Origin: Verrucomicrobiia bacterium
Lineage (GTDB): Bacteria > Verrucomicrobiota > Verrucomicrobiia > Verrucomicrobiales > Akkermansiaceae
DNA: 64,000 bases
Assembly: GCA_030432565.1 (NCBI GenBank)
Contig: JAUIGV010000007.1
Location: 62,001-126,000 of the forward strand
Reading direction: 5' to 3'
Shown here: piece by piece, positions 1 through 64,000 of the stretch
How positions within the stretch are numbered: position 1 is the first letter of the stretch
Layout of the letters: each line of letters opens with the position of its first letter
The notes under the pieces: generated by a model
Told to the model about the DNA's origin: nothing
Databases searched by the model: none
Seen by the model: the letters and a program-made list of their open reading frames with translations, nothing else
Program-made: the position numbers and the translations under genes

Positions 1-300
1 ACCAGCAAGACCGATCACGTGCATTATCAAGGATCCGTCACTTTTGCCGAACCCGTTATCGCCGTCATCGCCTCTCAAAACTTCATGAAGAAGTGTGACG
101 ATCTTTTCGCGACCGGCCCCTGGAAACAAATCGAACTTCCGATCAATAACCGCGGTCTGGAAGGAAATCTCGAAGCCCCCGCTGACAGAGTCACTCTTTC
201 ACCGGACCGACGCACCATCACCATCGACATCCACACCGGATACGGGATTGATGAACTCCGCGTCCTCACTCGCAGCACTTCCATTCTCGCTACTAACTAA
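1..300 (+). CDS. C-terminal part of an unrecognised protein (5' end outside window)
   Basis: The frame is open from base 1 and closes at the TAA before position 301, so this is the last ~99 residues of a gene that begins upstream. The internal GTG at 19 should not be taken as the start. The fragment is rich in beta-strand-like alternation and ends with a segment resembling the last strands of an exported beta-sandwich (TITIDIHTGYGIDELRVLT). I recognise no family. The next gene starts 12 bases later on the same strand, so co-transcription with the sulfatase fusion is likely, and a role in glycan processing would be a guess from context only. Confidence 0.6.
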   Translation, partial: TSKTDHVHYQGSVTFAEPVIAVIASQNFMKKCDDLFATGPWKQIELPINNRGLEGNLEAPADRVTLSPDRRTITIDIHTGYGIDELRVLTRSTSILATN

Positions 301-312
301 TCACCCTCCCCC

Positions 313-3300
313 ATGAGACAATCTCTCTTCGCCCTACTCCTCCTCATATTCCCGCTCCGGGCATCGGAGCGACCCAACGTTCTTCTCATCCTTGCCGACG
401 ATCTGGGATTCTCGGATCTCTCCTGCTACGGAGGAGAAATCCCCACCCCCAACCTCGACCGACTCGCAAACGGAGGAGCCAAGTTCTCTTCCTTCTACAC
501 CAGCGCCCGCTGCTGTCCATCCCGCGCTTCTCTGATGACCGGGATTCACCCGCACCAAGCCGGCATCGGCTCCTTCACCCACGCGAAACAACCTCCCGGT
601 AAAGGGCTCGCTTATAAAGGAGCTCTCCTCCCCTCCTGCGCCACCCTGGCTGAAATACTTCTCGATGAAGGCTACTCCACCTGGATGGTCGGCAAGTGGC
701 ACATGTCGCAACCCGGCCCCATCGGCCGAGGCTTCCAAAACTACTACGGCTACAAAAACTTCCTTGCCCACTCCGAGGATCAATGGACCCCCTCCAATTA
801 TGTGCGCCTCCCCGAATCGATAAAACCCGAACTCCCCGTCAAAAACGACTTCTACGTCACCGACGTCTTCACCGATTACTCCCTCGAATTCCTCAAGCAG
901 GCCCGCGCCCAAAAGGACAAACCATGGTTCCTCTACCTCGCCCACTCCTCGCCTCACTTTCCAATTCAAGCTCCAAAGGAATCCATCGACCGCCATGTGG
1001 AAACCTATCGCAAAGGCTGGGACGTTCTGCGACGCGAGCGCTTTGAACGTCAAAAGAAGCTCGGCCTCACTGACCCCGATGCCAAACTCCCGCCCCTTTC
1101 CGAAGTCCCGGTTGATCGCGAAGACATCGCGAATGGCTTCGCTGGAAAACCAAACCCCTCTTGGGATTCTCTCCCCGCCGACCGCCGCGAAGACCTCGCC
1201 CGCCGCATGGCCACCTTCGCAGCCATGGTCGAGCACGTTGACCAAGGCATCGCTCGTATCCTCGCCGACCTCGAACAAAATGGCGAACTCGACAACACCA
1301 TCATCGCTTTTCTCTCGGACAACGGGGCATGCTACGAATGGGGGCCGTTTGGGTTCGATGGTCGCTCCCGTCTCGGTAAAACCACTCTCCACTCCGGCGA
1401 TCAACTTGCCGCCATGGGACAGTCCGGCACCCATTCATCCTACGGTTCCGGCTGGGCCAATCTTGGCAACACCCCCCTCAGTATGTACAAGCATTTTTGC
1501 CATGAAGGAGGAATCGCTTCGCCTCTCATCCTCCACTGGCCCAATGGAATCGCCAAAAAGGAAGGCTACGTCAAAACACCCTCCCACCTCATGGACATCG
1601 TCCCCACGATCCTTAAAGCCACTGGAGCAAAATATCCCTCGGAACGAAACGGACACAAAATCACTCCCGTTGAAGGAACCTCTCTTCTCCCTGCAATCGA
1701 AAATCCCAGGGCAATTCCCGAACGCGTCCTCGCCTTTGAACATCAGGAAGCCCGTGGTCTTCGCAAAGGAGACTGGAAGCTGGTTTGGGGAAAACGTCAG
1801 CCCGACAAAATCACATGGGAACTTTACAACCTGGCCGAGGACCGCTCCGAACAAACAAACGTCGCTCAGAACTACGCCACCATCAAAGACCAGCTCGTAG
1901 AGGACTGGCACACCTGGGCCAAGCGCGTTCATGCTTCACCGCACCTCATGCCCGAACCTGGTTTCACCAAGAAGAACACCAAACCAGCCTCTCCCCAGAT
2001 TGCCAAACGCCCTCTCACGATCAAAGCGACCGTTCAGGGACAGAAGCTTCATGGTGTCGTCCTCGCCCAGGGAGGCAAAGAACACGGCTACGCTCTTCAC
2101 CTCATGAACGGAACGGCTGCTCTGGACGTCCGCGTCGATGGCAAAATCACCCGAATCACAGCCCCCACCACTCCGCCCGGAAACCTCACACTGGAAGCAA
2201 AGATTCAATCGAACAAGCTGACCCTTACCTTAAACGGTAAAACCGTAGAGGCAAAATCACCGGGACTTATTCCCGTTCAGCCGAAAGACGCACTGTCACT
2301 CGGAGAAGACTCCCTCACAGCTGCCGGAAACTACGACGCACCAAACCCCTTCAACGGAAAAATTATCTCTCATAAAGTGACAAGCGGTAGTCTGAAGCCG
2401 CAGCTTCCGGCCCCTAAAACCATGCTCACGCCTTGGGGCGAAAAAGTCACCCCGCAAAACGCATGGCAGGAATACCCGCGCCCCCAGATGGTCCGCAACA
2501 ACTGGACCAATCTCAACGGCCATTGGAACTACGCCATTACAAAAAAAGACTCCCAAAAACCCGAGAAATGGCAGGGGAAGATTCTCGTCCCCTTCGCCAT
2601 CGAGTCCCAACTCTCAGGCGTGCAAAAACGCATCACCCCAGACGACGCCCTCTGGTATCAACGCACCTTCACCCACAAGTCAAAGGGCGACAACAAGCAC
2701 ACGATCCTCAAATTCGAAGCCATCGACTACCAATCCACCATCTGGATCAACGATGAACAAGTCGGCAACCACACCGGCGGCAACCTCCCCTTCAGCTTCG
2801 ACATCACCAAAGCCCTTAAGCCCGGCCAAAACACCCTCACCGTCAAAGTCCTCGACGCCACCGACTCCGCCTATCAACTCCACGGCAAACAACGCCTCAA
2901 CCCCAAAGGCATCTGGTACACTCCCGTCTCTGGAATCTGGCAAACCGTCTGGCTGGAGAACATTCCAACAACCAGCCTCCAGACACCAAAGATCACCACA
3001 AAAATCAATGGCGAGGTGATCATCGAAGCCCCCGTCACCACTTCGCAGAAACTGGCAGAACTTGCTCATCCTTCTGTCCTCGCCGTGGTCAAAGAGAAAG
3101 GAAAGACGATCGCGAGAGCCAACGTCACCGCAGGTCACCCCATCAAGTTCACCATCGAAAACCCAAAGCTCTGGTCACCTGATTCACCAACCCTCTATGA
3201 CCTGGAACTCACTTGTGGCGAAGACAACATTCAATCCTACTTCGGCATCCGCGAAACCACCGTCGCAAAAGACAAAGACGGCCACCTCCGCCTCCATCTA

Positions 3301-5283
3301 AATGGAAAGCCACTCTTCCACTGGGGCACGCTCGACCAAGGCTGGTGGCCCGATGGCCTCCTCACCCCGCCTTCCGATGCGGCCATGTTTTCAGATATCG
3401 AATTCCTCAAGAATGCCGGCTTCAACACCATCCGCAAACACATTAAAGTCGAACCCCGCCGATACTACGCCCACTGCGATCGCATCGGCATGCTCGTTTG
3501 GCAGGACCAGGTCAGCGCCAAAAGAGGCGACGACCCGCCTTGGCCACGACTCGCCCCCAATCCCCCCGAGGCGATCTGGCCCGACCACGCTCACGAGCAA
3601 TTCATGGCCGAACACAAAGCCATGATCGACACTTTGCACAACCACCCCTCGATCGTGCAATGGGTTCCTTTCAACGAACGATGGGGACAACATCGCACCA
3701 TGAGCGTGGGTAAATGGGCCACCAACTACGACCCCACCCGGCAGATCAACATCGCTTCCGGCGGCAACTTTTTTCCCACAGGTCACATCGTCGACCACCA
3801 CCAATATCCACATCCCGGCTTCCCCTTCGAACTTGGGAAAGGCGGCCGCTTTGACAACTACGTCAAAGTCGTCGGCGAATTCGGCGGCCATGGCTTTCCG
3901 GTCGAAGATCACCTCTGGAATCCCGACGCCCGCAATTGGGGCTACGGCGGGCTGCCTCAAAACAAAGAGGAATGGACCCAACGCTACCAAGCGTCGATTG
4001 AGAAGCTTGTTGAACTCCGCAATGAAGGCATCGCCGCCGGCATCTACACCCAAACCACCGACGTCGAAGGCGAAATCAACGGGCTCATCACCTACGACCG
4101 CCGCGTTCAAAAATTAGCGCCGGCCACCCTTCGCAAAATCCACGAAGACTCCGGCCTCATTGCAAAAAAGAAAAACTCCGAAACCGCCGGCATGGGCCCC
4201 GTCACCGTCCCAAAAGCAGAAATCGCCCCCGTCCGCCCCGTCGATTCTCCCGAGATGATCGCCGCCGGACTCAAATCCCACGACCGCGCCCTCTTCATTA
4301 GAAACGACTGGATCCGCGATCCCTACATCACACTCGGCCCCGATGACTTCTACTACCTCACCGGAACCACCATCAATGCCGACGACCCCCGCGAGGAGAC
4401 CGATCCCTACAATATCGGCCTCGGCGACATCTCCGCAGTCGGCACCACCGTCCGCGTTTGGAAGTCCAAAGACCTCACCGAATGGCAGGACCTCGGCCCC
4501 ATTTTCACCCTCCAGGACAGCGTCCACCAAAACCCCGGTAACCGCATCTGGGCCCCCGAAGTCCACTGGATTCCCGAAAAGAAGCGCTGGGCCCTCGTCC
4601 ACTGCCCTAAACAGAAATCCAACTTCGCCCTCTCCTCCGGCCCCACTCTCAAAGGCCCCTGGACGCACCCCATGGGCGCCGACTCACGAGGGAAACACGA
4701 CCCTTCCCTCTACAAGTCCGGCGACACTTGGTGGATGCTCTCCGAAAACACAAACGTCCAACCTCTCGCCGCCGACTTCACAAGATTCACCGACAAAGCG
4801 ATCCATATCGCCCCCTCATCAACCCGCCCCGGTCCCGATGGCAACCCTATCAGCCGGATCGGCCATGAAGGGGCCACTATGATAAAAGTTGGTAACAAAT
4901 ACGTTCACCTCGGCACCGCCTGGTCCACCGATAAGATGCGCACCGGCTCCTACAATCTCTACTACTCGACCGCCGAAAACATCACCGGCCCTTACGGTCC
5001 CCGCAAGTTCGCCGGACGCTTCCTCGGTCACGGGACACCGTTCCAAACCCGTGACGGCAAGTGGTGGTGCACCGCATTCTTCAACGCCAATGTCCCGCCA
5101 CTTGCAACCGGAGGAATCCAAGATCGAGATCTTTCCGAAACAGCCCAGACCATTAACCATCGTGGGACAACTATTGTTCCGCTTGATGTAAGGATCCTCG
5201 CTAACGGGGAAGTTTACATTCGGGCAAAGGACCCGAGCTACTCCTCTCCCGGGCCGGACGAAGCCCAGAAGAGCTTTGAGTAG
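313..5283 (+). CDS. Secreted trifunctional enzyme: sulfatase - GH2 - GH43-like fusion
   Basis: A 1656-residue exported protein with a short signal peptide (hydrophobic residues 5-15). Residues ~20-540 are a type I sulfatase: metal-site DD near 29-30 and signature CCPSRASLMTG with the formylglycine Cys at 67, GKWH, and a later HxPH-type region. Residues ~570-690 look like a LamG/concanavalin-type beta-sandwich. Residues ~705-1290 are glycoside hydrolase family 2: N-terminal jelly roll, immunoglobulin-like domain, then a TIM barrel with FNER (acid/base E1122) and GEFGG (candidate nucleophile E1189). Residues ~1325-1650 resemble a GH43 five-bladed propeller with RDP (D1336), HDP (D1463) and GHEG (E1519) as the candidate acid triad. 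All three active sites look complete. The probable substrate is a sulfated polysaccharide, desulfated and trimmed from the non-reducing end; sugar specificity cannot be read from sequence. The architecture is unusual, and the frame is uninterrupted. Confidence 0.9.
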   Translation: MRQSLFALLLLIFPLRASERPNVLLILADDLGFSDLSCYGGEIPTPNLDRLANGGAKFSSFYTSARCCPSRASLMTGIHPHQAGIGSFTHAKQPPGKGLAYKGALLPSCATLAEILLDEGYSTWMVGKWHMSQPGPIGRGFQNYYGYKNFLAHSEDQWTPSNYVRLPESIKPELPVKNDFYVTDVFTDYSLEFLKQARAQKDKPWFLYLAHSSPHFPIQAPKESIDRHVETYRKGWDVLRRERFERQKKLGLTDPDAKLPPLSEVPVDREDIANGFAGKPNPSWDSLPADRREDLARRMATFAAMVEHVDQGIARILADLEQNGELDNTIIAFLSDNGACYEWGPFGFDGRSRLGKTTLHSGDQLAAMGQSGTHSSYGSGWANLGNTPLSMYKHFCHEGGIASPLILHWPNGIAKKEGYVKTPSHLMDIVPTILKATGAKYPSERNGHKITPVEGTSLLPAIENPRAIPERVLAFEHQEARGLRKGDWKLVWGKRQPDKITWELYNLAEDRSEQTNVAQNYATIKDQLVEDWHTWAKRVHASPHLMPEPGFTKKNTKPASPQIAKRPLTIKATVQGQKLHGVVLAQGGKEHGYALHLMNGTAALDVRVDGKITRITAPTTPPGNLTLEAKIQSNKLTLTLNGKTVEAKSPGLIPVQPKDALSLGEDSLTAAGNYDAPNPFNGKIISHKVTSGSLKPQLPAPKTMLTPWGEKVTPQNAWQEYPRPQMVRNNWTNLNGHWNYAITKKDSQKPEKWQGKILVPFAIESQLSGVQKRITPDDALWYQRTFTHKSKGDNKHTILKFEAIDYQSTIWINDEQVGNHTGGNLPFSFDITKALKPGQNTLTVKVLDATDSAYQLHGKQRLNPKGIWYTPVSGIWQTVWLENIPTTSLQTPKITTKINGEVIIEAPVTTSQKLAELAHPSVLAVVKEKGKTIARANVTAGHPIKFTIENPKLWSPDSPTLYDLELTCGEDNIQSYFGIRETTVAKDKDGHLRLHLNGKPLFHWGTLDQGWWPDGLLTPPSDAAMFSDIEFLKNAGFNTIRKHIKVEPRRYYAHCDRIGMLVWQDQVSAKRGDDPPWPRLAPNPPEAIWPDHAHEQFMAEHKAMIDTLHNHPSIVQWVPFNERWGQHRTMSVGKWATNYDPTRQINIASGGNFFPTGHIVDHHQYPHPGFPFELGKGGRFDNYVKVVGEFGGHGFPVEDHLWNPDARNWGYGGLPQNKEEWTQRYQASIEKLVELRNEGIAAGIYTQTTDVEGEINGLITYDRRVQKLAPATLRKIHEDSGLIAKKKNSETAGMGPVTVPKAEIAPVRPVDSPEMIAAGLKSHDRALFIRNDWIRDPYITLGPDDFYYLTGTTINADDPREETDPYNIGLGDISAVGTTVRVWKSKDLTEWQDLGPIFTLQDSVHQNPGNRIWAPEVHWIPEKKRWALVHCPKQKSNFALSSGPTLKGPWTHPMGADSRGKHDPSLYKSGDTWWMLSENTNVQPLAADFTRFTDKAIHIAPSSTRPGPDGNPISRIGHEGATMIKVGNKYVHLGTAWSTDKMRTGSYNLYYSTAENITGPYGPRKFAGRFLGHGTPFQTRDGKWWCTAFFNANVPPLATGGIQDRDLSETAQTINHRGTTIVPLDVRILANGEVYIRAKDPSYSSPGPDEAQKSFE

Positions 5284-5288
5284 CCCCG

Positions 5289-7223
5289 CTATTGGCCCTT
5301 CGGTTCGATCACCTGCAAGTGGTCGATGTTTCCTCCACTCGCCCCATTGGTTTCCAAAACGATTAAGTTATCGCCATTTTTGAAAGCAACGGAAGCGGTC
5401 AAATTTTTCCAACGACTCCACCCCCCTGTCTCGGGAAACGGGAGAATCGAGTGTTCCTCACCATTCACAATCAGCTTGAGAGGCCGGGCATCTGAACCCA
5501 GTGCATAGCGAAAAAGGATCTTACCGGGTCCCGATTTAGCGGACTTCACGGTCCACTCAATCGATTCTTTCCCGGCCCCGAAGTCAGCGTAGCAAGTCCC
5601 GGTGTAACCGTCATGCTCGGTCGAGGTCCGGACTCCTTTTAACTTTGCCTCTGTCACTTGATAAACGGTCCCAACAGGATCGACCACCTTGGCCGGCTTT
5701 CCCGCAGCTTTCTTCCTGGGTTCCGCAGCTCCGCTGACGTGAAGCGGATCGGGGGGAGTGTTTTCGAGAAGCCGGTTCAGGGTATAGGCGATGTAGGAAT
5801 TTGCCAGCGGGGTTCCGTCGGCAGACTTCATATTTTGAATACTCACCTCATGAATGTGCCAGGCCTTCAGCTCTTCAAGATTGACTTCAACCGTCTTTCC
5901 GTCCTTTGAAATTTTGATCGAATCAACCTCCACCGGAGTAACATCCATTTGCGGAGAGCCATACGATTTATGATACTTGTAGTAATACCGCTTGAAGGGC
6001 CAATTCGCGACATCCTCCGCAATCGTGGAATCAACCGGTTTGGTGAAAGTGAAGCGAAATCCCTTTTTCGTAAGCTTCATCGAAACCGCCTCGAAAGGAT
6101 CCTCACCATTCCACTCAATCCGCGAAATCCCCTCACCACCGGCCCAACTGTGCTTGGTGTGCCCCACATAGAGACTTCCATCCGGAGCCCAGGCCATGCG
6201 ATTGCAACCACGAGGAAGAGAACCACCGTCTATAAACGGAACGCAAGCCCCTTGAAGCTCTCCGCCAACTTCCTCCAGCATGACCCGAACGATTCGATTC
6301 GTGTTCATCTCGCCAACCAGAAGCTGTCCGGTGAACGGCCCAAAATTCGCTTCCGGGGAAATCGCGAGAACCTGGGTTGGCGAGTTGGCCATCGAGCCGT
6401 GAGGAAATACCACCGCGGCACGGGTCCGCATCTTGGCGAGTTCCGCAGGATTGGTCTCTACCGGTGTGCCTTCAAAACCCGGCTTCCAGGTCAGACTTGC
6501 GGCATGACCGTAGAAGCGTCCTTCCTTGACGTGAAACAACTTGCTCGAACCAACCCAGTCGCCCTGATTGTCGGTCACGAAAAGATTCCCCTCCAGGTCA
6601 AATCCAAGTCCGTTTGGAGTACGATGTCCATAAGACCAGGGGATCGTTTTCCCGTCTTTTGTCAGCTTCATGACACAACCACGGTAGGGAGTGGACGCGT
6701 GCATTCGTCCCGGTCTTCCCCTGGGGTCAAACCGACCTCGCACGATTGAGCGAATTCCGTCTCCGGAAGAACCAGTCCCCAAGGAGAAGAAGTAGTTACC
6801 TTCCTTATCCCTGACCGGAGTGAAGTGAAACTCGTGATAGTTTCCCGACATTCCAAACTCATCCGTCATCACCTGATAAAGATCCGCCTTGCCATCGCCA
6901 TCGGTATCGCTCACACGAGTGACCTCGGGACGCTGGGAAATGACCAGTGACGAGTTGGATTCGGCGATCACGCCGAGAGGATTGTGCAATCCTTCCGCAA
7001 AAAGCTGCCAACCTGCAGTCTTTGGGTTATACAAAAAAACCTCACCACTTGGCAGACAGACCACCATTCGACCGTCCGGAAGAAAATCAAGACCATCAAT
7101 TTGTTTGGTCCCAAACTTGGAGGGAGGATTGGGGATCCCGGTCACGTCATAACTTGGCGAAGTGCCCCCAAATGCGAGCTTTGCGGCCAGCGAGAAAGAG
7201 AGGATATTGATGAACTTTTTCAT
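5289..7223 (-). CDS. Secreted PVC-type beta-propeller dehydrogenase-like protein with C-terminal CBM-like domain
   Basis: A 644-residue protein with a signal peptide (residues 1-19). Residues ~30-390 are a six-bladed propeller of the glucose/sorbosone dehydrogenase type seen in PVC bacteria (DUF7133/'membrane-bound dehydrogenase' group): calcium-like DTDGDGKAD, GHRTPNGLGFD and DNQGDW. Residues ~395-510 are a beta-rich linker. The C-terminal ~130 residues look like a carbohydrate-binding sandwich (CBM6/35-like). It begins at the last bases of the upstream cytochrome gene (ATGA overlap), so the two are translationally coupled. The likely role is oxidation of a sugar or sugar alcohol, passing electrons to that cytochrome (inference). 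The gene converges on the sulfatase fusion, with only 5 bases between the stops. Substrate and cofactor (PQQ or other) are not established. Confidence 0.82.
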   Translation of the reverse strand: MKKFINILSFSLAAKLAFGGTSPSYDVTGIPNPPSKFGTKQIDGLDFLPDGRMVVCLPSGEVFLYNPKTAGWQLFAEGLHNPLGVIAESNSSLVISQRPEVTRVSDTDGDGKADLYQVMTDEFGMSGNYHEFHFTPVRDKEGNYFFSLGTGSSGDGIRSIVRGRFDPRGRPGRMHASTPYRGCVMKLTKDGKTIPWSYGHRTPNGLGFDLEGNLFVTDNQGDWVGSSKLFHVKEGRFYGHAASLTWKPGFEGTPVETNPAELAKMRTRAAVVFPHGSMANSPTQVLAISPEANFGPFTGQLLVGEMNTNRIVRVMLEEVGGELQGACVPFIDGGSLPRGCNRMAWAPDGSLYVGHTKHSWAGGEGISRIEWNGEDPFEAVSMKLTKKGFRFTFTKPVDSTIAEDVANWPFKRYYYKYHKSYGSPQMDVTPVEVDSIKISKDGKTVEVNLEELKAWHIHEVSIQNMKSADGTPLANSYIAYTLNRLLENTPPDPLHVSGAAEPRKKAAGKPAKVVDPVGTVYQVTEAKLKGVRTSTEHDGYTGTCYADFGAGKESIEWTVKSAKSGPGKILFRYALGSDARPLKLIVNGEEHSILPFPETGGWSRWKNLTASVAFKNGDNLIVLETNGASGGNIDHLQVIEPKGQ

Positions 7224-8392
7224 TTCTTTGGTGCTTCGGTTGGAATGGTGACAGGAGAAGCCGGATTCTTCTCGCTGACGGTGATCTGAAACTCCATCGC
7301 TTGTTTCGCGGTGAGCTTCAGGGTGCCGTCTTTGGCGATCGTTCCGGCCGAACTGGAATAGGTCGCGGCTTCGTCCGGGGTAAGCTTAAACGTAATGGGA
7401 ACCTTGGGAGAGATTGCAAACTTTCGAGTGATTCCCAAATTTCCCTGTGATGCCTGGATCAACTCTCTGATCTCGTAATCGCCGACCTTGTAGATGAACT
7501 CCGGAAACCCCTGCACCAAACGATAGCCTCTGAATTTTGGCAATTCATCGACGCCTTCGATTTCAATCGGAAAATCCACTGCTTCCGTCGTGTCATAAAA
7601 CGGGGTTTTCCTTCCCGTCTCGGCGAGATGCTGATAATCCTCCGGCTTAAGCTTGCTGGAACGGGCACGATAGTAAGGGATCCCATTGAACTTTGCCACC
7701 GGCTTGCCATTGCTCGACCAGTGCACCTGGTTTCCCCGGATGAAACCACCTTTACTCCACGCGTAGCGCAAGCGACATTCCCCCGCATCCCAGCAGTAGT
7801 ATTGGTTCCCGGGAAGGGCCACCGCAAAGGCCGCAGGCGAGGCCCCGGGCATAAAGGTCCGGTAAACGACCGGTTCCGCCACATCGGCCAAAAAATCATC
7901 AAAATCCGGGGTAAAGGTCCCGTTGTTTCTCCTCAGCTTCTTATCAAAAGGGAAGGCCTTTAGAATGGCCTCAGGCGTGTAAACGTCCGGCGGAAGATTT
8001 TCCCGGGCTTTTGAAACTTGGGCTGCTGTCACTGCCGCGCCTTTGTTTCCCCACGCATTGTTCACGTAGGTGACGATATCCGCGATCTTTTTATCGTCGA
8101 AAAGAAGCTGGGGCGGCATAGCCGAGTAATAACGTTTTCCATTTACCCTAACTGGTCCGGCCATCCCGCGAAGAACGATTGCGATAGTGCGATCCGGATT
8201 ATCCAACCAATCGCTGCCTGCCAATGGTGGCACAGACCCCGGTTGCCCCTTTCCATCGGCCATGTGACAAGCGATGCAGGATCCCGCGCCGTCATAAAGC
8301 TCCTTTCCTTTTGCCAGAGCAGCGGCATCCGGGGCCGAGTAAGCCATCCCGGCGACCAGAGATGAGAGAAGAATGGAAATGATTGCCTTCAT
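7220..8392 (-). CDS. Periplasmic cytochrome c with C-terminal ~250-residue extension
   Basis: I choose the ATG at 8392 (390 residues), not the longer frame reaching 8497, because it begins a clean signal peptide ending near YSA. A haem c motif CIACH lies at residues 39-43 and a likely axial Met in YYSAMPP, so residues ~23-130 are a class I cytochrome c. The remaining ~250 residues (WDAGE, FRGYRL, then an Ig-like tail) resemble the extension that accompanies such cytochromes in PVC bacteria; its function is unknown to me. The stop overlaps the start of the propeller dehydrogenase by four bases (ATGA at 7220-7223), which indicates an operon and suggests the pair act as an electron-transfer unit in the periplasm. 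Confidence 0.85.
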   Translation of the reverse strand: MKAIISILLSSLVAGMAYSAPDAAALAKGKELYDGAGSCIACHMADGKGQPGSVPPLAGSDWLDNPDRTIAIVLRGMAGPVRVNGKRYYSAMPPQLLFDDKKIADIVTYVNNAWGNKGAAVTAAQVSKARENLPPDVYTPEAILKAFPFDKKLRRNNGTFTPDFDDFLADVAEPVVYRTFMPGASPAAFAVALPGNQYYCWDAGECRLRYAWSKGGFIRGNQVHWSSNGKPVAKFNGIPYYRARSSKLKPEDYQHLAETGRKTPFYDTTEAVDFPIEIEGVDELPKFRGYRLVQGFPEFIYKVGDYEIRELIQASQGNLGITRKFAISPKVPITFKLTPDEAATYSSSAGTIAKDGTLKLTAKQAMEFQITVSEKNPASPVTIPTEAPKK

Positions 8393-8541
8393 ACTAGGGA
8401 ACTTAGTTAACGCCGATTGGCAGTCTACCAAGTAAAAAGACCAACGATTGTCCCGCCCACAGATTCCGTGAGCAAAAAAAATCATGGTGCAAATCAATCA
8501 TCTTGGTTGAGCGACCTGGATCTGAACGTTAGAAAGCGAGA

Positions 8542-9276
8542 ATGCTCTTGCGCCGCAATCTCATTCTATCCCTTTTCTCTCTTTACCTCGGAGTTTCGGC
8601 TTCCGCCGAACCCGCCGAAAAAATCCTGTTTATCGGGAATAGCTACACAGGTGGCGTTCGTAAAATGGTGACCGAGTTGGTGCAGCAATCCCCCCACGCC
8701 AACGCTCAGATTTCGTTTATCAACCCCGGCGGAAAAACACTCGAGTTTCATCTTAAAAACAAGGCAACTGTTGAAAAAATCGAGACTGGAAAGTTTGATA
8801 TCGTTGTCCTGCAGGACCAGAGCCAATTTCCGGCCGTCTTCCCGGATCGCTTTCAAAAGGCCGCAGTGGCATTGCATAAAATCATCAAAAGATCAGGAGC
8901 CACAACCGTCTTCTACGAAACCTGGGGCAGACGGGATGGCGACAAAATGAACAAGAAACTCTTCCCGAATTTTGAATCCATGCAAAAGGCCCTGAGCAAG
9001 AGCTATCAATCGACGGCAAAAAAATGCAGGGCAAACCTGGCTCCGGTTGGCTCCACATGGAGCACCGTGAGAGAAAAGAATCCCAAACTGGGAAGGGAGC
9101 TCTACCGTGGAGACGGTAGTCACCCCTCGCCAAAAGGTTCCTACCTCGCGGCGTGCGTTTTTTACGCCACTCTTTTCGACAAAGACCCTCGGAAACTGAA
9201 ATTCACGGGCGGTCTGCCGGAAGAGGAAGCCAAACTCATCAGAGAGGTGGCCTATTCTACCGTGACAAACGCGTGA
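8542..9276 (+). CDS. Secreted SGNH/GDSL-type hydrolase
   Basis: A 244-residue protein with a signal peptide (residues 1-22, cleavage near ASAEP). Block I is IGNSYTGG (catalytic Ser and oxyanion Gly), a central VVLQDQSQ corresponds to the block II-III region, and DGSHPSPKGSY near residue 195 supplies the Asp-x-x-His pair of block V. The fold resembles the DUF4886/SGNH group in the Bacteroidetes and PVC bacteria. The likely role is esterase action on an acylated glycan, given the sulfatase and dehydrogenase neighbours (inference). Its 3' end overlaps the convergent selenoprotein gene by 20 bases. It is divergent from the cytochrome gene across a 149-base intergenic region in which I see no convincing promoter. 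Confidence 0.85.
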   Translation: MLLRRNLILSLFSLYLGVSASAEPAEKILFIGNSYTGGVRKMVTELVQQSPHANAQISFINPGGKTLEFHLKNKATVEKIETGKFDIVVLQDQSQFPAVFPDRFQKAAVALHKIIKRSGATTVFYETWGRRDGDKMNKKLFPNFESMQKALSKSYQSTAKKCRANLAPVGSTWSTVREKNPKLGRELYRGDGSHPSPKGSYLAACVFYATLFDKDPRKLKFTGGLPEEEAKLIREVAYSTVTNA

Positions 9277-10195
9277 TATTCACCCGGAAAAGAAATGGGC
9301 CGCCACTAGAGGCAGGAGCGACAAAAACGACCTCTTCGGTTCCCGAACCATCATAAGTCCCGGTCTTCCGGGAAAGAGTAAACAGGTCACCCACGTTTTC
9401 CCAGTCCTCACCATTGCCGCTTCGCTGAATCTCATAATTCAAACCGCCCGCCTCTCCCAAACGCCGGCGAAATCTCAGCGAAAACAGATCATCATTTTCA
9501 ATCGTCACGAATTCTGCAGCCAGCCGGGCAAGGTCCTCCGGTGAATCCGGTTTTGACCCAAGGGCATACTCAAAAAAATTGCTCCCCTCATCAAGATCAG
9601 GATCATCAGCATCCCCACTTGCCAAATCTCCAAAAAACCGTTCCTCCCAATCATCACCTATTCCATCATCGTCCGAATCAACAAACCGGGCCGCATCGCG
9701 CAATCGCTTTTTCAGCAGTTCGCGTGTTGCCGCACTGGAAAGATCATTGGCAGTCAAATTGAAGGGGGGATTGATGGGACGATTTAAAGAATCCAGGATA
9801 ACAACATCACGATAGGTCACACCCCAGAGACGTCGGACGTTCGATTCAAGGGTGTCTTGCAGCCAGGGAATGTTCCTATCTGCCGTCGTCAAACTGTTTC
9901 CGGCTTCATTACTGAGGTTCCAGTTGATCCCCATAATCTCAATTGGATATCCGGTCGCCTCGGTTCGAAGTTCCGAATAGATTTGTTGCAGGAAGCCAAA
10001 CTGGCTCCGGCAGTATCCTCAGGTCGAATCGCCAAAATAATAGGCGGTTACTTGATGGAGATAATCCCTGGGTGACACCAACTCTCGGGAACGCGGAGAG
10101 GTCTCGTTCGCATCAACCAAGCGAAAATCCGGAACCGGTTCCCCTGCAGCCAAAGACGCCAACAGACAAAAAATAGAAATCGTTCGACCTATCAT
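9257..10195 (-). CDS. Candidate exported selenoprotein: thioredoxin-fold UxxC protein with C-terminal TSP3-like/sorting module
   Basis: Read through one in-frame TGA (10019-10021), the gene encodes 312 residues. Residues 1-18 are a signal peptide starting at the ATG at 10195; an ATG at 10213 is possible but lengthens it needlessly. Residues ~20-165 read as a thioredoxin/peroxiredoxin fold: PDFRLVD, a VSPRDYL segment, strand AYYFGDST, then U59-G-Y-C62 starting the helix, GINWNLSN, a conserved-looking IPWLQDT, and YRDVVILD. The stop therefore falls exactly at the first redox position of a CxxC-like motif, and coding character continues in frame for another 250 residues. Residues ~172-200 are acidic DSDDDGIGDD calcium-type repeats, and the tail resembles the C-terminal modules of three other exported proteins here. 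The UxxC plus YRDVVILD layout recalls selenoprotein P N-terminal or AhpC/TSA-like domains, but the subfamily is not certain. A conventional annotation would split or call it a pseudogene. Confidence 0.8.
9987..10012 (-). promoter_or_regulatory. Bacterial SECIS-like hairpin downstream of UGA
   Basis: Numbering from the base after UGA, nucleotides 7-32 fold as UGC / GG / AGCC paired with GGCU / CC / GCA, with a C-U mismatch and one bulged U, closing a loop AGUUU (or GUU if A17-U21 pairs). The loop G is 18 nt after UGA. That agrees with the described bacterial SECIS pattern: hairpin immediately 3' of UGA, apical loop ~16-37 nt away, and a G within the first two loop bases. The bulged U is on the 3' arm, whereas in E. 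coli fdhF it is on the 5' arm. I folded it by eye only. Confidence 0.6.
10019..10021 (-). other. In-frame UGA, proposed selenocysteine codon (Sec59)
   Basis: The TGA interrupts an otherwise continuous reading frame at the residue expected to be the attacking thiol of a thioredoxin-fold CxxC motif (T-U-G-Y-C). No frameshift is needed to join the two halves, and the protein on both sides fits one fold. A random nonsense mutation would be unlikely to hit precisely this codon. Confidence 0.75.
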
Positions 10196-10323
10196 AGGAC
10201 CCAATAGTTCCACAGAAACCTATCCCCGGCAAGCCTCTCCCCACCCGAACCAGCGCAATAAACGCGCAGCATTTGAAACGGCGTGCGCAGAGACGAGTTC
10301 CCGCGGAGCGTATTGTCGGTGTC

Positions 10324-11481
10324 ATGGAAACTCTCACTCTACCCGGAAAGACCCTTTCATCATCTCTCAAAATCGGCCCCGTTGCATATGGAACCTGGAG
10401 CGGCGGGCGCTTCATGCATTTTGGTGAAACCCTGACCGAGGAACACTACCACCGTTGCGTCTCCCTTGCCTACGAATCGGGAATCCGGACCTTCATCACC
10501 GCGGATGTCTATGGCTCGGGAAAAGCCGACGCTCTTCTGGGTCGCGCCCTTTCCCGTTTCCCCCGTGACAGCTACAAGCTTATTGGTGCCGTCGGCCATG
10601 ATTTTTACAAAGGAAAACGGCAGGGCAACACCGGCTACCCTCGCTTCACCAATCCCGAACTCCGTGGTCCTGACGAATACTATGACTTTCTGAAAATGGC
10701 CGCCTCCATCTCAGCTGAAAACTGTCAATCCGACCATTTCGATCTTCTCCTTTTACACAATCCGGACGAAATCGGCTACACCAGCCCGGTCGTTTGGGAA
10801 GCCATGGACAGACTTCGCCAGGAAGGCCTCACCAAGGAGATCGGCATTGCTCCCGGACCAGCCAATGGCTTCGTCCCCGACCTCGTGCAAACCTTCGAAA
10901 ACTTCGGACATCTCATAGACTGGGCTATGGTCATCCTCAACCCACTTGAGCCCTGGCCTGCCAGCTTCGTCCTCGATGCCGCGGATCGCTTTGACGTCAA
11001 AGTCATCACCCGTGTCCTCGATCATGGCGGAGTTTTCTACGACGAACTCAAGCCGGACCACGAATTCAAACCCGGAGACCACCGTGCTTATCGCCCCGAA
11101 GGTTGGGTCAAACGTGGCTACGATTTCGTGGAGAGGATTCGCCCCATGGCCGACGCCCACAATCTGACCCCTCTGCAATATGCCGCCAACTGGAACCTCT
11201 CCCACTCGGCCGTCAAAGCAGTCATTCCCACCTTCGTGCAGGAACCCGGCAATGACGCAAGGAGCATCGAGAGCAAGATTGAAGAAATGGCCAACCTTCC
11301 TATCGTCGATCTCGACCAGCGTGAGATCGACACTGTCCGCGAACTGGGAGACAACACCGATTGCATGCTCTTGAAAGGAGCAAGTCGGCGTCATACCACC
11401 AGTGAGCGTTGCGATGAGTGGCCCATGCGTCCGGATCTCATGGAGATCTGCGAAGCCTACGACCTGGGCACCAAATGGTAA
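10324..11481 (+). CDS. Aldo/keto reductase family oxidoreductase
   Basis: I choose the ATG at 10324 (385 residues); an upstream ATG at 10273 adds a basic stretch with no family resemblance. The AKR TIM-barrel pattern is visible: GTWSGG early, TADVYGSGKADALLGRAL (the D..Y...E/K..LG active-site region) near residues 60-77, DLLLLHNPD near 140, and EIGIAPG around 175. Two further Cys-containing segments occur near the C terminus. It is probably an NAD(P)H-dependent reductase or dehydrogenase of a sugar or other carbonyl substrate; the substrate is unknown. The next gene starts 20 bases downstream on the same strand, so the two are likely co-transcribed. No strong Shine-Dalgarno precedes the start. 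Confidence 0.8.
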   Translation: METLTLPGKTLSSSLKIGPVAYGTWSGGRFMHFGETLTEEHYHRCVSLAYESGIRTFITADVYGSGKADALLGRALSRFPRDSYKLIGAVGHDFYKGKRQGNTGYPRFTNPELRGPDEYYDFLKMAASISAENCQSDHFDLLLLHNPDEIGYTSPVVWEAMDRLRQEGLTKEIGIAPGPANGFVPDLVQTFENFGHLIDWAMVILNPLEPWPASFVLDAADRFDVKVITRVLDHGGVFYDELKPDHEFKPGDHRAYRPEGWVKRGYDFVERIRPMADAHNLTPLQYAANWNLSHSAVKAVIPTFVQEPGNDARSIESKIEEMANLPIVDLDQREIDTVRELGDNTDCMLLKGASRRHTTSERCDEWPMRPDLMEICEAYDLGTKW

Positions 11482-11501
11482 TCCCCACCCAACCATACCC
11501 C

Positions 11502-12620
11502 ATGAATACCACTGCTCCGGTCACTGCTCTCGATGAACCCACCGAAGCCATCAACAAGCAAATCCTCTCGGTCTCCGAAGACCTGCTGAGTGGCTTCCAT
11601 GTCGCCCCATTCGACGCCATCGCGGATCAATGCCGACTTGATCTTGAAGTCGTCCTCGAGCGAATCCGCCTCATGCTCCAAAGCGGAACAATTCGACGGG
11701 TCCGGCAGACTCTTCTCGCCACAAAACTGGCCGAAGGCGCACTCGCCGCCTGGGAGGTTCCGCAAGAAAAGCTGACTGCGGCCTTTCGTTTCATGGCCGA
11801 TGAAGATCCTTTTTCCGGCCACATCGTGGTTCGTTCAACCGACCGCGAACTTCCCGGCTCACAATTCAACCTTTGGACCACGCTCAAGGTGCCTCAGGGC
11901 GAATCTCTCGAAATGCATGCCGAAACGCTCAAGCGAATGGTCGGAGCGAAGCAATTCCGCCTCATGCCTGCCCAAGGAGTCTTTGCCCTTGGGGTCGGCC
12001 ACATGCGTCGACGCGGCCTGGGTCCCGGAGCACTCACACCCGACAAAGCCCGCATGATGACCACGACCAACGTCACTTTAACAGACGAAGAATGGACCGT
12101 CCTCCTCGCCCTCAAACGCGATCTCACAGCCGCAGAGATCATTCCCCGCCCCTGGGTGGGCCGGGCCGAGGAAACCGGCATGGACCTCGAAAGATTCTAC
12201 CGCGTCGCACGCCGGCTTGATGCCAAACGCGTCATCGGACGGTTTTCGACCTTCCTCGAACACGTCAAACCATCGGCTGCCGGCGAGAAAGTCACCCGAT
12301 ACAACGGTCTTTTCCACTGGGCCGTTCCGAAAGGAATGGAAAAGGAAGCTGGCGCTGAAATCGGCCGTCACTACTGTATGACCCACTGCTACTGGCGCGA
12401 GGGAGGCCCGGACTTTGGCAACGTCAACATCATGGGCGTGGTCCACGGCACTCAAAAGGACACCGTCCTCGCTCATAAGGCGGCCATTGACGCACACCTC
12501 CGGAAGGTCGGCATCCCCCTCCTCTACACCAGCGTCTTCTGGGGGGGGCAATCCGAGATCAAGCCCTCTGAAATTTCTCCAATCATCTACCGAAACTGGC
12601 ACAAGGAGCATCAACCCTAG
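11502..12620 (+). CDS. Two-module Lrp/AsnC-type protein resembling fused siroheme decarboxylase subunits (Ahb/NirDLGH-like)
   Basis: The ATG at 11502 gives 372 residues and avoids overlap with the reductase. The protein contains two successive copies of a winged-helix plus AsnC-like ligand-domain unit: residues ~15-175 (IRRVRQTLLATKLAEGALAA, then WTTLKVPQG) and ~180-365 (LDAKRVIGRFSTFLEH, then GLFHWAVPKGMEKEAG and HYCMTHCYWREG). That arrangement, including Arg/His near the wing and HCYWR in the second half, is what siroheme decarboxylases AhbA and AhbB show as separate or fused chains. If correct, it would convert siroheme to didecarboxysiroheme in alternative haem or haem d1 synthesis. The alternative is a DNA-binding Lrp-family regulator. 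No other ahb/nir genes are visible in the window, so the function stays open. Confidence 0.55.
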   Translation: MNTTAPVTALDEPTEAINKQILSVSEDLLSGFHVAPFDAIADQCRLDLEVVLERIRLMLQSGTIRRVRQTLLATKLAEGALAAWEVPQEKLTAAFRFMADEDPFSGHIVVRSTDRELPGSQFNLWTTLKVPQGESLEMHAETLKRMVGAKQFRLMPAQGVFALGVGHMRRRGLGPGALTPDKARMMTTTNVTLTDEEWTVLLALKRDLTAAEIIPRPWVGRAEETGMDLERFYRVARRLDAKRVIGRFSTFLEHVKPSAAGEKVTRYNGLFHWAVPKGMEKEAGAEIGRHYCMTHCYWREGGPDFGNVNIMGVVHGTQKDTVLAHKAAIDAHLRKVGIPLLYTSVFWGGQSEIKPSEISPIIYRNWHKEHQP

Positions 12621-12674
12621 GAACACGAACGCTTCTTTTTTTTACTCCCCGACTCCAAGGCAACGCGCTACTAA

Positions 12675-14825
<2,151 letters not shown>

Positions 14826-14835
14826 GACCCAACAA

Positions 14836-16275
14836 ATGAAATACATCCTCCTCATTCTTTCTCTCATCTCGGTCTCGTTCGCGGCCAAAAAGCCCAATTT
14901 CATTTTTGTTCTCAGCGATGATATTGCCCAAGGCGACCTCGGTGTCTACGGGCAGGAGCTCATCAAAACTCCCAGGCTTGACCAAATCGCCAATGAAGGA
15001 ACCCGCTACATGCAGGCCTACTGTGGCACCAGTGTTTGCGCGCCCTGCCGTTCTGTTTTCTTCACCGGCCTCCATTCGGGACGCTGTCCGGTGAGAGGCA
15101 ATCGCGAGATGGCACCGGAAGGCCAGTGGCCCATTCCAGCAAATACCGTCACCATCGGCGAGGTGGCCAAAAATGCCGGTTATGCCACCTCTACTTTTGG
15201 CAAGTGGGGCATGGGGTTTTTCACCACCTCCGGCAGCCCCTTGAAGCAAGGAATCGATCGCTTCTTTGGCTACAACTGCCAACGCCATGCCCACTCTTAT
15301 TTTCCTACCTACCTCTGGGACAATGACCAGCCCATCGCCCTGCCGGGAAACAAGGGAAAAGGTATTGGCAAAACTTACGCGCAAGAATTGATCCAGAACG
15401 AAGCCATCAAATGGGTGAAACAAAATGCCAAGAATCCCTTCATGATGTTTTACGCGATCACCCTGCCCCACGGAGCACACGAAATTGACGACCTTGGCAT
15501 CTACAAAAACAAGCCGTGGACCAAACTGCAAAAATCCTATGCGGCCCAAGTCACCCGCATTGATTCGGACATGGGCGAACTGGTCGACACCCTCCGGGAA
15601 CTTGGCATCGAGAAAGATACCCTCATCGTTTTCACCGGTGACAATGGATCGTCGTTCAACCCGCAATCGGAGATCGGCAAGCTCTTCAAACAGAATGCCA
15701 ACGGTCTCCGCGGATACAAGCGAGGCATGTATGAAGGAGCCTTGAGACAAGCCGCCTTTGCCTGGTGGCCGGGAACAATCCCCGTCGGACGGGTCGATCA
15801 ATCCCCGTGGGCACTCTGGGATCTCATGCCGACCTTTGTTGAAATGACCGGGATCACCCCGCCCGAAGGATACCAAACCGACGGACACTCGCTCCTCTCC
15901 TATCTCAAAGGAGGCAACGCCCCAAACCGGGACTACTTTTATTGGGAACTCCATAAAGGAACTGTCGCGCAAGCCGCCCGGTGGGGTGACTGGAAAGCGG
16001 TCCGGAACGGAATCAAAAAACCGATTGAAATTTACAATCTAGCCCAGGATTCCGGCGAAAAGAATAACCTCGCGGGAAGAAGACCGGAATTGGTGAAGCG
16101 AGCCGCAAAGATTTTCGAGGAGGCTCATCAAGTCGACCCGGAATGGCCCTTGTCCGGACCGACTCAGGGGCAAATAGACGAGGCCAAAAAGGCGTGGGAA
16201 ATCAAGCGAAAGCGGGACAAGGAAGGCTATGTCCCGGAAGGCGCCACTCCACTTTCCAAAACACCGGTGAAGTAA
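14836..16275 (+). CDS. Secreted type I sulfatase (CxPCR class)
   Basis: 479 residues with a signal peptide (1-16). Metal-binding SDD lies at 27-29 and the maturation signature [12 protein letters not shown] has C68 as the predicted formylglycine; the Ser of the usual CxPSR is Cys here, a variant known among sulfatases. Later landmarks are [21 protein letters not shown] and a C-terminal WELHKG/WKAVR segment, all expected of family S1 sulfatases. It removes sulfate esters from glycans in the periplasm or outside the cell and needs formylglycine-generating enzyme or an anaerobic maturase encoded elsewhere. The gene directly follows ligA, probably by read-through, and a promoter for the next gene begins 9 bases after its stop. 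Confidence 0.92.
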
Positions 16276-16284
16276 TCCGCCAAA

Positions 16285-16314
16285 TTGACAAAAATCGGAG
16301 GTTTCTTCGATAAT
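16285..16314 (+). promoter_or_regulatory. Sigma-70-type promoter for the CotH/lamin-tail gene
   Basis: A perfect -35 TTGACA (16285-16290) is followed after 18 bases by GATAAT (16309-16314), five of six matches to the -10. Transcription would start near 16321, leaving a ~15-base leader before the ATG at 16336. It is one of the clearest promoters in the window and argues against the in-frame TTG at 16285 being the start codon. Confidence 0.7.
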
Positions 16315-16335
16315 GTGTTGGGGCTATATTCCGCC

Positions 16336-19300
16336 ATGCGCCCATTCACACACGCTTTTGCCGCATTCACGCTGGTGGCACCTCTCCGTGGAACTCCGGT
16401 CATCAATGAGATTCACTATAACAATGATGACAACACCGTCTTCAACGAATTTGTGGAAATCCATAATCCTGACCCAGTCGCGGCCGATCTGGGCGGCTGG
16501 AGATTGGATGGCGCAGTACGATTCACCTTCCCGGCCAACACAACAATTCCGGCCGGCGGCTACCTCGTCATTGGAGAAGACCCAGCGACCATTGCCTCGG
16601 AATTTGGGGTGGCCGCCATCGGCCCCTATCAGGGAGCACTGAACAGCGAGGGCGAATTATTGCAACTGCTTGATGGGACCGGAGGTGAGATTGACCGGGT
16701 CGATTACGGAGTGGGATTCCCCTGGCCAACTCGCGCCAAGGGCGAAGGCAGCTCAATGGAACTGATCAATCCGGCCCTTGACAACGATCTCGGAAGCTCA
16801 TGGCGGAGTTCCTCCATCGGCTTCAACGGGAACAAGGTCCTATTCATCTCAGAGGGAGATACCTGGCGCTACCGCAAGGGATTAAGCGAAGCTTCTTCGC
16901 CCATTCATGACTGGACCAAGCTCGATTTCACCGAAGACGAAACCTGGCTCACCGGCCCCGGACCTCTCGGTCGCAACGAACCCCTTGTTGTTACCAATCT
17001 TCAGGATGCCCAGGGAAATTACTCTTCTGTTTTCCTCCGAAAGACATTCACTTTTAATGGAGTCGCTCCAAGTTCCGCACTCCTCAGAATCCTCTACGAT
17101 GACGGAGTCATTGTTTGGTTGAATGGAACGGAAATCTTCCGGAGTGAATCGGTTGACGCCGGCGTGATCGACTACCAGGGCAATACCCCGGCAAACGCCG
17201 GTGGCAACGGGACGGCCATTGCCAGCGATGAGCAGGATGGCTATGAGGAATACGCGATTGGGGGAACCTCCAATCTCATCCAGCAAGGCCAAAACGTTCT
17301 CGCCATTCAACTTTTCAACGACACCATTGGGAGCAGTGACATCCTCATTGATGCCGTTTTGGAAACACCGGAACCCTTCAGCGAGCCCGCTCCCCCAAGC
17401 CCCGGCAGGGCCAACAATTCGTCCACCAGCTCTCCGCCCCCAAACATCCGCCAAGTCGAGCACTCTCCCGCGGAACCGGGCTCTTCCGACCCGGTGACCA
17501 TTAGCGCAAAAGTCACCGACCCCGATGGCGTTGAGAGTGTCGCGTTGGAATACCAAGTTGTTGCCCCGGGATCCTACGTCCGGATTTCAGACCCGGCTTA
17601 TGAGACGTCGTGGACAGGAATCGAAATGACCGCCGCGGAGGGTGATGGCTCGATCTATTCCGCCGTGATTCCCGGTCAGGCTCATCGTCATCTTGTTCGT
17701 TACCGGATCACCGTTACCGACACGCTTGGAGCAGGGGTTACCGTGCCTTTTGACGATGATGAACAGCCAAATTTTGCCTACTTCGTCTACGATGGGATTC
17801 CGGCATGGACTGGAGCGAGCAATCCGGGAAACACACCTGCGGCAACTTTTAGCCCCGGAGTTCTCGAGGAAATGCCAACGTATCACCTCATCTCAAACGC
17901 TACTGATGTCACCAACAGCCAATACAACCCTGGCTCCGATGGTGTTCATATGAAAGGGACCTTGATCTACGATGGCACGGTCTATGATCACATTGAATTC
18001 GAAAATCGGGGCGAGGCCTCGACCTATCAAAGCGGCAAGAACAAGTGGCGATTTCATTTTAACACCGCGCGCGAGTTTGAAGCCCGTGACAACTGGGGGA
18101 ACAAGTACGAAAAAGCATGGGACACCATGAACTTCAATGCCTGTGCTTCCCCGTGGGCACCTGTTCATCGGGGGATGGCCGGAGTAGAGGAGGCCGTCTC
18201 CTTCCGTCTCTATGAGCTAGCCGGAATCGCCAGTCCACGCACCCACCATGTCCACTTCCGGGTCATCGACAATTCCGCCGAGTCCAGTAACAATCAGTAC
18301 GAATCCGATCTCTGGGGCCTTTATCTGGTGGTCGAACATCCGGATGGTGCTTTCCTAGACAACCGAAATCTGCCGGATGGAAACACCTACAAGATCGAAG
18401 GAGGCAATGGAGATCAAAAGCACCAAGCCAGAGACCAACCCTCAAACAATTCAGACTGGAATGCTTTTCGAGCTGCCTCAAACAGGACTCAAAACGAGGC
18501 TTATTGGAGGTCAAACATGAACCTCCCCGCTTACTACGCCTTCCGCGCAGGCAACCGTATCACAGGTAATGTCGATGTTCGCGAAGGCTTTAACCACTAT
18601 TTCTACAACAACCCTGAATCCGGCTGGACCGTGGTTCCCTGGGATCTCGATATGATGTTCATCGCCGAAACCCATTGGAGCGGCACGATCCAGCAAAAGG
18701 CCTGCCTTAACATCCCCGTTCTCGGGATCGAATATCGCAACAAGGCGAGAGAAATGTTCGATCTCCTTTGCTCGGACAGTTCAATCGAGGGAGGTCAAAT
18801 GGCTCAATTGATCGACGAATACGCCCAATTGGTGAATCCCGTGGATCAGCCCCTGACATGGTCGGATGTTGATGAATACATGTGGAACTACCACCCTCGA
18901 ACCAGAGGAAATCCCAACGTTCATTCCGGACAAGGAAACCACAAAGGCAACTGGTTCTACACGCCTTTCACCGACTCCCGGATTGGAGGAAGCTATGTTC
19001 GAACCCTGGTCTCCTCCGATCACGAAGGATCCATGCAATATCTCACGAATTACGTGAGCGACACTTTCACCGGCGGCACCTGGATTCCAGGAAATGGTCG
19101 TCAGGATGGCTACGGTTATGAATTTCTGAAAAGAGACGCAAACGACCCTGCCATTCCCGACACACCAACGATCACCTATACCGGCGATGCAGAGTTCTCG
19201 ACGACCGGCTTGAGCTTCGAAAGTTCAGCTTTTTCCGACCCCCAGGGCAACGGGACTTTCTCTGCGATGCAGTGGCGGATTGGTGGAATCGGCATCAATC

Positions 19301-20346
19301 CAGATCAACCAAATACCTATGAGATCGAAGATAACTGGAGTAGCACGCTGATTTCTCCTTTTCAGGCCGACATCACGCCTCCGGCATTGGCGGTAAGACC
19401 GGGCCAAACCTATCGTGCTCGCGTTCGACATCAGGACACCACCGGCCGTTGGAGCCATTGGTCCGAACCGTTCGAGTTCACTGCCGGTCAACCGAACATC
19501 GATACCCTCCAACAAAATCTTGTGATCAGTGAAATCATGTTTAATCCGGATGGCGATGATGCCACCGAGTTCATCGAACTGTTCAACTCGGGAGACACCG
19601 ACCTCGACCTAACCAACGTTCGCTTCACGAAAGGAATCGACTACGATTTCCCCGCAGGTTTTTCGTTGGGCGCAGAGTCTTACGTCGTCGTGGTAAAGAA
19701 CGCGGCGGCCTTCCAGGCAAAGTATGGCAACGGGATCCCGCTCGCCCCCGGAGAATATGACGACGACAGCCTCAGCAATGGTGGTGAACTTCTGAAACTC
19801 TCACTCGGGACCCTCGCCATTCACGAGTTTGAGTATAATGATGACTACCCTTGGCCCGAATTGGCCGACGGTGAGGGCTACTCTCTGATTCTCTCTCATG
19901 TGAGCGATCAATCAGCCCTGACCCCGAATGACCCACTCGGTCATGGCCTCGCCTCACAGTGGCGACCAAGTTCGGCCATTGATGGCTCACCCGGCGAAAG
20001 CGACCCGACTGAACGACTTGTTGGCGATCCGAACATCGATGCCGATGGAGATGGACTCGATGCTCTTCTGGAGCATTTCTTCGGCACCAGCGACGACAAC
20101 CCGTCCGCGCCCATGTCTGTAACCGTCTCAGGAGGACAGGCCAGCCTCACCTTCCCGATCAATCCTCTCGCCGACGATGTTTCCCACCTCGTTGAATTCA
20201 CCAGCGACCTTGAAAACTGGACAACTCTGAGCAACCTCACCGCAAGAACAATCAGCTCCATGACTTACACCACCACCCTTCCCACGCCACAGAGCAAACT
20301 GTTCTTCCGCGTTCGGGCGCAACAGGTGGAAGCCATTCCCCGCTAG
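16336..20346 (+). CDS. Large exported CotH-kinase-domain protein with two lamin-tail domains
   Basis: 1336 residues from the ATG at 16336, with a signal peptide (residues 1-~20). A lamin-tail domain (INEIHYNND...NEFVEIHNPD) spans ~22-150, then come beta-sandwich segments with FFNDTIGSSD-like features to ~490. A CotH kinase-like region spans ~505-835 (HMKGTLIYDG, GKNKWRFHF, GLYLVVEH and WDLDMMF, the last resembling the metal-binding Asp motif), followed by Ig-like segments. A second lamin-tail (VISEIMFNPDGDDATEF) lies at ~1058-1185, and the tail has DADGDGLDALLEHFFGT followed by a beta-rich 'SDLENW' segment. CotH domains phosphorylate surface proteins in Bacillus spores; in PVC bacteria such proteins are large and exported, with unknown targets. 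It has its own promoter and a terminator inside the convergent trmD end. Confidence 0.85.
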   Translation: MRPFTHAFAAFTLVAPLRGTPVINEIHYNNDDNTVFNEFVEIHNPDPVAADLGGWRLDGAVRFTFPANTTIPAGGYLVIGEDPATIASEFGVAAIGPYQGALNSEGELLQLLDGTGGEIDRVDYGVGFPWPTRAKGEGSSMELINPALDNDLGSSWRSSSIGFNGNKVLFISEGDTWRYRKGLSEASSPIHDWTKLDFTEDETWLTGPGPLGRNEPLVVTNLQDAQGNYSSVFLRKTFTFNGVAPSSALLRILYDDGVIVWLNGTEIFRSESVDAGVIDYQGNTPANAGGNGTAIASDEQDGYEEYAIGGTSNLIQQGQNVLAIQLFNDTIGSSDILIDAVLETPEPFSEPAPPSPGRANNSSTSSPPPNIRQVEHSPAEPGSSDPVTISAKVTDPDGVESVALEYQVVAPGSYVRISDPAYETSWTGIEMTAAEGDGSIYSAVIPGQAHRHLVRYRITVTDTLGAGVTVPFDDDEQPNFAYFVYDGIPAWTGASNPGNTPAATFSPGVLEEMPTYHLISNATDVTNSQYNPGSDGVHMKGTLIYDGTVYDHIEFENRGEASTYQSGKNKWRFHFNTAREFEARDNWGNKYEKAWDTMNFNACASPWAPVHRGMAGVEEAVSFRLYELAGIASPRTHHVHFRVIDNSAESSNNQYESDLWGLYLVVEHPDGAFLDNRNLPDGNTYKIEGGNGDQKHQARDQPSNNSDWNAFRAASNRTQNEAYWRSNMNLPAYYAFRAGNRITGNVDVREGFNHYFYNNPESGWTVVPWDLDMMFIAETHWSGTIQQKACLNIPVLGIEYRNKAREMFDLLCSDSSIEGGQMAQLIDEYAQLVNPVDQPLTWSDVDEYMWNYHPRTRGNPNVHSGQGNHKGNWFYTPFTDSRIGGSYVRTLVSSDHEGSMQYLTNYVSDTFTGGTWIPGNGRQDGYGYEFLKRDANDPAIPDTPTITYTGDAEFSTTGLSFESSAFSDPQGNGTFSAMQWRIGGIGINPDQPNTYEIEDNWSSTLISPFQADITPPALAVRPGQTYRARVRHQDTTGRWSHWSEPFEFTAGQPNIDTLQQNLVISEIMFNPDGDDATEFIELFNSGDTDLDLTNVRFTKGIDYDFPAGFSLGAESYVVVVKNAAAFQAKYGNGIPLAPGEYDDDSLSNGGELLKLSLGTLAIHEFEYNDDYPWPELADGEGYSLILSHVSDQSALTPNDPLGHGLASQWRPSSAIDGSPGESDPTERLVGDPNIDADGDGLDALLEHFFGTSDDNPSAPMSVTVSGGQASLTFPINPLADDVSHLVEFTSDLENWTTLSNLTARTISSMTYTTTLPTPQSKLFFRVRAQQVEAIPR

Positions 20347-20366
20347 CCTGAAGGGAAAACTCTTCT

Positions 20367-20410
20367 ACCGGTCGGACTACTCTTCGAGGAGATCCGGCCG
20401 GTTTTCTTTT
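20367..20410 (+). terminator. Rho-independent terminator, overlapping the trmD 3' end
   Basis: The arms accggtcgga (20367-20376) and tccggccggt (20393-20402) pair over 10 bp with a single G-U, followed by tttctttt (20403-20410). The orientation fits termination of the CotH-domain gene that stops at 20346. The 3' half of the hairpin is also the coding sequence for the last codons of trmD on the other strand. Confidence 0.75.
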
Positions 20411-21051
20411 GTCCGTTTTATGGACATCTCCGCTTTCCATTCCTCGATCTTGGCATGATGGCCGGAGAGCAAAATGTCCGGAACTTTCAGTCCACGAAAC
20501 TCGATCGGCTTGGTGTAGGCCGGCGCCTCAAGGAGATTGGGATCGGAGAACGATTCATCCACCGCCGAACGGGCATCACCAAGAGCACCGGGCAACAGTC
20601 GAACGACGGCATCCGTTACCACGGCTGCCGCAATCGCACCATTGGTCAGGACGTAGTCACCAATCGAAAGCTCCAAATCAACCAACTCCTCGATAACGCG
20701 GTGATCCACCCCCTCATAGTGCCCGCATAAGAAAATCAAATGCTTCTCGCCGGACAGCTCCAGCGCTTTGGCTTGCTTGAAGACCTGTCCCTGCGGCGTC
20801 AGCAGAATAACCTGCGTTTCCTCTTTCCTGAGTTCTTCGATCGCTGCGAAAATAGGCTCGGGCTTGAGCAACATCCCCTGCCCGCCACCGCAAAGATAGT
20901 CATCGGTCTTGCGATGCTTTCCAGTCGCCCAATCCCGGAGATCGTGGGCCTGAACCTCAACCAATCCCGCCTCCCGGGCCCTCTTCATCATGCTCTCACC
21001 GAGCGGTGCCATTGCGATCTCGGGAAAGAGCGTGAGGATATCGATTCGCAC
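20377..21051 (-). CDS. trmD: tRNA (guanine37-N1)-methyltransferase TrmD
   Basis: 224 residues covering the whole SPOUT methyltransferase domain: DILTLFPEI at the N terminus, YLCGGGQGMLLKPEP, LTPQGQVFKQ, the trefoil-knot SAM site FLCGHYEGVDHRV and SIGDYVLTNG, and LLSGHHAKIEEW near the C terminus. It methylates G37 of tRNAs reading CNN/GNN codons, which prevents +1 frameshifting. It is slightly shorter than the E. coli enzyme at the C-terminal helical domain. It is the last gene of a minus-strand run, with only 2 bases separating it from the ACT-domain gene. It is not in the usual rpsP-rimM-trmD-rplS cluster. Confidence 0.97.
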   Translation of the reverse strand: MRIDILTLFPEIAMAPLGESMMKRAREAGLVEVQAHDLRDWATGKHRKTDDYLCGGGQGMLLKPEPIFAAIEELRKEETQVILLTPQGQVFKQAKALELSGEKHLIFLCGHYEGVDHRVIEELVDLELSIGDYVLTNGAIAAAVVTDAVVRLLPGALGDARSAVDESFSDPNLLEAPAYTKPIEFRGLKVPDILLSGHHAKIEEWKAEMSIKRTKENRPDLLEE

Positions 21052-21053
21052 GA

Positions 21054-21560
21054 TTACTGGACGTCCACGTTGAGCCCGGCCCCCACTTTTTCAAGAGCCT
21101 CGATTAATTCAGTCGGGTGAAGTCCGTCAGGAAGTCTGACTTCTCCCCGGGTGCGAAACAAAAGATGTCCGGCCATGGGAGCGGACTCAAGAGAGGTCTG
21201 CAACTCCTCCACATTCACCCGCAACTCGGCCAGAGCCGAAGCAATTCGCTTTACAATTCCCTGCTCATCAAGCCCGGTGATATCCAGCGACAGGTTTTCC
21301 CCTTTTGAATCTTCCGTCTCGGAGTCCCGGGCCACCGTGATCGCAAGCCCACGCTCAGCGAGGGCCGACAAATCCCCTTCAAGGGCATCACGATTCTCCA
21401 CCGGACATTCCACCCGAAGGATCCCGGCAAACTGTCCGGCAAGGCGGGCCATCCGGCTCTCCTGCCAGCTTCCGCCATTTCTGGCAACAGCATCCGCGAC
21501 ATCATCCACCAACCCGGTCCGATCCGGACCGAGAACGGTCAAAACAAGTGAAGTCTTCAT
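21054..21560 (-). CDS. Double ACT-domain protein, GcvR-like
   Basis: 168 residues made of two ACT domains (~residues 3-80 and 90-165). The first starts LVLTVLGPDRTGLVDDVAD, the second LDITGLDEQGIVKRIASAL; both carry the Gly/Asp loop that binds amino acids in this fold. The domain pair and length match the GcvR/glycine-cleavage repressor-like family, which acts through protein contacts rather than DNA binding. No gcv genes are in the window, so a role in amino-acid sensing is inferred from the fold alone. It lies 6 bases after the L,D-transpeptidase gene and 2 bases before trmD. Confidence 0.8.
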   Translation of the reverse strand: MKTSLVLTVLGPDRTGLVDDVADAVARNGGSWQESRMARLAGQFAGILRVECPVENRDALEGDLSALAERGLAITVARDSETEDSKGENLSLDITGLDEQGIVKRIASALAELRVNVEELQTSLESAPMAGHLLFRTRGEVRLPDGLHPTELIEALEKVGAGLNVDVQ

Positions 21561-21566
21561 AAATTT

Positions 21567-22163
21567 TTATTCCACGATCACCGGAGTACCCACACTGGCG
21601 GCCTGATAAAACCGAACGGCCATTTCCTTGGGCATTCTCACACAACCATGGGAAGCGGCATAACCCGGCAGATGCCCCACGTGCATTCCCACACCTCCAT
21701 TAAATCGCATGAAGTAGGGCATGGGCGCATGTTCGAACACCTGTCCCGGCTGGGCACGGTGCTTACGGGTATCGGCATCCTTGTTCACGATTTGGCCGGT
21801 GGCCCGGTCACGGATGACTCCATAAAGTGAAGATTCGTGATCAATATCTTTCTCGGTTACTTTGAAAACTCCCGCCGGAGTGGTGTGCGTCGAACTCCCG
21901 GTCGATATCGGTGACATCCCCACCAATTGACTTCCTTTGTAAAAATAGGCTTTCTGCTCGTCCCGATTGATCCGAATCGAGGCGGGTCCATCGACGGCAT
22001 CACCATCCCAGTATCCCCGTTCATGGGCCATTGGCTGACGTTCACTGGTCGGAGTCGCAGAACGGAAAGCGGTAAGATAACCGGCGCCGCCGCCTCCGGA
22101 AATCGAAGGAGCGCAGGATTGGAAAAGAATCCCGAGCGGGATAAACAAAAGTAATCTCTTCAT
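21567..22163 (-). CDS. L,D-transpeptidase (YkuD domain), probable lipoprotein
   Basis: I choose the ATG at 22163 (198 residues), which begins the signal sequence; a start at 22190 adds nine residues ahead of it. The N terminus MKRLLLFIPLGILFQSC has a loose lipobox, suggesting lipidation at C17. A YkuD domain spans ~residues 55-198, with the catalytic motif HVGHLPGYAASHGCVRM and C174 as nucleophile. These enzymes make 3-3 peptidoglycan cross-links or attach proteins to peptidoglycan. The gene sits 51 bases after rsmB and 6 bases before the ACT gene in the same run. Confidence 0.9.
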   Translation of the reverse strand: MKRLLLFIPLGILFQSCAPSISGGGGAGYLTAFRSATPTSERQPMAHERGYWDGDAVDGPASIRINRDEQKAYFYKGSQLVGMSPISTGSSTHTTPAGVFKVTEKDIDHESSLYGVIRDRATGQIVNKDADTRKHRAQPGQVFEHAPMPYFMRFNGGVGMHVGHLPGYAASHGCVRMPKEMAVRFYQAASVGTPVIVE

Positions 22164-22214
22164 GGAATGTAGCATATTTTGGTCAGTCAAAGTAATCCCG
22201 AAACCCCGAGGCGG

Positions 22215-23420
22215 TCAAGAGGAGGAATTCCGCCGAAGAAGAGCCGCGAATGCTCCATCCGTTTGATCCTTGAAAGGCAGCAACTGCTCGCTCTTTTCAA
22301 GTTCGAGTTCGGGGTGATTTTTTACAAAGCGGGTTACCAATTCAATGTTTTCCTCCGGATCGATGGAACAGGTTGAGTAGACAAGACGTCCGCCCGGCTT
22401 CAAACACTTGACGGCCTGCTCCAAAATCCGGGTCTGAATCTCGACCAGCTTTTCCAGATCAACCTTCTGAATCCGCCACCGCGCATCCACGCGCCGACGC
22501 AGCACACCGGTATTAGAGCAAGGGACATCGAGCAGAATAGCATCAAAAGCTGCGAGGAATTCCCCGGGGGGATCCTTGGTCCAATCGCGACATGATACCT
22601 CGGCGATCTTAACACCGCAACGTTCAAGATTTTCGTTGAGACGCGGCAACCGCTTCTCATTGGAATCCATGCAAATCAAACGCCCCTCGTTCTCCATAAG
22701 ACCTGCCAGGTGGATCGCCTTCCCCCCCGGAGCGGCACAGGCATCGAGAACCATTTCTCCGGCCTTTGGAGCCAGCAATTCCGGAGCGTGTGCCGTTGAA
22801 GGGTCGGTCACGTAATAGTGGCCGTTCTCAACAGCCTCCAGCGCACTCTCCGGCTCGGGACTCCCTAAAGGGGGCGGATTCAAAAGGTTGGGTCGGAAGT
22901 AAGGCTCGGCCGGCAGATTATTCCAATCCATCAACGCCACCGCATTATTATGACCGAAGAGCTTCTTCCAGCGCTTCCACAACCAGTGGGGGTGTGAAAA
23001 CTGAATCGGTAGTTCAACGTCCGGCAACTCACGCAGAAGCCTCATTCGACAGTGTGCCGCTTTTCGCAAAACAGCATTGATGAGCCCCTGCACCGGTTTG
23101 CGGGCACAGGCTACTGTTTCATAAATGGCAGCATGATCGGGCGTGCGCAAAATGAGCAATTGAAAAAAGCCAACCCGCAATACATCCCGCGTTTCAGGAT
23201 CGAGCTTCCCCTTTCGAAACATCCCGATCCAATGATCGAGCAAACTTCGATTACGAAGAACGCCCAAGAGAATCGTTTTCAAAAATGCGCGATCCGATGA
23301 CGACAAATGGTTCCGCTCGGCGTGCCTATCAACCAGGGAGTCGGCATAGGCATGCCCCTTCGCCCACGCTCTCAGCGCGGAAACGGCAGCACGACGGACA
23401 TTTTTATCAGGTTTGGGCAT
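22215..23420 (-). CDS. rsmB: 16S rRNA (cytosine-C5)-methyltransferase, RsmB type
   Basis: 401 residues. Residues 1-~125 are a NusB-like RNA-binding domain (RRAAVSALRAW, GVLRNRSLLDHWI, KPVQGLINAVLRK). Residues ~150-400 are the Rossmann methyltransferase with DACAAPGGKAIHLA (SAM loop), LDVPCSNTGVLRRR (motif IV Cys) and VYSTCSIDPEEN (motif VI catalytic Cys). The combination fits RsmB (Fmu), which modifies C967 in E. coli 16S rRNA. The small upstream gene ends 9 bases before it. Another RsmB/RsmF paralogue function is possible but less likely, given the NusB-like domain. Confidence 0.92.
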   Translation of the reverse strand: MPKPDKNVRRAAVSALRAWAKGHAYADSLVDRHAERNHLSSSDRAFLKTILLGVLRNRSLLDHWIGMFRKGKLDPETRDVLRVGFFQLLILRTPDHAAIYETVACARKPVQGLINAVLRKAAHCRMRLLRELPDVELPIQFSHPHWLWKRWKKLFGHNNAVALMDWNNLPAEPYFRPNLLNPPPLGSPEPESALEAVENGHYYVTDPSTAHAPELLAPKAGEMVLDACAAPGGKAIHLAGLMENEGRLICMDSNEKRLPRLNENLERCGVKIAEVSCRDWTKDPPGEFLAAFDAILLDVPCSNTGVLRRRVDARWRIQKVDLEKLVEIQTRILEQAVKCLKPGGRLVYSTCSIDPEENIELVTRFVKNHPELELEKSEQLLPFKDQTDGAFAALLRRNSSS

Positions 23421-23429
23421 CAGGATATT

Positions 23430-23723
23430 CTAAGAAATTGCATCGGCGATCTGCACCCATTCAACATCGAGGGTCACGCCCGATGCCGGCATTTCCTTGC
23501 CAGCCCGGTGATACCAGTAGGAGGCATTTCCCAGATCACCCTCTTCGCGGTGCAAATAGGCATGAATCCAGGCGCCCTCGGGATCGGGAACATCCTGACA
23601 AAGATCATGGGAATCATCCCAGCGCCCGGCCTTGGCCAGCCAGAGAGCTTGTTGGGCCAAAGAGAGCCCGGAAGGTGGATCGGAGTCGGATTGCGCAGAG
23701 CTTGCGAGATCAACAGCATTCAT
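23430..23723 (-). CDS. Small conserved helical protein of unknown function
   Basis: 97 residues, mostly helical, with Trp/His-rich segments: SLAQQALWLAKAGRWDDSH, then GAWIHAYLHREEGDLGNASY and WYHRAGK. I recognise the pattern as a small family widespread in bacteria (an 'LWLAKAGRWDDAH...AYLHRxEGDxxNAxYWYRRAG' type protein) with no assigned function. It resembles a single degenerate TPR-like hairpin pair. It sits 9 bases before rsmB and 49 bases after the metalloprotease gene on the same strand, so it is probably transcribed with them. Confidence 0.7.
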   Translation of the reverse strand: MNAVDLASSAQSDSDPPSGLSLAQQALWLAKAGRWDDSHDLCQDVPDPEGAWIHAYLHREEGDLGNASYWYHRAGKEMPASGVTLDVEWVQIADAIS

Positions 23724-23772
23724 GTCGCGACTGTCTTGCCAAATCCGGCAGAGAAAGGAAGCCGGAACTCGG

Positions 23773-26700
23773 TCAGTTGAGCGAGAATGTGAGCCTGAAG
23801 TAGCGCTTTCCCGTCATTGGTGTGATCTCCAGCCCTTCCGCTACTCTCGCAGATTCACCCACTTCCCAACTTTTCAAATCGCTCGAAAACTCAATCCCCA
23901 CGCTCGCGTCCCGTCGATCCGGGAGCCCATCAAGAGGCAAAAGAAACTTCCCCCCCCTCGCAAGCAATGCGATCACCGGCCGATCACCGGCCAAAACCGG
24001 ATTCGTTCCAAGAACATATTCCGAGAGCTCGTCAAAACCGTCACCGTCCGAATCACCCAACAGATCGACCGCACCCCCGAAAAATTCCGCACTCCAGGTG
24101 TCGACATTCAACAGGTCAAAAATCGTCAATTGCACCGATGAACCACTTCCCGCAAGGAAAGCCGGATTCTCCGGCGGCACCCTAATCAAGACCGTCTCCT
24201 CACCTTCGCTCACCAGATCGGAAACCACTGCAATCGGGATTTCCAGCGAAACTTCGCCAGCCGGCAAAACAGCTTCCCGATCAACAAGATAGTCTTCCGA
24301 AAAAGTTGCCGTGCCGGAAACCTCCAGGGGGATATTCAGCGATGAAACAAGGGGAAGATTCGTTTCCAAAGCCAAAATTGCAACGGCATGGGGATTGCTC
24401 TCGTTGAGCTCGCCGCCCTTATGAGTCAGAAACACCTCGGGACGATGGGCTTCACATTCTTCAAGCAACAATTCCATCCTCACCTCATCGATCCACCACC
24501 CTTCACGCGCTGATGATGCGTCGTGAACCGCCCGCCATCGAAATTGAATTAACTCCCCCGCCCAAGCCACCGGGAGATCTACCGAAACGCGGGAGGAAGT
24601 TTCCAATAGCCCCGACCAAGCCTGCCGTCCCGCAATTGCAGACCCAAAGCCAGCACGAATTCCCCGGTTGTATCCCCCCGTCACAATCACATCGGGATCG
24701 GTCATGAGATCCGTCCACTCACCACCATCCCGCGAAACCTCCAGCACAGCGCCATCAAAACCAGGCTCAAGGCGATAGAGATGACGAAAGCTCAAAGTGC
24801 CCCCACTCGATGCCAATTCGAAAGCCGGAGATAGAAGAATGGCCTCGCCAACCGATGCCCGCGCCGGAGTGAAAGCCGACTGGAATCTGGCATCCGAACG
24901 CGACGATGCCACCGTCCATGCCTCGCCAGATCCCAAGCTCCCGGAATCCCAACCAAGAGGCAAATGATCCAGCCCTTCGAAATCAACATCGAAGGCAATC
25001 GGCCGGGTCACCACTCCCGCTTCCAGTTCCAGGACCTCTCCCAGCAACCCGCCGGATGCATCTGCAATCTCAAGAACGATCACCATGATCTCCCCACAGC
25101 TTCCAGTCGTTCCTAACACGACCTCAATGACACCGGATTCACCGGGATCCAAATGGCCGGGTCCCGACTCCGAAAAGACCACCGCGTTATCCACACCCAA
25201 AAGGCGCGTTGTAAGAGCACCCGTGGGAAGCTCGCCTTCGTTCTCGATCTCTATCGCCAAGCGAATGGTCTCGCCAGGATCCAATCGAGCATTCTTAACC
25301 GATCCGGATTCCTCAAGAACACGATGATTAACCAGACGTAGACGTGGCGCTGGTAGCCTGGCCATCAAATTTGTCCGCAGCTCATAGATCTGGGTCGCAT
25401 TCGCCAAGTCACCATCGACCCGCAGATAGTATATTCCTGTCCTTGGCAGCTCAAATAATTGAATTGTTTCGGGCTCACCAAGCGCGCCCGAAGCAGCCTC
25501 GAAAATGACCGTCTCGCCATCGTCACCAAGAACCTGGACAGATAGATTGTGAACTGCAGCAGAGTCAAATTCGATCCCTTGCGAGCAGCCGCTGCTCGTT
25601 TCGCCCCCCTCAAGATAAGAGCCCTCGCCGGGAATGATTTCAACATTCAAGCGTTGACCAACAATCCCCTCAAAGCGGTAAAAATCACGATCTCTGTCAT
25701 CATCGATACTCAGCCTCGAAAACGTGAGCGGAGAACCTTCGACCAGATTAATCACCTTCGCCGCCTCAGCGGTATCGTTATCGCGATACTCTCCATGCGC
25801 TTCAAATCGATCACCGTAAAGTCGCTGTAAAGACTGGAATTCATCAAACTGCGGTCCGCGAAAACCGGTGGTCAAACTTGGCTCCAGTAATTTGGTTTGA
25901 TTAACGGGACACACATGTGCCAACCCAAGAGCATGCCCCAGCTCATGGGTGATGGTATTAAAAAGACGAATCGAATCACCGGACGTGATTAAAAACGTCC
26001 CGTCGCTCGAATCAAAAATCATGTCGCCATGATCGGGCGGAAAAGCGATGGCCAGATTTCCACTATTCCCGTCCAAACCCCTCGCTGCAACTCTGATATC
26101 ACCACGAACCCCGATGGCGCCGGTATTTGAAGAATCCACAAGAACACCATCATCCATGGGCTCGTAGACCAATGTCAGCCCACAAGTCGCCGCCATTTCC
26201 TCGAATGCATTTTCAAAGATCGCAAACCACGCTTGTTCTTCCGCTCTCCCATCCGCCGAGCCGCCGTAAATAGAAGCCATCCAGGCGCGCAGATTCGATC
26301 CAGTCGAGGACTGATCGCTCAAACCAGGAGTGGAGGTTCCATCCGGAACGATACTCCACGTGACGATTGAAGCATCACCTTGGGAATTAAAATCAAAACC
26401 ATCGGTCGCCGTCTTACTCCAGCGCCCGTTGGTTTGAAATTGATTGGCAGTAATCTGATAACCGGAAGCCACCAGGCCGGTCATTCTCTCGACCTCGTGA
26501 TAAGCTGACAACTTGGCCTGAGAAACATCCGGTCCCCAACACAACCAAGGCCGTCCGGTATCCGCCGATGAATTGAGACCGTCCAAGTAACTTCTGAGTT
26601 CTCCCCTCTCTTTCCGGCTGAGTTGGGACAGCAAGTCGGCAGACAACAATGGCACATGATCCTCCGCGGCCACCAGCTTTTCAAATTCCTGATGAGACTG

Positions 26701-26946
26701 GTCCGATCTCCTTCGTAGAACAACCACGGGAGCCAGTGGTGAAAAATCGAGGCCCAGGCCCTGTCCCTCCTGCTCGCTCACAGACTTTCCACAGCCCTCG
26801 CTTTTCTCGAAATTCAACCCAACATCGCCATGTGCTGATCCCGGGTTTTTTCGCAACCCCTTCAGCCCCAAAAAGCAGACAACAAGAAGAGGACATGCCA
26901 ACACAATCACACGGCGCAGAACGGTGGTTGAACTCCCTCGAATCAC
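23773..26946 (-). CDS. Large matrixin-like zinc metalloprotease with CARDB, Calx-beta and C-terminal module
   Basis: 1057 residues. The N terminus has a basic start and a ~20-residue hydrophobic segment (10-28) that could be a signal anchor. The catalytic motif HELGHALGLAH has zinc ligands H334, H338 and H344, and E335 as catalytic base, in the extended form typical of matrixin/M10-like proteases; the expected Met-turn is not obvious to me. Downstream are a pre-peptidase-like domain (~400-500), a CARDB-like domain (~520-630), a beta-sandwich with jelly-roll character (~650-830), a Calx-beta-like segment (~840-930), and a tail starting DSDGDGFDELSEYVLGTNP. It is exported and probably degrades protein outside the cell. 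It is divergent from the DUF502 gene. Confidence 0.85.
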   Translation of the reverse strand: MIRGSSTTVLRRVIVLACPLLVVCFLGLKGLRKNPGSAHGDVGLNFEKSEGCGKSVSEQEGQGLGLDFSPLAPVVVLRRRSDQSHQEFEKLVAAEDHVPLLSADLLSQLSRKERGELRSYLDGLNSSADTGRPWLCWGPDVSQAKLSAYHEVERMTGLVASGYQITANQFQTNGRWSKTATDGFDFNSQGDASIVTWSIVPDGTSTPGLSDQSSTGSNLRAWMASIYGGSADGRAEEQAWFAIFENAFEEMAATCGLTLVYEPMDDGVLVDSSNTGAIGVRGDIRVAARGLDGNSGNLAIAFPPDHGDMIFDSSDGTFLITSGDSIRLFNTITHELGHALGLAHVCPVNQTKLLEPSLTTGFRGPQFDEFQSLQRLYGDRFEAHGEYRDNDTAEAAKVINLVEGSPLTFSRLSIDDDRDRDFYRFEGIVGQRLNVEIIPGEGSYLEGGETSSGCSQGIEFDSAAVHNLSVQVLGDDGETVIFEAASGALGEPETIQLFELPRTGIYYLRVDGDLANATQIYELRTNLMARLPAPRLRLVNHRVLEESGSVKNARLDPGETIRLAIEIENEGELPTGALTTRLLGVDNAVVFSESGPGHLDPGESGVIEVVLGTTGSCGEIMVIVLEIADASGGLLGEVLELEAGVVTRPIAFDVDFEGLDHLPLGWDSGSLGSGEAWTVASSRSDARFQSAFTPARASVGEAILLSPAFELASSGGTLSFRHLYRLEPGFDGAVLEVSRDGGEWTDLMTDPDVIVTGGYNRGIRAGFGSAIAGRQAWSGLLETSSRVSVDLPVAWAGELIQFRWRAVHDASSAREGWWIDEVRMELLLEECEAHRPEVFLTHKGGELNESNPHAVAILALETNLPLVSSLNIPLEVSGTATFSEDYLVDREAVLPAGEVSLEIPIAVVSDLVSEGEETVLIRVPPENPAFLAGSGSSVQLTIFDLLNVDTWSAEFFGGAVDLLGDSDGDGFDELSEYVLGTNPVLAGDRPVIALLARGGKFLLPLDGLPDRRDASVGIEFSSDLKSWEVGESARVAEGLEITPMTGKRYFRLTFSLN

Positions 26947-27037
26947 CCGGAAAAAGTAGCATTTCAGACCGGAATCGTCAGTCAGGAAATCTCGTGGTTG
27001 TCAGATGGCAAACTCCATGCTCAGGTCTAACCAAGCA

Positions 27038-27802
27038 ATGAGCGAAGAAAACACCGACCCGATCGGGCGCCCAAGGGAGCCACGCCATCCCAAAGTCAAG
27101 AAGGTCCTCAAACCTTTTCTGGCAGGAATGGCCACCGTCATTCCAATTTTAGCAACCGGTTGGATTGTTGTTCTCGTCTTCCGCCTCCTCCACAAGATCG
27201 GACTCGCCATCATCAACGGAATTCTGAAGGGCCTGAATACTCTCCGTGGAGTGGACGAACCCGGGAAAGACGCCTGGTCCATCGAAGGCTTCCCGGGCGA
27301 CGATTTCCTCTGGCTTCTCATTCCTCTCGCACTCCTTTTCATCATGGGCATCGCCGTTACAAACCGTCCCGGTAAAAAGGCGACCAGTTGGATTGATGAT
27401 TTCATCATCCGCATCCCCCTCCTCGGGTTTGTCTACGCCACCATCAAGCAATTCGTCGATGCCGTCCGAAATCTTGGCGGCCCTCAAAAATTCAAGGGCG
27501 TCGCCTATGTCGAATATCCAAGCCCCGGCTGTCGCCTCATTGGCTTCATCACCGGAAATTTCGTTGACCCCCAAACTGGCAAGAATACGACTTCCATCTT
27601 CATTCCAACCTCGCCCAACCCCATGACCGGATTCGTGGTCCTCATGGATGACGACAAAGTTTTCGCCAGCGACATGACTCTCGAAGAGGCCGGCAAAATG
27701 ATTCTCTCCGCGGGGCTCGTCGCTCCAGCGTCCTACCCCGGAGTTGAACACGATTCCGGGGATGAGGAGGACGCGGCTACGAACCAGGCTTCCGGGCTCT
27801 AA
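27038..27802 (+). CDS. DUF502 family membrane protein
   Basis: The ATG at 27038 gives 254 residues; an in-frame ATG at 27005 would add 11. Two membrane segments are visible (approximately residues 30-55, ATVIPILATGWIVVLVF, and 90-110, LLIPLALLFIMGIAV), followed by a soluble region with SWIDDFIIRIPLLGFVYATIKQFVDA, TSIFIPTSPNPMTGFV and an acidic tail. These are landmarks of DUF502, a family found in many bacteria and plants (COV/LCV-like) with suspected roles in membrane trafficking or wall processes. The 3' end overlaps convergent trmB by 26 bases. Confidence 0.85.
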   Translation: MSEENTDPIGRPREPRHPKVKKVLKPFLAGMATVIPILATGWIVVLVFRLLHKIGLAIINGILKGLNTLRGVDEPGKDAWSIEGFPGDDFLWLLIPLALLFIMGIAVTNRPGKKATSWIDDFIIRIPLLGFVYATIKQFVDAVRNLGGPQKFKGVAYVEYPSPGCRLIGFITGNFVDPQTGKNTTSIFIPTSPNPMTGFVVLMDDDKVFASDMTLEEAGKMILSAGLVAPASYPGVEHDSGDEEDAATNQASGL

Positions 27803-28400
27803 GCCCCTGAAGTCGCTTTCCCTCCGCTTCCCACTGAATTTGAAAATCGGTCTTGGGATAGAAGAAGGCATCGTCGGGCCATTCCAAACGCTCCAGCCCG
27901 GAATACTCCGTAAGGTGCTCCTCACTCCATTCAAAATACTCATCGTGGTCCGTCTTAAACAACAACTCCCCCCCGGGCTTTAACACTCTTACAAGCGCAT
28001 CAAGAAACGGCTTTTGAAAAAGGCGGCGGCGATGATGTTTGGCCTTGGGCCAGGGGTCCGGGCAAAGCAGATGAAGCCGGTCGACACAAGATTCCGGCAA
28101 AAGCCACTCCAGAGTGTACAGGCTCTCCAATCGAAGCACCCGGACATTATCGAGCCTCCGTTTTTCAGCCCCCCGGCAGACCTTCCTGACACGACCCAAA
28201 AGCCTCTCGACCGCTAAAAAATTTCGATCAGGGTGATGCTCCGCCATCTCAAAGGTGAACTTCCCGTCACCACATCCAAGATCAATCTCCAGCGGAGCAT
28301 CTGTCGCAAAATAGTCCCCTAATTGAATCTCCGAAAAGTAGTCCTTCGGGACCAGTTCATTGGGCTCGGCCGGCCTCACAAATTTTCCTTTTGGAACCAT
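27777..28400 (-). CDS. trmB: tRNA (guanine46-N7)-methyltransferase TrmB
   Basis: 207 residues with the TrmB landmarks: IDLGCGDGKFTFEMA (SAM motif I), FLAVERLLGRV, LCPDPWPKAKHHRRRL (the signature PDPWPK..H.KRR loop), and LLFKTDHDEYFEW. It forms m7G46 in the variable loop of tRNA. The gene starts one base after the stop of the upstream cyclophilin gene, so it is probably translated from the same mRNA. Its 3' end overlaps the DUF502 gene on the other strand. Confidence 0.96.
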   Translation of the reverse strand: MVPKGKFVRPAEPNELVPKDYFSEIQLGDYFATDAPLEIDLGCGDGKFTFEMAEHHPDRNFLAVERLLGRVRKVCRGAEKRRLDNVRVLRLESLYTLEWLLPESCVDRLHLLCPDPWPKAKHHRRRLFQKPFLDALVRVLKPGGELLFKTDHDEYFEWSEEHLTEYSGLERLEWPDDAFFYPKTDFQIQWEAEGKRLQGLRARKPGS

Positions 28401-28401
28401 C

Positions 28402-30015
28402 TTACTGTAGCTTTTGGAATCGTCCGCTGTAACTCAGGAAAGGAATCTCCGGACTCGTGGTGCGTGCATCGAAACGTCGAATTAAAGTCGCAGGATTAAC
28501 CTGCGGGTTGTTGGTGAATCGACTCGAATCAAAGTGCAGGGTAAAGCGCTCGGCATTTAAGGGGCCGGTGAAATTGGTAATCGACAAAACTCCCAAATAG
28601 GGCCCTTGGGAAAAATCATAAGTCGCCGCGAACGTCCCCGAACCAAACGAACGAAGAACTCTGGGATCTTGGCCGAAAACGTTCTGCTCGACATACATGT
28701 CGATTGAGTAACTCCCTCCGGTCCCCCCTTCGTTGAAAGTCATGTTAAGGTTCCCACGGTTCGTCCCCGAGGTCGCACTGAGAAACAAGCGGGCACTTTC
28801 AAGCGAGATCTCTCCGGAAGGCCAGGAAGGAAGCTCCGCCGAGAATGCCTTGAAGAACCCCCTGGGGGCCGTTCCCAAAAACTGCCTTCCCGGTTCCGAC
28901 TGATTGGGTGGCTGGCCACTGATAAAGCCACCCACATAGGATCTGAGATCCAGACTTGAATAGAAAACATTCTGGGTTTGCGGTCGCAAGGGCGTGACCA
29001 AGTCCAGGCCAGCCCCGGACTGTTCGATCGTCAGAGGCAAGGGCTCGATCTTCCCCGGCAGAAAGAACTGATGATAGCCTTCCATAAAAGCATTTGCGGT
29101 GAGACCGCTCCGACGAATGCTGATATCAAGAATGGCCATCTCCTCATCCGGTGTTCCGTTGCTGTCACTCGGAGTATTCGCAATACTTCTTACCACATTT
29201 AATCCGGGAATGTCTGAAACCTGACCGAAGGCGGTGTATCGACCGTTAAATGACGGGGCGGCGACCGAAGTGATGAAAAACCTGCTTCCGTTTCGATTCG
29301 GGGCCAGATTGTCCATTGCCAGAATGCCCGCTCCATTGAAAGGAAAGCCAAAAGGATTGCTCGCATTATTGGGATCGCGCACCAGTTCGTCCTGAAACTG
29401 ATACCCGGGATGTTCCAGAGGATCACTGGTCATACTTCCGGCAAAAAACCTGACCCCGGTTTCGACTCGATTCACTCGGATGGCGCGATACATGGGAGCT
29501 TGCTTTACCCTAAGATCCCGCGCATCCAACCATGGCCGGGGATATCGCAAGGTAATCCGATACTTCGTCGGATTGGAGCTAATTTGCTGCAACCGAATCC
29601 GATCCTCGCCGGTGATATCGGCGTAGTAGTTTGGGAAGGGAAATCCCTCAACTCCTCCAATGTAAGTGTTGCTCTGGTAGATTCCATAAAAGCCCCGCAT
29701 CGTCGGGGTCGCCTCGATTCTCTGCACCCTCAATGGCAGTCTCGCCACGTCTGATTCATCGGTGGGACGGTAGTACGATTGCGTGTAATGGGCCGCGCTC
29801 TCCAAAAACGGAACTCCGGGGGGCGTCTCAAGAATATCGTCAGGTTTGCCAGCCAACTGAATGAAGTTCGCCACCGCCAGGGGCGAATTCACGTAGTCCA
29901 GAGACATCGTGAAATCACCTTTGGTTGTTCTGAAATCAGCCGCGATAAAATCGGCATGCACAAGACTTCCTGCAAGGAGAAGCAGGGCAATGAGATTCCT
30001 TTTGAGTCGAATCAT
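28402..30015 (-). CDS. Secreted cyclophilin-type peptidyl-prolyl isomerase with large C-terminal extension
   Basis: 537 residues with a signal peptide (1-22). Residues ~25-310 are a cyclophilin-like domain enlarged by an insertion between the first strands and the core: TTKGDFTMSLDYVNSPLAVANFIQLA at the start, then FQDELV, GILAMDN, NGSRFFITSVA (the Q/G..FFI core motif) and YTAFGQV. The catalytic Arg of the FHR-type motif is not clearly placed, so activity may be reduced. The C-terminal ~200 residues form a beta-rich region of unknown type. It probably folds exported proteins. It is 12 bases downstream of a second cyclophilin gene and 1 base upstream of trmB. Confidence 0.8.
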   Translation of the reverse strand: MIRLKRNLIALLLLAGSLVHADFIAADFRTTKGDFTMSLDYVNSPLAVANFIQLAGKPDDILETPPGVPFLESAAHYTQSYYRPTDESDVARLPLRVQRIEATPTMRGFYGIYQSNTYIGGVEGFPFPNYYADITGEDRIRLQQISSNPTKYRITLRYPRPWLDARDLRVKQAPMYRAIRVNRVETGVRFFAGSMTSDPLEHPGYQFQDELVRDPNNASNPFGFPFNGAGILAMDNLAPNRNGSRFFITSVAAPSFNGRYTAFGQVSDIPGLNVVRSIANTPSDSNGTPDEEMAILDISIRRSGLTANAFMEGYHQFFLPGKIEPLPLTIEQSGAGLDLVTPLRPQTQNVFYSSLDLRSYVGGFISGQPPNQSEPGRQFLGTAPRGFFKAFSAELPSWPSGEISLESARLFLSATSGTNRGNLNMTFNEGGTGGSYSIDMYVEQNVFGQDPRVLRSFGSGTFAATYDFSQGPYLGVLSITNFTGPLNAERFTLHFDSSRFTNNPQVNPATLIRRFDARTTSPEIPFLSYSGRFQKLQ

Positions 30016-30026
30016 TTCTTCAAGTT

Positions 30027-32144
30027 CTATTCGCCGACCTCCTTCACCCCCCGCAAACGAAAGTAGAGCTGACGGTTGGTCGATACCGTTTCATCGTCCT
30101 GAACATTTAGGATCGTAACCTCGCCCTCTTTGGTCGCGCTGCCAACTTGTGGGGCCTCAAAACCGTCGGAAGTTTCCCATAAGATTTCCCATTGTTCCAA
30201 ATCGTTGGACATCTCAACAACATATCCCAGGTCGGTGGAAAAAGTCCGGTGCCGGAAGCGAAGCCCACCCTTTCCATCGTCGCTCACTGACGCTTGTGGA
30301 AGCAACCCCGCATCGTCCAAGCTTGAGTTTGGATCACCTCCATAAAGGTATTCCTCAAAGTTACTCATTCCCCCACCATCACTATCAGCCCCCGTGGCAG
30401 GAACGCTTCTGAAAGCCGCCCAAGTTGCGAACTCGCTCCTTACCGTAACGGGAAAACTGGAGGTAACGCTCGAGCCGTCCAAATCAGTTGCTTCGACCAA
30501 AAGGATTGCCTGGCCGAACTGCCCGTTTGGAGTCACCACCAATGGTGCCCCGGGAATCGGAGCCACACTCGTCGTGACGACCTCGTCACCTTCCAACGTG
30601 ACAGTATAGTTCAAAGTGGGAATTTCCCTGACTTGATTCATCGTGGCCAGCTCATCAAAGGCCGCACTGTCCGCGCTGATCTCCTTCAAAGGCCAATCAG
30701 AAAAGCTCGTCACGTTCGTCCCAAACTCCGCCGTGAAAGTGGACCTCGGTAACGCCGACATCCGGTTCGCAGCCTGAATATCGGCAGCGCGACCGAAGAC
30801 CGTGAAGCCACCATTTTGGCCATCCAAAATAGCACGATTGTCGTTCAGACTGATAAAGAACTGATTTGTGGCGCTATCAGGATTCCCGCCCAGCTTGGCC
30901 ATCGAAATCGTCCCGCAGATATTCGGCCTCGAAGCATCAAACTCGTTCACGATGGGATCGAGTTGATTGACTCTCTCAAAGCTTCCCTCCTCCGCTCCCG
31001 GCTTGAATCCCCCGCCTTGCAGAACAAAGTTTTCACCATTCCCCAGCTTGGCCATGCGATGAAAGAAAGCGCCATCCCAGTCACCGTTATTGGCATAGGC
31101 AAAAAAGTTGTCAACGGTCACAGGAAAGCCTTCGTAAAATCCGAAGGTGATCACCCCGAAGTCGGTGTCAACTGCCGCCGCGCGGATGAAATCAGTCTCG
31201 GAAAAGACACTGGAGAGATCGACATCCACAGGCGCGAGATCATCAAAGACCAAAGGTTCAAATTCCCCGTTTGCCGTCGGCGGGACGTTGATGACATTAA
31301 AGTAAACAAAACCTCGTTGCGTGATCCCTTCGGTCGTCCCGGAGAAAGAAACCTTGAAGCTCCCTTCCGGAGGATTGACCCCCGTGAAAATCCAGCTGGC
31401 TTCGTCGAACGCGAGCCAGGTCGGCAAAGCACTATCCAATTGAAACTCATCCGGAACAAAGTCCGCTTCCAACTGATAGGTGAAATCCTCTCCGGGTGTC
31501 GCCGTAACAGCCGAAGACAAAAACTGATTCCGAAAATTCATGATCAGAGAGGTTTCCCGGAAATGAACTCCAGAGGAAGCAGTGCAAGTCACCGTGAAAT
31601 CACCGATGGGAGGATCGCTTGCGGAGAATACGAATTCATTTTCATCCCAGGTCAACCAGGCGGGAAGCGCTTCTTCGAACTCCACCAGGTCAGGCTCAAA
31701 ATCAAGAATGGGACGGGAAGAAAAAGACACTCCCGGCTTCCCGCTCAGGGGCGCCGACTCAAAAGTAAGATCCCTCGTTACGACAATGACCGAGTCAGTC
31801 CAGTCCGAAACTTCCAACTCATCCGCACCGCCACCGGCAAGTGGCTTTGCTGATCTCATTCTAAAACCGTATTCCGTGCCCGGGACAAAGCCCGTGAAGG
31901 TGATCGAGGTGGCATCGGCACCGACAATATCCTGCACAAAAGGCGCCCCGCCCCCGGCCGTGATCTCGAATTGATGCAAAGTTTCATCACTGGCATTGTC
32001 CACCCAGGTCAACGTCGCAGCGTTACTGGCATCTGATCGAGCAAAGGCAAAATCGCTCGGGGCCGCCGGAGGAGCGGCAAAAATACTCTGACAGCCCAGA
32101 AAGAAGGATAAGCCTGCGAAAATCTTGATTGAATGTTGTGACAT
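30027..32144 (-). CDS. Secreted cyclophilin with fibronectin III and Ig-like repeats and TSP3-like tail
   Basis: I choose the ATG at 32144 (705 residues), which begins a standard signal peptide ending at AAPPA. Residues ~25-120 are a fibronectin type III domain (PSDFAFARSDASNAATLTW). Residues ~125-305 hold two putative-Ig-like repeats, each with a WLxxDE core. Residues ~315-470 are a cyclophilin: FGFYEGFPVTVDNFFAY, FFHRMAKLGNGENFVLQGGG (H-R and Q-G-G landmarks), ATNQFFISLNDN and FTVFGRA. The tail has DSDGGGMSNFEEYLYGGDP followed by a beta-rich 'EMSNDLEQW' segment. The catalytic residues look more complete here than in the paralogue downstream. It heads a three-gene run with that paralogue and trmB. 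Confidence 0.85.
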   Translation of the reverse strand: MSQHSIKIFAGLSFFLGCQSIFAAPPAAPSDFAFARSDASNAATLTWVDNASDETLHQFEITAGGGAPFVQDIVGADATSITFTGFVPGTEYGFRMRSAKPLAGGGADELEVSDWTDSVIVVTRDLTFESAPLSGKPGVSFSSRPILDFEPDLVEFEEALPAWLTWDENEFVFSASDPPIGDFTVTCTASSGVHFRETSLIMNFRNQFLSSAVTATPGEDFTYQLEADFVPDEFQLDSALPTWLAFDEASWIFTGVNPPEGSFKVSFSGTTEGITQRGFVYFNVINVPPTANGEFEPLVFDDLAPVDVDLSSVFSETDFIRAAAVDTDFGVITFGFYEGFPVTVDNFFAYANNGDWDGAFFHRMAKLGNGENFVLQGGGFKPGAEEGSFERVNQLDPIVNEFDASRPNICGTISMAKLGGNPDSATNQFFISLNDNRAILDGQNGGFTVFGRAADIQAANRMSALPRSTFTAEFGTNVTSFSDWPLKEISADSAAFDELATMNQVREIPTLNYTVTLEGDEVVTTSVAPIPGAPLVVTPNGQFGQAILLVEATDLDGSSVTSSFPVTVRSEFATWAAFRSVPATGADSDGGGMSNFEEYLYGGDPNSSLDDAGLLPQASVSDDGKGGLRFRHRTFSTDLGYVVEMSNDLEQWEILWETSDGFEAPQVGSATKEGEVTILNVQDDETVSTNRQLYFRLRGVKEVGE

Positions 32145-32276
32145 CTTTCGACCCACAAGCTGCCTCCGGTTCCAGAGAAACTCAAGGGAAAGCACGATGA
32201 GACTTCCAGTGTCCTTCGAAGCACTCAGGGACAGATTGCAATTCCATTTTCACCGGGAACACCTAGCGTCAGGCCG

Positions 32277-32990
32277 GTGAAGCGCTCTCCTGCCCCCATC
32301 CTCTTCGACCTGGACCAGACCATTATCCCTTGGGACACCCAGCTGGTCTTTCGGTGCTATGTTCTCAGAAAGGAACCTCTCCGCCGTCTTCTCACTGCGA
32401 TTTTTCTCCTCTTCCTCCCTCTCAACAAAGTCCTCGGAGCAGGAGGAATGAAGCGTGTCTTCCACTCCTACCTCTGGGGAATGTCCCGCTCAAGACTCCA
32501 GGGACACGTCAATGGGTTTCTCGATGAATGGCTTCCGAAGCTTCCTTATCCGGAGATCCTCGAGGAAATCGCATTTTACAAACAAAAGGGCCATCCCCTC
32601 ATCTTGTCGTCTGCCAGCCCCCAGCTCTGGGTCGAAGGGATCGGAAGGAAACTGGGCTTCGATCACAGCTATGGCACTCTTTTTGACTGGACCGAGAAAT
32701 CTTCCCTTTTCCCGGAATTAATCGGAGAGAATCATAAAGGCAGGGAAAAAGTCCGCCGACTCGCAGAAGTCAACATCACGTCCGGACTGGCGGGTTTCAC
32801 CGACTCAAAAGCTGATCTTCCCCTGCTTGAGCTATGCAAGGAAAAGACCCTTGTAAACCCGCTTCCCGGTATGCGTAGACTTGGCGAAGCCAATCATTGG
32901 CGAATTCTGGAACCGGACAAACCCTGGAAGAACCGACTGGCATTTGGCATCGGGTGCGCCCGTCAACTCTTTGGCTTTTGGAAGCCATGA
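32277..32990 (+). CDS. HAD-superfamily phosphatase, SerB-like subfamily IB
   Basis: 237 residues from GTG 32277. Motif I is LFDLDQT with nucleophile D11 and general acid D13. Motif II is LILSSASPQ and motif III lies in FTDSKADLPLL. Between them is a helical cap (MKRVFHSYLWGMS), typical of subfamily IB enzymes such as SerB-like and membrane-lipid-related phosphatases. It is cytosolic, and the substrate is unknown. The stop overlaps the start of the alpha/beta hydrolase by ATGA, so the two are translationally coupled. It is divergent from the cyclophilin run. Confidence 0.82.
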   Translation: MKRSPAPILFDLDQTIIPWDTQLVFRCYVLRKEPLRRLLTAIFLLFLPLNKVLGAGGMKRVFHSYLWGMSRSRLQGHVNGFLDEWLPKLPYPEILEEIAFYKQKGHPLILSSASPQLWVEGIGRKLGFDHSYGTLFDWTEKSSLFPELIGENHKGREKVRRLAEVNITSGLAGFTDSKADLPLLELCKEKTLVNPLPGMRRLGEANHWRILEPDKPWKNRLAFGIGCARQLFGFWKP

Positions 32991-33679
32991 TCCATTGTCT
33001 CCATGGCGCAGTCGGCAGTTTCCACGCCTGGGAAACAATTCGCCAGCACCTGGGAGAATCCATTCAAGCCATTGATCTCTGGCGGTTTTTCGATCGTTCA
33101 CCCCATTCTCTCACCGCTGCCGGCCAATCAATCAGCGAAACCGCAAAGGCCGGCGACGTTCTTCTGGGCTACTCCATGGGCGGAAGACTCGCTCTCCACG
33201 CCCTCCTCGCGGATCCTGAAAAATGGCAGGCTGCCATCATCGTCAGCGCCCACCCGGGTCTGAATGAAGGACAAGCGGAACGTCGGGCAAAAGACCGCGA
33301 TTGGGCCCAACTTGCGGATCGGGATTGGTCCTCTTTTCTCCGTGAGTGGAATCAACAAGGCATTCTTGAATCTCTTCCGGAAGGGATGGTCCAGGCTAAT
33401 TTAAAGGATCAAAATTCCGTCTCTCAAAGCTTCCTTCACTGGTCGCTGGGAATGCAGAAAGACCTCCGGCCGGACTTCCCTGAAATCACCTGCCCTGTTC
33501 TCTGGATCACAGGCGAGCGTGATCCAAAGTTTACCGCACTCGCAAAGGAAGCCACAGAGCTGCTACCAAACAGCGAACACCTCATCATAGAGGAATCAGG
33601 GCATCGCGTCCCTTGGGATCAACCTGGGGAATTTTGCTCAGCGGTGCAGAACTTCCTGCAGCGATTGACCACCTGTTAA
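32987..33679 (+). CDS. Alpha/beta hydrolase, MenH-like
   Basis: The ATG at 32987 overlaps the preceding stop (ATGA) and gives 230 residues that open directly with the first strand of the fold (CLHGAVGSFHAW); a longer frame from 32897 lies inside the HAD gene. The nucleophile elbow is GYSMGG (S63), the acid is in GERDPKF, and the base is in ESGHRVPWDQP. Size and elbow resemble MenH (SHCHC synthase of menaquinone synthesis) and related small esterases. No other men genes are present, so the assignment is by shape only. Its TAA and the TAA of the convergent regulator share the palindrome ttaa at 33676-33679. Confidence 0.8.
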   Translation: MIHCLHGAVGSFHAWETIRQHLGESIQAIDLWRFFDRSPHSLTAAGQSISETAKAGDVLLGYSMGGRLALHALLADPEKWQAAIIVSAHPGLNEGQAERRAKDRDWAQLADRDWSSFLREWNQQGILESLPEGMVQANLKDQNSVSQSFLHWSLGMQKDLRPDFPEITCPVLWITGERDPKFTALAKEATELLPNSEHLIIEESGHRVPWDQPGEFCSAVQNFLQRLTTC

Positions 33680-34743
33680 GGTTTGGCCGGCCCCACCGAT
33701 CCACCTTCCACATACTCCGCCCTGGCGTGACTTTTTACGAGATCTTCCTTACCACGACTCACCTTGTCGGCCCACCGGATGATCCGCCGGACAATCGGAC
33801 GCGATCGCCAGGTAATATGGGCAATCGAAGGCTCGCACCATACAAAGGTTGGATCAGGATCTGAACACACCAGCGAAACATCACCGGGGACTTTAAGTCC
33901 ACGGGTCGCCAAAAACTGCTGCGCCGCCGCAAAAACCGGGGCTTCCTGAATAATGAGGGCCGTCGGCGGGGTCACCTTAAAAAGCGAATCCAGGCAGGAC
34001 AAGAGACTCTCCTTTCGATCACTCCAATCAGGAAGGTGATACTCTCCAACCTCAATCCCCTCTTCCTCGAGGGCCTCCAAAAATGTTTGCTCCGAATCTC
34101 CCGGTACCGGCCTCCTCCGCTGGGTCCTCGCAAGGAGAACAATCCGGCGATGCCCGAGTCCAATCAATGATTTCACACACTCGCGATAAGCCGGCGATTT
34201 ATTCGGCCCCGCGCCCGCGAAACGACGATCACGTGAACCGCCAAAAAGGGTGAAGGTTGGAAAATTCTGTCCGGCGAACCAGTCAAGAATTGATGTCGAA
34301 CCCGCCACCACCACCCAGGCATCCGCTTCAGTCGACTCCACCAATTGGGCCACCCGGTCCACATCCATCGCAAGGTCGACCAGGGATTTCTGGGCAAAGA
34401 ACGGAGCGTGCCCCGCCTCCATCAACATATGCTGAATTTCCACAATGTAATCGATTCGCTTGTCGGTTGCCTCATAAAGAAGAATTCCAAGCTTCAACGG
34501 GGCCGGACTACGATCCTCCGGCAAGACTCCAATCAAGCGCTTCCGGCCGGCTCCCTGCGGAATCAAAATCCCTTCCGAATCCAATTGCCTCAGCGCGGCA
34601 TCCACCGTCTTTCGATTCACGCCCATTTCCGCGGCCAGACTTGGCACGCCGGGGATCGAAGTCGTCCAACGCCCACGCAAAAGCTCTCCTTTGAGATATT
34701 CGGCAACTTGCTCGGATGGTGAAAGAATTCTGAGTGGAGGCAC
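33676..34743 (-). CDS. Transcriptional regulator: GntR-type winged helix fused to LacI-type sensor domain
   Basis: I choose GTG 34743 (355 residues), because the protein then begins PPLRILSPSEQVAEYL, the usual start of this PVC regulator group, and the bases ahead contain aggt-like purines; the open frame extends to a TTG at 34788. Residues ~8-75 are a GntR winged helix (VPSLAAEMGVNRKTVDAALRQLDSEG). Residues ~95-350 are a LacI/PBP-like ligand domain (LGHRRIVLLARTQ, TALIIQEAPVF, VPGDVSLVCSDPDP). It probably responds to a sugar or sugar derivative, as AraR-type hybrids do. It is convergent with the MenH-like gene and divergent from the DUF6288-like gene, a possible target. Confidence 0.85.
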   Translation of the reverse strand: MPPLRILSPSEQVAEYLKGELLRGRWTTSIPGVPSLAAEMGVNRKTVDAALRQLDSEGILIPQGAGRKRLIGVLPEDRSPAPLKLGILLYEATDKRIDYIVEIQHMLMEAGHAPFFAQKSLVDLAMDVDRVAQLVESTEADAWVVVAGSTSILDWFAGQNFPTFTLFGGSRDRRFAGAGPNKSPAYRECVKSLIGLGHRRIVLLARTQRRRPVPGDSEQTFLEALEEEGIEVGEYHLPDWSDRKESLLSCLDSLFKVTPPTALIIQEAPVFAAAQQFLATRGLKVPGDVSLVCSDPDPTFVWCEPSIAHITWRSRPIVRRIIRWADKVSRGKEDLVKSHARAEYVEGGSVGPAKP

Positions 34744-34864
34744 GCCACAACCTACCCATGGCAGGGCAGGTGTCCAGTCCGTATTCAAATCGACCCTGTG
34801 AAGCTGGCGCGATCTCCTCGATCTTAGGAAGGTTCAGCCTCTTTTCCTCGTAATCACTCCCGTC

Positions 34865-37243
34865 ATGATGACCCCATTTTCGCGACTCTCCGCATTTCTC
34901 ATTCTCTCGTCTCCCCTCCTGTTTGCCGCCGGCCCCAAGGTCAAGATGACCCTCCCCGACTTTACAAAAGGCGACTCAATTCCCGAAGGAGCGAGGCACG
35001 ACTGGAATCTCGGAGCCACTGGCGCCAGGGGGTGGATGTTCAGCGACAAAATGGAAACATCAACCGCCCGACAAATCGCCATCACCAAGGTCACCGCCGG
35101 ATCCCCCGCTGATGGAACCCTTAAGGCAGGCGACGTCATCCTCGGGGTTGGAGGCAAAAAATTCTCTTACGATCCGCGGACCGAGTTCGGCAAAGCACTC
35201 TCCGTAGCGGAAGCCGGGTCCGGCCTTCTTAAGCTCATACGATGGCGCGACGGAAGTAGCACCACTGTCTCGATCAAGCTTCCCGTTCTTGGAGGCTACA
35301 GTCCGACCGCTCCTTACAATTGTCCGAAGTCCAAACGGATCCTCGAAGCCGGATGCGAGCAATTGGCCGCGAAAATATCAGCATCCGGAAGCCGCCGGGA
35401 AAATCCAATCGTCCGGTCTCTCAACGCTCTTGCTCTCCTCGCAAGCGGTAATGAAGACTACCTCCCTCTTGTTAAAAAAGAAGCTGAGTGGGCCTCGAAC
35501 TACAAAACAGAATCCATGGCCACCTGGTATTACGGCTATGCCATTACCCTGCTCGCCGAATACACCATGGCCACCGGAGATCAATCCTACCTTCCCGGCC
35601 TCACCCGCCTTGCCCTGGAAGCCTCGGAAGGACAAAGCATCGTCGGGTCCTGGGGCCATAAATTTGCAGGCGAAGACGGACGCCTCGTCGGATACGGCAT
35701 GATGAATGCCCCCGGCCTCACCCTGACAAACTCCCTGGTTCTGGCCCAAAAGGCCGGCATCACCGACCCGAAGGTCAAGATCGCCATAGAAAGAAGTACG
35801 AAGCTTCTCCGATTTTATATTGGCAAGGGCGCCGTCCCCTATGGCGACCACCAGCCCTGGTATCAAACCCACGAAGACAATGGCAAGTGCGGCATGGCCG
35901 CAGTCCTTTTCCATCTCAACAACGAGCCAAAGGGAGCCGAGTTCTTCTCCCGCATGAGCCTCGCCTCCCATGGCTCGGAAAGAGACACCGGCCACACCGG
36001 GAACTTCTTTAACATTCTCTGGTCGCTTCCCGGGGTTGCCCTCTCCGGACCTCAGGCCACCGGTGCCTGGATGCAGGAATTTGGCGCCTGGTATTTTGAT
36101 TTGGCCCGGACTCACTACGGAACCTTTGTCCACCAGGGGCCACCCGACGCACGTCATGACAAATACGCCAACTGGGACTGCACCGGGGCCTACCTTCTCG
36201 CCTATGCCCATCCTCTTAAAAAACTCTACATCACGGGAAAAGCGCCCCCTTCCATCCCACAACTCGACGCCCGGTCCGCAGCCGATGTCGTTGCCGATGG
36301 CCGGGGATGGTCCAACAAATACCGCAACGAAACCTACGACAAGCTCGACGAAAAAGATCTCCTAAAGCTCCTCAGCCGTTGGTCTCCCATCGTTCGTGAA
36401 AGAGCCGCCATGGCCCTTGGTCGCAAGGGAGCAAATCCAAATATGGAGCTCATTCAAATGCTAGACTCAAGGGACCTCGAAACCCGCTATGGCGCTTGCC
36501 AGGCTCTCGCCCACATCAAGAATCCAAGTCCGGAGGCCGTCACGGCCCTTCGCAAGAATCTCGACCACAAAGACCTCTGGCTGCGGGTTGAAGCAGCCGA
36601 AGCCCTCGCGAGGATCGGCGAACCTGCCATGTCCGCTCTTCCAAAGCTTCTCACCATGTTGGCCAAGCCACCATCCGGAGATGATCCTCGCGGCATGGAG
36701 CAGCGCTACCTCAGTTTCGCGGTTTTCGGGAGGATGCTCCGCAATTCCCTGAATGATGTTGATAAAGATCTCCTTCGCAAAGCCATCGCGGCAACCTTGC
36801 TCAATGAAGATGGCCGGGCCCGCAGCGACGTCGGCCGGATATACAGCAAGCTTTCTTTTGATGAAATCAAACCGCTGCTCCCCGCGATCGAAGAAGCAAT
36901 CAAGACCCCTTCCCCAAGCGGCGTCATGTTCGCCAGTGGCATTCGTCTCGCTGGCCTCGACCTCCTCGCCAAACACCGGATTAAGGAAGGGATGCCTCTG
37001 TGCTTCGAAGTCATGGAGATCCAAAAGTGGGGGAAGGCCGCGCGCATACCAAGATGTCTCAAAGCTCTCGCCAGTTATGGAGGTGCGGCCAAGCCCATGC
37101 TGCCCAAGTTGCGACAACTCGAAAAAGACCTCCTCGCTCATCGAGAAAGAAGGAACCTTCAAAAGCATATCGATTCAGTCGGTGAGCTCATCAAAAAAAT
37201 TGAAGCCTCGAAGGATTCTCCCGAGTTACGCAGTATCAAATAG
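34865..37243 (+). CDS. Exported DUF6288-like protein with PDZ and HEAT-like repeats
   Basis: 792 residues with a signal peptide (1-~21). A PDZ-like domain spans ~residues 75-135 (ITKVTAGSPADGTLKAGDVILGVGGKKF). Residues ~150-450 form an all-helical domain with many Trp/Gly-rich turns (WYYGYAITLLAEYTMATGD, GWANL-like repeats, NILWSLPGVA) reminiscent of alpha/alpha-barrel folds. Residues ~500-780 carry HEAT-like repeats (ARRAALALG-type units: RERAAMALGRKGANPN, LRVEAAEALARIGEPA). The set matches DUF6288 proteins of the PVC group, whose function is unknown. It sits directly against the next gene, whose ATG follows the stop without a gap. Confidence 0.75.
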   Translation: MMTPFSRLSAFLILSSPLLFAAGPKVKMTLPDFTKGDSIPEGARHDWNLGATGARGWMFSDKMETSTARQIAITKVTAGSPADGTLKAGDVILGVGGKKFSYDPRTEFGKALSVAEAGSGLLKLIRWRDGSSTTVSIKLPVLGGYSPTAPYNCPKSKRILEAGCEQLAAKISASGSRRENPIVRSLNALALLASGNEDYLPLVKKEAEWASNYKTESMATWYYGYAITLLAEYTMATGDQSYLPGLTRLALEASEGQSIVGSWGHKFAGEDGRLVGYGMMNAPGLTLTNSLVLAQKAGITDPKVKIAIERSTKLLRFYIGKGAVPYGDHQPWYQTHEDNGKCGMAAVLFHLNNEPKGAEFFSRMSLASHGSERDTGHTGNFFNILWSLPGVALSGPQATGAWMQEFGAWYFDLARTHYGTFVHQGPPDARHDKYANWDCTGAYLLAYAHPLKKLYITGKAPPSIPQLDARSAADVVADGRGWSNKYRNETYDKLDEKDLLKLLSRWSPIVRERAAMALGRKGANPNMELIQMLDSRDLETRYGACQALAHIKNPSPEAVTALRKNLDHKDLWLRVEAAEALARIGEPAMSALPKLLTMLAKPPSGDDPRGMEQRYLSFAVFGRMLRNSLNDVDKDLLRKAIAATLLNEDGRARSDVGRIYSKLSFDEIKPLLPAIEEAIKTPSPSGVMFASGIRLAGLDLLAKHRIKEGMPLCFEVMEIQKWGKAARIPRCLKALASYGGAAKPMLPKLRQLEKDLLAHRERRNLQKHIDSVGELIKKIEASKDSPELRSIK

Positions 37244-37981
37244 ATGAATTTTTTCCTTCACTGCCTCACCGGCCTCGCCCTGACCTCCCCCCTCTTGGGC
37301 GAAGGTCCGGAGATCAACAAAGACGCCCTGAAAAACCTAAAGCTCCCGGGCGTGAGCATCAACCTGGAAGCCAAGGCGATCGATGTCACTTCCACCGTTG
37401 CTCTTACCGAGGGATCACTCGAGTTTGTTGCCTGCACCAAGAACACCAAGGAGCATGAAGCCATCGTCACCGTTGAGGCAAAACCGAGCCACATTCACAC
37501 CGCCCTCCTCCTCCTCGGAGCAAAAGCGGGCCACCCCGCGATCCGAAAAATTGTCGGCGAAGGTGAAAACCAACGCTGGATCGACCTCCCCCCCAAGGGC
37601 AGCCCTGTCTCGATCTCCCTGATCGTTCCCGGCAAGGACGGCAAGCCAACCGAACGACCGCTCTCCGACTTCGTCACCCGGCTCAATGACGAAGGTGAAC
37701 CGGACAATGCCGAAGCGAAAAAACGTCTCAAGACCTTTCTCTTCGCAGGCTCCCACCTTATCGGCAAAGAAGACGAACCAAAAACCTACCTCGCTGATAA
37801 AAGCGGAAGCGTTATCAGCCTCTCCACCTTCGGTGACGAACTCCTCTGCCTCCCGCAAATCTACGGCCACGAAAACCATGCCCTGCAATGGGAGATCAAC
37901 CCCAGCCACCTTCCCAAAATCGGAACCAAAATCATTCTCCGCATCAAGCCTGTTTCGTCGCAAGCTACCCCAAAGAAGTAA
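37244..37981 (+). CDS. Exported YdjY-like domain protein
   Basis: 245 residues with a signal peptide (1-~19). The region from ~residue 35 (GVSINLEAKAIDVTSTVALTEG) through EFVACTKNTKEHEAIVTVEAKPSHIHTALLLLGAK is the pattern of the YdjY domain, a small family of exported proteins common in Planctomycetes and Verrucomicrobia and without known biochemistry. The start codon directly follows the stop of the DUF6288-like gene (37241-37243), so they share an mRNA and probably a process. A 139-base gap with no visible gene separates it from the PspA gene. Confidence 0.78.
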   Translation: MNFFLHCLTGLALTSPLLGEGPEINKDALKNLKLPGVSINLEAKAIDVTSTVALTEGSLEFVACTKNTKEHEAIVTVEAKPSHIHTALLLLGAKAGHPAIRKIVGEGENQRWIDLPPKGSPVSISLIVPGKDGKPTERPLSDFVTRLNDEGEPDNAEAKKRLKTFLFAGSHLIGKEDEPKTYLADKSGSVISLSTFGDELLCLPQIYGHENHALQWEINPSHLPKIGTKIILRIKPVSSQATPKK

Positions 37982-38120
37982 TCCAAGACTTCCTGAATTC
38001 CGAACCAGCCAAGGCATCCAGACGTTTCGAGCACTTACAAAATTCCCTCCGTTTTCTCCTCGTCCCGCCTTGCAGGATGTCCCGGTCTGACGCAAACTGC
38101 GCCTAACATTTGCCCAAACT

Positions 38121-38879
38121 ATGTTCAAACGCCTCAAAAACCTCATCAAAGGATTCTTCGGTCTCTTCATTGGCGGACTCGAAAAACGCAACCCCGAAGC
38201 TCTTCTCGACGTCGAGAAGGAGAACCTTCGCAAGCAAATTGCCGAATTCAATAAAGGACTCGCAGGCCATGCCGGCCTCGTCGAGAAATTGATGTCGAAG
38301 GCCAAAAAGCTCGACCGCGAGGAAACCGAACTCCGTGCCAAGACCGCCGCCAACCTTAAGGCCGGTAATCGCGAAGCCGCCGGTAAGCTTGCCCTTCAGC
38401 TTCAAACCGTCGACCGCGAACACGACAGCGTCCGCGAGCAGATGGAAGAAGCCGACGCCCGCTACAAGGAACTCGTGAAAGCTCGCGACGTCTCCGTCAA
38501 GCAGGCTCGCGACCGCATCGAGCAACTCACCCGCGACCTCGACGAGATGAAGTCCACCAAGGCCATGGCCGAGCTTAATGAAATGGCATCCGGCATGATC
38601 ACCGACATCGGAGGGTCCGGAGACACTCTCAATCGCCTTGAAGAAATGGTCGAAGACGAGCGCACCAAGGCTGCCGGCCGTGCCCGGGTCGCCAAAGATC
38701 AACTCGACATGAGCGGAATCAACGAGACCGCAGCCGAGCAGGATGCTCTTGCCGAACTTGCTCTCGCCGACTTTGCCGCCATGGAGGGAATCGAACTCGA
38801 ATCAGACAAGCCAGACGGAAACAGCACCCCGTCCGAGACCACCAAAGGCTCGATGGGACCAACATCCGAGCCCCAGTAG
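38121..38879 (+). CDS. pspA: PspA/IM30 (ESCRT-III superfamily) membrane-associated protein
   Basis: 252 residues. The N terminus MFKRLKNLIKGFFGLFIGG is an amphipathic helix followed by a long charged coiled coil (~residues 25-175) rich in Glu/Lys/Arg heptads, as in PspA and Vipp1. The C-terminal ~75 residues are acidic and low in complexity. PspA binds stressed inner membrane and polymerises; its fold belongs to the ESCRT-III superfamily. The usual partners PspB/C and PspF are absent. Instead a 54-residue single-span protein begins 9 bases after the stop, and an AAA ATPase gene follows it, which suggests a different control partner. Confidence 0.85.
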   Translation: MFKRLKNLIKGFFGLFIGGLEKRNPEALLDVEKENLRKQIAEFNKGLAGHAGLVEKLMSKAKKLDREETELRAKTAANLKAGNREAAGKLALQLQTVDREHDSVREQMEEADARYKELVKARDVSVKQARDRIEQLTRDLDEMKSTKAMAELNEMASGMITDIGGSGDTLNRLEEMVEDERTKAAGRARVAKDQLDMSGINETAAEQDALAELALADFAAMEGIELESDKPDGNSTPSETTKGSMGPTSEPQ

Positions 38880-38888
38880 TTTTTCACT

Positions 38889-39053
38889 ATGAAAAAGCGC
38901 CCTTGGCTGCCTTGGGTTTTGCTCTTCATTCTCGCAATCCTTGGCGGTGGCGGAATCTGGGTAAAACAGCTTGTCGATGAACAGCCACGGGAGCACGAAG
39001 ACCCGGGTATTCCCGACGTTCCCGATCTTCCTGACCCCGAGGACGTAGAATGA
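38889..39053 (+). CDS. 54-residue single-span membrane protein between pspA and an AAA ATPase gene
   Basis: The ATG at 38889 opens a short frame closed by TGA 39051-39053. It begins MKKRPWLPWVLLFILAILGG, a positively charged start followed by a ~17-residue hydrophobic helix, then a short Lys/Gln segment and a very acidic, Pro-rich tail (DPGIPDVPDLPDPEDVE). It starts 9 bases after pspA and its stop overlaps the AAA gene start (ATGA, 39050-39053), which is strong positional evidence that it is translated. No family is recognised. The topology suggests a cytoplasmic basic N terminus and an acidic periplasmic tail, or the reverse as a tether for PspA or the ATPase. Confidence 0.75.
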   Translation: MKKRPWLPWVLLFILAILGGGGIWVKQLVDEQPREHEDPGIPDVPDLPDPEDVE

Positions 39054-40705
39054 GCTCCATTCTTCCAGCCTGGGCCAATGAGGTTGTCGCCCGATACGAA
39101 AGCGGTTCGGCGGGTTGCTTCGTTCTTCATGGAAACGTCGACGATCGCTTTTACCTGCCGGGCAAAAATTCGTCGCTGGGAAACTTAAGCGAATTTCTCA
39201 GCGATGTTCTCCTTCCCAGATTCGATGTCGTTTTGACCTACGACCTCGGAGGCGGAGTCGAAGTCGAGCGGGGCAAGGAAGTTTTTTCCACCTGGCCAAG
39301 TCTTAAGAACGAAGTCCAACTCCCGACCCAACCTCTCAAAGCGTCCCGATTCCTGGGGCGCTACCTCACTTACGTGAGAAACCTTAGGCACGTTGGGGCC
39401 AAGGCTCCCAAGGTTGCGATCATTCTCAAAGGCGCACATCTGATGTGCCCGAGCCTTCCCAACGCGCTCAACTACGACCTTCACGCTCTGGCCAGTGTTT
39501 GGCAGTCATGGGCATCGGAAGCAAATCTCGCGAGCCACGGACAAGCCGTATTTCTTCTCTCGGAGAATCTTACCGGGCTTCATCCCCTTGTCGCCAATCA
39601 CCCGTCGGTCGCCGACATTGAAGTCCCTCTCCCTTCCACCGAAGAACTCACAGGTGTGATGGAGACTCTTGCTCCCACTTGCGCGAAGGCCGTATCAAGT
39701 ATCACCGGTCGCCTCCCATGGGCTGCGGCCCGACTGCGAGGCGCAACCGGCAGCGCCGTCGAGGACCTTCTCCTTCGTCGCCACTACGATGACAAACCGC
39801 TTGTTGAAGACGACTTCAGCGCCCTCAAAAAGCAATTGGTCGAACGAGATTGTGCCGGGCTTATCGAGTTCGTCGAGCCTGATCGCTCGCTCGACGGAGT
39901 CATCGGCCTCGATACTGCCAAAGAATGGCTCAAGCTCGACCTCGACCTTTGGCGTCGCGACGAACTGGAAGCCATGCCTATGGGCTACCTCTTCTGCGGT
40001 CCGGTGGGCACCGGCAAAACCTACCTCGCCGAATGTCTCGCCGGAGAAGCCGGAGTTCCCGTAGTCACTCTGAAAAACTTCCGTGACCGTTGGGTGGGCT
40101 CCACCGAGGCCAACCTCGAGAAAATATTCTCCCTCCTTCATGCTCTGGGTCGCTGCATGGTCTTCATCGACGAAGCCGACCAAGCCCTTGGGAAAAGAGC
40201 GGCAGGCTCCGGAGACTCCGGAGTCTCCAGCCGAGTCTACTCCATGATTGCCAAGGAGATGTCGAATCCCCGCAATCGCGGCAAACTGGTCTGGATCCTC
40301 GCTTCAAGCCGTCCCGACCTCATCGAAGTGGACCTCAAACGCCCCGGCCGAATTGATGTGAAGATCCCCATCTTCCCCGCGACCGAACCTTCGGAAGCTC
40401 TCCTTCTCCTTCGGGCCCTCAGCGGCAAGCGTGGTCTCAAACTCCATGATGAGGAGTGGGAGAAGCTCACCCCGCTTTTGCCAGAACTCCTGACTCCCGG
40501 TGGCGCGGAAGCGCTCGCGGTTAAGGCAATCCGGCTGGTCAAAACCAAGACCCACGAGCCCTTTGATGCGATGGAGCACATCCTTTCCAGCAGCCTTCCT
40601 CCGGTGCCATTCGAGACGCTGAAAGCTCAAATGCGCCTCGCAGTCAAAGAAGCAACCGAAAGTGAATTCGTTCCGCCGACAGTTCTCGATATTCTTGAAG
40701 GGTGA
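39050..40705 (+). CDS. Classical AAA ATPase (Vps4/FtsH-like AAA core) with unique N-terminal domain
   Basis: 551 residues. Residues 1-~270 form an N-terminal region with a degraded P-loop-like fold (SAGCFVLHGNVDDRFYLP, VAIILKGAHLMCP) that lacks a Walker A Lys. Residues ~280-550 are an AAA domain: CGPVGTGKT with K323, VVTLKNFRDRWVGSTEANLEKIF (pore-loop region and the linker helix of classical AAA proteins), MVFIDEAD with D374/E375, the SRH-type ILASSRPDLIEVDLKRPGRID, and a small helical lid. The start overlaps the 54-aa gene and the stop overlaps rlmH (GTGA). Given the PspA neighbour, I infer a remodelling ATPase acting on PspA-type filaments, as Vps4 does for ESCRT-III. It is not a PspF-type sigma-54 activator: no GAFTGA is seen. 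Confidence 0.85.
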   Translation: MSSILPAWANEVVARYESGSAGCFVLHGNVDDRFYLPGKNSSLGNLSEFLSDVLLPRFDVVLTYDLGGGVEVERGKEVFSTWPSLKNEVQLPTQPLKASRFLGRYLTYVRNLRHVGAKAPKVAIILKGAHLMCPSLPNALNYDLHALASVWQSWASEANLASHGQAVFLLSENLTGLHPLVANHPSVADIEVPLPSTEELTGVMETLAPTCAKAVSSITGRLPWAAARLRGATGSAVEDLLLRRHYDDKPLVEDDFSALKKQLVERDCAGLIEFVEPDRSLDGVIGLDTAKEWLKLDLDLWRRDELEAMPMGYLFCGPVGTGKTYLAECLAGEAGVPVVTLKNFRDRWVGSTEANLEKIFSLLHALGRCMVFIDEADQALGKRAAGSGDSGVSSRVYSMIAKEMSNPRNRGKLVWILASSRPDLIEVDLKRPGRIDVKIPIFPATEPSEALLLLRALSGKRGLKLHDEEWEKLTPLLPELLTPGGAEALAVKAIRLVKTKTHEPFDAMEHILSSSLPPVPFETLKAQMRLAVKEATESEFVPPTVLDILEG

Positions 40706-41142
40706 ACTGGAAAATCTTCGCGGCAGGCAAACCCGCTTTGGCTTACGCCAAAAGTGGGATTGAGGAATATCTCAAACGGCTCAAACGAGGAGCCAACGTT
40801 GAACTTGTTTATCTTAAAGCCGGTGACTCGGAGTCTGTCTCGCGCGACCTTCTCGCCCGTTCGGAAGGTACCTTCCGGATCGCCCTCGATGAACGCGGGC
40901 GCGACTGGACCACTTCCAGCCTCGTCGAGAAGATCAACGACTGGGAAATGGATCCCGGCATCAAGACCATCTCCCTGCTCATTGGAGCCTCCGACGGGCA
41001 CACCAAGGAGTTACGAAGCAAGTCCAATGCTGTCTGGGCTCTGTCCCCGCTGACTCTTCAACACGAACTCGCGCTGGTCGTTTTACTCGAGCAAATCTAC
41101 CGCGCCTACTCCATCAAACGCGGCGAACCCTACCATCGATAG
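40702..41142 (+). CDS. rlmH: 23S rRNA (pseudouridine1915-N3)-methyltransferase RlmH
   Basis: 146 residues from GTG 40702, which overlaps the AAA stop by GTGA. The SPOUT fold is indicated by FAAGKPALAYAKSGIEEYLKRL at the start, FRIALDERGRDW, the SAM-knot LLIGASDGHTKEL, and the conserved tail HELALVVLLEQIYRAYSI..GEPYHR. It methylates pseudouridine 1915 in helix 69 of 23S rRNA. The translational coupling to the PspA/AAA run is probably positional rather than functional. Confidence 0.95.
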   Translation: MNWKIFAAGKPALAYAKSGIEEYLKRLKRGANVELVYLKAGDSESVSRDLLARSEGTFRIALDERGRDWTTSSLVEKINDWEMDPGIKTISLLIGASDGHTKELRSKSNAVWALSPLTLQHELALVVLLEQIYRAYSIKRGEPYHR

Positions 41143-41152
41143 CTTTCATCGA

Positions 41153-41956
41153 CTACCAAGCGACAGGGTCGAGCCCATAGTAATTCTTCAATTGAAGATA
41201 CAATCTGGGATACTCTTGGTTAAGCTGCTTGGCTTTTTCAAAAAAAGTCTCGGTCGCGACAGCGAAGAACTCTGCGGGATTCGTCGCACCATAGGGGTCC
41301 ATCACCGTTTTTCGGCCGGCATCGAGATCCTTGCAAAAGTCTTCAAAAGCATCCGAGAAGGCATGAGCCCAATTGCCCACCGCAGCGCGGTTCTCCAACT
41401 CGGGCAAACCATCGGCGTGGCGATTCTCCTGATCAAGCTGGTGGGCAAATTCATGAATGACGACGTTGTGGCCGTCTCGCTCGTCCTCCCCTCCCCGTTG
41501 CACGCTTCGCCAGGAAAGAATGACCGAACCCGATCCCCAACTCTCGCCAAGACGCACCGTCTCATCATGCTCTTCCCGTCCTCCCTTGAAGGCATCAGGA
41601 TAGATCAAAACCGTTCTCAACTTTGAGAAAAGCCGGTGATCCCGCCCGACCAAAAGAAGCGCCGCCTGCGCCATCACCACCACTTTCATCTCGCGACTCA
41701 CTTCCGAAAGACCTCCACAAGCTTCAAAATTCTTTTCGGCGATGAGAACCTGCACGATCGGCTCCAACCGGGTTTGAACGTCTTTGGGGATTTTTTCATA
41801 GAGTCCGAAATGATTCTTAAGGAATCCACGATCTTCGTTGCTCAAAGGACCGGCCTCCAAAAGCGCTTTTTGCCGCCGACGCTTCTGACAACCGAAAGCC
41901 CAAATAGCGATTGCGATAACCGCCGCAAGCCAAAGCAACCACAGAAAACCATTCAT
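41153..41956 (-). CDS. mtfA: Zinc metallopeptidase of the MtfA (M90) family
   Basis: 267 residues with an N-terminal membrane segment (3-22). The zinc site is VVIHEFAHQLD (H168, E169, H172), with a downstream Glu in NPAEFFAVATETFFE as the likely third ligand region. In E. coli MtfA is a cytosolic peptidase that also controls the glucose PTS regulator Mlc. The membrane-anchored form seen here is common outside enterobacteria. It is convergent with rlmH (10-base gap) and downstream of the ribosomal operon terminator, so it must have its own promoter in the ~40 bases upstream. Confidence 0.85.
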   Translation of the reverse strand: MNGFLWLLWLAAVIAIAIWAFGCQKRRRQKALLEAGPLSNEDRGFLKNHFGLYEKIPKDVQTRLEPIVQVLIAEKNFEACGGLSEVSREMKVVVMAQAALLLVGRDHRLFSKLRTVLIYPDAFKGGREEHDETVRLGESWGSGSVILSWRSVQRGGEDERDGHNVVIHEFAHQLDQENRHADGLPELENRAAVGNWAHAFSDAFEDFCKDLDAGRKTVMDPYGATNPAEFFAVATETFFEKAKQLNQEYPRLYLQLKNYYGLDPVAW

Positions 41957-42000
41957 GAGCTGAACCTAGCCCATCTCCTTTCGAAACAAGAACGGAATTT

Positions 42001-42031
42001 CGGAGTGCGGAAGCTTTGCTTCCGCACTCCG
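42001..42031 (-). terminator. Second strong hairpin 3' of rpsD
   Basis: A perfect 13-bp inverted repeat (arms 42001-42013 and 42019-42031, loop ctttg; three further ttt/aaa pairs). On the minus strand it is not followed by a long T run, so it may act as a back-up or transcript-stabilising hairpin rather than a full terminator. It lies between the rpsD terminator and the mtfA start. Confidence 0.55.
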
Positions 42032-42072
42032 AAAAGAAAAAAGCTCCATCCCGTCGAGACGGGATGGAGCTT
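42031..42072 (-). terminator. Rho-independent terminator of the rpsM-rpsK-rpsD operon
   Basis: A perfect 14-bp stem (arms 42041-42054 and 42059-42072, tetraloop) is followed on the minus strand by ttttcttttc (complement of 42031-42040). It sits 19 bases after the rpsD stop, which implies the operon ends here and does not continue into rpoA. Confidence 0.85.
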
Positions 42073-42090
42073 GAAAAAGGACGATGAACC

Positions 42091-42702
42091 TTAACGAGAG
42101 TAAAGTTCGACGATAAGCTGGAGGTTGACCGGTGGGTCGACATCTTCCTTCTCAGGGAGACGGGCCACAGTTCCTTCCATCTTTTCGCGGTCGAGAGTCA
42201 ACCAGTCCTGGAGAGGGACCGACTGGGTCAGGTCGAGCATGCGAAGTCCAAGCTGCTGTGAGGAAGCCCGCTCACCAATCTTGATGACGTCTCCTGCCTT
42301 CACCTGGTAGGACGGGATGTCGAGCTTCTTGCCATTCACAGTCACGTGACCGTGGTTGACGAGCTGACGAGCCGCGTTCCGGGAATTTCCGAAACCAAGG
42401 CGATAGCAAACGTTGTCGAGACGGGTTTCGAGGAGCAGCAACATGATGTCACCGGTAATTCCACGACGGCGCCCAGCTTCTGCGAAGTATCCACGGAACT
42501 GCTTCTCAAGGACACCATAGATGAACTTAAGCTTTTGCTTCTCGCCGAGGGCGATGGCGTAATCGGACTTCTTACGACGTCCGGAGCGAAGCCCGTGGGG
42601 ACCTGGAGGGTAGTTGCGACGCTCGAGTGCTTTGGAAGGCCCGAAAAGAGGGACTCCGAAGCGACGATTCACTTTATCTTTTGGGCCGGTATAACGTGCC
42701 AT
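42091..42702 (-). CDS. rpsD: 30S ribosomal protein S4
   Basis: 203 residues, normal length. It begins with ARYTGPKDKVNRRFG, followed by the S4-specific region and an S4 RNA-binding domain (LETRLDNVCYRLGF, RQLVNHGHVTVNGKKLDIPSY). No zinc-binding Cys set is seen at the N terminus (C- type). S4 nucleates 30S assembly and, in many bacteria, represses its own operon by binding the leader mRNA. It is the last gene of the operon, 35 bases after rpsK, with a purine-rich agaaaga ahead of its ATG. Confidence 0.98.
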   Translation of the reverse strand: MARYTGPKDKVNRRFGVPLFGPSKALERRNYPPGPHGLRSGRRKKSDYAIALGEKQKLKFIYGVLEKQFRGYFAEAGRRRGITGDIMLLLLETRLDNVCYRLGFGNSRNAARQLVNHGHVTVNGKKLDIPSYQVKAGDVIKIGERASSQQLGLRMLDLTQSVPLQDWLTLDREKMEGTVARLPEKEDVDPPVNLQLIVELYSR

Positions 42703-42737
42703 TGATCTGTCTTTCTAAAAATTAGGGTTGAGAAGAA

Positions 42738-43364
42738 TTACACGCGACGAGCCTTCTTGGGGCGGCATCCGTTGTGAGGAATCGGAGTGACATCAAGGAT
42801 GCCATTGATTTCCACACCGAGACCTTGCACGGCACGAACAGCAGACTCACGTCCGGCGCCCGGTCCTTTCACGCGAACCAAGACCTCTTTAAGGCCGTGG
42901 GACATCGCCTGGCGGCAAGCATCCTGGGAAACAACCTGGGCGGCATAAGCGGTGCTCTTACGAGAACCCTTGAAGCCCATCTTACCAGATGAAGACCATC
43001 CGATGGTGTTTCCGCGCTCGTCGGTGACGGTGACGGTGGTGTTGTTGAAGGTCGCAGTGACATGAACGATCCCCTTGGTCACATTCTTGCTCTTCTTCGA
43101 CTTGTGGATCTTGACCTTGTCAGGATCCTCTTCTCCAAGAAGCTCCGCGAAAATGTCGCGCTTCTTCTCTTCCTTCGGTGCCGGGGCATCTTCGCCTTCG
43201 GCTGTGCTTTCACCCTCAACAGGAGCGTCACCTTCCGCCGGAGCGTCGGTGGCTTCTGGAGCTGCTTCTTCAGCAGCCGCCTCAGGGGCTGGAGTTTCCG
43301 CAGGAGTCACTGCATCTGCAGCGACGACCTCGGTCTCCTCATTTTTGTTTTCTTCTTCAGCCAT
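42738..43364 (-). CDS. rpsK: 30S ribosomal protein S11 with ~80-residue acidic N-terminal extension
   Basis: 208 residues against the usual ~125-130. Residues ~90-208 are ordinary S11 ([64 protein letters not shown]). Residues 1-~80 are a low-complexity Glu/Ala/Pro-rich stretch followed by a short basic hinge ([10 protein letters not shown]). The frame has no better internal start: ATG at 43364 is the only plausible one, and the extension keeps the codon style of the operon. The acidic tail would project from the 30S platform. Confidence 0.96.
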
Positions 43365-43406
43365 GTTTATGGAATGGAAAGTCGTTTCAGAGCCTCAGTC
43401 GAGGTC

Positions 43407-43775
43407 TTACTTGGCAACACCAACCGTCCTGCGCTTACCTTTGCGGGTCCGGGAGTTGGTGCGGGTGCGCTGACCACGGACAGGAAGTCCACGCTTGTGG
43501 CGAATGCCGCGGTAGCAGTTGATAGAGGAAAGGCGCTTCATTTGGGCCTGCTTCTCGCGGCGAAGATCACCCTCAATCAGGATGTTCTCGTTCTGGATCA
43601 CCGTCGCAATTTTCACAAGCTGCTCTTCGCTGAGCTCGCCGGTGCGAATGTCAGGGCTGACGCCTGCGTGATCGAGAATCTTCGAAGCAGTGGAAGGTCC
43701 AATGCCAAAGATGTAGGGAAGAGAGGCTTCAATACGCTTCTCATTGGGGATGTCTGTGCCGAAGAGTCGTGCCAT
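43407..43775 (-). CDS. rpsM: 30S ribosomal protein S13
   Basis: 122 residues, full length. The landmarks are RLFGTDIPNEKRIEASLPYIFGIGPSTA at the start, SEEQLVKIATVI, INCYRGIRHKRGLPVRGQRTRTNSRTRKG and a Lys/Arg-rich tail. It contacts the 30S head and the P-site tRNA. It is the first gene of a three-gene operon (rpsM-rpsK-rpsD) and lies behind a strong leader hairpin. No Shine-Dalgarno-like sequence precedes the ATG. Confidence 0.98.
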   Translation of the reverse strand: MARLFGTDIPNEKRIEASLPYIFGIGPSTASKILDHAGVSPDIRTGELSEEQLVKIATVIQNENILIEGDLRREKQAQMKRLSSINCYRGIRHKRGLPVRGQRTRTNSRTRKGKRRTVGVAK

Positions 43776-43796
43776 GATCGTAAATGTTCAGAAATA

Positions 43797-43827
43797 CCCG
43801 CGAAAGTGCCTGCTGCACTATCGCGGG
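43797..43827 (-). promoter_or_regulatory. Leader hairpin upstream of rpsM, possible S4 autoregulatory element
   Basis: In mRNA sense, arms cccgcga and tcgcggg (7 bp) enclose a U-U mismatch and a second 5-bp stem agtgc/gcact with loop agcag. It ends ~20 nt before the rpsM start. The position matches the S4-responsive leader of alpha operons, and no T run follows, so a terminator is less likely. A weak promoter-like TTGCCA...TACAGA lies just upstream. Confidence 0.5.
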
Positions 43828-43945
43828 GACGGGTTCTGTATCAAAGATCACCCCGCTGGCAAGAGGAATTCAGCAATTTTCTTGGATTTGGACGATTTAA
43901 TTAAGATCTCCTAAGAATCACTATTTCACGAATATGCAGTTGAAA

Positions 43946-45385
43946 TCAGGCAAGGATCCCTTTGACCGGTTCCCCATGCACATCCGTCAGTCTAAACTGC
44001 CTTCCTTGATAGCGAAACGTGAGCCGCTCATGATCAATGCCCAAAAGATGCAGAATCGTCGCATTGAAGTCGTGCACGTGGACCGGGTCCTTCGCGATCC
44101 CGTAGCCAAGCTCATCGGTTTCGCCATAAACATGTCCCCGCTTGGTTCCCCCGCCTGCCATCCAAACCGTATAAGCCTCCTTGTGGTGATCCCGGCCCGC
44201 CTTCGAGAGCTTCGAACCATCGCCGGTGGCCCCTTGTGCCATCGGAGTGCGCCCGAACTCGGCATTCCACACAACGAGGGTATCTTCCAACAAGCCGCGC
44301 TCTTTTAAATCCTTGAGTAGAGCAGCAATAGGCTGATCGACCTGCCGGGCCTTCTTCGGGAGACTATTGAAAACGCCGCCATGATGATCCCACCCTTGAT
44401 CAAAGAGCTGCACAAATCGCACTCCGCGCTCAACCAGTCGACGTGCCAGCAAACAATTGTTCGCGAAACTGCTCTCGCCCGGCTTCGTCCCATACATTTC
44501 ATGAATGTGCTGCGGCTCGCTCTTAATATCCATCAATTCAGGAACACTCGTCTGCATTCGATACGCCATCTCATATTGGCTGATTCGAGTGGCAATCTCG
44601 GGATCACCCACATCATCGAGAGCCACCTGGTTGAGGTCCTTCACCGCGTCCACCACTAATTTGCGCTCAGTATGAGACACCCCGTCCGGATTCGATAAAA
44701 AGAGAACCGGATCCCCCTTCGACCGAAATTCCACGCCTTGATGAATTGTCGGCAGGAAGCCACTCCCAAAGGCACTATTCCCCGCCCCCAGGACCTGTCC
44801 CGTGATCAGGACGACAAAACCCGGCAAATTTTGGTTCTCACTTCCCAGTCCATAACTGGCCCACGACCCAATACTCGGCCGCCCGAATCTTTCGAAGCCC
44901 GTCAACGCAAACATCTGCGCAGGGGCATGATTAAACTGCTCCGTGTGCAGGGTTTTGATGAAACACATCTCATCCGCCATCCTCTGCAAATTTGGCAAAA
45001 GGTTCGAAATTTCAGTCCCTGACTGACCACACCTCTTGAAAGCAAAGCGATCATCCTTCGGGGTGCCCAGCAAATTGGGCTGCTCGCGAATGAAGGCGAG
45101 TTGATTGAGATCAAAAAATTCATCCGGACAAAGCTCGCCCGTCCGCTTCTGCAACTCGGGTTTAAAATCAAAAAGGTCGAGATGCGACGGCGCACCAACC
45201 AAGTGAATGTAAATCACCCTCTTTGCCTTCGGCGCATGATGCAGCCCCAGCTTCGCCAAAGGATCGTTGGTCGAAGCTGCCGCATCCTGATTCATTAAGG
45301 AAGCAAGAGCCGCCCCGCCAAAACCGAAGCCACTCTTCTGAAGAAAGGACCGGCGGTTCCGGGTGAGAAATGGATTGTCGTTCAT
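43946..45385 (-). CDS. DUF1501 secreted protein (sulfatase-like alkaline phosphatase fold, Tat signal)
   Basis: 479 residues. The N terminus has a twin-arginine signal ([10 protein letters not shown], then a hydrophobic AALASLM). The body matches DUF1501: [46 protein letters not shown]-type region, [16 protein letters not shown], and [16 protein letters not shown] near residue 365, ending with a short [18 protein letters not shown] motif. The fold is related to alkaline phosphatase and sulfatases, but the nucleophile Cys/Ser is absent and the function is unknown. It starts 3 bases after the PSCyt1 gene stop, the standard PVC gene pair. Confidence 0.92.
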
Positions 45386-45388
45386 CTG

Positions 45389-48300
45389 TTAGTTTCGAGT
45401 CAGAGCCTCATCAAGATTGAGCAAGGCATTTGCCACGTGCAGCCAAGTCGCTAATTCAACCCGGCTTTCATGCCTCGGTTTATAGAAAAATCTCGGGCTA
45501 CCCAGAATCTCCGAAACCTTTTCCGGATGTTCTTTATAAAACGCACTCCGATTCAGGATGAGCTCCTCAAGAATCTTCACTTCCCGCGGCATCGCCCGTC
45601 GTGACAATACCAACTGAAACGCATGGTCAATTCGTTCAGATGGGTCCGCACTCTCGGTCAAAATCCGGTCGGCAAGAGCAAGGGCCATCTCGACGTAAGC
45701 AGGATCATTCAGCATCGTGAGGGCCTGGTTCGGAGTATTTGTGCGAGGTCGTCGCACCGTGCAAGAACTGCGGTCGGGAGCATCAAAATTCACCATACTG
45801 GGATACGGCGCGGCGCGACGATAAACGATGTATATTCCACGGCGCCATCGGTTCTCATCCTTCTGCTCTTGCCATTTCGGCTCGTTGCGCCCGGTCTGCC
45901 TCCACAAGCCACCCGGCTGATAGGGCATGATGGGTTTTCCGTGCATCTTGGTCGAAAGCAATCCCGAGATCGTCAGGGCATTGTCGCGAAGTCGTTCCGC
46001 ATCCATCCGGAATCGAGGAGCTCTCGCGTGGAGAAGATTGCGCGGATCTTTCTCCAGCAAATCCGGAATCACCCGCGAAGACTGTTGATACCCTTGAGAC
46101 ATCACAATGGTTTTCAACACGTGCTTCATATTCCAGCCGGACTCCATCAACTCGACCGCAAGCCAGTCCAACAATTCAGGATGAGTGGGCGGATCGGATT
46201 GGGTTCCAAAATCTTCGAGCGTCGCCACGATCCCGCGCCCAAATAGCTCGGCCCACCAGCGATTCACCGCGACTCTTGCGGTCAGCGGGTTGTCCCTGCG
46301 AACAAGCCAGTTTGCCAGGTCAAGACGATTGGAGGGATTTTCCAACTTCGGAAGCCGCTCCGGAGTCGCAGGAAAAACCTCCACATCAGGCGCTAGAAAA
46401 TTACCCCGTTTCAAAATCCGGGTTTCGCGGGGCTCATCCAACTCGACCATTACGAGCGTCTGATCGGGCTTGAGACTGGCCTTTTCCTTCTTGAGCCGGG
46501 CCAGCTGCGCTTCCAGTTTCGCAAACCTGCCATCCGACTTCAGAAATTCAGTCCTCAGCTGGTCAAGCTCCTCCGCATTCCTCTTTTCTTCCGCCTTTTT
46601 CAAAATACTCACGATTCCAGGCGGTAAGCCAACCACTCCGGAGGGATCAAAAATTGCCGATAGTCTCAAGTTCCCAATCACTCTTCCCTGGCCAAAGTTC
46701 TGCTCCAGCCGGATCACCAAACTTGCTCCGAGCGCATTCACAAGCGGACGGTCCAGTTGAAATGTCGCAAAATGCGGTTCACCAAACTGCGGACTAATCG
46801 CCCACCCCGTCTTCGCCTTTCCGTCAAGTGCTCCAGATACCTCCCAGTCCTTCTGCGAAAAGTCCGCCCTGGCATTTCGGAGTTTTAGCGAACGTTCCTT
46901 CCGATCCTGCTTCACCGCCGCTTTGAATTCATGCAACACAAAATTGGAACGAAGCGCATCTCCCCGCCCCGGCCCGTTGCCCGGCAACTCCGGGTGGGTC
47001 AGAGCTTCCAGTCTCAACCCCGTGATCGTTTCAAGATCAGTCGCAACTTCGACGGTATAAGTGGCCGAATCTGGAACCTTTCCTGTCAGTAAAACCGAGC
47101 CATCCGCCAAGACTCGATGTCCGCCGTCACCCGAGGAGGAAAACGCCTTCACCACCATCGGCTGCCATTCCGGTTGATTCGCCAACGATACCGTCGTCGA
47201 CTCCTGCCAAGCCTTAAACTCAGGACCAGCAATATCCCCCAGCCTCCCAAGTTCCCGACTCAAGGCGGCAATATCTTCATCAAGCTTTCCGGCCGTCGCC
47301 ACCTGCTCAGGAGTCAGCGGTAGATCCAAATACGGTCCGACAAAATCATGTGAGACGTCCTTTTTATTGGAAGGAGGCTGAACCTCAAGGGGCGTGTTAT
47401 TGAAAAACGCAAAAAGCGAATAGTAATCCTTCATTGTAAAAGGATCAAACTTATGATCATGGCACTGTGCACACTCCAGGGTGATCCCCAGCCAAACAGT
47501 CGCCGTGGTATTGACGCGATCAAAAACCTGGTTCACCCGATTGCCCTCGGGACTCACACCTGCTTCCACATTGCAGGTGACCGTCCGATGAAATCCCGTC
47601 GCGATCTTTTGCCTGAGATCGGACTTCGGCAGAAGATCCCCCGCCAGTTGCTCGACCGTGAACTGATCGTAAGGCATGTTGTCGTTAAGAGCATCGATCA
47701 CCCAGTCGCGATAGGCCCACGAAGGTCGAAGTTGATCGGCCTGAAATCCATTCGAGTCTGCATATCGCGCCAGGTCGAGCCAGTGCCGTGCCCATCGTTC
47801 GCCAAAACGTGGCGACGCCAGGAGTCGGTCAACCTCGGTCTCATAATCCCCGGATTCCAAAAATCGCTTCAAATCTTCCGGCGAAGGAGGGAGCCCGATC
47901 AAATCCAACGAAAGCCGTCGCAAAAGGTTTCCCGCCGGGGCCCGTTCCGAGAACCCAAGGCTCTCCGACTCCAGTCTGCGAAGCAAATATGCATCCACCG
48001 GATTATTCACTCTCGAAGCATTCTTCACTTTGGGTATCCGCCCACGAACTGGAGCCACCCAAGCCCAGTGTTCCTCGTACTTCGCCCCGGATGCGATCCA
48101 CTTCTCCAGAAGCTCCTTCTCTTTCCCGGTGAGTGTTCGTTTGGAATCCCGGGGTGGCATCAGCTCATCCGCATCATCGGCATGAATCCGTGTAATCACT
48201 TCGCTCTTGTGCGGCTTCCCCGGCACCACTGCTTCGGCAAACTCCCCGCCTTCAGTGGCACCCTCGAAAGTATCGAGACGCAAGCCCCCTTCACGCGACT

Positions 48301-48442
48301 TCTCATCAGGCCCATGGCAATGAAAACAGTTCTCCGACAAAATGGGACGGATCTCGCGATTAAAATCGGGAGGGTCTTCCGCAGCATCGAGAAGCCCGGC
48401 CAGGAAGAACCACAAGCATGGAAGAACACCACGAATTAGCAT
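45389..48442 (-). CDS. PSCyt1/DUF1549/DUF1553 planctomycete-type cytochrome protein
   Basis: 1017 residues with a signal peptide (1-~20). A PSCyt1-type haem-binding segment follows: CFHCH (C39, C42, H43) and a later MPPRDS region. DUF1549 covers ~residues 145-345 ([48 protein letters not shown]), a beta-rich insert covers ~350-690, and DUF1553 covers ~715-1000 ([46 protein letters not shown]). It acts in the periplasm; the molecular role of the family is unknown. It is always paired with DUF1501 proteins in PVC genomes and is the first gene of that pair here. Confidence 0.93.
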   Translation of the reverse strand: [1017 protein letters not shown]

Positions 48443-48765
48443 TGGGGATGACTAGCGTATTCCAATCGTTGGAGCAAGCCAGCGAATCTGTTTCACCCCA
48501 TCGGACCGAAAAAGGCACCCACGCCCCAAGATCGCATAGAATCGCTTTGGCTCGCGAAAAAGACGCTCCGTAATCCCCACTGAAGAGCACTATGGTATGC
48601 CCAACCCTCAATCCTCTCCAACTTGACTGGAATCTGAACCACTTCGCGATCACCGCGCTGCGCGCACCTTTCGCAGCCGGCGATCGCACTGCGCAAATCT
48701 TTCACAACAGGCAGCCATAAAGGAAACGCGGCTCTAACAAAAAACGAACTTCCCTGTCGTCAAAC
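48443..48765 (-). other. 323-base intergenic stretch, no supported gene; possible degraded repeat
   Basis: It lies between the PL11 lyase gene end and the PSCyt1 gene start. Open frames of ~70-110 codons run through it but lack a credible start context and show no family resemblance. The segment near 48545-48602 (tttggc..gcgaaaa ... cactatggtatgc) partly resembles 50713-50765 on the other side of the lyase gene. I see no tRNA-like sequence or clear terminator. Confidence 0.35.
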
Positions 48766-50571
48766 CTACTCTTGCGGCACATCCGTTTGCTCAATCTCCC
48801 GACCCAAATAATAACTCACCTGGGGAGCTTTATTGTAGACGACATTTTGCAGGGCAACCGACAGACGATATTGTCGGTCCATCATGAGACACCTCTGCCT
48901 GTGCTGACTTGGAATCGCCGTTGTGTAGAGACGCAGACTTTTACCTTCCGGCCCCAGGAGTAATAATTCCTCCCTCCAGTCTCCAACCAGATCGGCAGCC
49001 AAATTCGGCCATTTGCCCAGTCCCCACCATCGGCTTTCTTCCCTTCCGAATGGGAAGTCCGCCTGAAAAATTATCTTCTCACGTTCGTCTTCCCAATCCC
49101 ACTTGGCCACCCGAAATCCACTGTAGATTTCACGCAACAAATCGCCGTCCCACCAGATGACCCAATCTTGATTACGGGGGCTGTTTTTCGAAATCAACTT
49201 TCCCGTGATCGTCCGCAGGCCCGAGCGTCGGTCCCACACTTCATAGCCCTCGTGACGTGGATCAATATCAGCCACCAAGCCCGCGCTCAAATCCACCCCG
49301 GGGCTGTGTGACCAAATCACCTTCCCCGTCCTGGCACAATGCAATCCGGCCCCCGGAGTTTGCCAGGCGACCGTCCGCCCTTCGTTCTCAGTCACCAAAT
49401 ACAATTCCATTCCCTCCCGGTTCGGGTCGAGATCTCCAACCGTCAAGGTGTCGCCATGTCGTCTTCCGGTTGAAAACAATCCCTTCCCGTCATCATCCAC
49501 TACCATCGCCTGATAGACGATCTCATCCCTTCCATCTGCATCCACATCCGCCACCGCCAACGAATGCCCGCCCATGCCCGAGAATGCGTTTTGGCCGTCC
49601 TTCGAATCAAAGATCCAGCGCTTTTTCAATTCACCATCACGCCAGTCCCACGCCACCATGACCGTCCGCCCGTAGACACCGCGACACATCACCAGGCTCG
49701 GTCGTTTCCCATCCAGATAGGCCACACAGGCTAAAAATCGATCACATCGATTCCCATAGGAATCATTTCCGCCGTTACCTCCCCGGCCACCCCATCCGTC
49801 CACCGGGTCGCGTGCCGGAAGGTAATCCACGGTCATTAAGGCTGCACCCGTTTTCCCGTCAAAGACAGTGAGAAACTCGGGTCCCTCGAGGATGCGTCCG
49901 TATCTCTTGCTTTTCTCATCCCGATTCACCCAGTCGGCGGAGGCGTCACCAATGACCTTCCCCTTTGCATCCTTCGTTCCGTCGGCCGTCTTGCAGGCCA
50001 CCTCCGCTTTTCCGTCGCCATCCAGATCATAGACCATGAATTGCGTGTAGTGCTCTCCCTCGCGAATATTCTTTCCCAGTTCGATCCGCCACAACTTGGT
50101 CCCGTCCAACTCATACCCATCCAGAACCGGAGGAGAGGTCACTCCCTCATGGCTATTGTCCCTGGCCCGGCCTATCATATGAACCACCAGCTCCCACTCA
50201 CCGTCCCCATCCAAATCTCCCACCGAGCAATCCCCTGCCCGGTATCCTTCGGGCGGGTCGATGGGAATCTCCAAAAAATCGTTCACCAACACCTCAACCT
50301 GCTCCCCTTTCTCCTTCCCCCGTTTTTTCACGACATACCCCTCGGCTCCCGCTTGATCCAGAAAGCTTGTCCCCTTGATTTCCTCTTTCACCCTTTCCAG
50401 CTTCCCGCCCCGCTCCCGGTATAAGTCAAATTCCTCTCCCTTCTCCAACAAACGCCAGCTCACCATGACCTTCCCTTCGACCGTCGGCACCGCCACTCCG
50501 CCGCGCCCTGAGATTTCACCGCCCGCCACCATCAGCCCCGCCATGAAACAAACACAAAGTAACTTTTGCAC
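48766..50571 (-). CDS. Secreted rhamnogalacturonan lyase, polysaccharide lyase family 11
   Basis: 601 residues with a signal peptide (1-~18). A short Ig-like domain comes first (VSWRLLEKGEEFDLYRE), then an eight-bladed propeller with repeated calcium sites: DLDGDGEWELVV, DLDGDGKAEVACK, DVDADGRDEIVYQ and DIDPRHEGYEVWD. PL11 landmarks include GNRCDRFLACVAYLDG, MCRGVYGRT and TTAIPSQHR. The enzyme cleaves the rhamnose-galacturonate backbone of rhamnogalacturonan I by beta-elimination. This supports pectin or algal polygalacturonan use. It stands alone between a helical-repeat protein and the PSCyt1 pair, with no transporter nearby. Confidence 0.92.
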   Translation of the reverse strand: MQKLLCVCFMAGLMVAGGEISGRGGVAVPTVEGKVMVSWRLLEKGEEFDLYRERGGKLERVKEEIKGTSFLDQAGAEGYVVKKRGKEKGEQVEVLVNDFLEIPIDPPEGYRAGDCSVGDLDGDGEWELVVHMIGRARDNSHEGVTSPPVLDGYELDGTKLWRIELGKNIREGEHYTQFMVYDLDGDGKAEVACKTADGTKDAKGKVIGDASADWVNRDEKSKRYGRILEGPEFLTVFDGKTGAALMTVDYLPARDPVDGWGGRGGNGGNDSYGNRCDRFLACVAYLDGKRPSLVMCRGVYGRTVMVAWDWRDGELKKRWIFDSKDGQNAFSGMGGHSLAVADVDADGRDEIVYQAMVVDDDGKGLFSTGRRHGDTLTVGDLDPNREGMELYLVTENEGRTVAWQTPGAGLHCARTGKVIWSHSPGVDLSAGLVADIDPRHEGYEVWDRRSGLRTITGKLISKNSPRNQDWVIWWDGDLLREIYSGFRVAKWDWEDEREKIIFQADFPFGREESRWWGLGKWPNLAADLVGDWREELLLLGPEGKSLRLYTTAIPSQHRQRCLMMDRQYRLSVALQNVVYNKAPQVSYYLGREIEQTDVPQE

Positions 50572-50955
50572 AAATCAGTCTACGTGAAACCATGGACGGA
50601 ATCAAATCTCCGAAAAAGCCGATCTCGCCTACGCAAACAGGCGTCTCAACGACTTTGCCCGCACTTCGATCATGTGAGGCCTCAACCAATTCTCGAAAGG
50701 TCCCGCCGGGTTTTTTGGCAAAGCGAAAAGCATCCCGGCTTCATATTGGGTCACCATGGCATACTTGTTATTTCTCAAAATTCAGACCGTTGGCGACAAC
50801 CAGAATCATCGAGATAATCGTTATACTACTTGCCGGGGCTGGAGCGGGCATCGCCCGATGTCCGCATTATCACGCTGAGATCGGGACAAGGATTCAAAGT
50901 GGCGCCCGGATCTTTCCGGTGAATTCCGTGGAGTTCGTCTGAAAAAATAACATCC
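50572..50955. other. 384-base intergenic stretch upstream of the PL11 lyase gene, no supported gene
   Basis: It separates the PL11 start from the end of the helical-repeat gene. A plus-strand frame (50592-50942) has unlikely composition and no recognisable domain. The stretch around 50713-50765 (ttttggcaaagcgaaaa ... caccatggcatac) has weak similarity to the intergenic region on the far side of the lyase gene. No clear promoter or hairpin was found by eye; it presumably contains the lyase gene promoter. Confidence 0.3.
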
Positions 50956-52284
50956 CTAACGTCCCGGCCCGCGTCCCCGGCCACGTGAAGCCTCTTCAAC
51001 CACCCTTTGTTGGGCTTCCGGGGTAAGACCACTATTGGGGAGCCATGCTTTTGCCTCATCGGCATTCGACCTCACCCACGAACGGGCGACGGATTCAAGC
51101 GTTTGGGTTCGCAAATTCTCATCTCCAATCGAACGAGCCCATTCGGCGGCAACCGATGGGTCTTCCCGGTCGTATGACTGGGCAAAAGAACTCACCGCGG
51201 CATCACGAGCAGGCGATTCATCCATTGTGGTCAAATACGTTCCCGCTGCGGTAGGATCTTCCCTGGTCCAACGCCCCATCGACTCCCGCATGGCACTCGC
51301 CTGGGTCGCTTCGGGCAAATCTTCCGCCCACGAAACGGCCGCAGCGGGATCCTTGCGTGCCAATTCCTCCGAAATTTCACGAACAGCCCGCTCGGCATAG
51401 TCCTTATCCGCGTGGGACTTTACCCAATCGGCAGCTGCTTCAGGATCTCCCTCGGCATAACTTTCGGCAACCTGATCAAAAGCCGAGGCCTTGATGGAGC
51501 CCTCTGGAAGAGACTCGGCCCAAGCGGTTGCCTGGGACATTCCACGCTGAATTTGGGCTTGGGCAATCGCCTCCATCTGACGGTCAATCGCATATCCTCT
51601 CCAGCGATCGTCCCCACCCTCTCCCTCCCGGGCTGCATCCAACTCCAAAACATAAGCCGTGGCGGCTTCCGGATCCACGGTCGCCAATCCACTCACCACA
51701 CCTTGCGTCAACATCCCTTTCTCAAAGCCCCCTTCGAGACCGTCAAGATGGGCCTTGGCCGCAACGGGGTCGGTAGAGGCCCATCCCTTCATCGCAGAAA
51801 TTGAGGCAAATCCGCGGCGACGTCCGTCACCACCCATTTCGTTGACTGCAGCCAAGGCAGCTTCGCCATCAAGCTTTCCCCAAGCCTCAAGAAGCAACCC
51901 CATCTGCTGGCCGGTATCACCACCCTTCCGCTGCTTCTCAAGTAGGGCTTCAAAAACCTCCCGGGCATTCTCCGACTTCAACTCGAGAAGGAGATCAGCA
52001 AACATCTTGTTCGCCCTCAGCGCATCAGTCTCCTGTTGATATTGTGCTACGGTTACCCCTTGACCCGAACCGCTGGATCCTCCGTCAGGCGAGCCAGCAG
52101 TCGCCCCCCCGCCGCTCGACCCACTCCGGGAACTCCCTCCGCTGCGACTTGAAAGCCCCGCCTTGGATCCATTTACATCCTTGGCCGCTTGATTTTCCTC
52201 GCTGGTCTTGCCGGAGCTCCCAATTAAAAAAGCAGCAACGGCAACAACGAGCCAGATAAGGTTCAGAGTGAGAGTATTTTTCAT
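50956..52284 (-). CDS. Membrane-anchored helical-repeat protein with 'DPxAAAxW' repeats
   Basis: The ATG at 52284 gives 442 residues and starts just before a membrane helix (TLNLIWLVVAVAAFLIG, residues 4-20). A Ser/Gly-rich linker (~30-75) follows, then a helical array of ~30-40-residue units, each carrying an Asp-Pro-x-Ala-Ala-like turn: STDPVAAKAHLDGL, TVDPEAATAYVLEL, EGDPEAAADWVKSH, RKDPAAAVSWAEDL, REDPTAAGTYLTTM and REDPSVAAEWARSI. The pattern recalls Sel1/TPR-like solenoids but with short units. I know it as a recurrent Verrucomicrobia type without function. It is probably a periplasmic scaffold. The divergent sigma/kinase pair lies upstream. Confidence 0.75.
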   Translation of the reverse strand: MKNTLTLNLIWLVVAVAAFLIGSSGKTSEENQAAKDVNGSKAGLSSRSGGSSRSGSSGGGATAGSPDGGSSGSGQGVTVAQYQQETDALRANKMFADLLLELKSENAREVFEALLEKQRKGGDTGQQMGLLLEAWGKLDGEAALAAVNEMGGDGRRRGFASISAMKGWASTDPVAAKAHLDGLEGGFEKGMLTQGVVSGLATVDPEAATAYVLELDAAREGEGGDDRWRGYAIDRQMEAIAQAQIQRGMSQATAWAESLPEGSIKASAFDQVAESYAEGDPEAAADWVKSHADKDYAERAVREISEELARKDPAAAVSWAEDLPEATQASAMRESMGRWTREDPTAAGTYLTTMDESPARDAAVSSFAQSYDREDPSVAAEWARSIGDENLRTQTLESVARSWVRSNADEAKAWLPNSGLTPEAQQRVVEEASRGRGRGPGR

Positions 52285-52404
52285 GATGACTTGTAGTTGG
52301 TTGGGTATTCGCTCCGTATCCTCGCCGGACGAAAGCATTTCTCCCTTTAACCTTTACATGCGGCTTCCGCGGAAAAGTCCGCAAAGATTCATCAAAAAAA
52401 ACGC

Positions 52405-52950
52405 CTAACCCAGCCGCTGCTTGAGCCAGACCCGCCCAAACTGCCAGATTCCCTCGGCCGTCCTCTTTTTCAAGCCCATGGCATCGGCGGTTTCCTGCAT
52501 CGTCATTCCAACGAAATATCGCAGCTTTACCAGCTCTGCGACCTCGGGATCCTCTTGCTCCAACTCCTCCATAACCTCGTGAACCGCCAGCAACTCAGAG
52601 ACCGGAGCTGAAAACTCGATCAATTCTTCGGAGAACTTTGCCACATGGTCTCCTCCACCTCTCTTATCCGCACTCTTTTTCCGCGCATGATCCACTAAAA
52701 TTCGTCTCATCGCTTCAGCCGCCGCTCCGAAAAAATGTCGCCGGTTTTCCCACCGCTTTTGCGTCGTCCCGCCCAAGGTCAACCAAGCTTCATGCACAAG
52801 TGCGGTCGCCTGAAGAGTATGCCCCTTTCGCTCTCCCGCCATTTTCCCGCGAGCCAGAAGTCTCAGCTCCTCGTAGACTACATCCAGCAGCTCCTGGCTC
52901 GATGCCTGCCCCTTTTCCATCCAGGAAAGAATCAAGGTCACATCGTCCAT
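52405..52950 (-). CDS. ECF sigma factor (Sig-70 ECF, TIGR02999-like)
   Basis: I choose the ATG at 52950 (181 residues); the longer frame to 53178 runs under the kinase gene. Region 2 is VTLILSWMEKGQ..DVVYEELRLLA and the conserved TALVHEAWLTL, then RRHFFGAAAEAMRRILVDHARKKSADKRGG; region 4 is LVKLRYFVGMTMQETADAMGLKKRTAEGIWQFGRVWL. This group in PVC bacteria is usually encoded beside a Ser/Thr kinase that controls it. Here the kinase gene is divergent, 98 bases apart. No anti-sigma factor is visible. Targets are unknown. Confidence 0.9.
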   Translation of the reverse strand: MDDVTLILSWMEKGQASSQELLDVVYEELRLLARGKMAGERKGHTLQATALVHEAWLTLGGTTQKRWENRRHFFGAAAEAMRRILVDHARKKSADKRGGGDHVAKFSEELIEFSAPVSELLAVHEVMEELEQEDPEVAELVKLRYFVGMTMQETADAMGLKKRTAEGIWQFGRVWLKQRLG

Positions 52951-53048
52951 AGATCTCGGATACTGCCAGACTCGAGAGCATTTGAAAAGTTTCGTATTCC
53001 TTCCTAAAAAATGGCAATTTCCCTGCGGAGTCTGCAAATTTTTTGCGC

Positions 53049-56000
53049 ATGAACAAAACCGGAGGCTCTTCCAAAACGAACCTCCACAAAAAGGAACAAG
53101 TGGCTTCATCTTCATCAACGGACAAAGAGAAAGGATTACGCGAAATTTTCGCCGACCTTCTGGATTGCAACAGTCCAAAAGAACAGGAAGCCCTGCTTGA
53201 ACAAGTTGGCCGACAAAATCCCAATTTGCGGGATCAAGTGAAATCCATGCTCGAGGACCACCGGAAGCTTGATGACTTTCTCTTAACCCCTGTCCTCGGA
53301 GATCGCACCTCCCGCCCCCCTTTATTGGAGAACCTCAGTGGCACGAAACTCGGCCCCTATGAACTGATCCGAGTGATTGGTGAGGGAGGCGGTGGCACGG
53401 TCTACCTTGCTGTTCAAAAAGATCCGGTCAAACGACAGGTCGCCCTCAAAATCCTTAAGACAGGTGCGAATTCAGCCAATGTCCTGGATCGCTTTGAAGC
53501 GGAACGGCACACGCTGGCCATGATGGATCATCCTGGAATTGCGAAGGTACTTGATGCCGGGAAGACGGAGAGTGGAAGACCATTTTTCGTGATGGAATAC
53601 GTGGACGGCGACCCCGTGACAGAGTATTGCGACGAGCACCACTTCACCATTCGACAGCGACTGGATGTTTTCATCAAAATCTGCCGCGCCCTTGAGCACG
53701 CCCACCAAAAAGGGATCATCCATCGCGACCTCAAGCCTTCAAACATCCTCGTTCGCGAAGAGGACGCCAAATCAGCACCAAAAGTCATCGACTTTGGAGT
53801 CGCCAAAGCGATGGACCCCTTTGAAGGAGCTCCCCTCAAGTTAACCTTGAATGACCCGATCATCGGAACACCAGCTTACATGAGCCCCGAACAGGCGGCA
53901 GACGGCAGACGTGATATCGACACGCGGGCAGACATCTATTCCCTGGGCGTCATCCTTTTCGAGCTACTCACCGGGATAACACCCCTCGAATCCGCTCTCG
54001 GCGAGGATGAAAGCACAGGGGAAGCTCTCGCACTCCTCAATCAAGGTCGCTTTCTCCGACCTTCTTCGTACTTTGAGAGCCTGGATCCAATCAAAGCTGT
54101 GGAAATCGCACAAGCACGGTCATGCTCTCCCAAGCGACTCCTCTCCGAAATACGTGGTGATCTTGACTGGGTGGTGATGACCTGTCTCGAGAAAGACCGC
54201 GACCGGAGATACGGCAGCAGCAACGAGCTGGCCCGCGACCTTGAGCTGCATCTTGAAGGCTCACCCATCAGGGCAAGACCGCCGAGTTGGCAATATCGGA
54301 TGGGACGCTTCATCAGTAGAAATCGCGTGACCGTCAGTCTATCGGGTTTTCTTGCCATCGCACTCCTCTCCACTACGGCAGTCAGCTACCTTTCCGGAGT
54401 CCGGGCGCGACGAGCGAAGGAAACCGAAAAGGACCTGCGTCTCAGAGCTGAACAAGATCGCTCCCTTGCCATCGCATCTTCGACAGAGGCCCGTCTGCAT
54501 CAATATGTAGCCAATATCAATCTCGCGCATCAGGCCATTTCCAATGGACACCTTTCCAAGGCCCGACTTCTTTTGGAGCGCTGGAATCCGGAAGGCTCGC
54601 AGGATGAAGATTTGAGAGGTTTCGAGTGGTGGTATCTCATGGATCGCTGCGCCGAGGACGACCACGTGACTCTTCCGCTTCTTGGAAGCCCCGCAGATGC
54701 CCTTTCCTTCTCGCCGGACGGTCGCCTCGTGGCAATCGCCACCCGGGGCCAGGTGCATCTCTGGTCCTGCCATGAAAAGCGGATTGCTTCAACCTTCGAC
54801 CATGACGGAAAGTCGGTGGAATTTTCAGGAGACGGACGCCAACTTCTGATCACCGGCCGGGAAGGAGTGATTGTCATCGATCTTGCCTTGGAAAGGCCCA
54901 TCTGGGAGCTTGAGGGCTACGGTCAGAGCGCCTCCTTTTCACCTGACGGTTCTCGACTGGCGACCACCGGAGCGGACGGCACCTATATGTGGAACACCAA
55001 AACCTGGACCCGTGAAAAATATTTCGCTCTCGCAGCCGACGCTGTACTTTTCTCACCTATAACCGGAGTTCTCGCTGCCCAAACAAACGAAGGGATCACG
55101 TTACTGGCACCGGAAGAATCAAAAGCTCCCGTCATGATTGAAAACTCAACCCGGAGTTTCCCCGGAAAGCATGTCTTCCGTTTTTCACCCGATGGCCGGT
55201 TTTTTGTCTTTGCCAAAAACGAAGATCCGAGTCCGGACGGTTTTGCGATTGCTCTTTGCGATGTAGAAAACGGACGCGAAATCGAATTGCTTGCCCGAAG
55301 CCCCCAATCCGATCGACATAACGGAAGAATCTCAGAAATGGGATTTGACCGGGAAGGCAAATACCTGGTGACCGGAAGCCGGGATCACTCGGTTCGGATT
55401 TGGGACTTCAATAAAGGAAAACTGAAACGCAAGCTCCTGGGGCATCGGAGCGAAGTTCTTTCGGTGGCTTTCTCTCCGGACGGTTTGTCTGTCGCCAGCG
55501 GAAGTAAGGACGGTGAAGTGAGAATTTGGCCCACGCAGCAGCAAATCCAACAGCCTACCATTAATGGGGCCTGGGTGCCTCTCGAATTTCTGCCGCCTGG
55601 AAACAAGCTTGTCGGCTATCATGCCTCCGGAAAGCTGGGAACCTTCGATCTTGAAACCGGTGAAATGGTTGGTTCGAATCCGGCACCGGCCCTTACTCAA
55701 AAAGAGGGTTTCGGAATCCCGGTTGATCAAAAAAAATCTACACGAGTCGAGAGAATCGGGCCTGGGCTCATCAAAGTCACCCACCTTGGCGATCAGACAA
55801 CGGTAACCATCTCTTCAGACCTTAAGAGTATTGATTCTCTGACTCTCTCCCCCGATGGCTTGTGGCTGGCGGCCACCAACATGCGGAAAGGATTACGCTG
55901 CTGGAACCTGAAATCCCCGGAGAATCCCATCATAGCGAACGAGGCGAGTGTTGCTCTTTTTACCAATGATGGCAAATCACTGGTGACGCTCGCAAAGAGT

Positions 56001-56450
56001 GGTTTGGTCATCTCCTATGCCACCTCCAACGGCCTTGAAAAAGGCCGATTCCAGTTGCAACCATTCGAGCCAGGCAGTCGATTTGCCCTCTCTCCCAATG
56101 GCTCAATTCTGGCAGCAACACTCGGGTTTCGAGACTACGAAAACGCGATTATAGTTTTAGATTCGCAGTCAGGGAAAGAACTTGGTTTGCTCAAAGGACA
56201 CAAACAGGGAATCTGGAATCTCTCCTTCTCCCCGGACGGCAGGACCCTCGCAAGCAGTGGCAGTGGTGGGACCATTCGGCTCTGGAACGTTGCCACTGAA
56301 ACCGAGCTTTTCGCCATTCGCCGCAGTGGAACATCCATCAGCAACCTCAACTTCAGTCCCGACGGAGGAATCTTGATCGCAGGATCACCCGCGTTTTCCA
56401 AAAACCCCGGACTCCAGATTTACCGGGGTCTGCCAAAAAACAGCGAATGA
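53049..56450 (+). CDS. Transmembrane Ser/Thr protein kinase with WD40 propeller sensor
   Basis: The ATG at 53049 gives 1133 residues; a TTG six bases earlier is less likely. A short N-terminal helical region (~20-90) precedes a Hanks-type kinase (~104-400): glycine loop GEGGGGTVY, K134, HRDLKPSN with D227, DFG with D248, and GTPAYMSPEQ. A membrane helix lies at ~427-450 (VSLSGFLAIALLSTTAV). A long coiled linker leads to a WD40-type propeller region (~540-1133) with repeated 'FSPDGRxLA...G...xxxxW' units. The kinase faces the cytosol and the propeller the periplasm, if the single span is right. It is divergent from the ECF sigma gene and may phosphorylate that factor. Confidence 0.92.
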   Translation: MNKTGGSSKTNLHKKEQVASSSSTDKEKGLREIFADLLDCNSPKEQEALLEQVGRQNPNLRDQVKSMLEDHRKLDDFLLTPVLGDRTSRPPLLENLSGTKLGPYELIRVIGEGGGGTVYLAVQKDPVKRQVALKILKTGANSANVLDRFEAERHTLAMMDHPGIAKVLDAGKTESGRPFFVMEYVDGDPVTEYCDEHHFTIRQRLDVFIKICRALEHAHQKGIIHRDLKPSNILVREEDAKSAPKVIDFGVAKAMDPFEGAPLKLTLNDPIIGTPAYMSPEQAADGRRDIDTRADIYSLGVILFELLTGITPLESALGEDESTGEALALLNQGRFLRPSSYFESLDPIKAVEIAQARSCSPKRLLSEIRGDLDWVVMTCLEKDRDRRYGSSNELARDLELHLEGSPIRARPPSWQYRMGRFISRNRVTVSLSGFLAIALLSTTAVSYLSGVRARRAKETEKDLRLRAEQDRSLAIASSTEARLHQYVANINLAHQAISNGHLSKARLLLERWNPEGSQDEDLRGFEWWYLMDRCAEDDHVTLPLLGSPADALSFSPDGRLVAIATRGQVHLWSCHEKRIASTFDHDGKSVEFSGDGRQLLITGREGVIVIDLALERPIWELEGYGQSASFSPDGSRLATTGADGTYMWNTKTWTREKYFALAADAVLFSPITGVLAAQTNEGITLLAPEESKAPVMIENSTRSFPGKHVFRFSPDGRFFVFAKNEDPSPDGFAIALCDVENGREIELLARSPQSDRHNGRISEMGFDREGKYLVTGSRDHSVRIWDFNKGKLKRKLLGHRSEVLSVAFSPDGLSVASGSKDGEVRIWPTQQQIQQPTINGAWVPLEFLPPGNKLVGYHASGKLGTFDLETGEMVGSNPAPALTQKEGFGIPVDQKKSTRVERIGPGLIKVTHLGDQTTVTISSDLKSIDSLTLSPDGLWLAATNMRKGLRCWNLKSPENPIIANEASVALFTNDGKSLVTLAKSGLVISYATSNGLEKGRFQLQPFEPGSRFALSPNGSILAATLGFRDYENAIIVLDSQSGKELGLLKGHKQGIWNLSFSPDGRTLASSGSGGTIRLWNVATETELFAIRRSGTSISNLNFSPDGGILIAGSPAFSKNPGLQIYRGLPKNSE

Positions 56451-56503
56451 TACTTGTCCTTACTGGTTGAAGAGCAACAAACGACGACCCAACAATCCTC
56501 TCC

Positions 56504-59500
56504 TTACTCTTTTAACTCGGCAGGCTGATACATCGTTTTGCGGGCAGCGGTCCCTCTGCGGACTTTGGAGACCTGCTCCTCCGATACCGGGGAAGCATCA
56601 TTGGACCAATTCTGACGAACGTAGGTGAGAACGTCGGCGATCTGCTGGTCGTTAAGGGCGGCTCCCAGCGGAGCCATCACGTTATTGTATTTGTGTCCCT
56701 TCACCTCGAGTTCACCCATGAGTCCGTGAAGGACAATCTTGGTCGCGCGTTCCGGATCTCCCACGGCCCAAGCCGCTCCGTCAAGAGGAGGAAAGGTTTC
56801 GGGAACCCCCTTGCCATCGACCCCGTGGCAGGCCGCGCAAGTGAGATTGAAGACCGCAAGTCCCCGTTTGTGAACCTTGGAATCCGGCTTGAACTTTCTC
56901 TCAATGGGCTTCGCTGGCTCGCCTCCCGATTGGACAAACTTTTTCAGATTGGCGAGCGCTCCGGCGAGGTTGTTTGCACTCGACATCGGGGTGAGTAAAA
57001 TGTCATCGAAATAAACGGTGCCCTGTCCCACTCCGTAGCCACTGAACAGGCAATGAATCAGGGCTTGTCGATCCGATCCTGATTCAAACTCGACCGAGAC
57101 CTCGGTCCAATCCTGCGTCCCCTTAACCCCTCTGGTGCGTTGCCCCCCGTGGAGATTCAGCATGGCACCGGGAGCATTGCCCCGGACGTTCAGATTCTCG
57201 GTTTTGATCCAACCGGAGAGGCGGTAACGGGTTCCTTTTTTGAGGGGAAGCGAGATGGCCACGCCACAGTCGGTGTCACCGGTGGCGGTTACCTTGAGAC
57301 AGTTGCCGCTTCGACCATTCGGCGACGAACTGACCTCAATCTTGTCGGCTCCCGCTCCCTGATAAACCCGGAGATCACTCCAATGGGTGGGTTTGTTGTT
57401 GGTCGTCTCTTCGAAATCTGCATTGGGAATGAGATTCACCGGGACGATTTTTTCGGGCTGACCACTTCCCCCGGAGGCTGCCAGAACGGTGGCCGCATGT
57501 CGGCGGGCGGCAATATTCCAGGCATCGCGAAGAGTATCGTCAGCGAAGAGGTTTACATGATTCGCCGCAAGATTGTGAATCGCTTCTCCAATTTGGGGGT
57601 CTGTCGCAGCGCGGGACAATCCGACGAGAACTTCGGCGAGGTCACGACCTTTCGCCTGAATCTGACCACCGGAAATCAGGCGCGCTTTAAGTTGATCCGG
57701 AGTCGCCAACCGGATCGCGGCTCGTCGGACAGCCGGGTGCTTTGCCGTCAAAAATGGTGCCAGGAAATCAGACTTGAGTTGACCACTGCGCTGGAGGACC
57801 ATGAGGCAGTGTCCGGCGGCTGTCGGATTCACCTTGGCAAGCCGCTCAAGTTCCGGAACCATCTTTTCGACATCTTTCCCCTCTCCGATGAGTCGTTGGG
57901 CATGAAGTCGCCAGAACAAATTCGGATGCTCAAGCCCGGCCACGAGGCTAGCGGGTTTTTGCGGATCCAATTGCGGGTTGGCTTCATCCTCTGAACCGGT
58001 CGGATAAATGCGATAGATCCGGCCGTGCTCTTTGTCGCGATGAGGAGTTTCATAGGCATTCCCACGCCCCGTTTTGGCGGCAATCCCGGCCGAGCGCTCC
58101 GAAGGAGTCGGGTTGTGCTGAACAATGATATTATACCAATCGCACACCCACATCGCTCCATCCGGTCCGACTTCAGCGCAAACCGGTGCCGACCAGGCAT
58201 CGGCGGAGTTGTAGAAGTTGTTGGGCGATTGGTAAGCCTTCCAACCGGCACCTTCAGGGCTGAGGTCAAAATGTCCTACCAGTTTTGCGGTTGGTCCACA
58301 CACGAAAGCCACCTTGTTTTGGTAAGGCTCCGGAAAGCGGCTCGAGGTATAAACGGCATGCCCAGCCGCTGCGGTGTATCGGTCGAATTGATCCACTTGC
58401 CGAATATCCGCCGAGGACGGATTGAAAATCGGATTATCGTCTGCCCGTGGAGTGCGCCCTTGGTCAAGGCCGGCCGACTCGTAGATACTCTTCGGGAAGG
58501 TAAAATAGAACGAAGGGTTGCCGTTGGCCGTTGAGCCCAAAATATCGAACTCTTCGGTGAAGCCCAGCCCCCAGGTGTTGTTGGTGGTCGGCTGGAGCCA
58601 CTCCATCGCGGAAGCATCAGGCTGAAAGCGGAATAGGCCCTGGGCGAAACGGTGCTCCTTTCCTCCGACCGTTCCATTGAAACCCGAGTATCCGATGGTT
58701 GCATAAATCCAGCCGTCCGGACCCCATTTTAAGTTTGAAGGTCCCGCGTGGGTGTCCCCCATCGAGAATCCATTGATCAGGATCTCACGAACATCGGCTT
58801 TGTCGTCACCGTCGGTATCCTTGAGGAACAGTATCTCGGTGCCATTCGTGCAAATCACTCCGCCGTTGGCAAAGACGAGGGAAGTCGGAATTGAGAGCTT
58901 TTCGGCGAAGCGGGTGAACTTGTCCGCACGACCGTCACCATCGGTGTCTTCGCACATCGTGATACGATCATAGCCGAGGTTGTTTTTTCTGAGGTTGTTC
59001 GGGTAGTCGATCGTTTCGATGACGAAGGCCCGACCGCGATGATCCCAGTTCACATAAATGGGATTGACGATATCCGGCTCCGACGCAAAGAGGGAAAGCT
59101 CAAAGCCGGCGGGCACCTGGGCGAGCTTCATTGATTCCGCAGGCGGGAGAGGCTTTTGAGCCATTGTGATTTCCTTTCTCTCCCGGTAACCGGGAAGCGA
59201 CACGCGCTCTTGCTCCAGTTTGGGCAGATCAAGCTCTTTGAGCTGCCCATATTTTTTGCTGCCAACAGACCAATAGACTGCCCTCTTGATGAGGTCCTGA
59301 AATCCAGGAGTATCCCAGACGCGATGATCGTGGCCCGATGCGGTATAAAAGACGCGCCCTTTTCCGTGTTCCCGCACCCACGTCCACGGCTCTTTTTCCC
59401 GAACCTGCAAAACCGTCCGGTCGTCGTTATGGTCGGAGTGGACATAGGTTTCATCCCAGGCCTCAAAGGATTTGTAACCGTCCACGATGGGATGCTTGGC

Positions 59501-59962
59501 GACTGTTTTTGGCGCGAAGACGCCGGAAGCATGTGATTTAAATTTCGCTCCCACCAACTCGACAAAAGCCGGGGAGTTTCCATAGCAGGCCGAAGCACAA
59601 TGAATCGGCAGAAATGCCCCGCCTTGAGAAACCCAATCGAGGAGAGCCCCCTGCTGGTCGCCGGGCATGGTCCCGTTTTGCTCCCAATTTCCATACATCA
59701 GAAGGGCATCGTACTTCCCCAGTGTTTCCTTACTGAAAACCTCGGACGGATCTTCCGAATAGGTAAAGTCCACGCCTTCCACTCCGAGGTGCTTTTTGAT
59801 GACCCGGTAGCGGGTAATCGGATCGTGCCCGGGACCATTGGAAGTTGGCGCCCCGAAAAACAACACACTCAGGCGGCGCCCTTCGGGTTTTGGGGTCGAT
59901 GGATTCTGGCCCAAGGCAAAGACCGCTATGGCCAGAGCAAGTAAAAGTGGAAGGTGTTTCAT
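56504..59962 (-). CDS. ThuA - PVC-type dehydrogenase - HEAT - CBM - cytochrome c fusion protein
   Basis: The ATG at 59962 begins a signal peptide and gives 1152 residues; the open frame continues upstream to 60118 without a signal. A ThuA-like domain lies at ~28-235 (VLFFGAPTSNGPGHDPITRYRVI, HCASACYG, HSDHNDDRTV, YTASGHDHRVWDTPGF). The propeller dehydrogenase follows at ~275-640 (FVIETIDYPNN, DTDGDGRADKF, DTDGDDKADVREI, GPDGAMWVCDWYN), HEAT-like helices at ~650-800, and a CBM4/9-like sandwich at ~820-985 (NLIPNADFEETTNNKP). A C-terminal cytochrome c has CAACH at 1042-1046 and a Met in VMAPLG. The fusion suggests direct electron transfer from an oxidised sugar-like substrate. It is the second gene of a run with the Gfo/Idh/MocA oxidoreductase. 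Confidence 0.88.
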   Translation of the reverse strand: MKHLPLLLALAIAVFALGQNPSTPKPEGRRLSVLFFGAPTSNGPGHDPITRYRVIKKHLGVEGVDFTYSEDPSEVFSKETLGKYDALLMYGNWEQNGTMPGDQQGALLDWVSQGGAFLPIHCASACYGNSPAFVELVGAKFKSHASGVFAPKTVAKHPIVDGYKSFEAWDETYVHSDHNDDRTVLQVREKEPWTWVREHGKGRVFYTASGHDHRVWDTPGFQDLIKRAVYWSVGSKKYGQLKELDLPKLEQERVSLPGYRERKEITMAQKPLPPAESMKLAQVPAGFELSLFASEPDIVNPIYVNWDHRGRAFVIETIDYPNNLRKNNLGYDRITMCEDTDGDGRADKFTRFAEKLSIPTSLVFANGGVICTNGTEILFLKDTDGDDKADVREILINGFSMGDTHAGPSNLKWGPDGWIYATIGYSGFNGTVGGKEHRFAQGLFRFQPDASAMEWLQPTTNNTWGLGFTEEFDILGSTANGNPSFYFTFPKSIYESAGLDQGRTPRADDNPIFNPSSADIRQVDQFDRYTAAAGHAVYTSSRFPEPYQNKVAFVCGPTAKLVGHFDLSPEGAGWKAYQSPNNFYNSADAWSAPVCAEVGPDGAMWVCDWYNIIVQHNPTPSERSAGIAAKTGRGNAYETPHRDKEHGRIYRIYPTGSEDEANPQLDPQKPASLVAGLEHPNLFWRLHAQRLIGEGKDVEKMVPELERLAKVNPTAAGHCLMVLQRSGQLKSDFLAPFLTAKHPAVRRAAIRLATPDQLKARLISGGQIQAKGRDLAEVLVGLSRAATDPQIGEAIHNLAANHVNLFADDTLRDAWNIAARRHAATVLAASGGSGQPEKIVPVNLIPNADFEETTNNKPTHWSDLRVYQGAGADKIEVSSSPNGRSGNCLKVTATGDTDCGVAISLPLKKGTRYRLSGWIKTENLNVRGNAPGAMLNLHGGQRTRGVKGTQDWTEVSVEFESGSDRQALIHCLFSGYGVGQGTVYFDDILLTPMSSANNLAGALANLKKFVQSGGEPAKPIERKFKPDSKVHKRGLAVFNLTCAACHGVDGKGVPETFPPLDGAAWAVGDPERATKIVLHGLMGELEVKGHKYNNVMAPLGAALNDQQIADVLTYVRQNWSNDASPVSEEQVSKVRRGTAARKTMYQPAELKE

Positions 59963-60039
59963 AGGAAAAAGAGTCGGGAGATTGGGGCCTCCGGAAGAAT
60001 TCCGTCTTCCGGAGGACGGGTGAGTCGATTGGGAAGAGA

Positions 60040-61167
60040 TTAACTTAGTGTAAATTCCGGAAGGCGCACGATCTCCCCGCCCTTTTGAGCGGATTCGTGG
60101 GCCAGAATTCCGGTGCAAGTGATATTGGCTGACTGCACTTCATTGGGATACCCTTCGCCCTGTCCACGGAGAAGTTCGACAAACTGGTGCACCAGATGAG
60201 GGTGGGAACCACCGTGACCGGCTCCCTGGGTGAAGCTCAAATGCTCTTCCCCTTCCTCGCCGCCGTAGACGCCACCGGTGGTGAAAGGGGCAATTTCATC
60301 CGGAAGCAAGTGAGCAAAGTCCGGACACTCCACACGCTCCGGGATTTCCGGCTCTGGCTTCTTGGCGGTGTGCACCACCAATTGCTCTCCTTCGATCAAC
60401 GGCCACTCGACTCCCTTCTTGTCACCATAGACCTCGATGGACTCGCGGTATTGGCGGGCCACGTCGAAGAGTGAGCGGTAAACGAGCCCGGAAAGATCGC
60501 TGTCCTTGAACTTGACGTGGCAGCTTTCGACCGCATAGGGAGAGCCATAGCAATCGTGCATTTCCTCGCGGATCGTACCAGAGGCGAAACACGAGACATA
60601 CTCGGCCTGATGGCGACCAAGACCCAGGAGTGGTCCCACACAGTGGGTGGCATAGTGCATCGGAGGAAGGCCGGGCCAGTATCCGGGCCAACCATCCATA
60701 TCCTGCTGGTGGGAGGCTTTCAAAAACTGGAGTTTCCCGAGCTCGCCCTTGTCATAAAGCTCCTTCATGAAAAGAAACTCGCGCGCGTAGACCACCGTTT
60801 CCATCATCATATATTTCAAGCCGGTCTCAGCACAGAGATCCACAATCGCTTTGCAGTCCTCAACGGAAGTAGCCATCGGGACGGTGCAAGCGACATGCTT
60901 CCCGGCCTTGAGCGCGGCAATCGTTTGTTCGGCATGATTGGGGATTGGAGAGTTAATGTGGACCGCATCAATTTCGGAATCTTTCAAGAGCTCTTCATAG
61001 CTGGTGTAGCGCTTTTCGATGCCATACTTGTCACCGATCTCGTTCAAAGACGATTCAGTCCGCTGACAAATCGCGGCCATATTGGCATTGGGATGGCGCT
61101 GGTAAATGGGGATGAACTCGGCACCGAAGCCGAGACCGACAATTGCGATATTTGGATGATTCGACAT
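60040..61167 (-). CDS. Gfo/Idh/MocA family oxidoreductase
   Basis: 375 residues. A Rossmann domain comes first (NIAIVGLGFGAEFIPIYQRHPNA, then NAEQTIAALKAGKHVACTVPMA-like: NHAEQTIAALKAGKHVACTV with the EKP Lys position read as VPM), and a C-terminal alpha/beta domain with MMMETVVYAREFLFMKELYDKGELG and HYATHCVGPLLGLG follows. The usual EKP motif is replaced by TVPMA, so the catalytic Lys is missing from its normal place, which could mean altered chemistry. No signal peptide is seen, so it is probably cytosolic, unlike its exported neighbour. It starts opposite the AraC-type regulator, a likely controller. Confidence 0.85.
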   Translation of the reverse strand: MSNHPNIAIVGLGFGAEFIPIYQRHPNANMAAICQRTESSLNEIGDKYGIEKRYTSYEELLKDSEIDAVHINSPIPNHAEQTIAALKAGKHVACTVPMATSVEDCKAIVDLCAETGLKYMMMETVVYAREFLFMKELYDKGELGKLQFLKASHQQDMDGWPGYWPGLPPMHYATHCVGPLLGLGRHQAEYVSCFASGTIREEMHDCYGSPYAVESCHVKFKDSDLSGLVYRSLFDVARQYRESIEVYGDKKGVEWPLIEGEQLVVHTAKKPEPEIPERVECPDFAHLLPDEIAPFTTGGVYGGEEGEEHLSFTQGAGHGGSHPHLVHQFVELLRGQGEGYPNEVQSANITCTGILAHESAQKGGEIVRLPEFTLS

Positions 61168-61207
61168 GTTGACTGGCGGGACCTTAGCACCAAAAGGAAT
61201 TCACGTC

Positions 61208-61237
61208 TTGTATGAAAGCGTTGAATCCGTGTATTAT
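61208..61237 (+). promoter_or_regulatory. Candidate promoter giving a leaderless transcript of the AraC/PAS regulator gene
   Basis: TTGTAT (61208-61213) and TATTAT (61232-61237, five of six -10 matches) are separated by 18 bases. The -10 ends six bases before the ATG at 61244, so transcription would start at or next to the start codon. No Shine-Dalgarno is present. Confidence 0.45.
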
Positions 61238-61243
61238 CTCGAC

Positions 61244-61993
61244 ATGTTGGAGGAGGAAGTTGCCAAATGGAATGAGAATCTTAGACCGGGCACGGTGCGC
61301 GACCTCTTTGAATTCCTTCCCGACCTCATGTATTTCGCAAAAGACGCTGAATTGCGTATCGTCGCGGGCAACCAGTCTTTTGTTCACCATTGCGGACTCT
61401 CGGATAAGACACAACTTATCGGGAAAAGAGATCATGAAATTTTTCCTCCCCAAATGGCTGAAAAGTTCGCTCAGGATGATCGCACAATCTTAAAAACGGG
61501 AAAACCCATTAACGACATCGTGGAGCTTTTCCCAAATGAACTGGGTCGTCCCGAGTGGTATACGACCGACAAGATTCCTCTCTTCACCCGGGAGGGAGAA
61601 ATCGCAGGCTTGTGTGGTTTGGTCAGAAGCTATCAGGTCGAATTTGATCAGAGCCTCCGAAGAGTCACCGAGATGCTCAACGAGAGATACACCGAGAAAA
61701 TCACGATTGCTGATATCGCGGAAGAAGCCAACATGTCGGTGAGGCAGCTGGAACGCAAATTCCAGGAGATCTACAAAACCACGCCAAGCCAGTATCTGAT
61801 GCGCCTCAGAATTCTTCGGGCCTGCGAAATGTTACGCTCCGGGCTCGTCCCGGTTACAACCATCGCACTCGAAGTGGGCTTCTACGACCACAGCGCCTTT
61901 TCACGAAAATTCTCCCAACTTATCGGGGAACCTCCCAGTGCCTATCGCAAGCGGTTCGCCAAGAAACCGGACACCAGCGAATTTTCGAGCTGA
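61244..61993 (+). CDS. AraC-family regulator with N-terminal PAS domain
   Basis: The ATG at 61244 gives 249 residues. The upstream in-frame ATG at 61166 lies inside the divergent gene's start codon and would leave no room for the promoter. Residues ~20-140 are a PAS domain (TVRDLFEFLPDLMYFAKDAELRIVAGN, IGKRDHEIFP, FTREGEIAGLCGLVRS). Residues ~145-240 are the AraC helix-turn-helix pair (ITIADIAEEANMSVRQLERKFQEIYK, then VTTIALEVGFYDHSAFSRKFSQLIGEPPSAYRKR). It should sense a small molecule and activate the divergent oxidoreductase/ThuA-fusion operon; the ligand is unknown. Confidence 0.9.
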   Translation: MLEEEVAKWNENLRPGTVRDLFEFLPDLMYFAKDAELRIVAGNQSFVHHCGLSDKTQLIGKRDHEIFPPQMAEKFAQDDRTILKTGKPINDIVELFPNELGRPEWYTTDKIPLFTREGEIAGLCGLVRSYQVEFDQSLRRVTEMLNERYTEKITIADIAEEANMSVRQLERKFQEIYKTTPSQYLMRLRILRACEMLRSGLVPVTTIALEVGFYDHSAFSRKFSQLIGEPPSAYRKRFAKKPDTSEFSS

Positions 61994-62475
61994 TGACTTA
62001 AATAACGGACCGGACTCAGTTCGGAGACCCCTTGAGCCGAGGAAGTTGCTTGAGGGCGACAGCGAATGGAGGACCCGAATGAATCCAGACGCAGCCAGAG
62101 CCGTAATGTCACCGGTTCCAAAGTCAAAGTTAATCCTCTTGCTGAAGCGTGCATCGCCAAACTCGCTCAACTGCTAAATCCATCAAAAATCGTCATAGTC
62201 CTGCCCCATGGCCTCATCTGCACCGTCTATTGCCCGAAAATGAATCTTGGGTGAAACAACGACCTTTCTCCCTCGTGTAAATCGAATTTTCGACCGGAAC
62301 GCAAACTCCCCGGAACAATCCCAATTTTCTTTTTTTTGCCAGCTACAACCTTCTAAAAACAAGCGTAATGGAGGATCAAGTCGCATTTATACACGTAATC
62401 TGACGCCTCCGTCCTAGATACGAGGAAATCCCGGGTTACCATAGTGCGGTCAAATTAGAAATTATCCTGCACACA
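61994..62475. other. 482-base intergenic stretch, no supported gene
   Basis: It lies between the AraC-type gene and the PEP-CTERM gene. Small frames of 60-90 codons on both strands lack recognisable domains and start context. A short hairpin ccggac-tca-gttcgg occurs near 62015 without a T run, and a T-rich stretch lies near 62325-62340. The region just before the PEP-CTERM gene is AT-rich (attagaaattat), so its promoter is probably there. No RNA gene is evident. Confidence 0.35.
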
Positions 62476-63327
62476 ATGAACCGAAACATCTTCTTAACCA
62501 CTCTCCTCCTCGGAGCTGGCGCACTTTCCACCCAGGGCGCTCTCATTCACCGCTACAGCTTCAATGATACCGCCGGAGACGCTTCCGGAGCAACTCTCAC
62601 CGACTCGATCGGAGGGGCCAACGGTATCGTTCGCGGTGACGGAGCAACCTTTACCGGCAGCGGCCTCAGCCTGCCTGGAGGTGGCTCTGGAACAGCAGCC
62701 TATGGAGATCTCCCGAACAACCTGATCTCGACGCAAACCGCAGTTACCCTGGAAGGCTGGGTCTCTGTCAATGATGGTGGTAATGTATGGGCGCGTGTCT
62801 TTGACTTCGGATCAAGCAACTCAGCCGAAGTGATTGGCCCCGGCGGAGGGGGAGTCGGAACCGATTACCTCTTGCTCTCGGCCGCCCGGGGCACTGATTA
62901 CAATGCCCAGCGAATCGAAGTTCGAAACGAGGATCCCGCCGGAGGGGGGATCGCTACTTTCGACAGCGGCGTCGCAACAACCTTCGGACAAGCCTTTCAT
63001 TTTGCGGTCGCATGGGAAAACGATGGAGACGGAACCAGCACCATCAATTACTGGCGCGATGGCATCCACCTCACCATCGATGGCGATGTCGGCTCGGAAC
63101 TGGGTGATTTGAATGACGTTAACAACTGGCTGGGCCGCTCCAACTGGACAGCCGATGCCAACCTGAACGGAACCTTCGACGAGTTTCGGATTTACGACAG
63201 CGCTCTGAGCGGGGCCGAGGTTGCCGCCAGTCTCGCTGCCGGTCCCGATACGGTGATCCCTGAACCGAGCTCAGTTCTCCTCAGCCTTCTCGGGCTCGGC
63301 ATTTTGATGCGCGTTCGTCGCCGTTAA
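62476..63327 (+). CDS. PEP-CTERM sorted exported protein with LamG-like domain
   Basis: 283 residues. The signal peptide is residues 1-~20 (ends TQGALIH). A LamG/concanavalin-type domain spans ~25-255 (HRYSFNDTAGD, TAVTLEGWVSV, FHFAVAWEND, FDEFRIYDSALSGAEVAA). The C terminus has a PEP-CTERM signal: IPEPSSV, a hydrophobic helix LLSLLGLGIL and a basic end MRVRRR. Such proteins are cut and sorted by exosortase, often to extracellular polysaccharide, which tells us the organism likely has an EpsH/exosortase system. The gene is monocistronic: terminator after it, long intergenic region before it. Confidence 0.93.
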   Translation: MNRNIFLTTLLLGAGALSTQGALIHRYSFNDTAGDASGATLTDSIGGANGIVRGDGATFTGSGLSLPGGGSGTAAYGDLPNNLISTQTAVTLEGWVSVNDGGNVWARVFDFGSSNSAEVIGPGGGGVGTDYLLLSAARGTDYNAQRIEVRNEDPAGGGIATFDSGVATTFGQAFHFAVAWENDGDGTSTINYWRDGIHLTIDGDVGSELGDLNDVNNWLGRSNWTADANLNGTFDEFRIYDSALSGAEVAASLAAGPDTVIPEPSSVLLSLLGLGILMRVRRR

Positions 63328-63372
63328 AAAAATCACAGTTCGACGGGCTTCTTAATCACCCGATTTTCAATC

Positions 63373-63408
63373 ACCCGTCTCTCTTGAAGAGGACGGGTAA
63401 TTTTTTTT
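63373..63408 (+). terminator. Rho-independent terminator after the PEP-CTERM gene
   Basis: A 7-bp stem acccgtc/gacgggt (63373-63379 and 63392-63398) has an inner ctct/agag extension, with T8 (63401-63408) after it. It is the strongest terminator in the window for the plus strand. Confidence 0.9.
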
Positions 63409-63443
63409 CCAACGTTCATATCGAGTCTCTCAACCTCCAGGCC

Positions 63444-64000
63444 ATGTTTCACCTGTTTCGTATCCTCACTTCGCTCTCACTTCTGCTAGTCCTGTCCGCT
63501 TGCAAGCAGGAATCATCGCAGGCGACCGGGGCCACCGATCCCACACACCCCAAACCCGTTGAAGGCTCAATCACTTCCACTCCGCTACCGGATCGTTCCG
63601 ATCAAAGCGACGGCGGGCCTCTTTTCGAATTGGTGGAAACAGCTCACAGCGGGGTCGACTTTGGACTCCATTGGAGCGATCCGGAGGGAAACCTCAAAGA
63701 GTTTCTCTTCCTGAACCCTTCCGGTGGGATCTGCACGGGCGACTACGATGGAGACCAACTCCCCGACCTCTACATCACAAGCCCTTCCGGCGGGAATCGG
63801 CTCTACCGCAATCTCGGCAATTTCAAGTTCGAAGACGTCACTCAATCCACCGGCGTTTCAGATCCCGAATTCTGGGGGACCGGAGCGAGCTTTGTCGATA
63901 TTGACAACGATGGTGACCTCGATCTCTACGCCTGCGGATATCAGTGCCCCAACAAGCTTTACCTCAACAATGGCAACGGGAAATTCACCGACCAAGCCAA
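63444..64000 (+). CDS. FG-GAP/VCBS-repeat lipoprotein (CRTAC1-like), 3' end outside window
   Basis: The frame is open from the ATG at 63444 to the window end (185 codons visible). The N terminus has a lipoprotein signal with lipobox LSAC (Cys20). After a Ser/Pro/Thr-rich linker the first FG-GAP repeats appear: GDYDGDQLPDLYI and VDIDNDGDLDLYAC, each with the calcium-binding DxDxDG arrangement, and LYLNNGNGKF. This is the pattern of CRTAC1/ASPIC-type proteins common in PVC bacteria (enzymatic role unproven). The gene has its own start region after the terminator. Confidence 0.88.
   Translation, partial: MFHLFRILTSLSLLLVLSACKQESSQATGATDPTHPKPVEGSITSTPLPDRSDQSDGGPLFELVETAHSGVDFGLHWSDPEGNLKEFLFLNPSGGICTGDYDGDQLPDLYITSPSGGNRLYRNLGNFKFEDVTQSTGVSDPEFWGTGASFVDIDNDGDLDLYACGYQCPNKLYLNNGNGKFTDQA

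Follow-up and report, generated by a model that had tools for sequence, protein, structure and literature searches.

A gene that ordinary annotation breaks at an in-frame TGA is almost certainly intact and working in the Verrucomicrobiia bacterium studied here and, judged from the sequences of the gene and its homologues, the apparent stop codon, codon 59, almost certainly encodes selenocysteine (Sec) at a redox active site. The gene lies on contig JAUIGV010000007.1 in the window, by which we mean the whole 64,000-nucleotide stretch analysed. We put a probability of about 0.93 on the joint reading that the gene is intact and that SelB, guided by an RNA hairpin, inserts Sec59 into a probably exported redox protein of the TlpA/ResA/DsbE type, likely a thiol/selenol oxidoreductase. 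The frame, the Sec machinery, the exchange of UGA and Cys among homologues, the covarying hairpin and the fold class were all computed.

Translation of positions 9257–10195 on the reverse strand gave one 312-residue frame that ends in TAG and holds a single in-frame TGA, as the first-pass annotation had described. The TGA, at 10021–10019, is codon 59 within the motif S-T-U-G-Y-C-R, and Cys62 (10010–10012), the last residue of the UxxC site, is probably the resolving cysteine. When open reading frames of at least 80 aa were listed, only 9257–9934 was recovered from the selenoprotein gene, a 225-aa frame starting at Met88, and the redox motif was therefore lost from the standard ORF. The genome that contains the window amounts to 5.9 Mb in 82 contigs. 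The UGA is kept in L084, a copy whose thioredoxin (Trx) domain is 96% identical to that of the window protein. Between these two copies pN/pS was 0.12 in the Trx part after the UGA (8 synonymous and 3 non-synonymous changes), 0.34 before the UGA (4 and 4 changes) and 0.22 in the C-terminal module (7 and 5 changes), with few changes behind each of the three values; against the L086 copy it was 0.17 after the UGA (57 synonymous and 32 non-synonymous changes). The values of 0.12–0.17 show that the downstream frame is under purifying selection, and the coding signal after the UGA, which was checked for decay, is intact.

With NCBIfam release 20.0 (June 2026), the window protein matched NF053656, named “TUGYCR motif thioredoxin fold (seleno)protein” (redoxin_TUGYCR), at 175.8 bits (cut-off 100) over profile positions 1–146 of 146, and among Pfam families it resembled AhpC-TSA alone, at a sub-threshold 15.8 bits. 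On all the evidence we judge the gene to encode a real selenoprotein, an added member of a family that exists as a database model and is barely described. No paper on the TUGYCR family was found in the literature searched, which included the accessible parts of PMC13188914, PMC9312934 and PMC4807772 (the last without its supplementary selenoprotein table), and the string “TUGYCR” was absent from that literature. The accessible part of PMC13188914, a 2026 inventory of prokaryotic selenoproteins, contains none of “NF053”, “TUGYC” and “PF04592”; it lists generic UxxC families such as “Redoxin family protein” PF08534, known here by their description.

The family was searched for in samples of genomes, in several of which only the best candidates were scored. 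NF053656 passed its cut-off in 1 of 387 genomes in a sample of the window's phylum (the window's own genome), in 7/260 genomes of the window's taxonomic family, in 15/294 of the phylum of genome G611 (Planctomycetota; the L090 copy is from a Phycisphaerae bacterium), in 42/273 of the phylum of G610 (loci assigned to Deltaproteobacteria or Proteobacteria) and in 2/287 of the phylum of G613. Exactly one in-frame TGA was present in 70 of the 80 matches over the cut-off from four of these searches, namely 7/7 in the window's family, 16/19 in the G611 phylum, 45/52 in the G610 phylum (where all 52 matches over the cut-off and 18 below it were taken in) and 2/2 in the G613 phylum; the other ten comprised six Cys forms, two Ser forms, one Ala form and one partial match. 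Searches of viral contigs and of plasmids for the family found nothing. One candidate, L094, was rejected as an ordinary WCGPC TlpA-type protein.

To compare the residue at codon 59 across homologues, 117 domain hits were aligned and filtered: distinct DNA contexts that scored 40 bits or more and carried U or C at this column were kept, and duplicates of a context, lower-scoring rows and those showing Ser, Ala or a gap there were dropped. The resulting 97 contexts consisted of 83 with UGA, at one shared codon in at least three phyla, and 14 with Cys, and Cys62 was Cys in all of both groups. Gln65 was present in 82/83 UGA and 11/14 Cys contexts. On a 95-row tree (midpoint root, bootstrap not fully settled) the Sec/Cys label needed seven changes, of which at least four were forced by well-supported branches. 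The few copies with Ser or Ala at the Sec column looked inactive. The Ser forms come from L130/L131 (the same as L145/L146), in which two redoxin domains are fused: the first, with the Ser, has lost the Sec, the resolving Cys (replaced by Ala) and the conserved Arg, and the second retains U-G-Y-C. The homologues thus carry at this position the UGA or Cys that had been looked for, with the Ser and Ala copies as rare exceptions.

An AlphaFold2 model built from 11 sequences is a thioredoxin fold, as had been read from the sequence at first, with a mean pLDDT of 77.8 and values of 82–96 per ten-residue block over residues 21–170. The best match in the PDB was Chlorobium DsbE (3gl3; Foldseek E 5.5e-9, Z 17.2, rmsd 2.0 over 134 residues), ResA matched with Z 17.1, and a PDB sequence search with the single window protein gave a best E of 0.06. 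By structure (Z about 17), the domain of residues 21–168 (9692–10135), which is the part matched by NF053656, belongs to the DsbE/ResA class. In an alignment with a TlpA-type protein, Sec59 falls on the first Cys of C-x-x-C; the UGA occupies the first redox position, U59-G-Y-C62, to which it had been assigned. At the place where this TlpA-type row reads I-P-T-T-F, the family mostly has Y/W-R-D-V, and the corresponding stretch of the window protein, G-V-T-Y-R-D-V-V-I-L-D, is without proline. Judged from this alignment, the cis-proline facing the active site is absent and Arg129 stands at its column, followed by Asp130 (9806–9811); Among 80 UGA rows, 67 have Arg at the proline column and 79 have Asp at the next residue.

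Peroxiredoxins have an Arg close to their catalytic residue. The Arg at the cis-proline column, the weak resemblance to AhpC-TSA (15.8 bits for the window protein and 30.7 bits, over the cut-off of 26, for L091) and the occurrence of Bcp and AhpC among the structure matches would all fit a selenoprotein that works as a surface peroxidase, peroxiredoxin or GPx-like, rather than as a disulfide oxidoreductase. We regard this as possible and rather unlikely, because the motif is UxxC and not the peroxiredoxin TxxC/U, the best-ranked structures are of the DsbE/ResA/TlpA class, and 14 of 14 Cys forms retain CxxC. By analogy with that structural class, thiol/selenol oxidoreductase activity is most likely.

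The genome encodes the means to read UGA as Sec: selA, selB, selC and selD, by which the proposal was to be checked, are all present. The tRNA-Sec gene selC scored 54.4 bits, over the Rfam cut-off, and ARAGORN called it SeC with anticodon UCA; selB, which was searched for in the window's genome only, scored 315.6 bits (cut-off 242.25), selA 489 bits and selD 386.7 bits. The selD gene is itself interrupted by a single in-frame TGA, which stands at the classical U-x-x-K position (C-G-G-U-A-S-K) and shows independently that UGA serves as a Sec codon in genes of this organism. In 14 genomes with a member of the TUGYCR family, selA was present in all and selD in 13, the exception being G586. With 117 of 714–1196 candidates scored in each genome, tRNA-Sec was found in nine of the 14 and was not found in the draft genomes G544, G577, G586, G587 and G610, a blemish that counts against the selenoprotein reading. 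Nine of nine genus members without the family, picked from 20 listed, also had tRNA-Sec. The gene region of L080, from G586, which is of the same genus as the window's genome, is identical to that of L085.

Shortly after the UGA lies a bacterial SECIS-like hairpin (9992–10008, reverse strand) with the stem GGAGCC/GGCUUC and the loop AGUUU. Counting the T of TGA as 0, positions 13–18 pair with positions 29–24 around a five-base loop, and the gene in the window has the complete set of six pairs, including one G-U. A 71-nt segment spanning the UGA folded at −19.1 kcal/mol, compared with −13.8 ± 2.6 for shuffles (z −2.05), and 6 of 200 shuffles folded as well. Across homologues, the 72 UGA contexts of at least 100 bits had a mean of 5.71 of 6 pairs, compared with 4.25 ± 0.11 when codons were redrawn synonymously (500 redraws, highest mean 4.56), and 62 of them had the full six. 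The 11 weaker UGA contexts had 5.00 pairs (3.53 ± 0.22 redrawn). The 14 Cys contexts had no excess (2.07 pairs; 2.21 ± 0.17 redrawn) and one of them reached five pairs; kinship of rows inflates all these hairpin counts, and the Cys rows, being fewer and mostly more distant, are an imperfect control. When the pairing partner was slid by 1–4 bases, the mean over all 83 UGA contexts fell from 5.61 to 1.60–3.63 pairs.

In an 11-row alignment, 97% of cells were paired, covariation was 0.473 compared with 0.231 in shuffled alignments (0/500 as high), and eight cells were changed on both sides (0/500 shuffles as high). The number of pairs changed on both sides (3; 144/500) and the number of pair types (7; 55/500) in this alignment did not go beyond shuffles. 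More than one standard pair type occurred at five of the six pairs in the 83 UGA contexts. Fewer than five pairs formed at the fixed place in eight of these contexts (L128, L132, L134, L143, L192, L211, L212 and L213); in single-sequence folds, some of the eight had another hairpin nearby. The second loop base was G in 82/83 UGA and 9/14 Cys contexts. Gly67, whose codon lies in the 3' arm of the stem, was kept in 75/83 UGA but 1/14 Cys contexts, and part of the protein motif thus seems to be kept for the RNA. A fold predicted after the UGA of selD in the window's genome had two hairpins, the second with an AGUUU loop and further from the UGA. A search of Rfam around the hairpin (E up to 5) gave no family, with six snoRNA-type matches far below their cut-offs. 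The hairpin expected just downstream of the UGA was thus located at +13 to +29, with a pairing excess specific to UGA and with covariation. With its covariation, the lack of an excess in Cys homologues and the RNA-linked glycine, the hairpin offers a clean case in which to study how a SECIS evolves inside a coding sequence.

One could suppose that the UGA is read as Cys or Trp, or that it is a regulated stop with a functional 58-residue product, since Cys does replace UGA in some homologues. We consider this very improbable: the genome has the full Sec machinery and a classical Sec-type selD, genus relatives (the L085 and L086 copies) apparently end the same gene with an ordinary TGA stop, and the excess of hairpin pairing goes with the UGA form. 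That the TGA arose by mutation, or by an error of sequencing, in a Cys gene that is either decaying or intact, as the splitting of the gene by standard ORF finding and the origin of related records from metagenome-assembled genomes might suggest, is more improbable still, given a TGA at the same codon in 83 contexts of at least three phyla, pN/pS of 0.12–0.17 after it and covariation in the stem. The Sec machinery, the UGA/Cys homologues and the undecayed frame all favour the initial view of an intact selenoprotein gene that ordinary annotation breaks. The gene shows how the rule by which a stop codon is read hides a widespread, probably extracytoplasmic redox protein, present in 42 of 273 genomes of one sampled phylum.

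The window protein is probably exported. Its residues 1–18 (10142–10195) form a probable signal peptide without a lipobox, recognized as a hydrophobic stretch by eye, and residues 1–17 had pLDDT below 50 in the model; the initial description as an exported protein is thus likely, resting on this signal-like sequence. In 53 of 66 distinct non-verrucomicrobial contexts (at least 100 bits, U or C), a lipobox-like pattern followed the hydrophobic stretch, as counted with a simple pattern and with incomplete copies at contig ends included, and a spacer rich in Asp, Ser or Gly often came next. In hosts outside the Verrucomicrobia the protein is thus probably a lipoprotein for the most part. None of seven verrucomicrobial contexts had the pattern. 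L090 has a C-terminal PEP-CTERM sorting domain (23.8 bits, cut-off 16). L091 runs on into a region that, by eye, resembles dockerin repeats. The same Sec redox domain thus seems to be brought out of the cytoplasm in ways that differ between lineages, and this variety of likely anchors points to an extracytoplasmic role.

In the window protein, residues 169–312 (9260–9691) form a C-terminal module composed of a D-x-D-x-D-G stretch and a beta-rich domain, and verrucomicrobial copies of sufficient length have a stretch of this type and a beta-rich domain as well. When the best 5 of 55 candidates in the window's genome were scored, the module was found at the extreme C-terminus of 4/4 other matching proteins, with frames of 981–1508 residues. 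Given this place and the D-x-D-x-D-G stretch, it is plausible that the module is a calcium/sorting device. NCBIfam had no family for the module, and, modelled alone, it gave a low-confidence structure (pLDDT 69.6) with weak, mostly MHC-type matches (TM-score below 0.4), which we set aside. At first, no described bacterial family was known to combine this fold with such a module; the redoxin domain proved to be that of NF053656, and the fusion to the module is lineage-specific in our sample.

The export route, catalysis, substrate class and role of the Arg/Asp pair are what we infer in the following scheme. SelB, guided by the hairpin at UGA +13 to +29, would insert Sec at codon 59 and thereby create the active site Sec59-Gly-Tyr-Cys62 on a TlpA/ResA/DsbE-type thioredoxin fold. 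The secreted product would be retained at the surface or elsewhere beyond the inner membrane, here perhaps via the C-terminal module. Sec59 would attack an oxidised substrate, which may be a disulfide, a peroxide or an oxidised thiol, Cys62 would resolve the intermediate by forming a selenenylsulfide, and the enzyme would be reset by a thiol donor in the periplasm. Arg129-Asp130, with the Arg beside the active site, may tune the selenolate and the choice of substrate.

The gene is flanked by genes for DUF4886, cytochrome c, DUF7133/GSDH and aldo/keto reductase proteins. The L082 copy is followed by a cytochrome c gene, and some 1.2 kb from the L086 copy the opposite strand encodes a protein with DUF7133, ThuA and cytochrome c domains. 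Scanned neighbours of the L085, L088, L089, L092 and L093 copies were other or unnamed proteins (ten proteins scanned), and those of L091 had no match. We dropped the cytochrome c/DUF7133 neighbourhood as a basis for function, as it is thin evidence: among the copies looked at, it occurs near the window/L084, L082 and L086 copies only. A scan for sigma-70 promoters found none.

The matches below the NF053656 cut-off include a sister clade of 11 Sec and 4 Cys rows (support 99/95), whose Sec rows scored 46–82 bits to NF053656. Its motifs are mostly W- or S-U-[GSP]-[YF]-C and K-D-D, as against T-U-G-Y-C and Y-R-D in TUGYCR. Six of seven sister members (L188, L190, L191, L196, L199 and L143, and not L195) matched SelP_N (PF04592) over its gathering score of 23.2, at 31.7–51.3 bits, and in a second scan six of six did so. 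SelP_N was the best Pfam family for the members that matched it; the same six also passed AhpC-TSA and some passed Redoxin or Thioredoxin, nearly as strongly in L188 and L143. None of eight TUGYCR members matched SelP_N, and the window protein had no match to it at E up to 1. The NCBIfam model nearest to the six sister Sec rows scanned was NF053656. TUGYCR and sister profiles aligned over 146 columns at E 9e-34; a group of four distant Cys rows reached 1.6e-24 and generic thioredoxins (27 rows) 2.4e-14 over 105 columns; as these are small home-made profiles with an inflated E scale, we used the order alone. A branch with support 99/82 (midpoint root) unites TUGYCR and the sister clade against the four distant Cys rows and a TlpA, and the columns of U59, C62, Q65, G67, L69, N91, Q113 and D130 are common to 14 rows of the two clades. 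PDB searches with sister profiles, with or without TUGYCR rows, returned thioredoxins, PDIs and TlpA/ResA types and no selenoprotein P.

Two steps were computed, from TUGYCR to the sister clade and from the sister clade to SelP_N. We give even odds to the idea of a single superfamily of exported Sec redox domains that takes in TUGYCR, the bacterial SelP_N-like proteins and the N-terminal redox domain of animal selenoprotein P; its marks would be U-x-x-C-x-x-Q and, in the place of the cis-proline of thioredoxins, Arg-Asp or Asp-Asp. If so, the redox domain of selenoprotein P has a large bacterial counterpart, lipid-tethered or surface-fused, and the reaction of that domain would become open to study in bacteria; by its closeness to SelP_N-like proteins the family offers a possible bacterial route to this chemistry. 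To the database model, the present analysis adds the Cys forms, evidence for the hairpin, the unusual Arg-Asp site, a variety of likely anchors and the closeness just described.

Bacterial SelP_N-like selenoproteins as such are not new, since the accessible part of the GOS survey (PMC2398784) reports a family named “Prx-like 2” that contains Sec and is similar to pfam04592 at a low level; those selenoproteins have UxxC like the window protein, a likeness drawn from their description only. With NF053656, most members of which have Sec in T-U-[GS]-Y-C, the window domain shares a full-length match, and the C-terminal module falls outside the model, which covers the redoxin domain only. Peroxiredoxins (AhpC-TSA) differ in that the window protein is below the gathering score of 26 (15.8 bits) and has T-U-G-Y-C without PxxxTxxC/U. 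TlpA, ResA and DsbE (CcmG) are alike in the thioredoxin fold and are the best structural class, with 14–19% identity to the top structure matches; Sec59 aligns with the first Cys of their C-x-x-C and Cys62 with the second, whereas the window protein has Sec for the first Cys, no preceding Trp and an Arg at the cis-proline column.

The selenoprotein gene is convergent with a DUF4886 gene (window 8542–9276, plus strand), and the 3' ends of the two genes overlap by 20 bases. DUF7133/GSDH and cytochrome c genes lie past the DUF4886 gene in the window, and cytochrome c or DUF7133 genes were also seen near two other copies of the selenoprotein gene (L082 and L086). Elsewhere in the window, a 1656-residue frame (313–5283, plus strand), judged by eye, looks like a sulfatase with glycoside-hydrolase-like parts after it, a combination that would be an unusual fusion.

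The C-terminal module of the window protein had no match in NCBIfam and none over the cut-off in Pfam. When 5 of 55 candidates from the window's genome were scored, four large proteins (L223–L226) were found to end in this module, and its C-terminal position in them suggests a role in anchoring or sorting.

In the window's genome, selD (L232, G000:C73:16415-17344) is itself a selenoprotein gene. Two hairpins are predicted downstream of its UGA, and the loop of one of them is AGUUU, as in the hairpin of our selenoprotein gene. Both selA and the UGA gene are present in five further genomes (G544, G577, G586, G587 and G610), in each of which no tRNA-Sec was found among the 117 candidates scored of 714–1196; gaps in the drafts, unscored candidates or divergent tRNAs may account for this.

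Two redoxin domains are fused in one protein at the Planctomycetota loci L130 and L131 (also numbered L145 and L146). The first domain, with S-[IL]-Y-A, has lost Sec, Cys and the conserved Arg, and the second retains U-G-Y-C.

The sister clade redoxins (L188, L190–L194, L196–L199 and L143), mostly with Sec, carry K-D-D at the cis-proline region, and all seven of those scanned matched SelP_N, the N-terminal domain of animal selenoprotein P.
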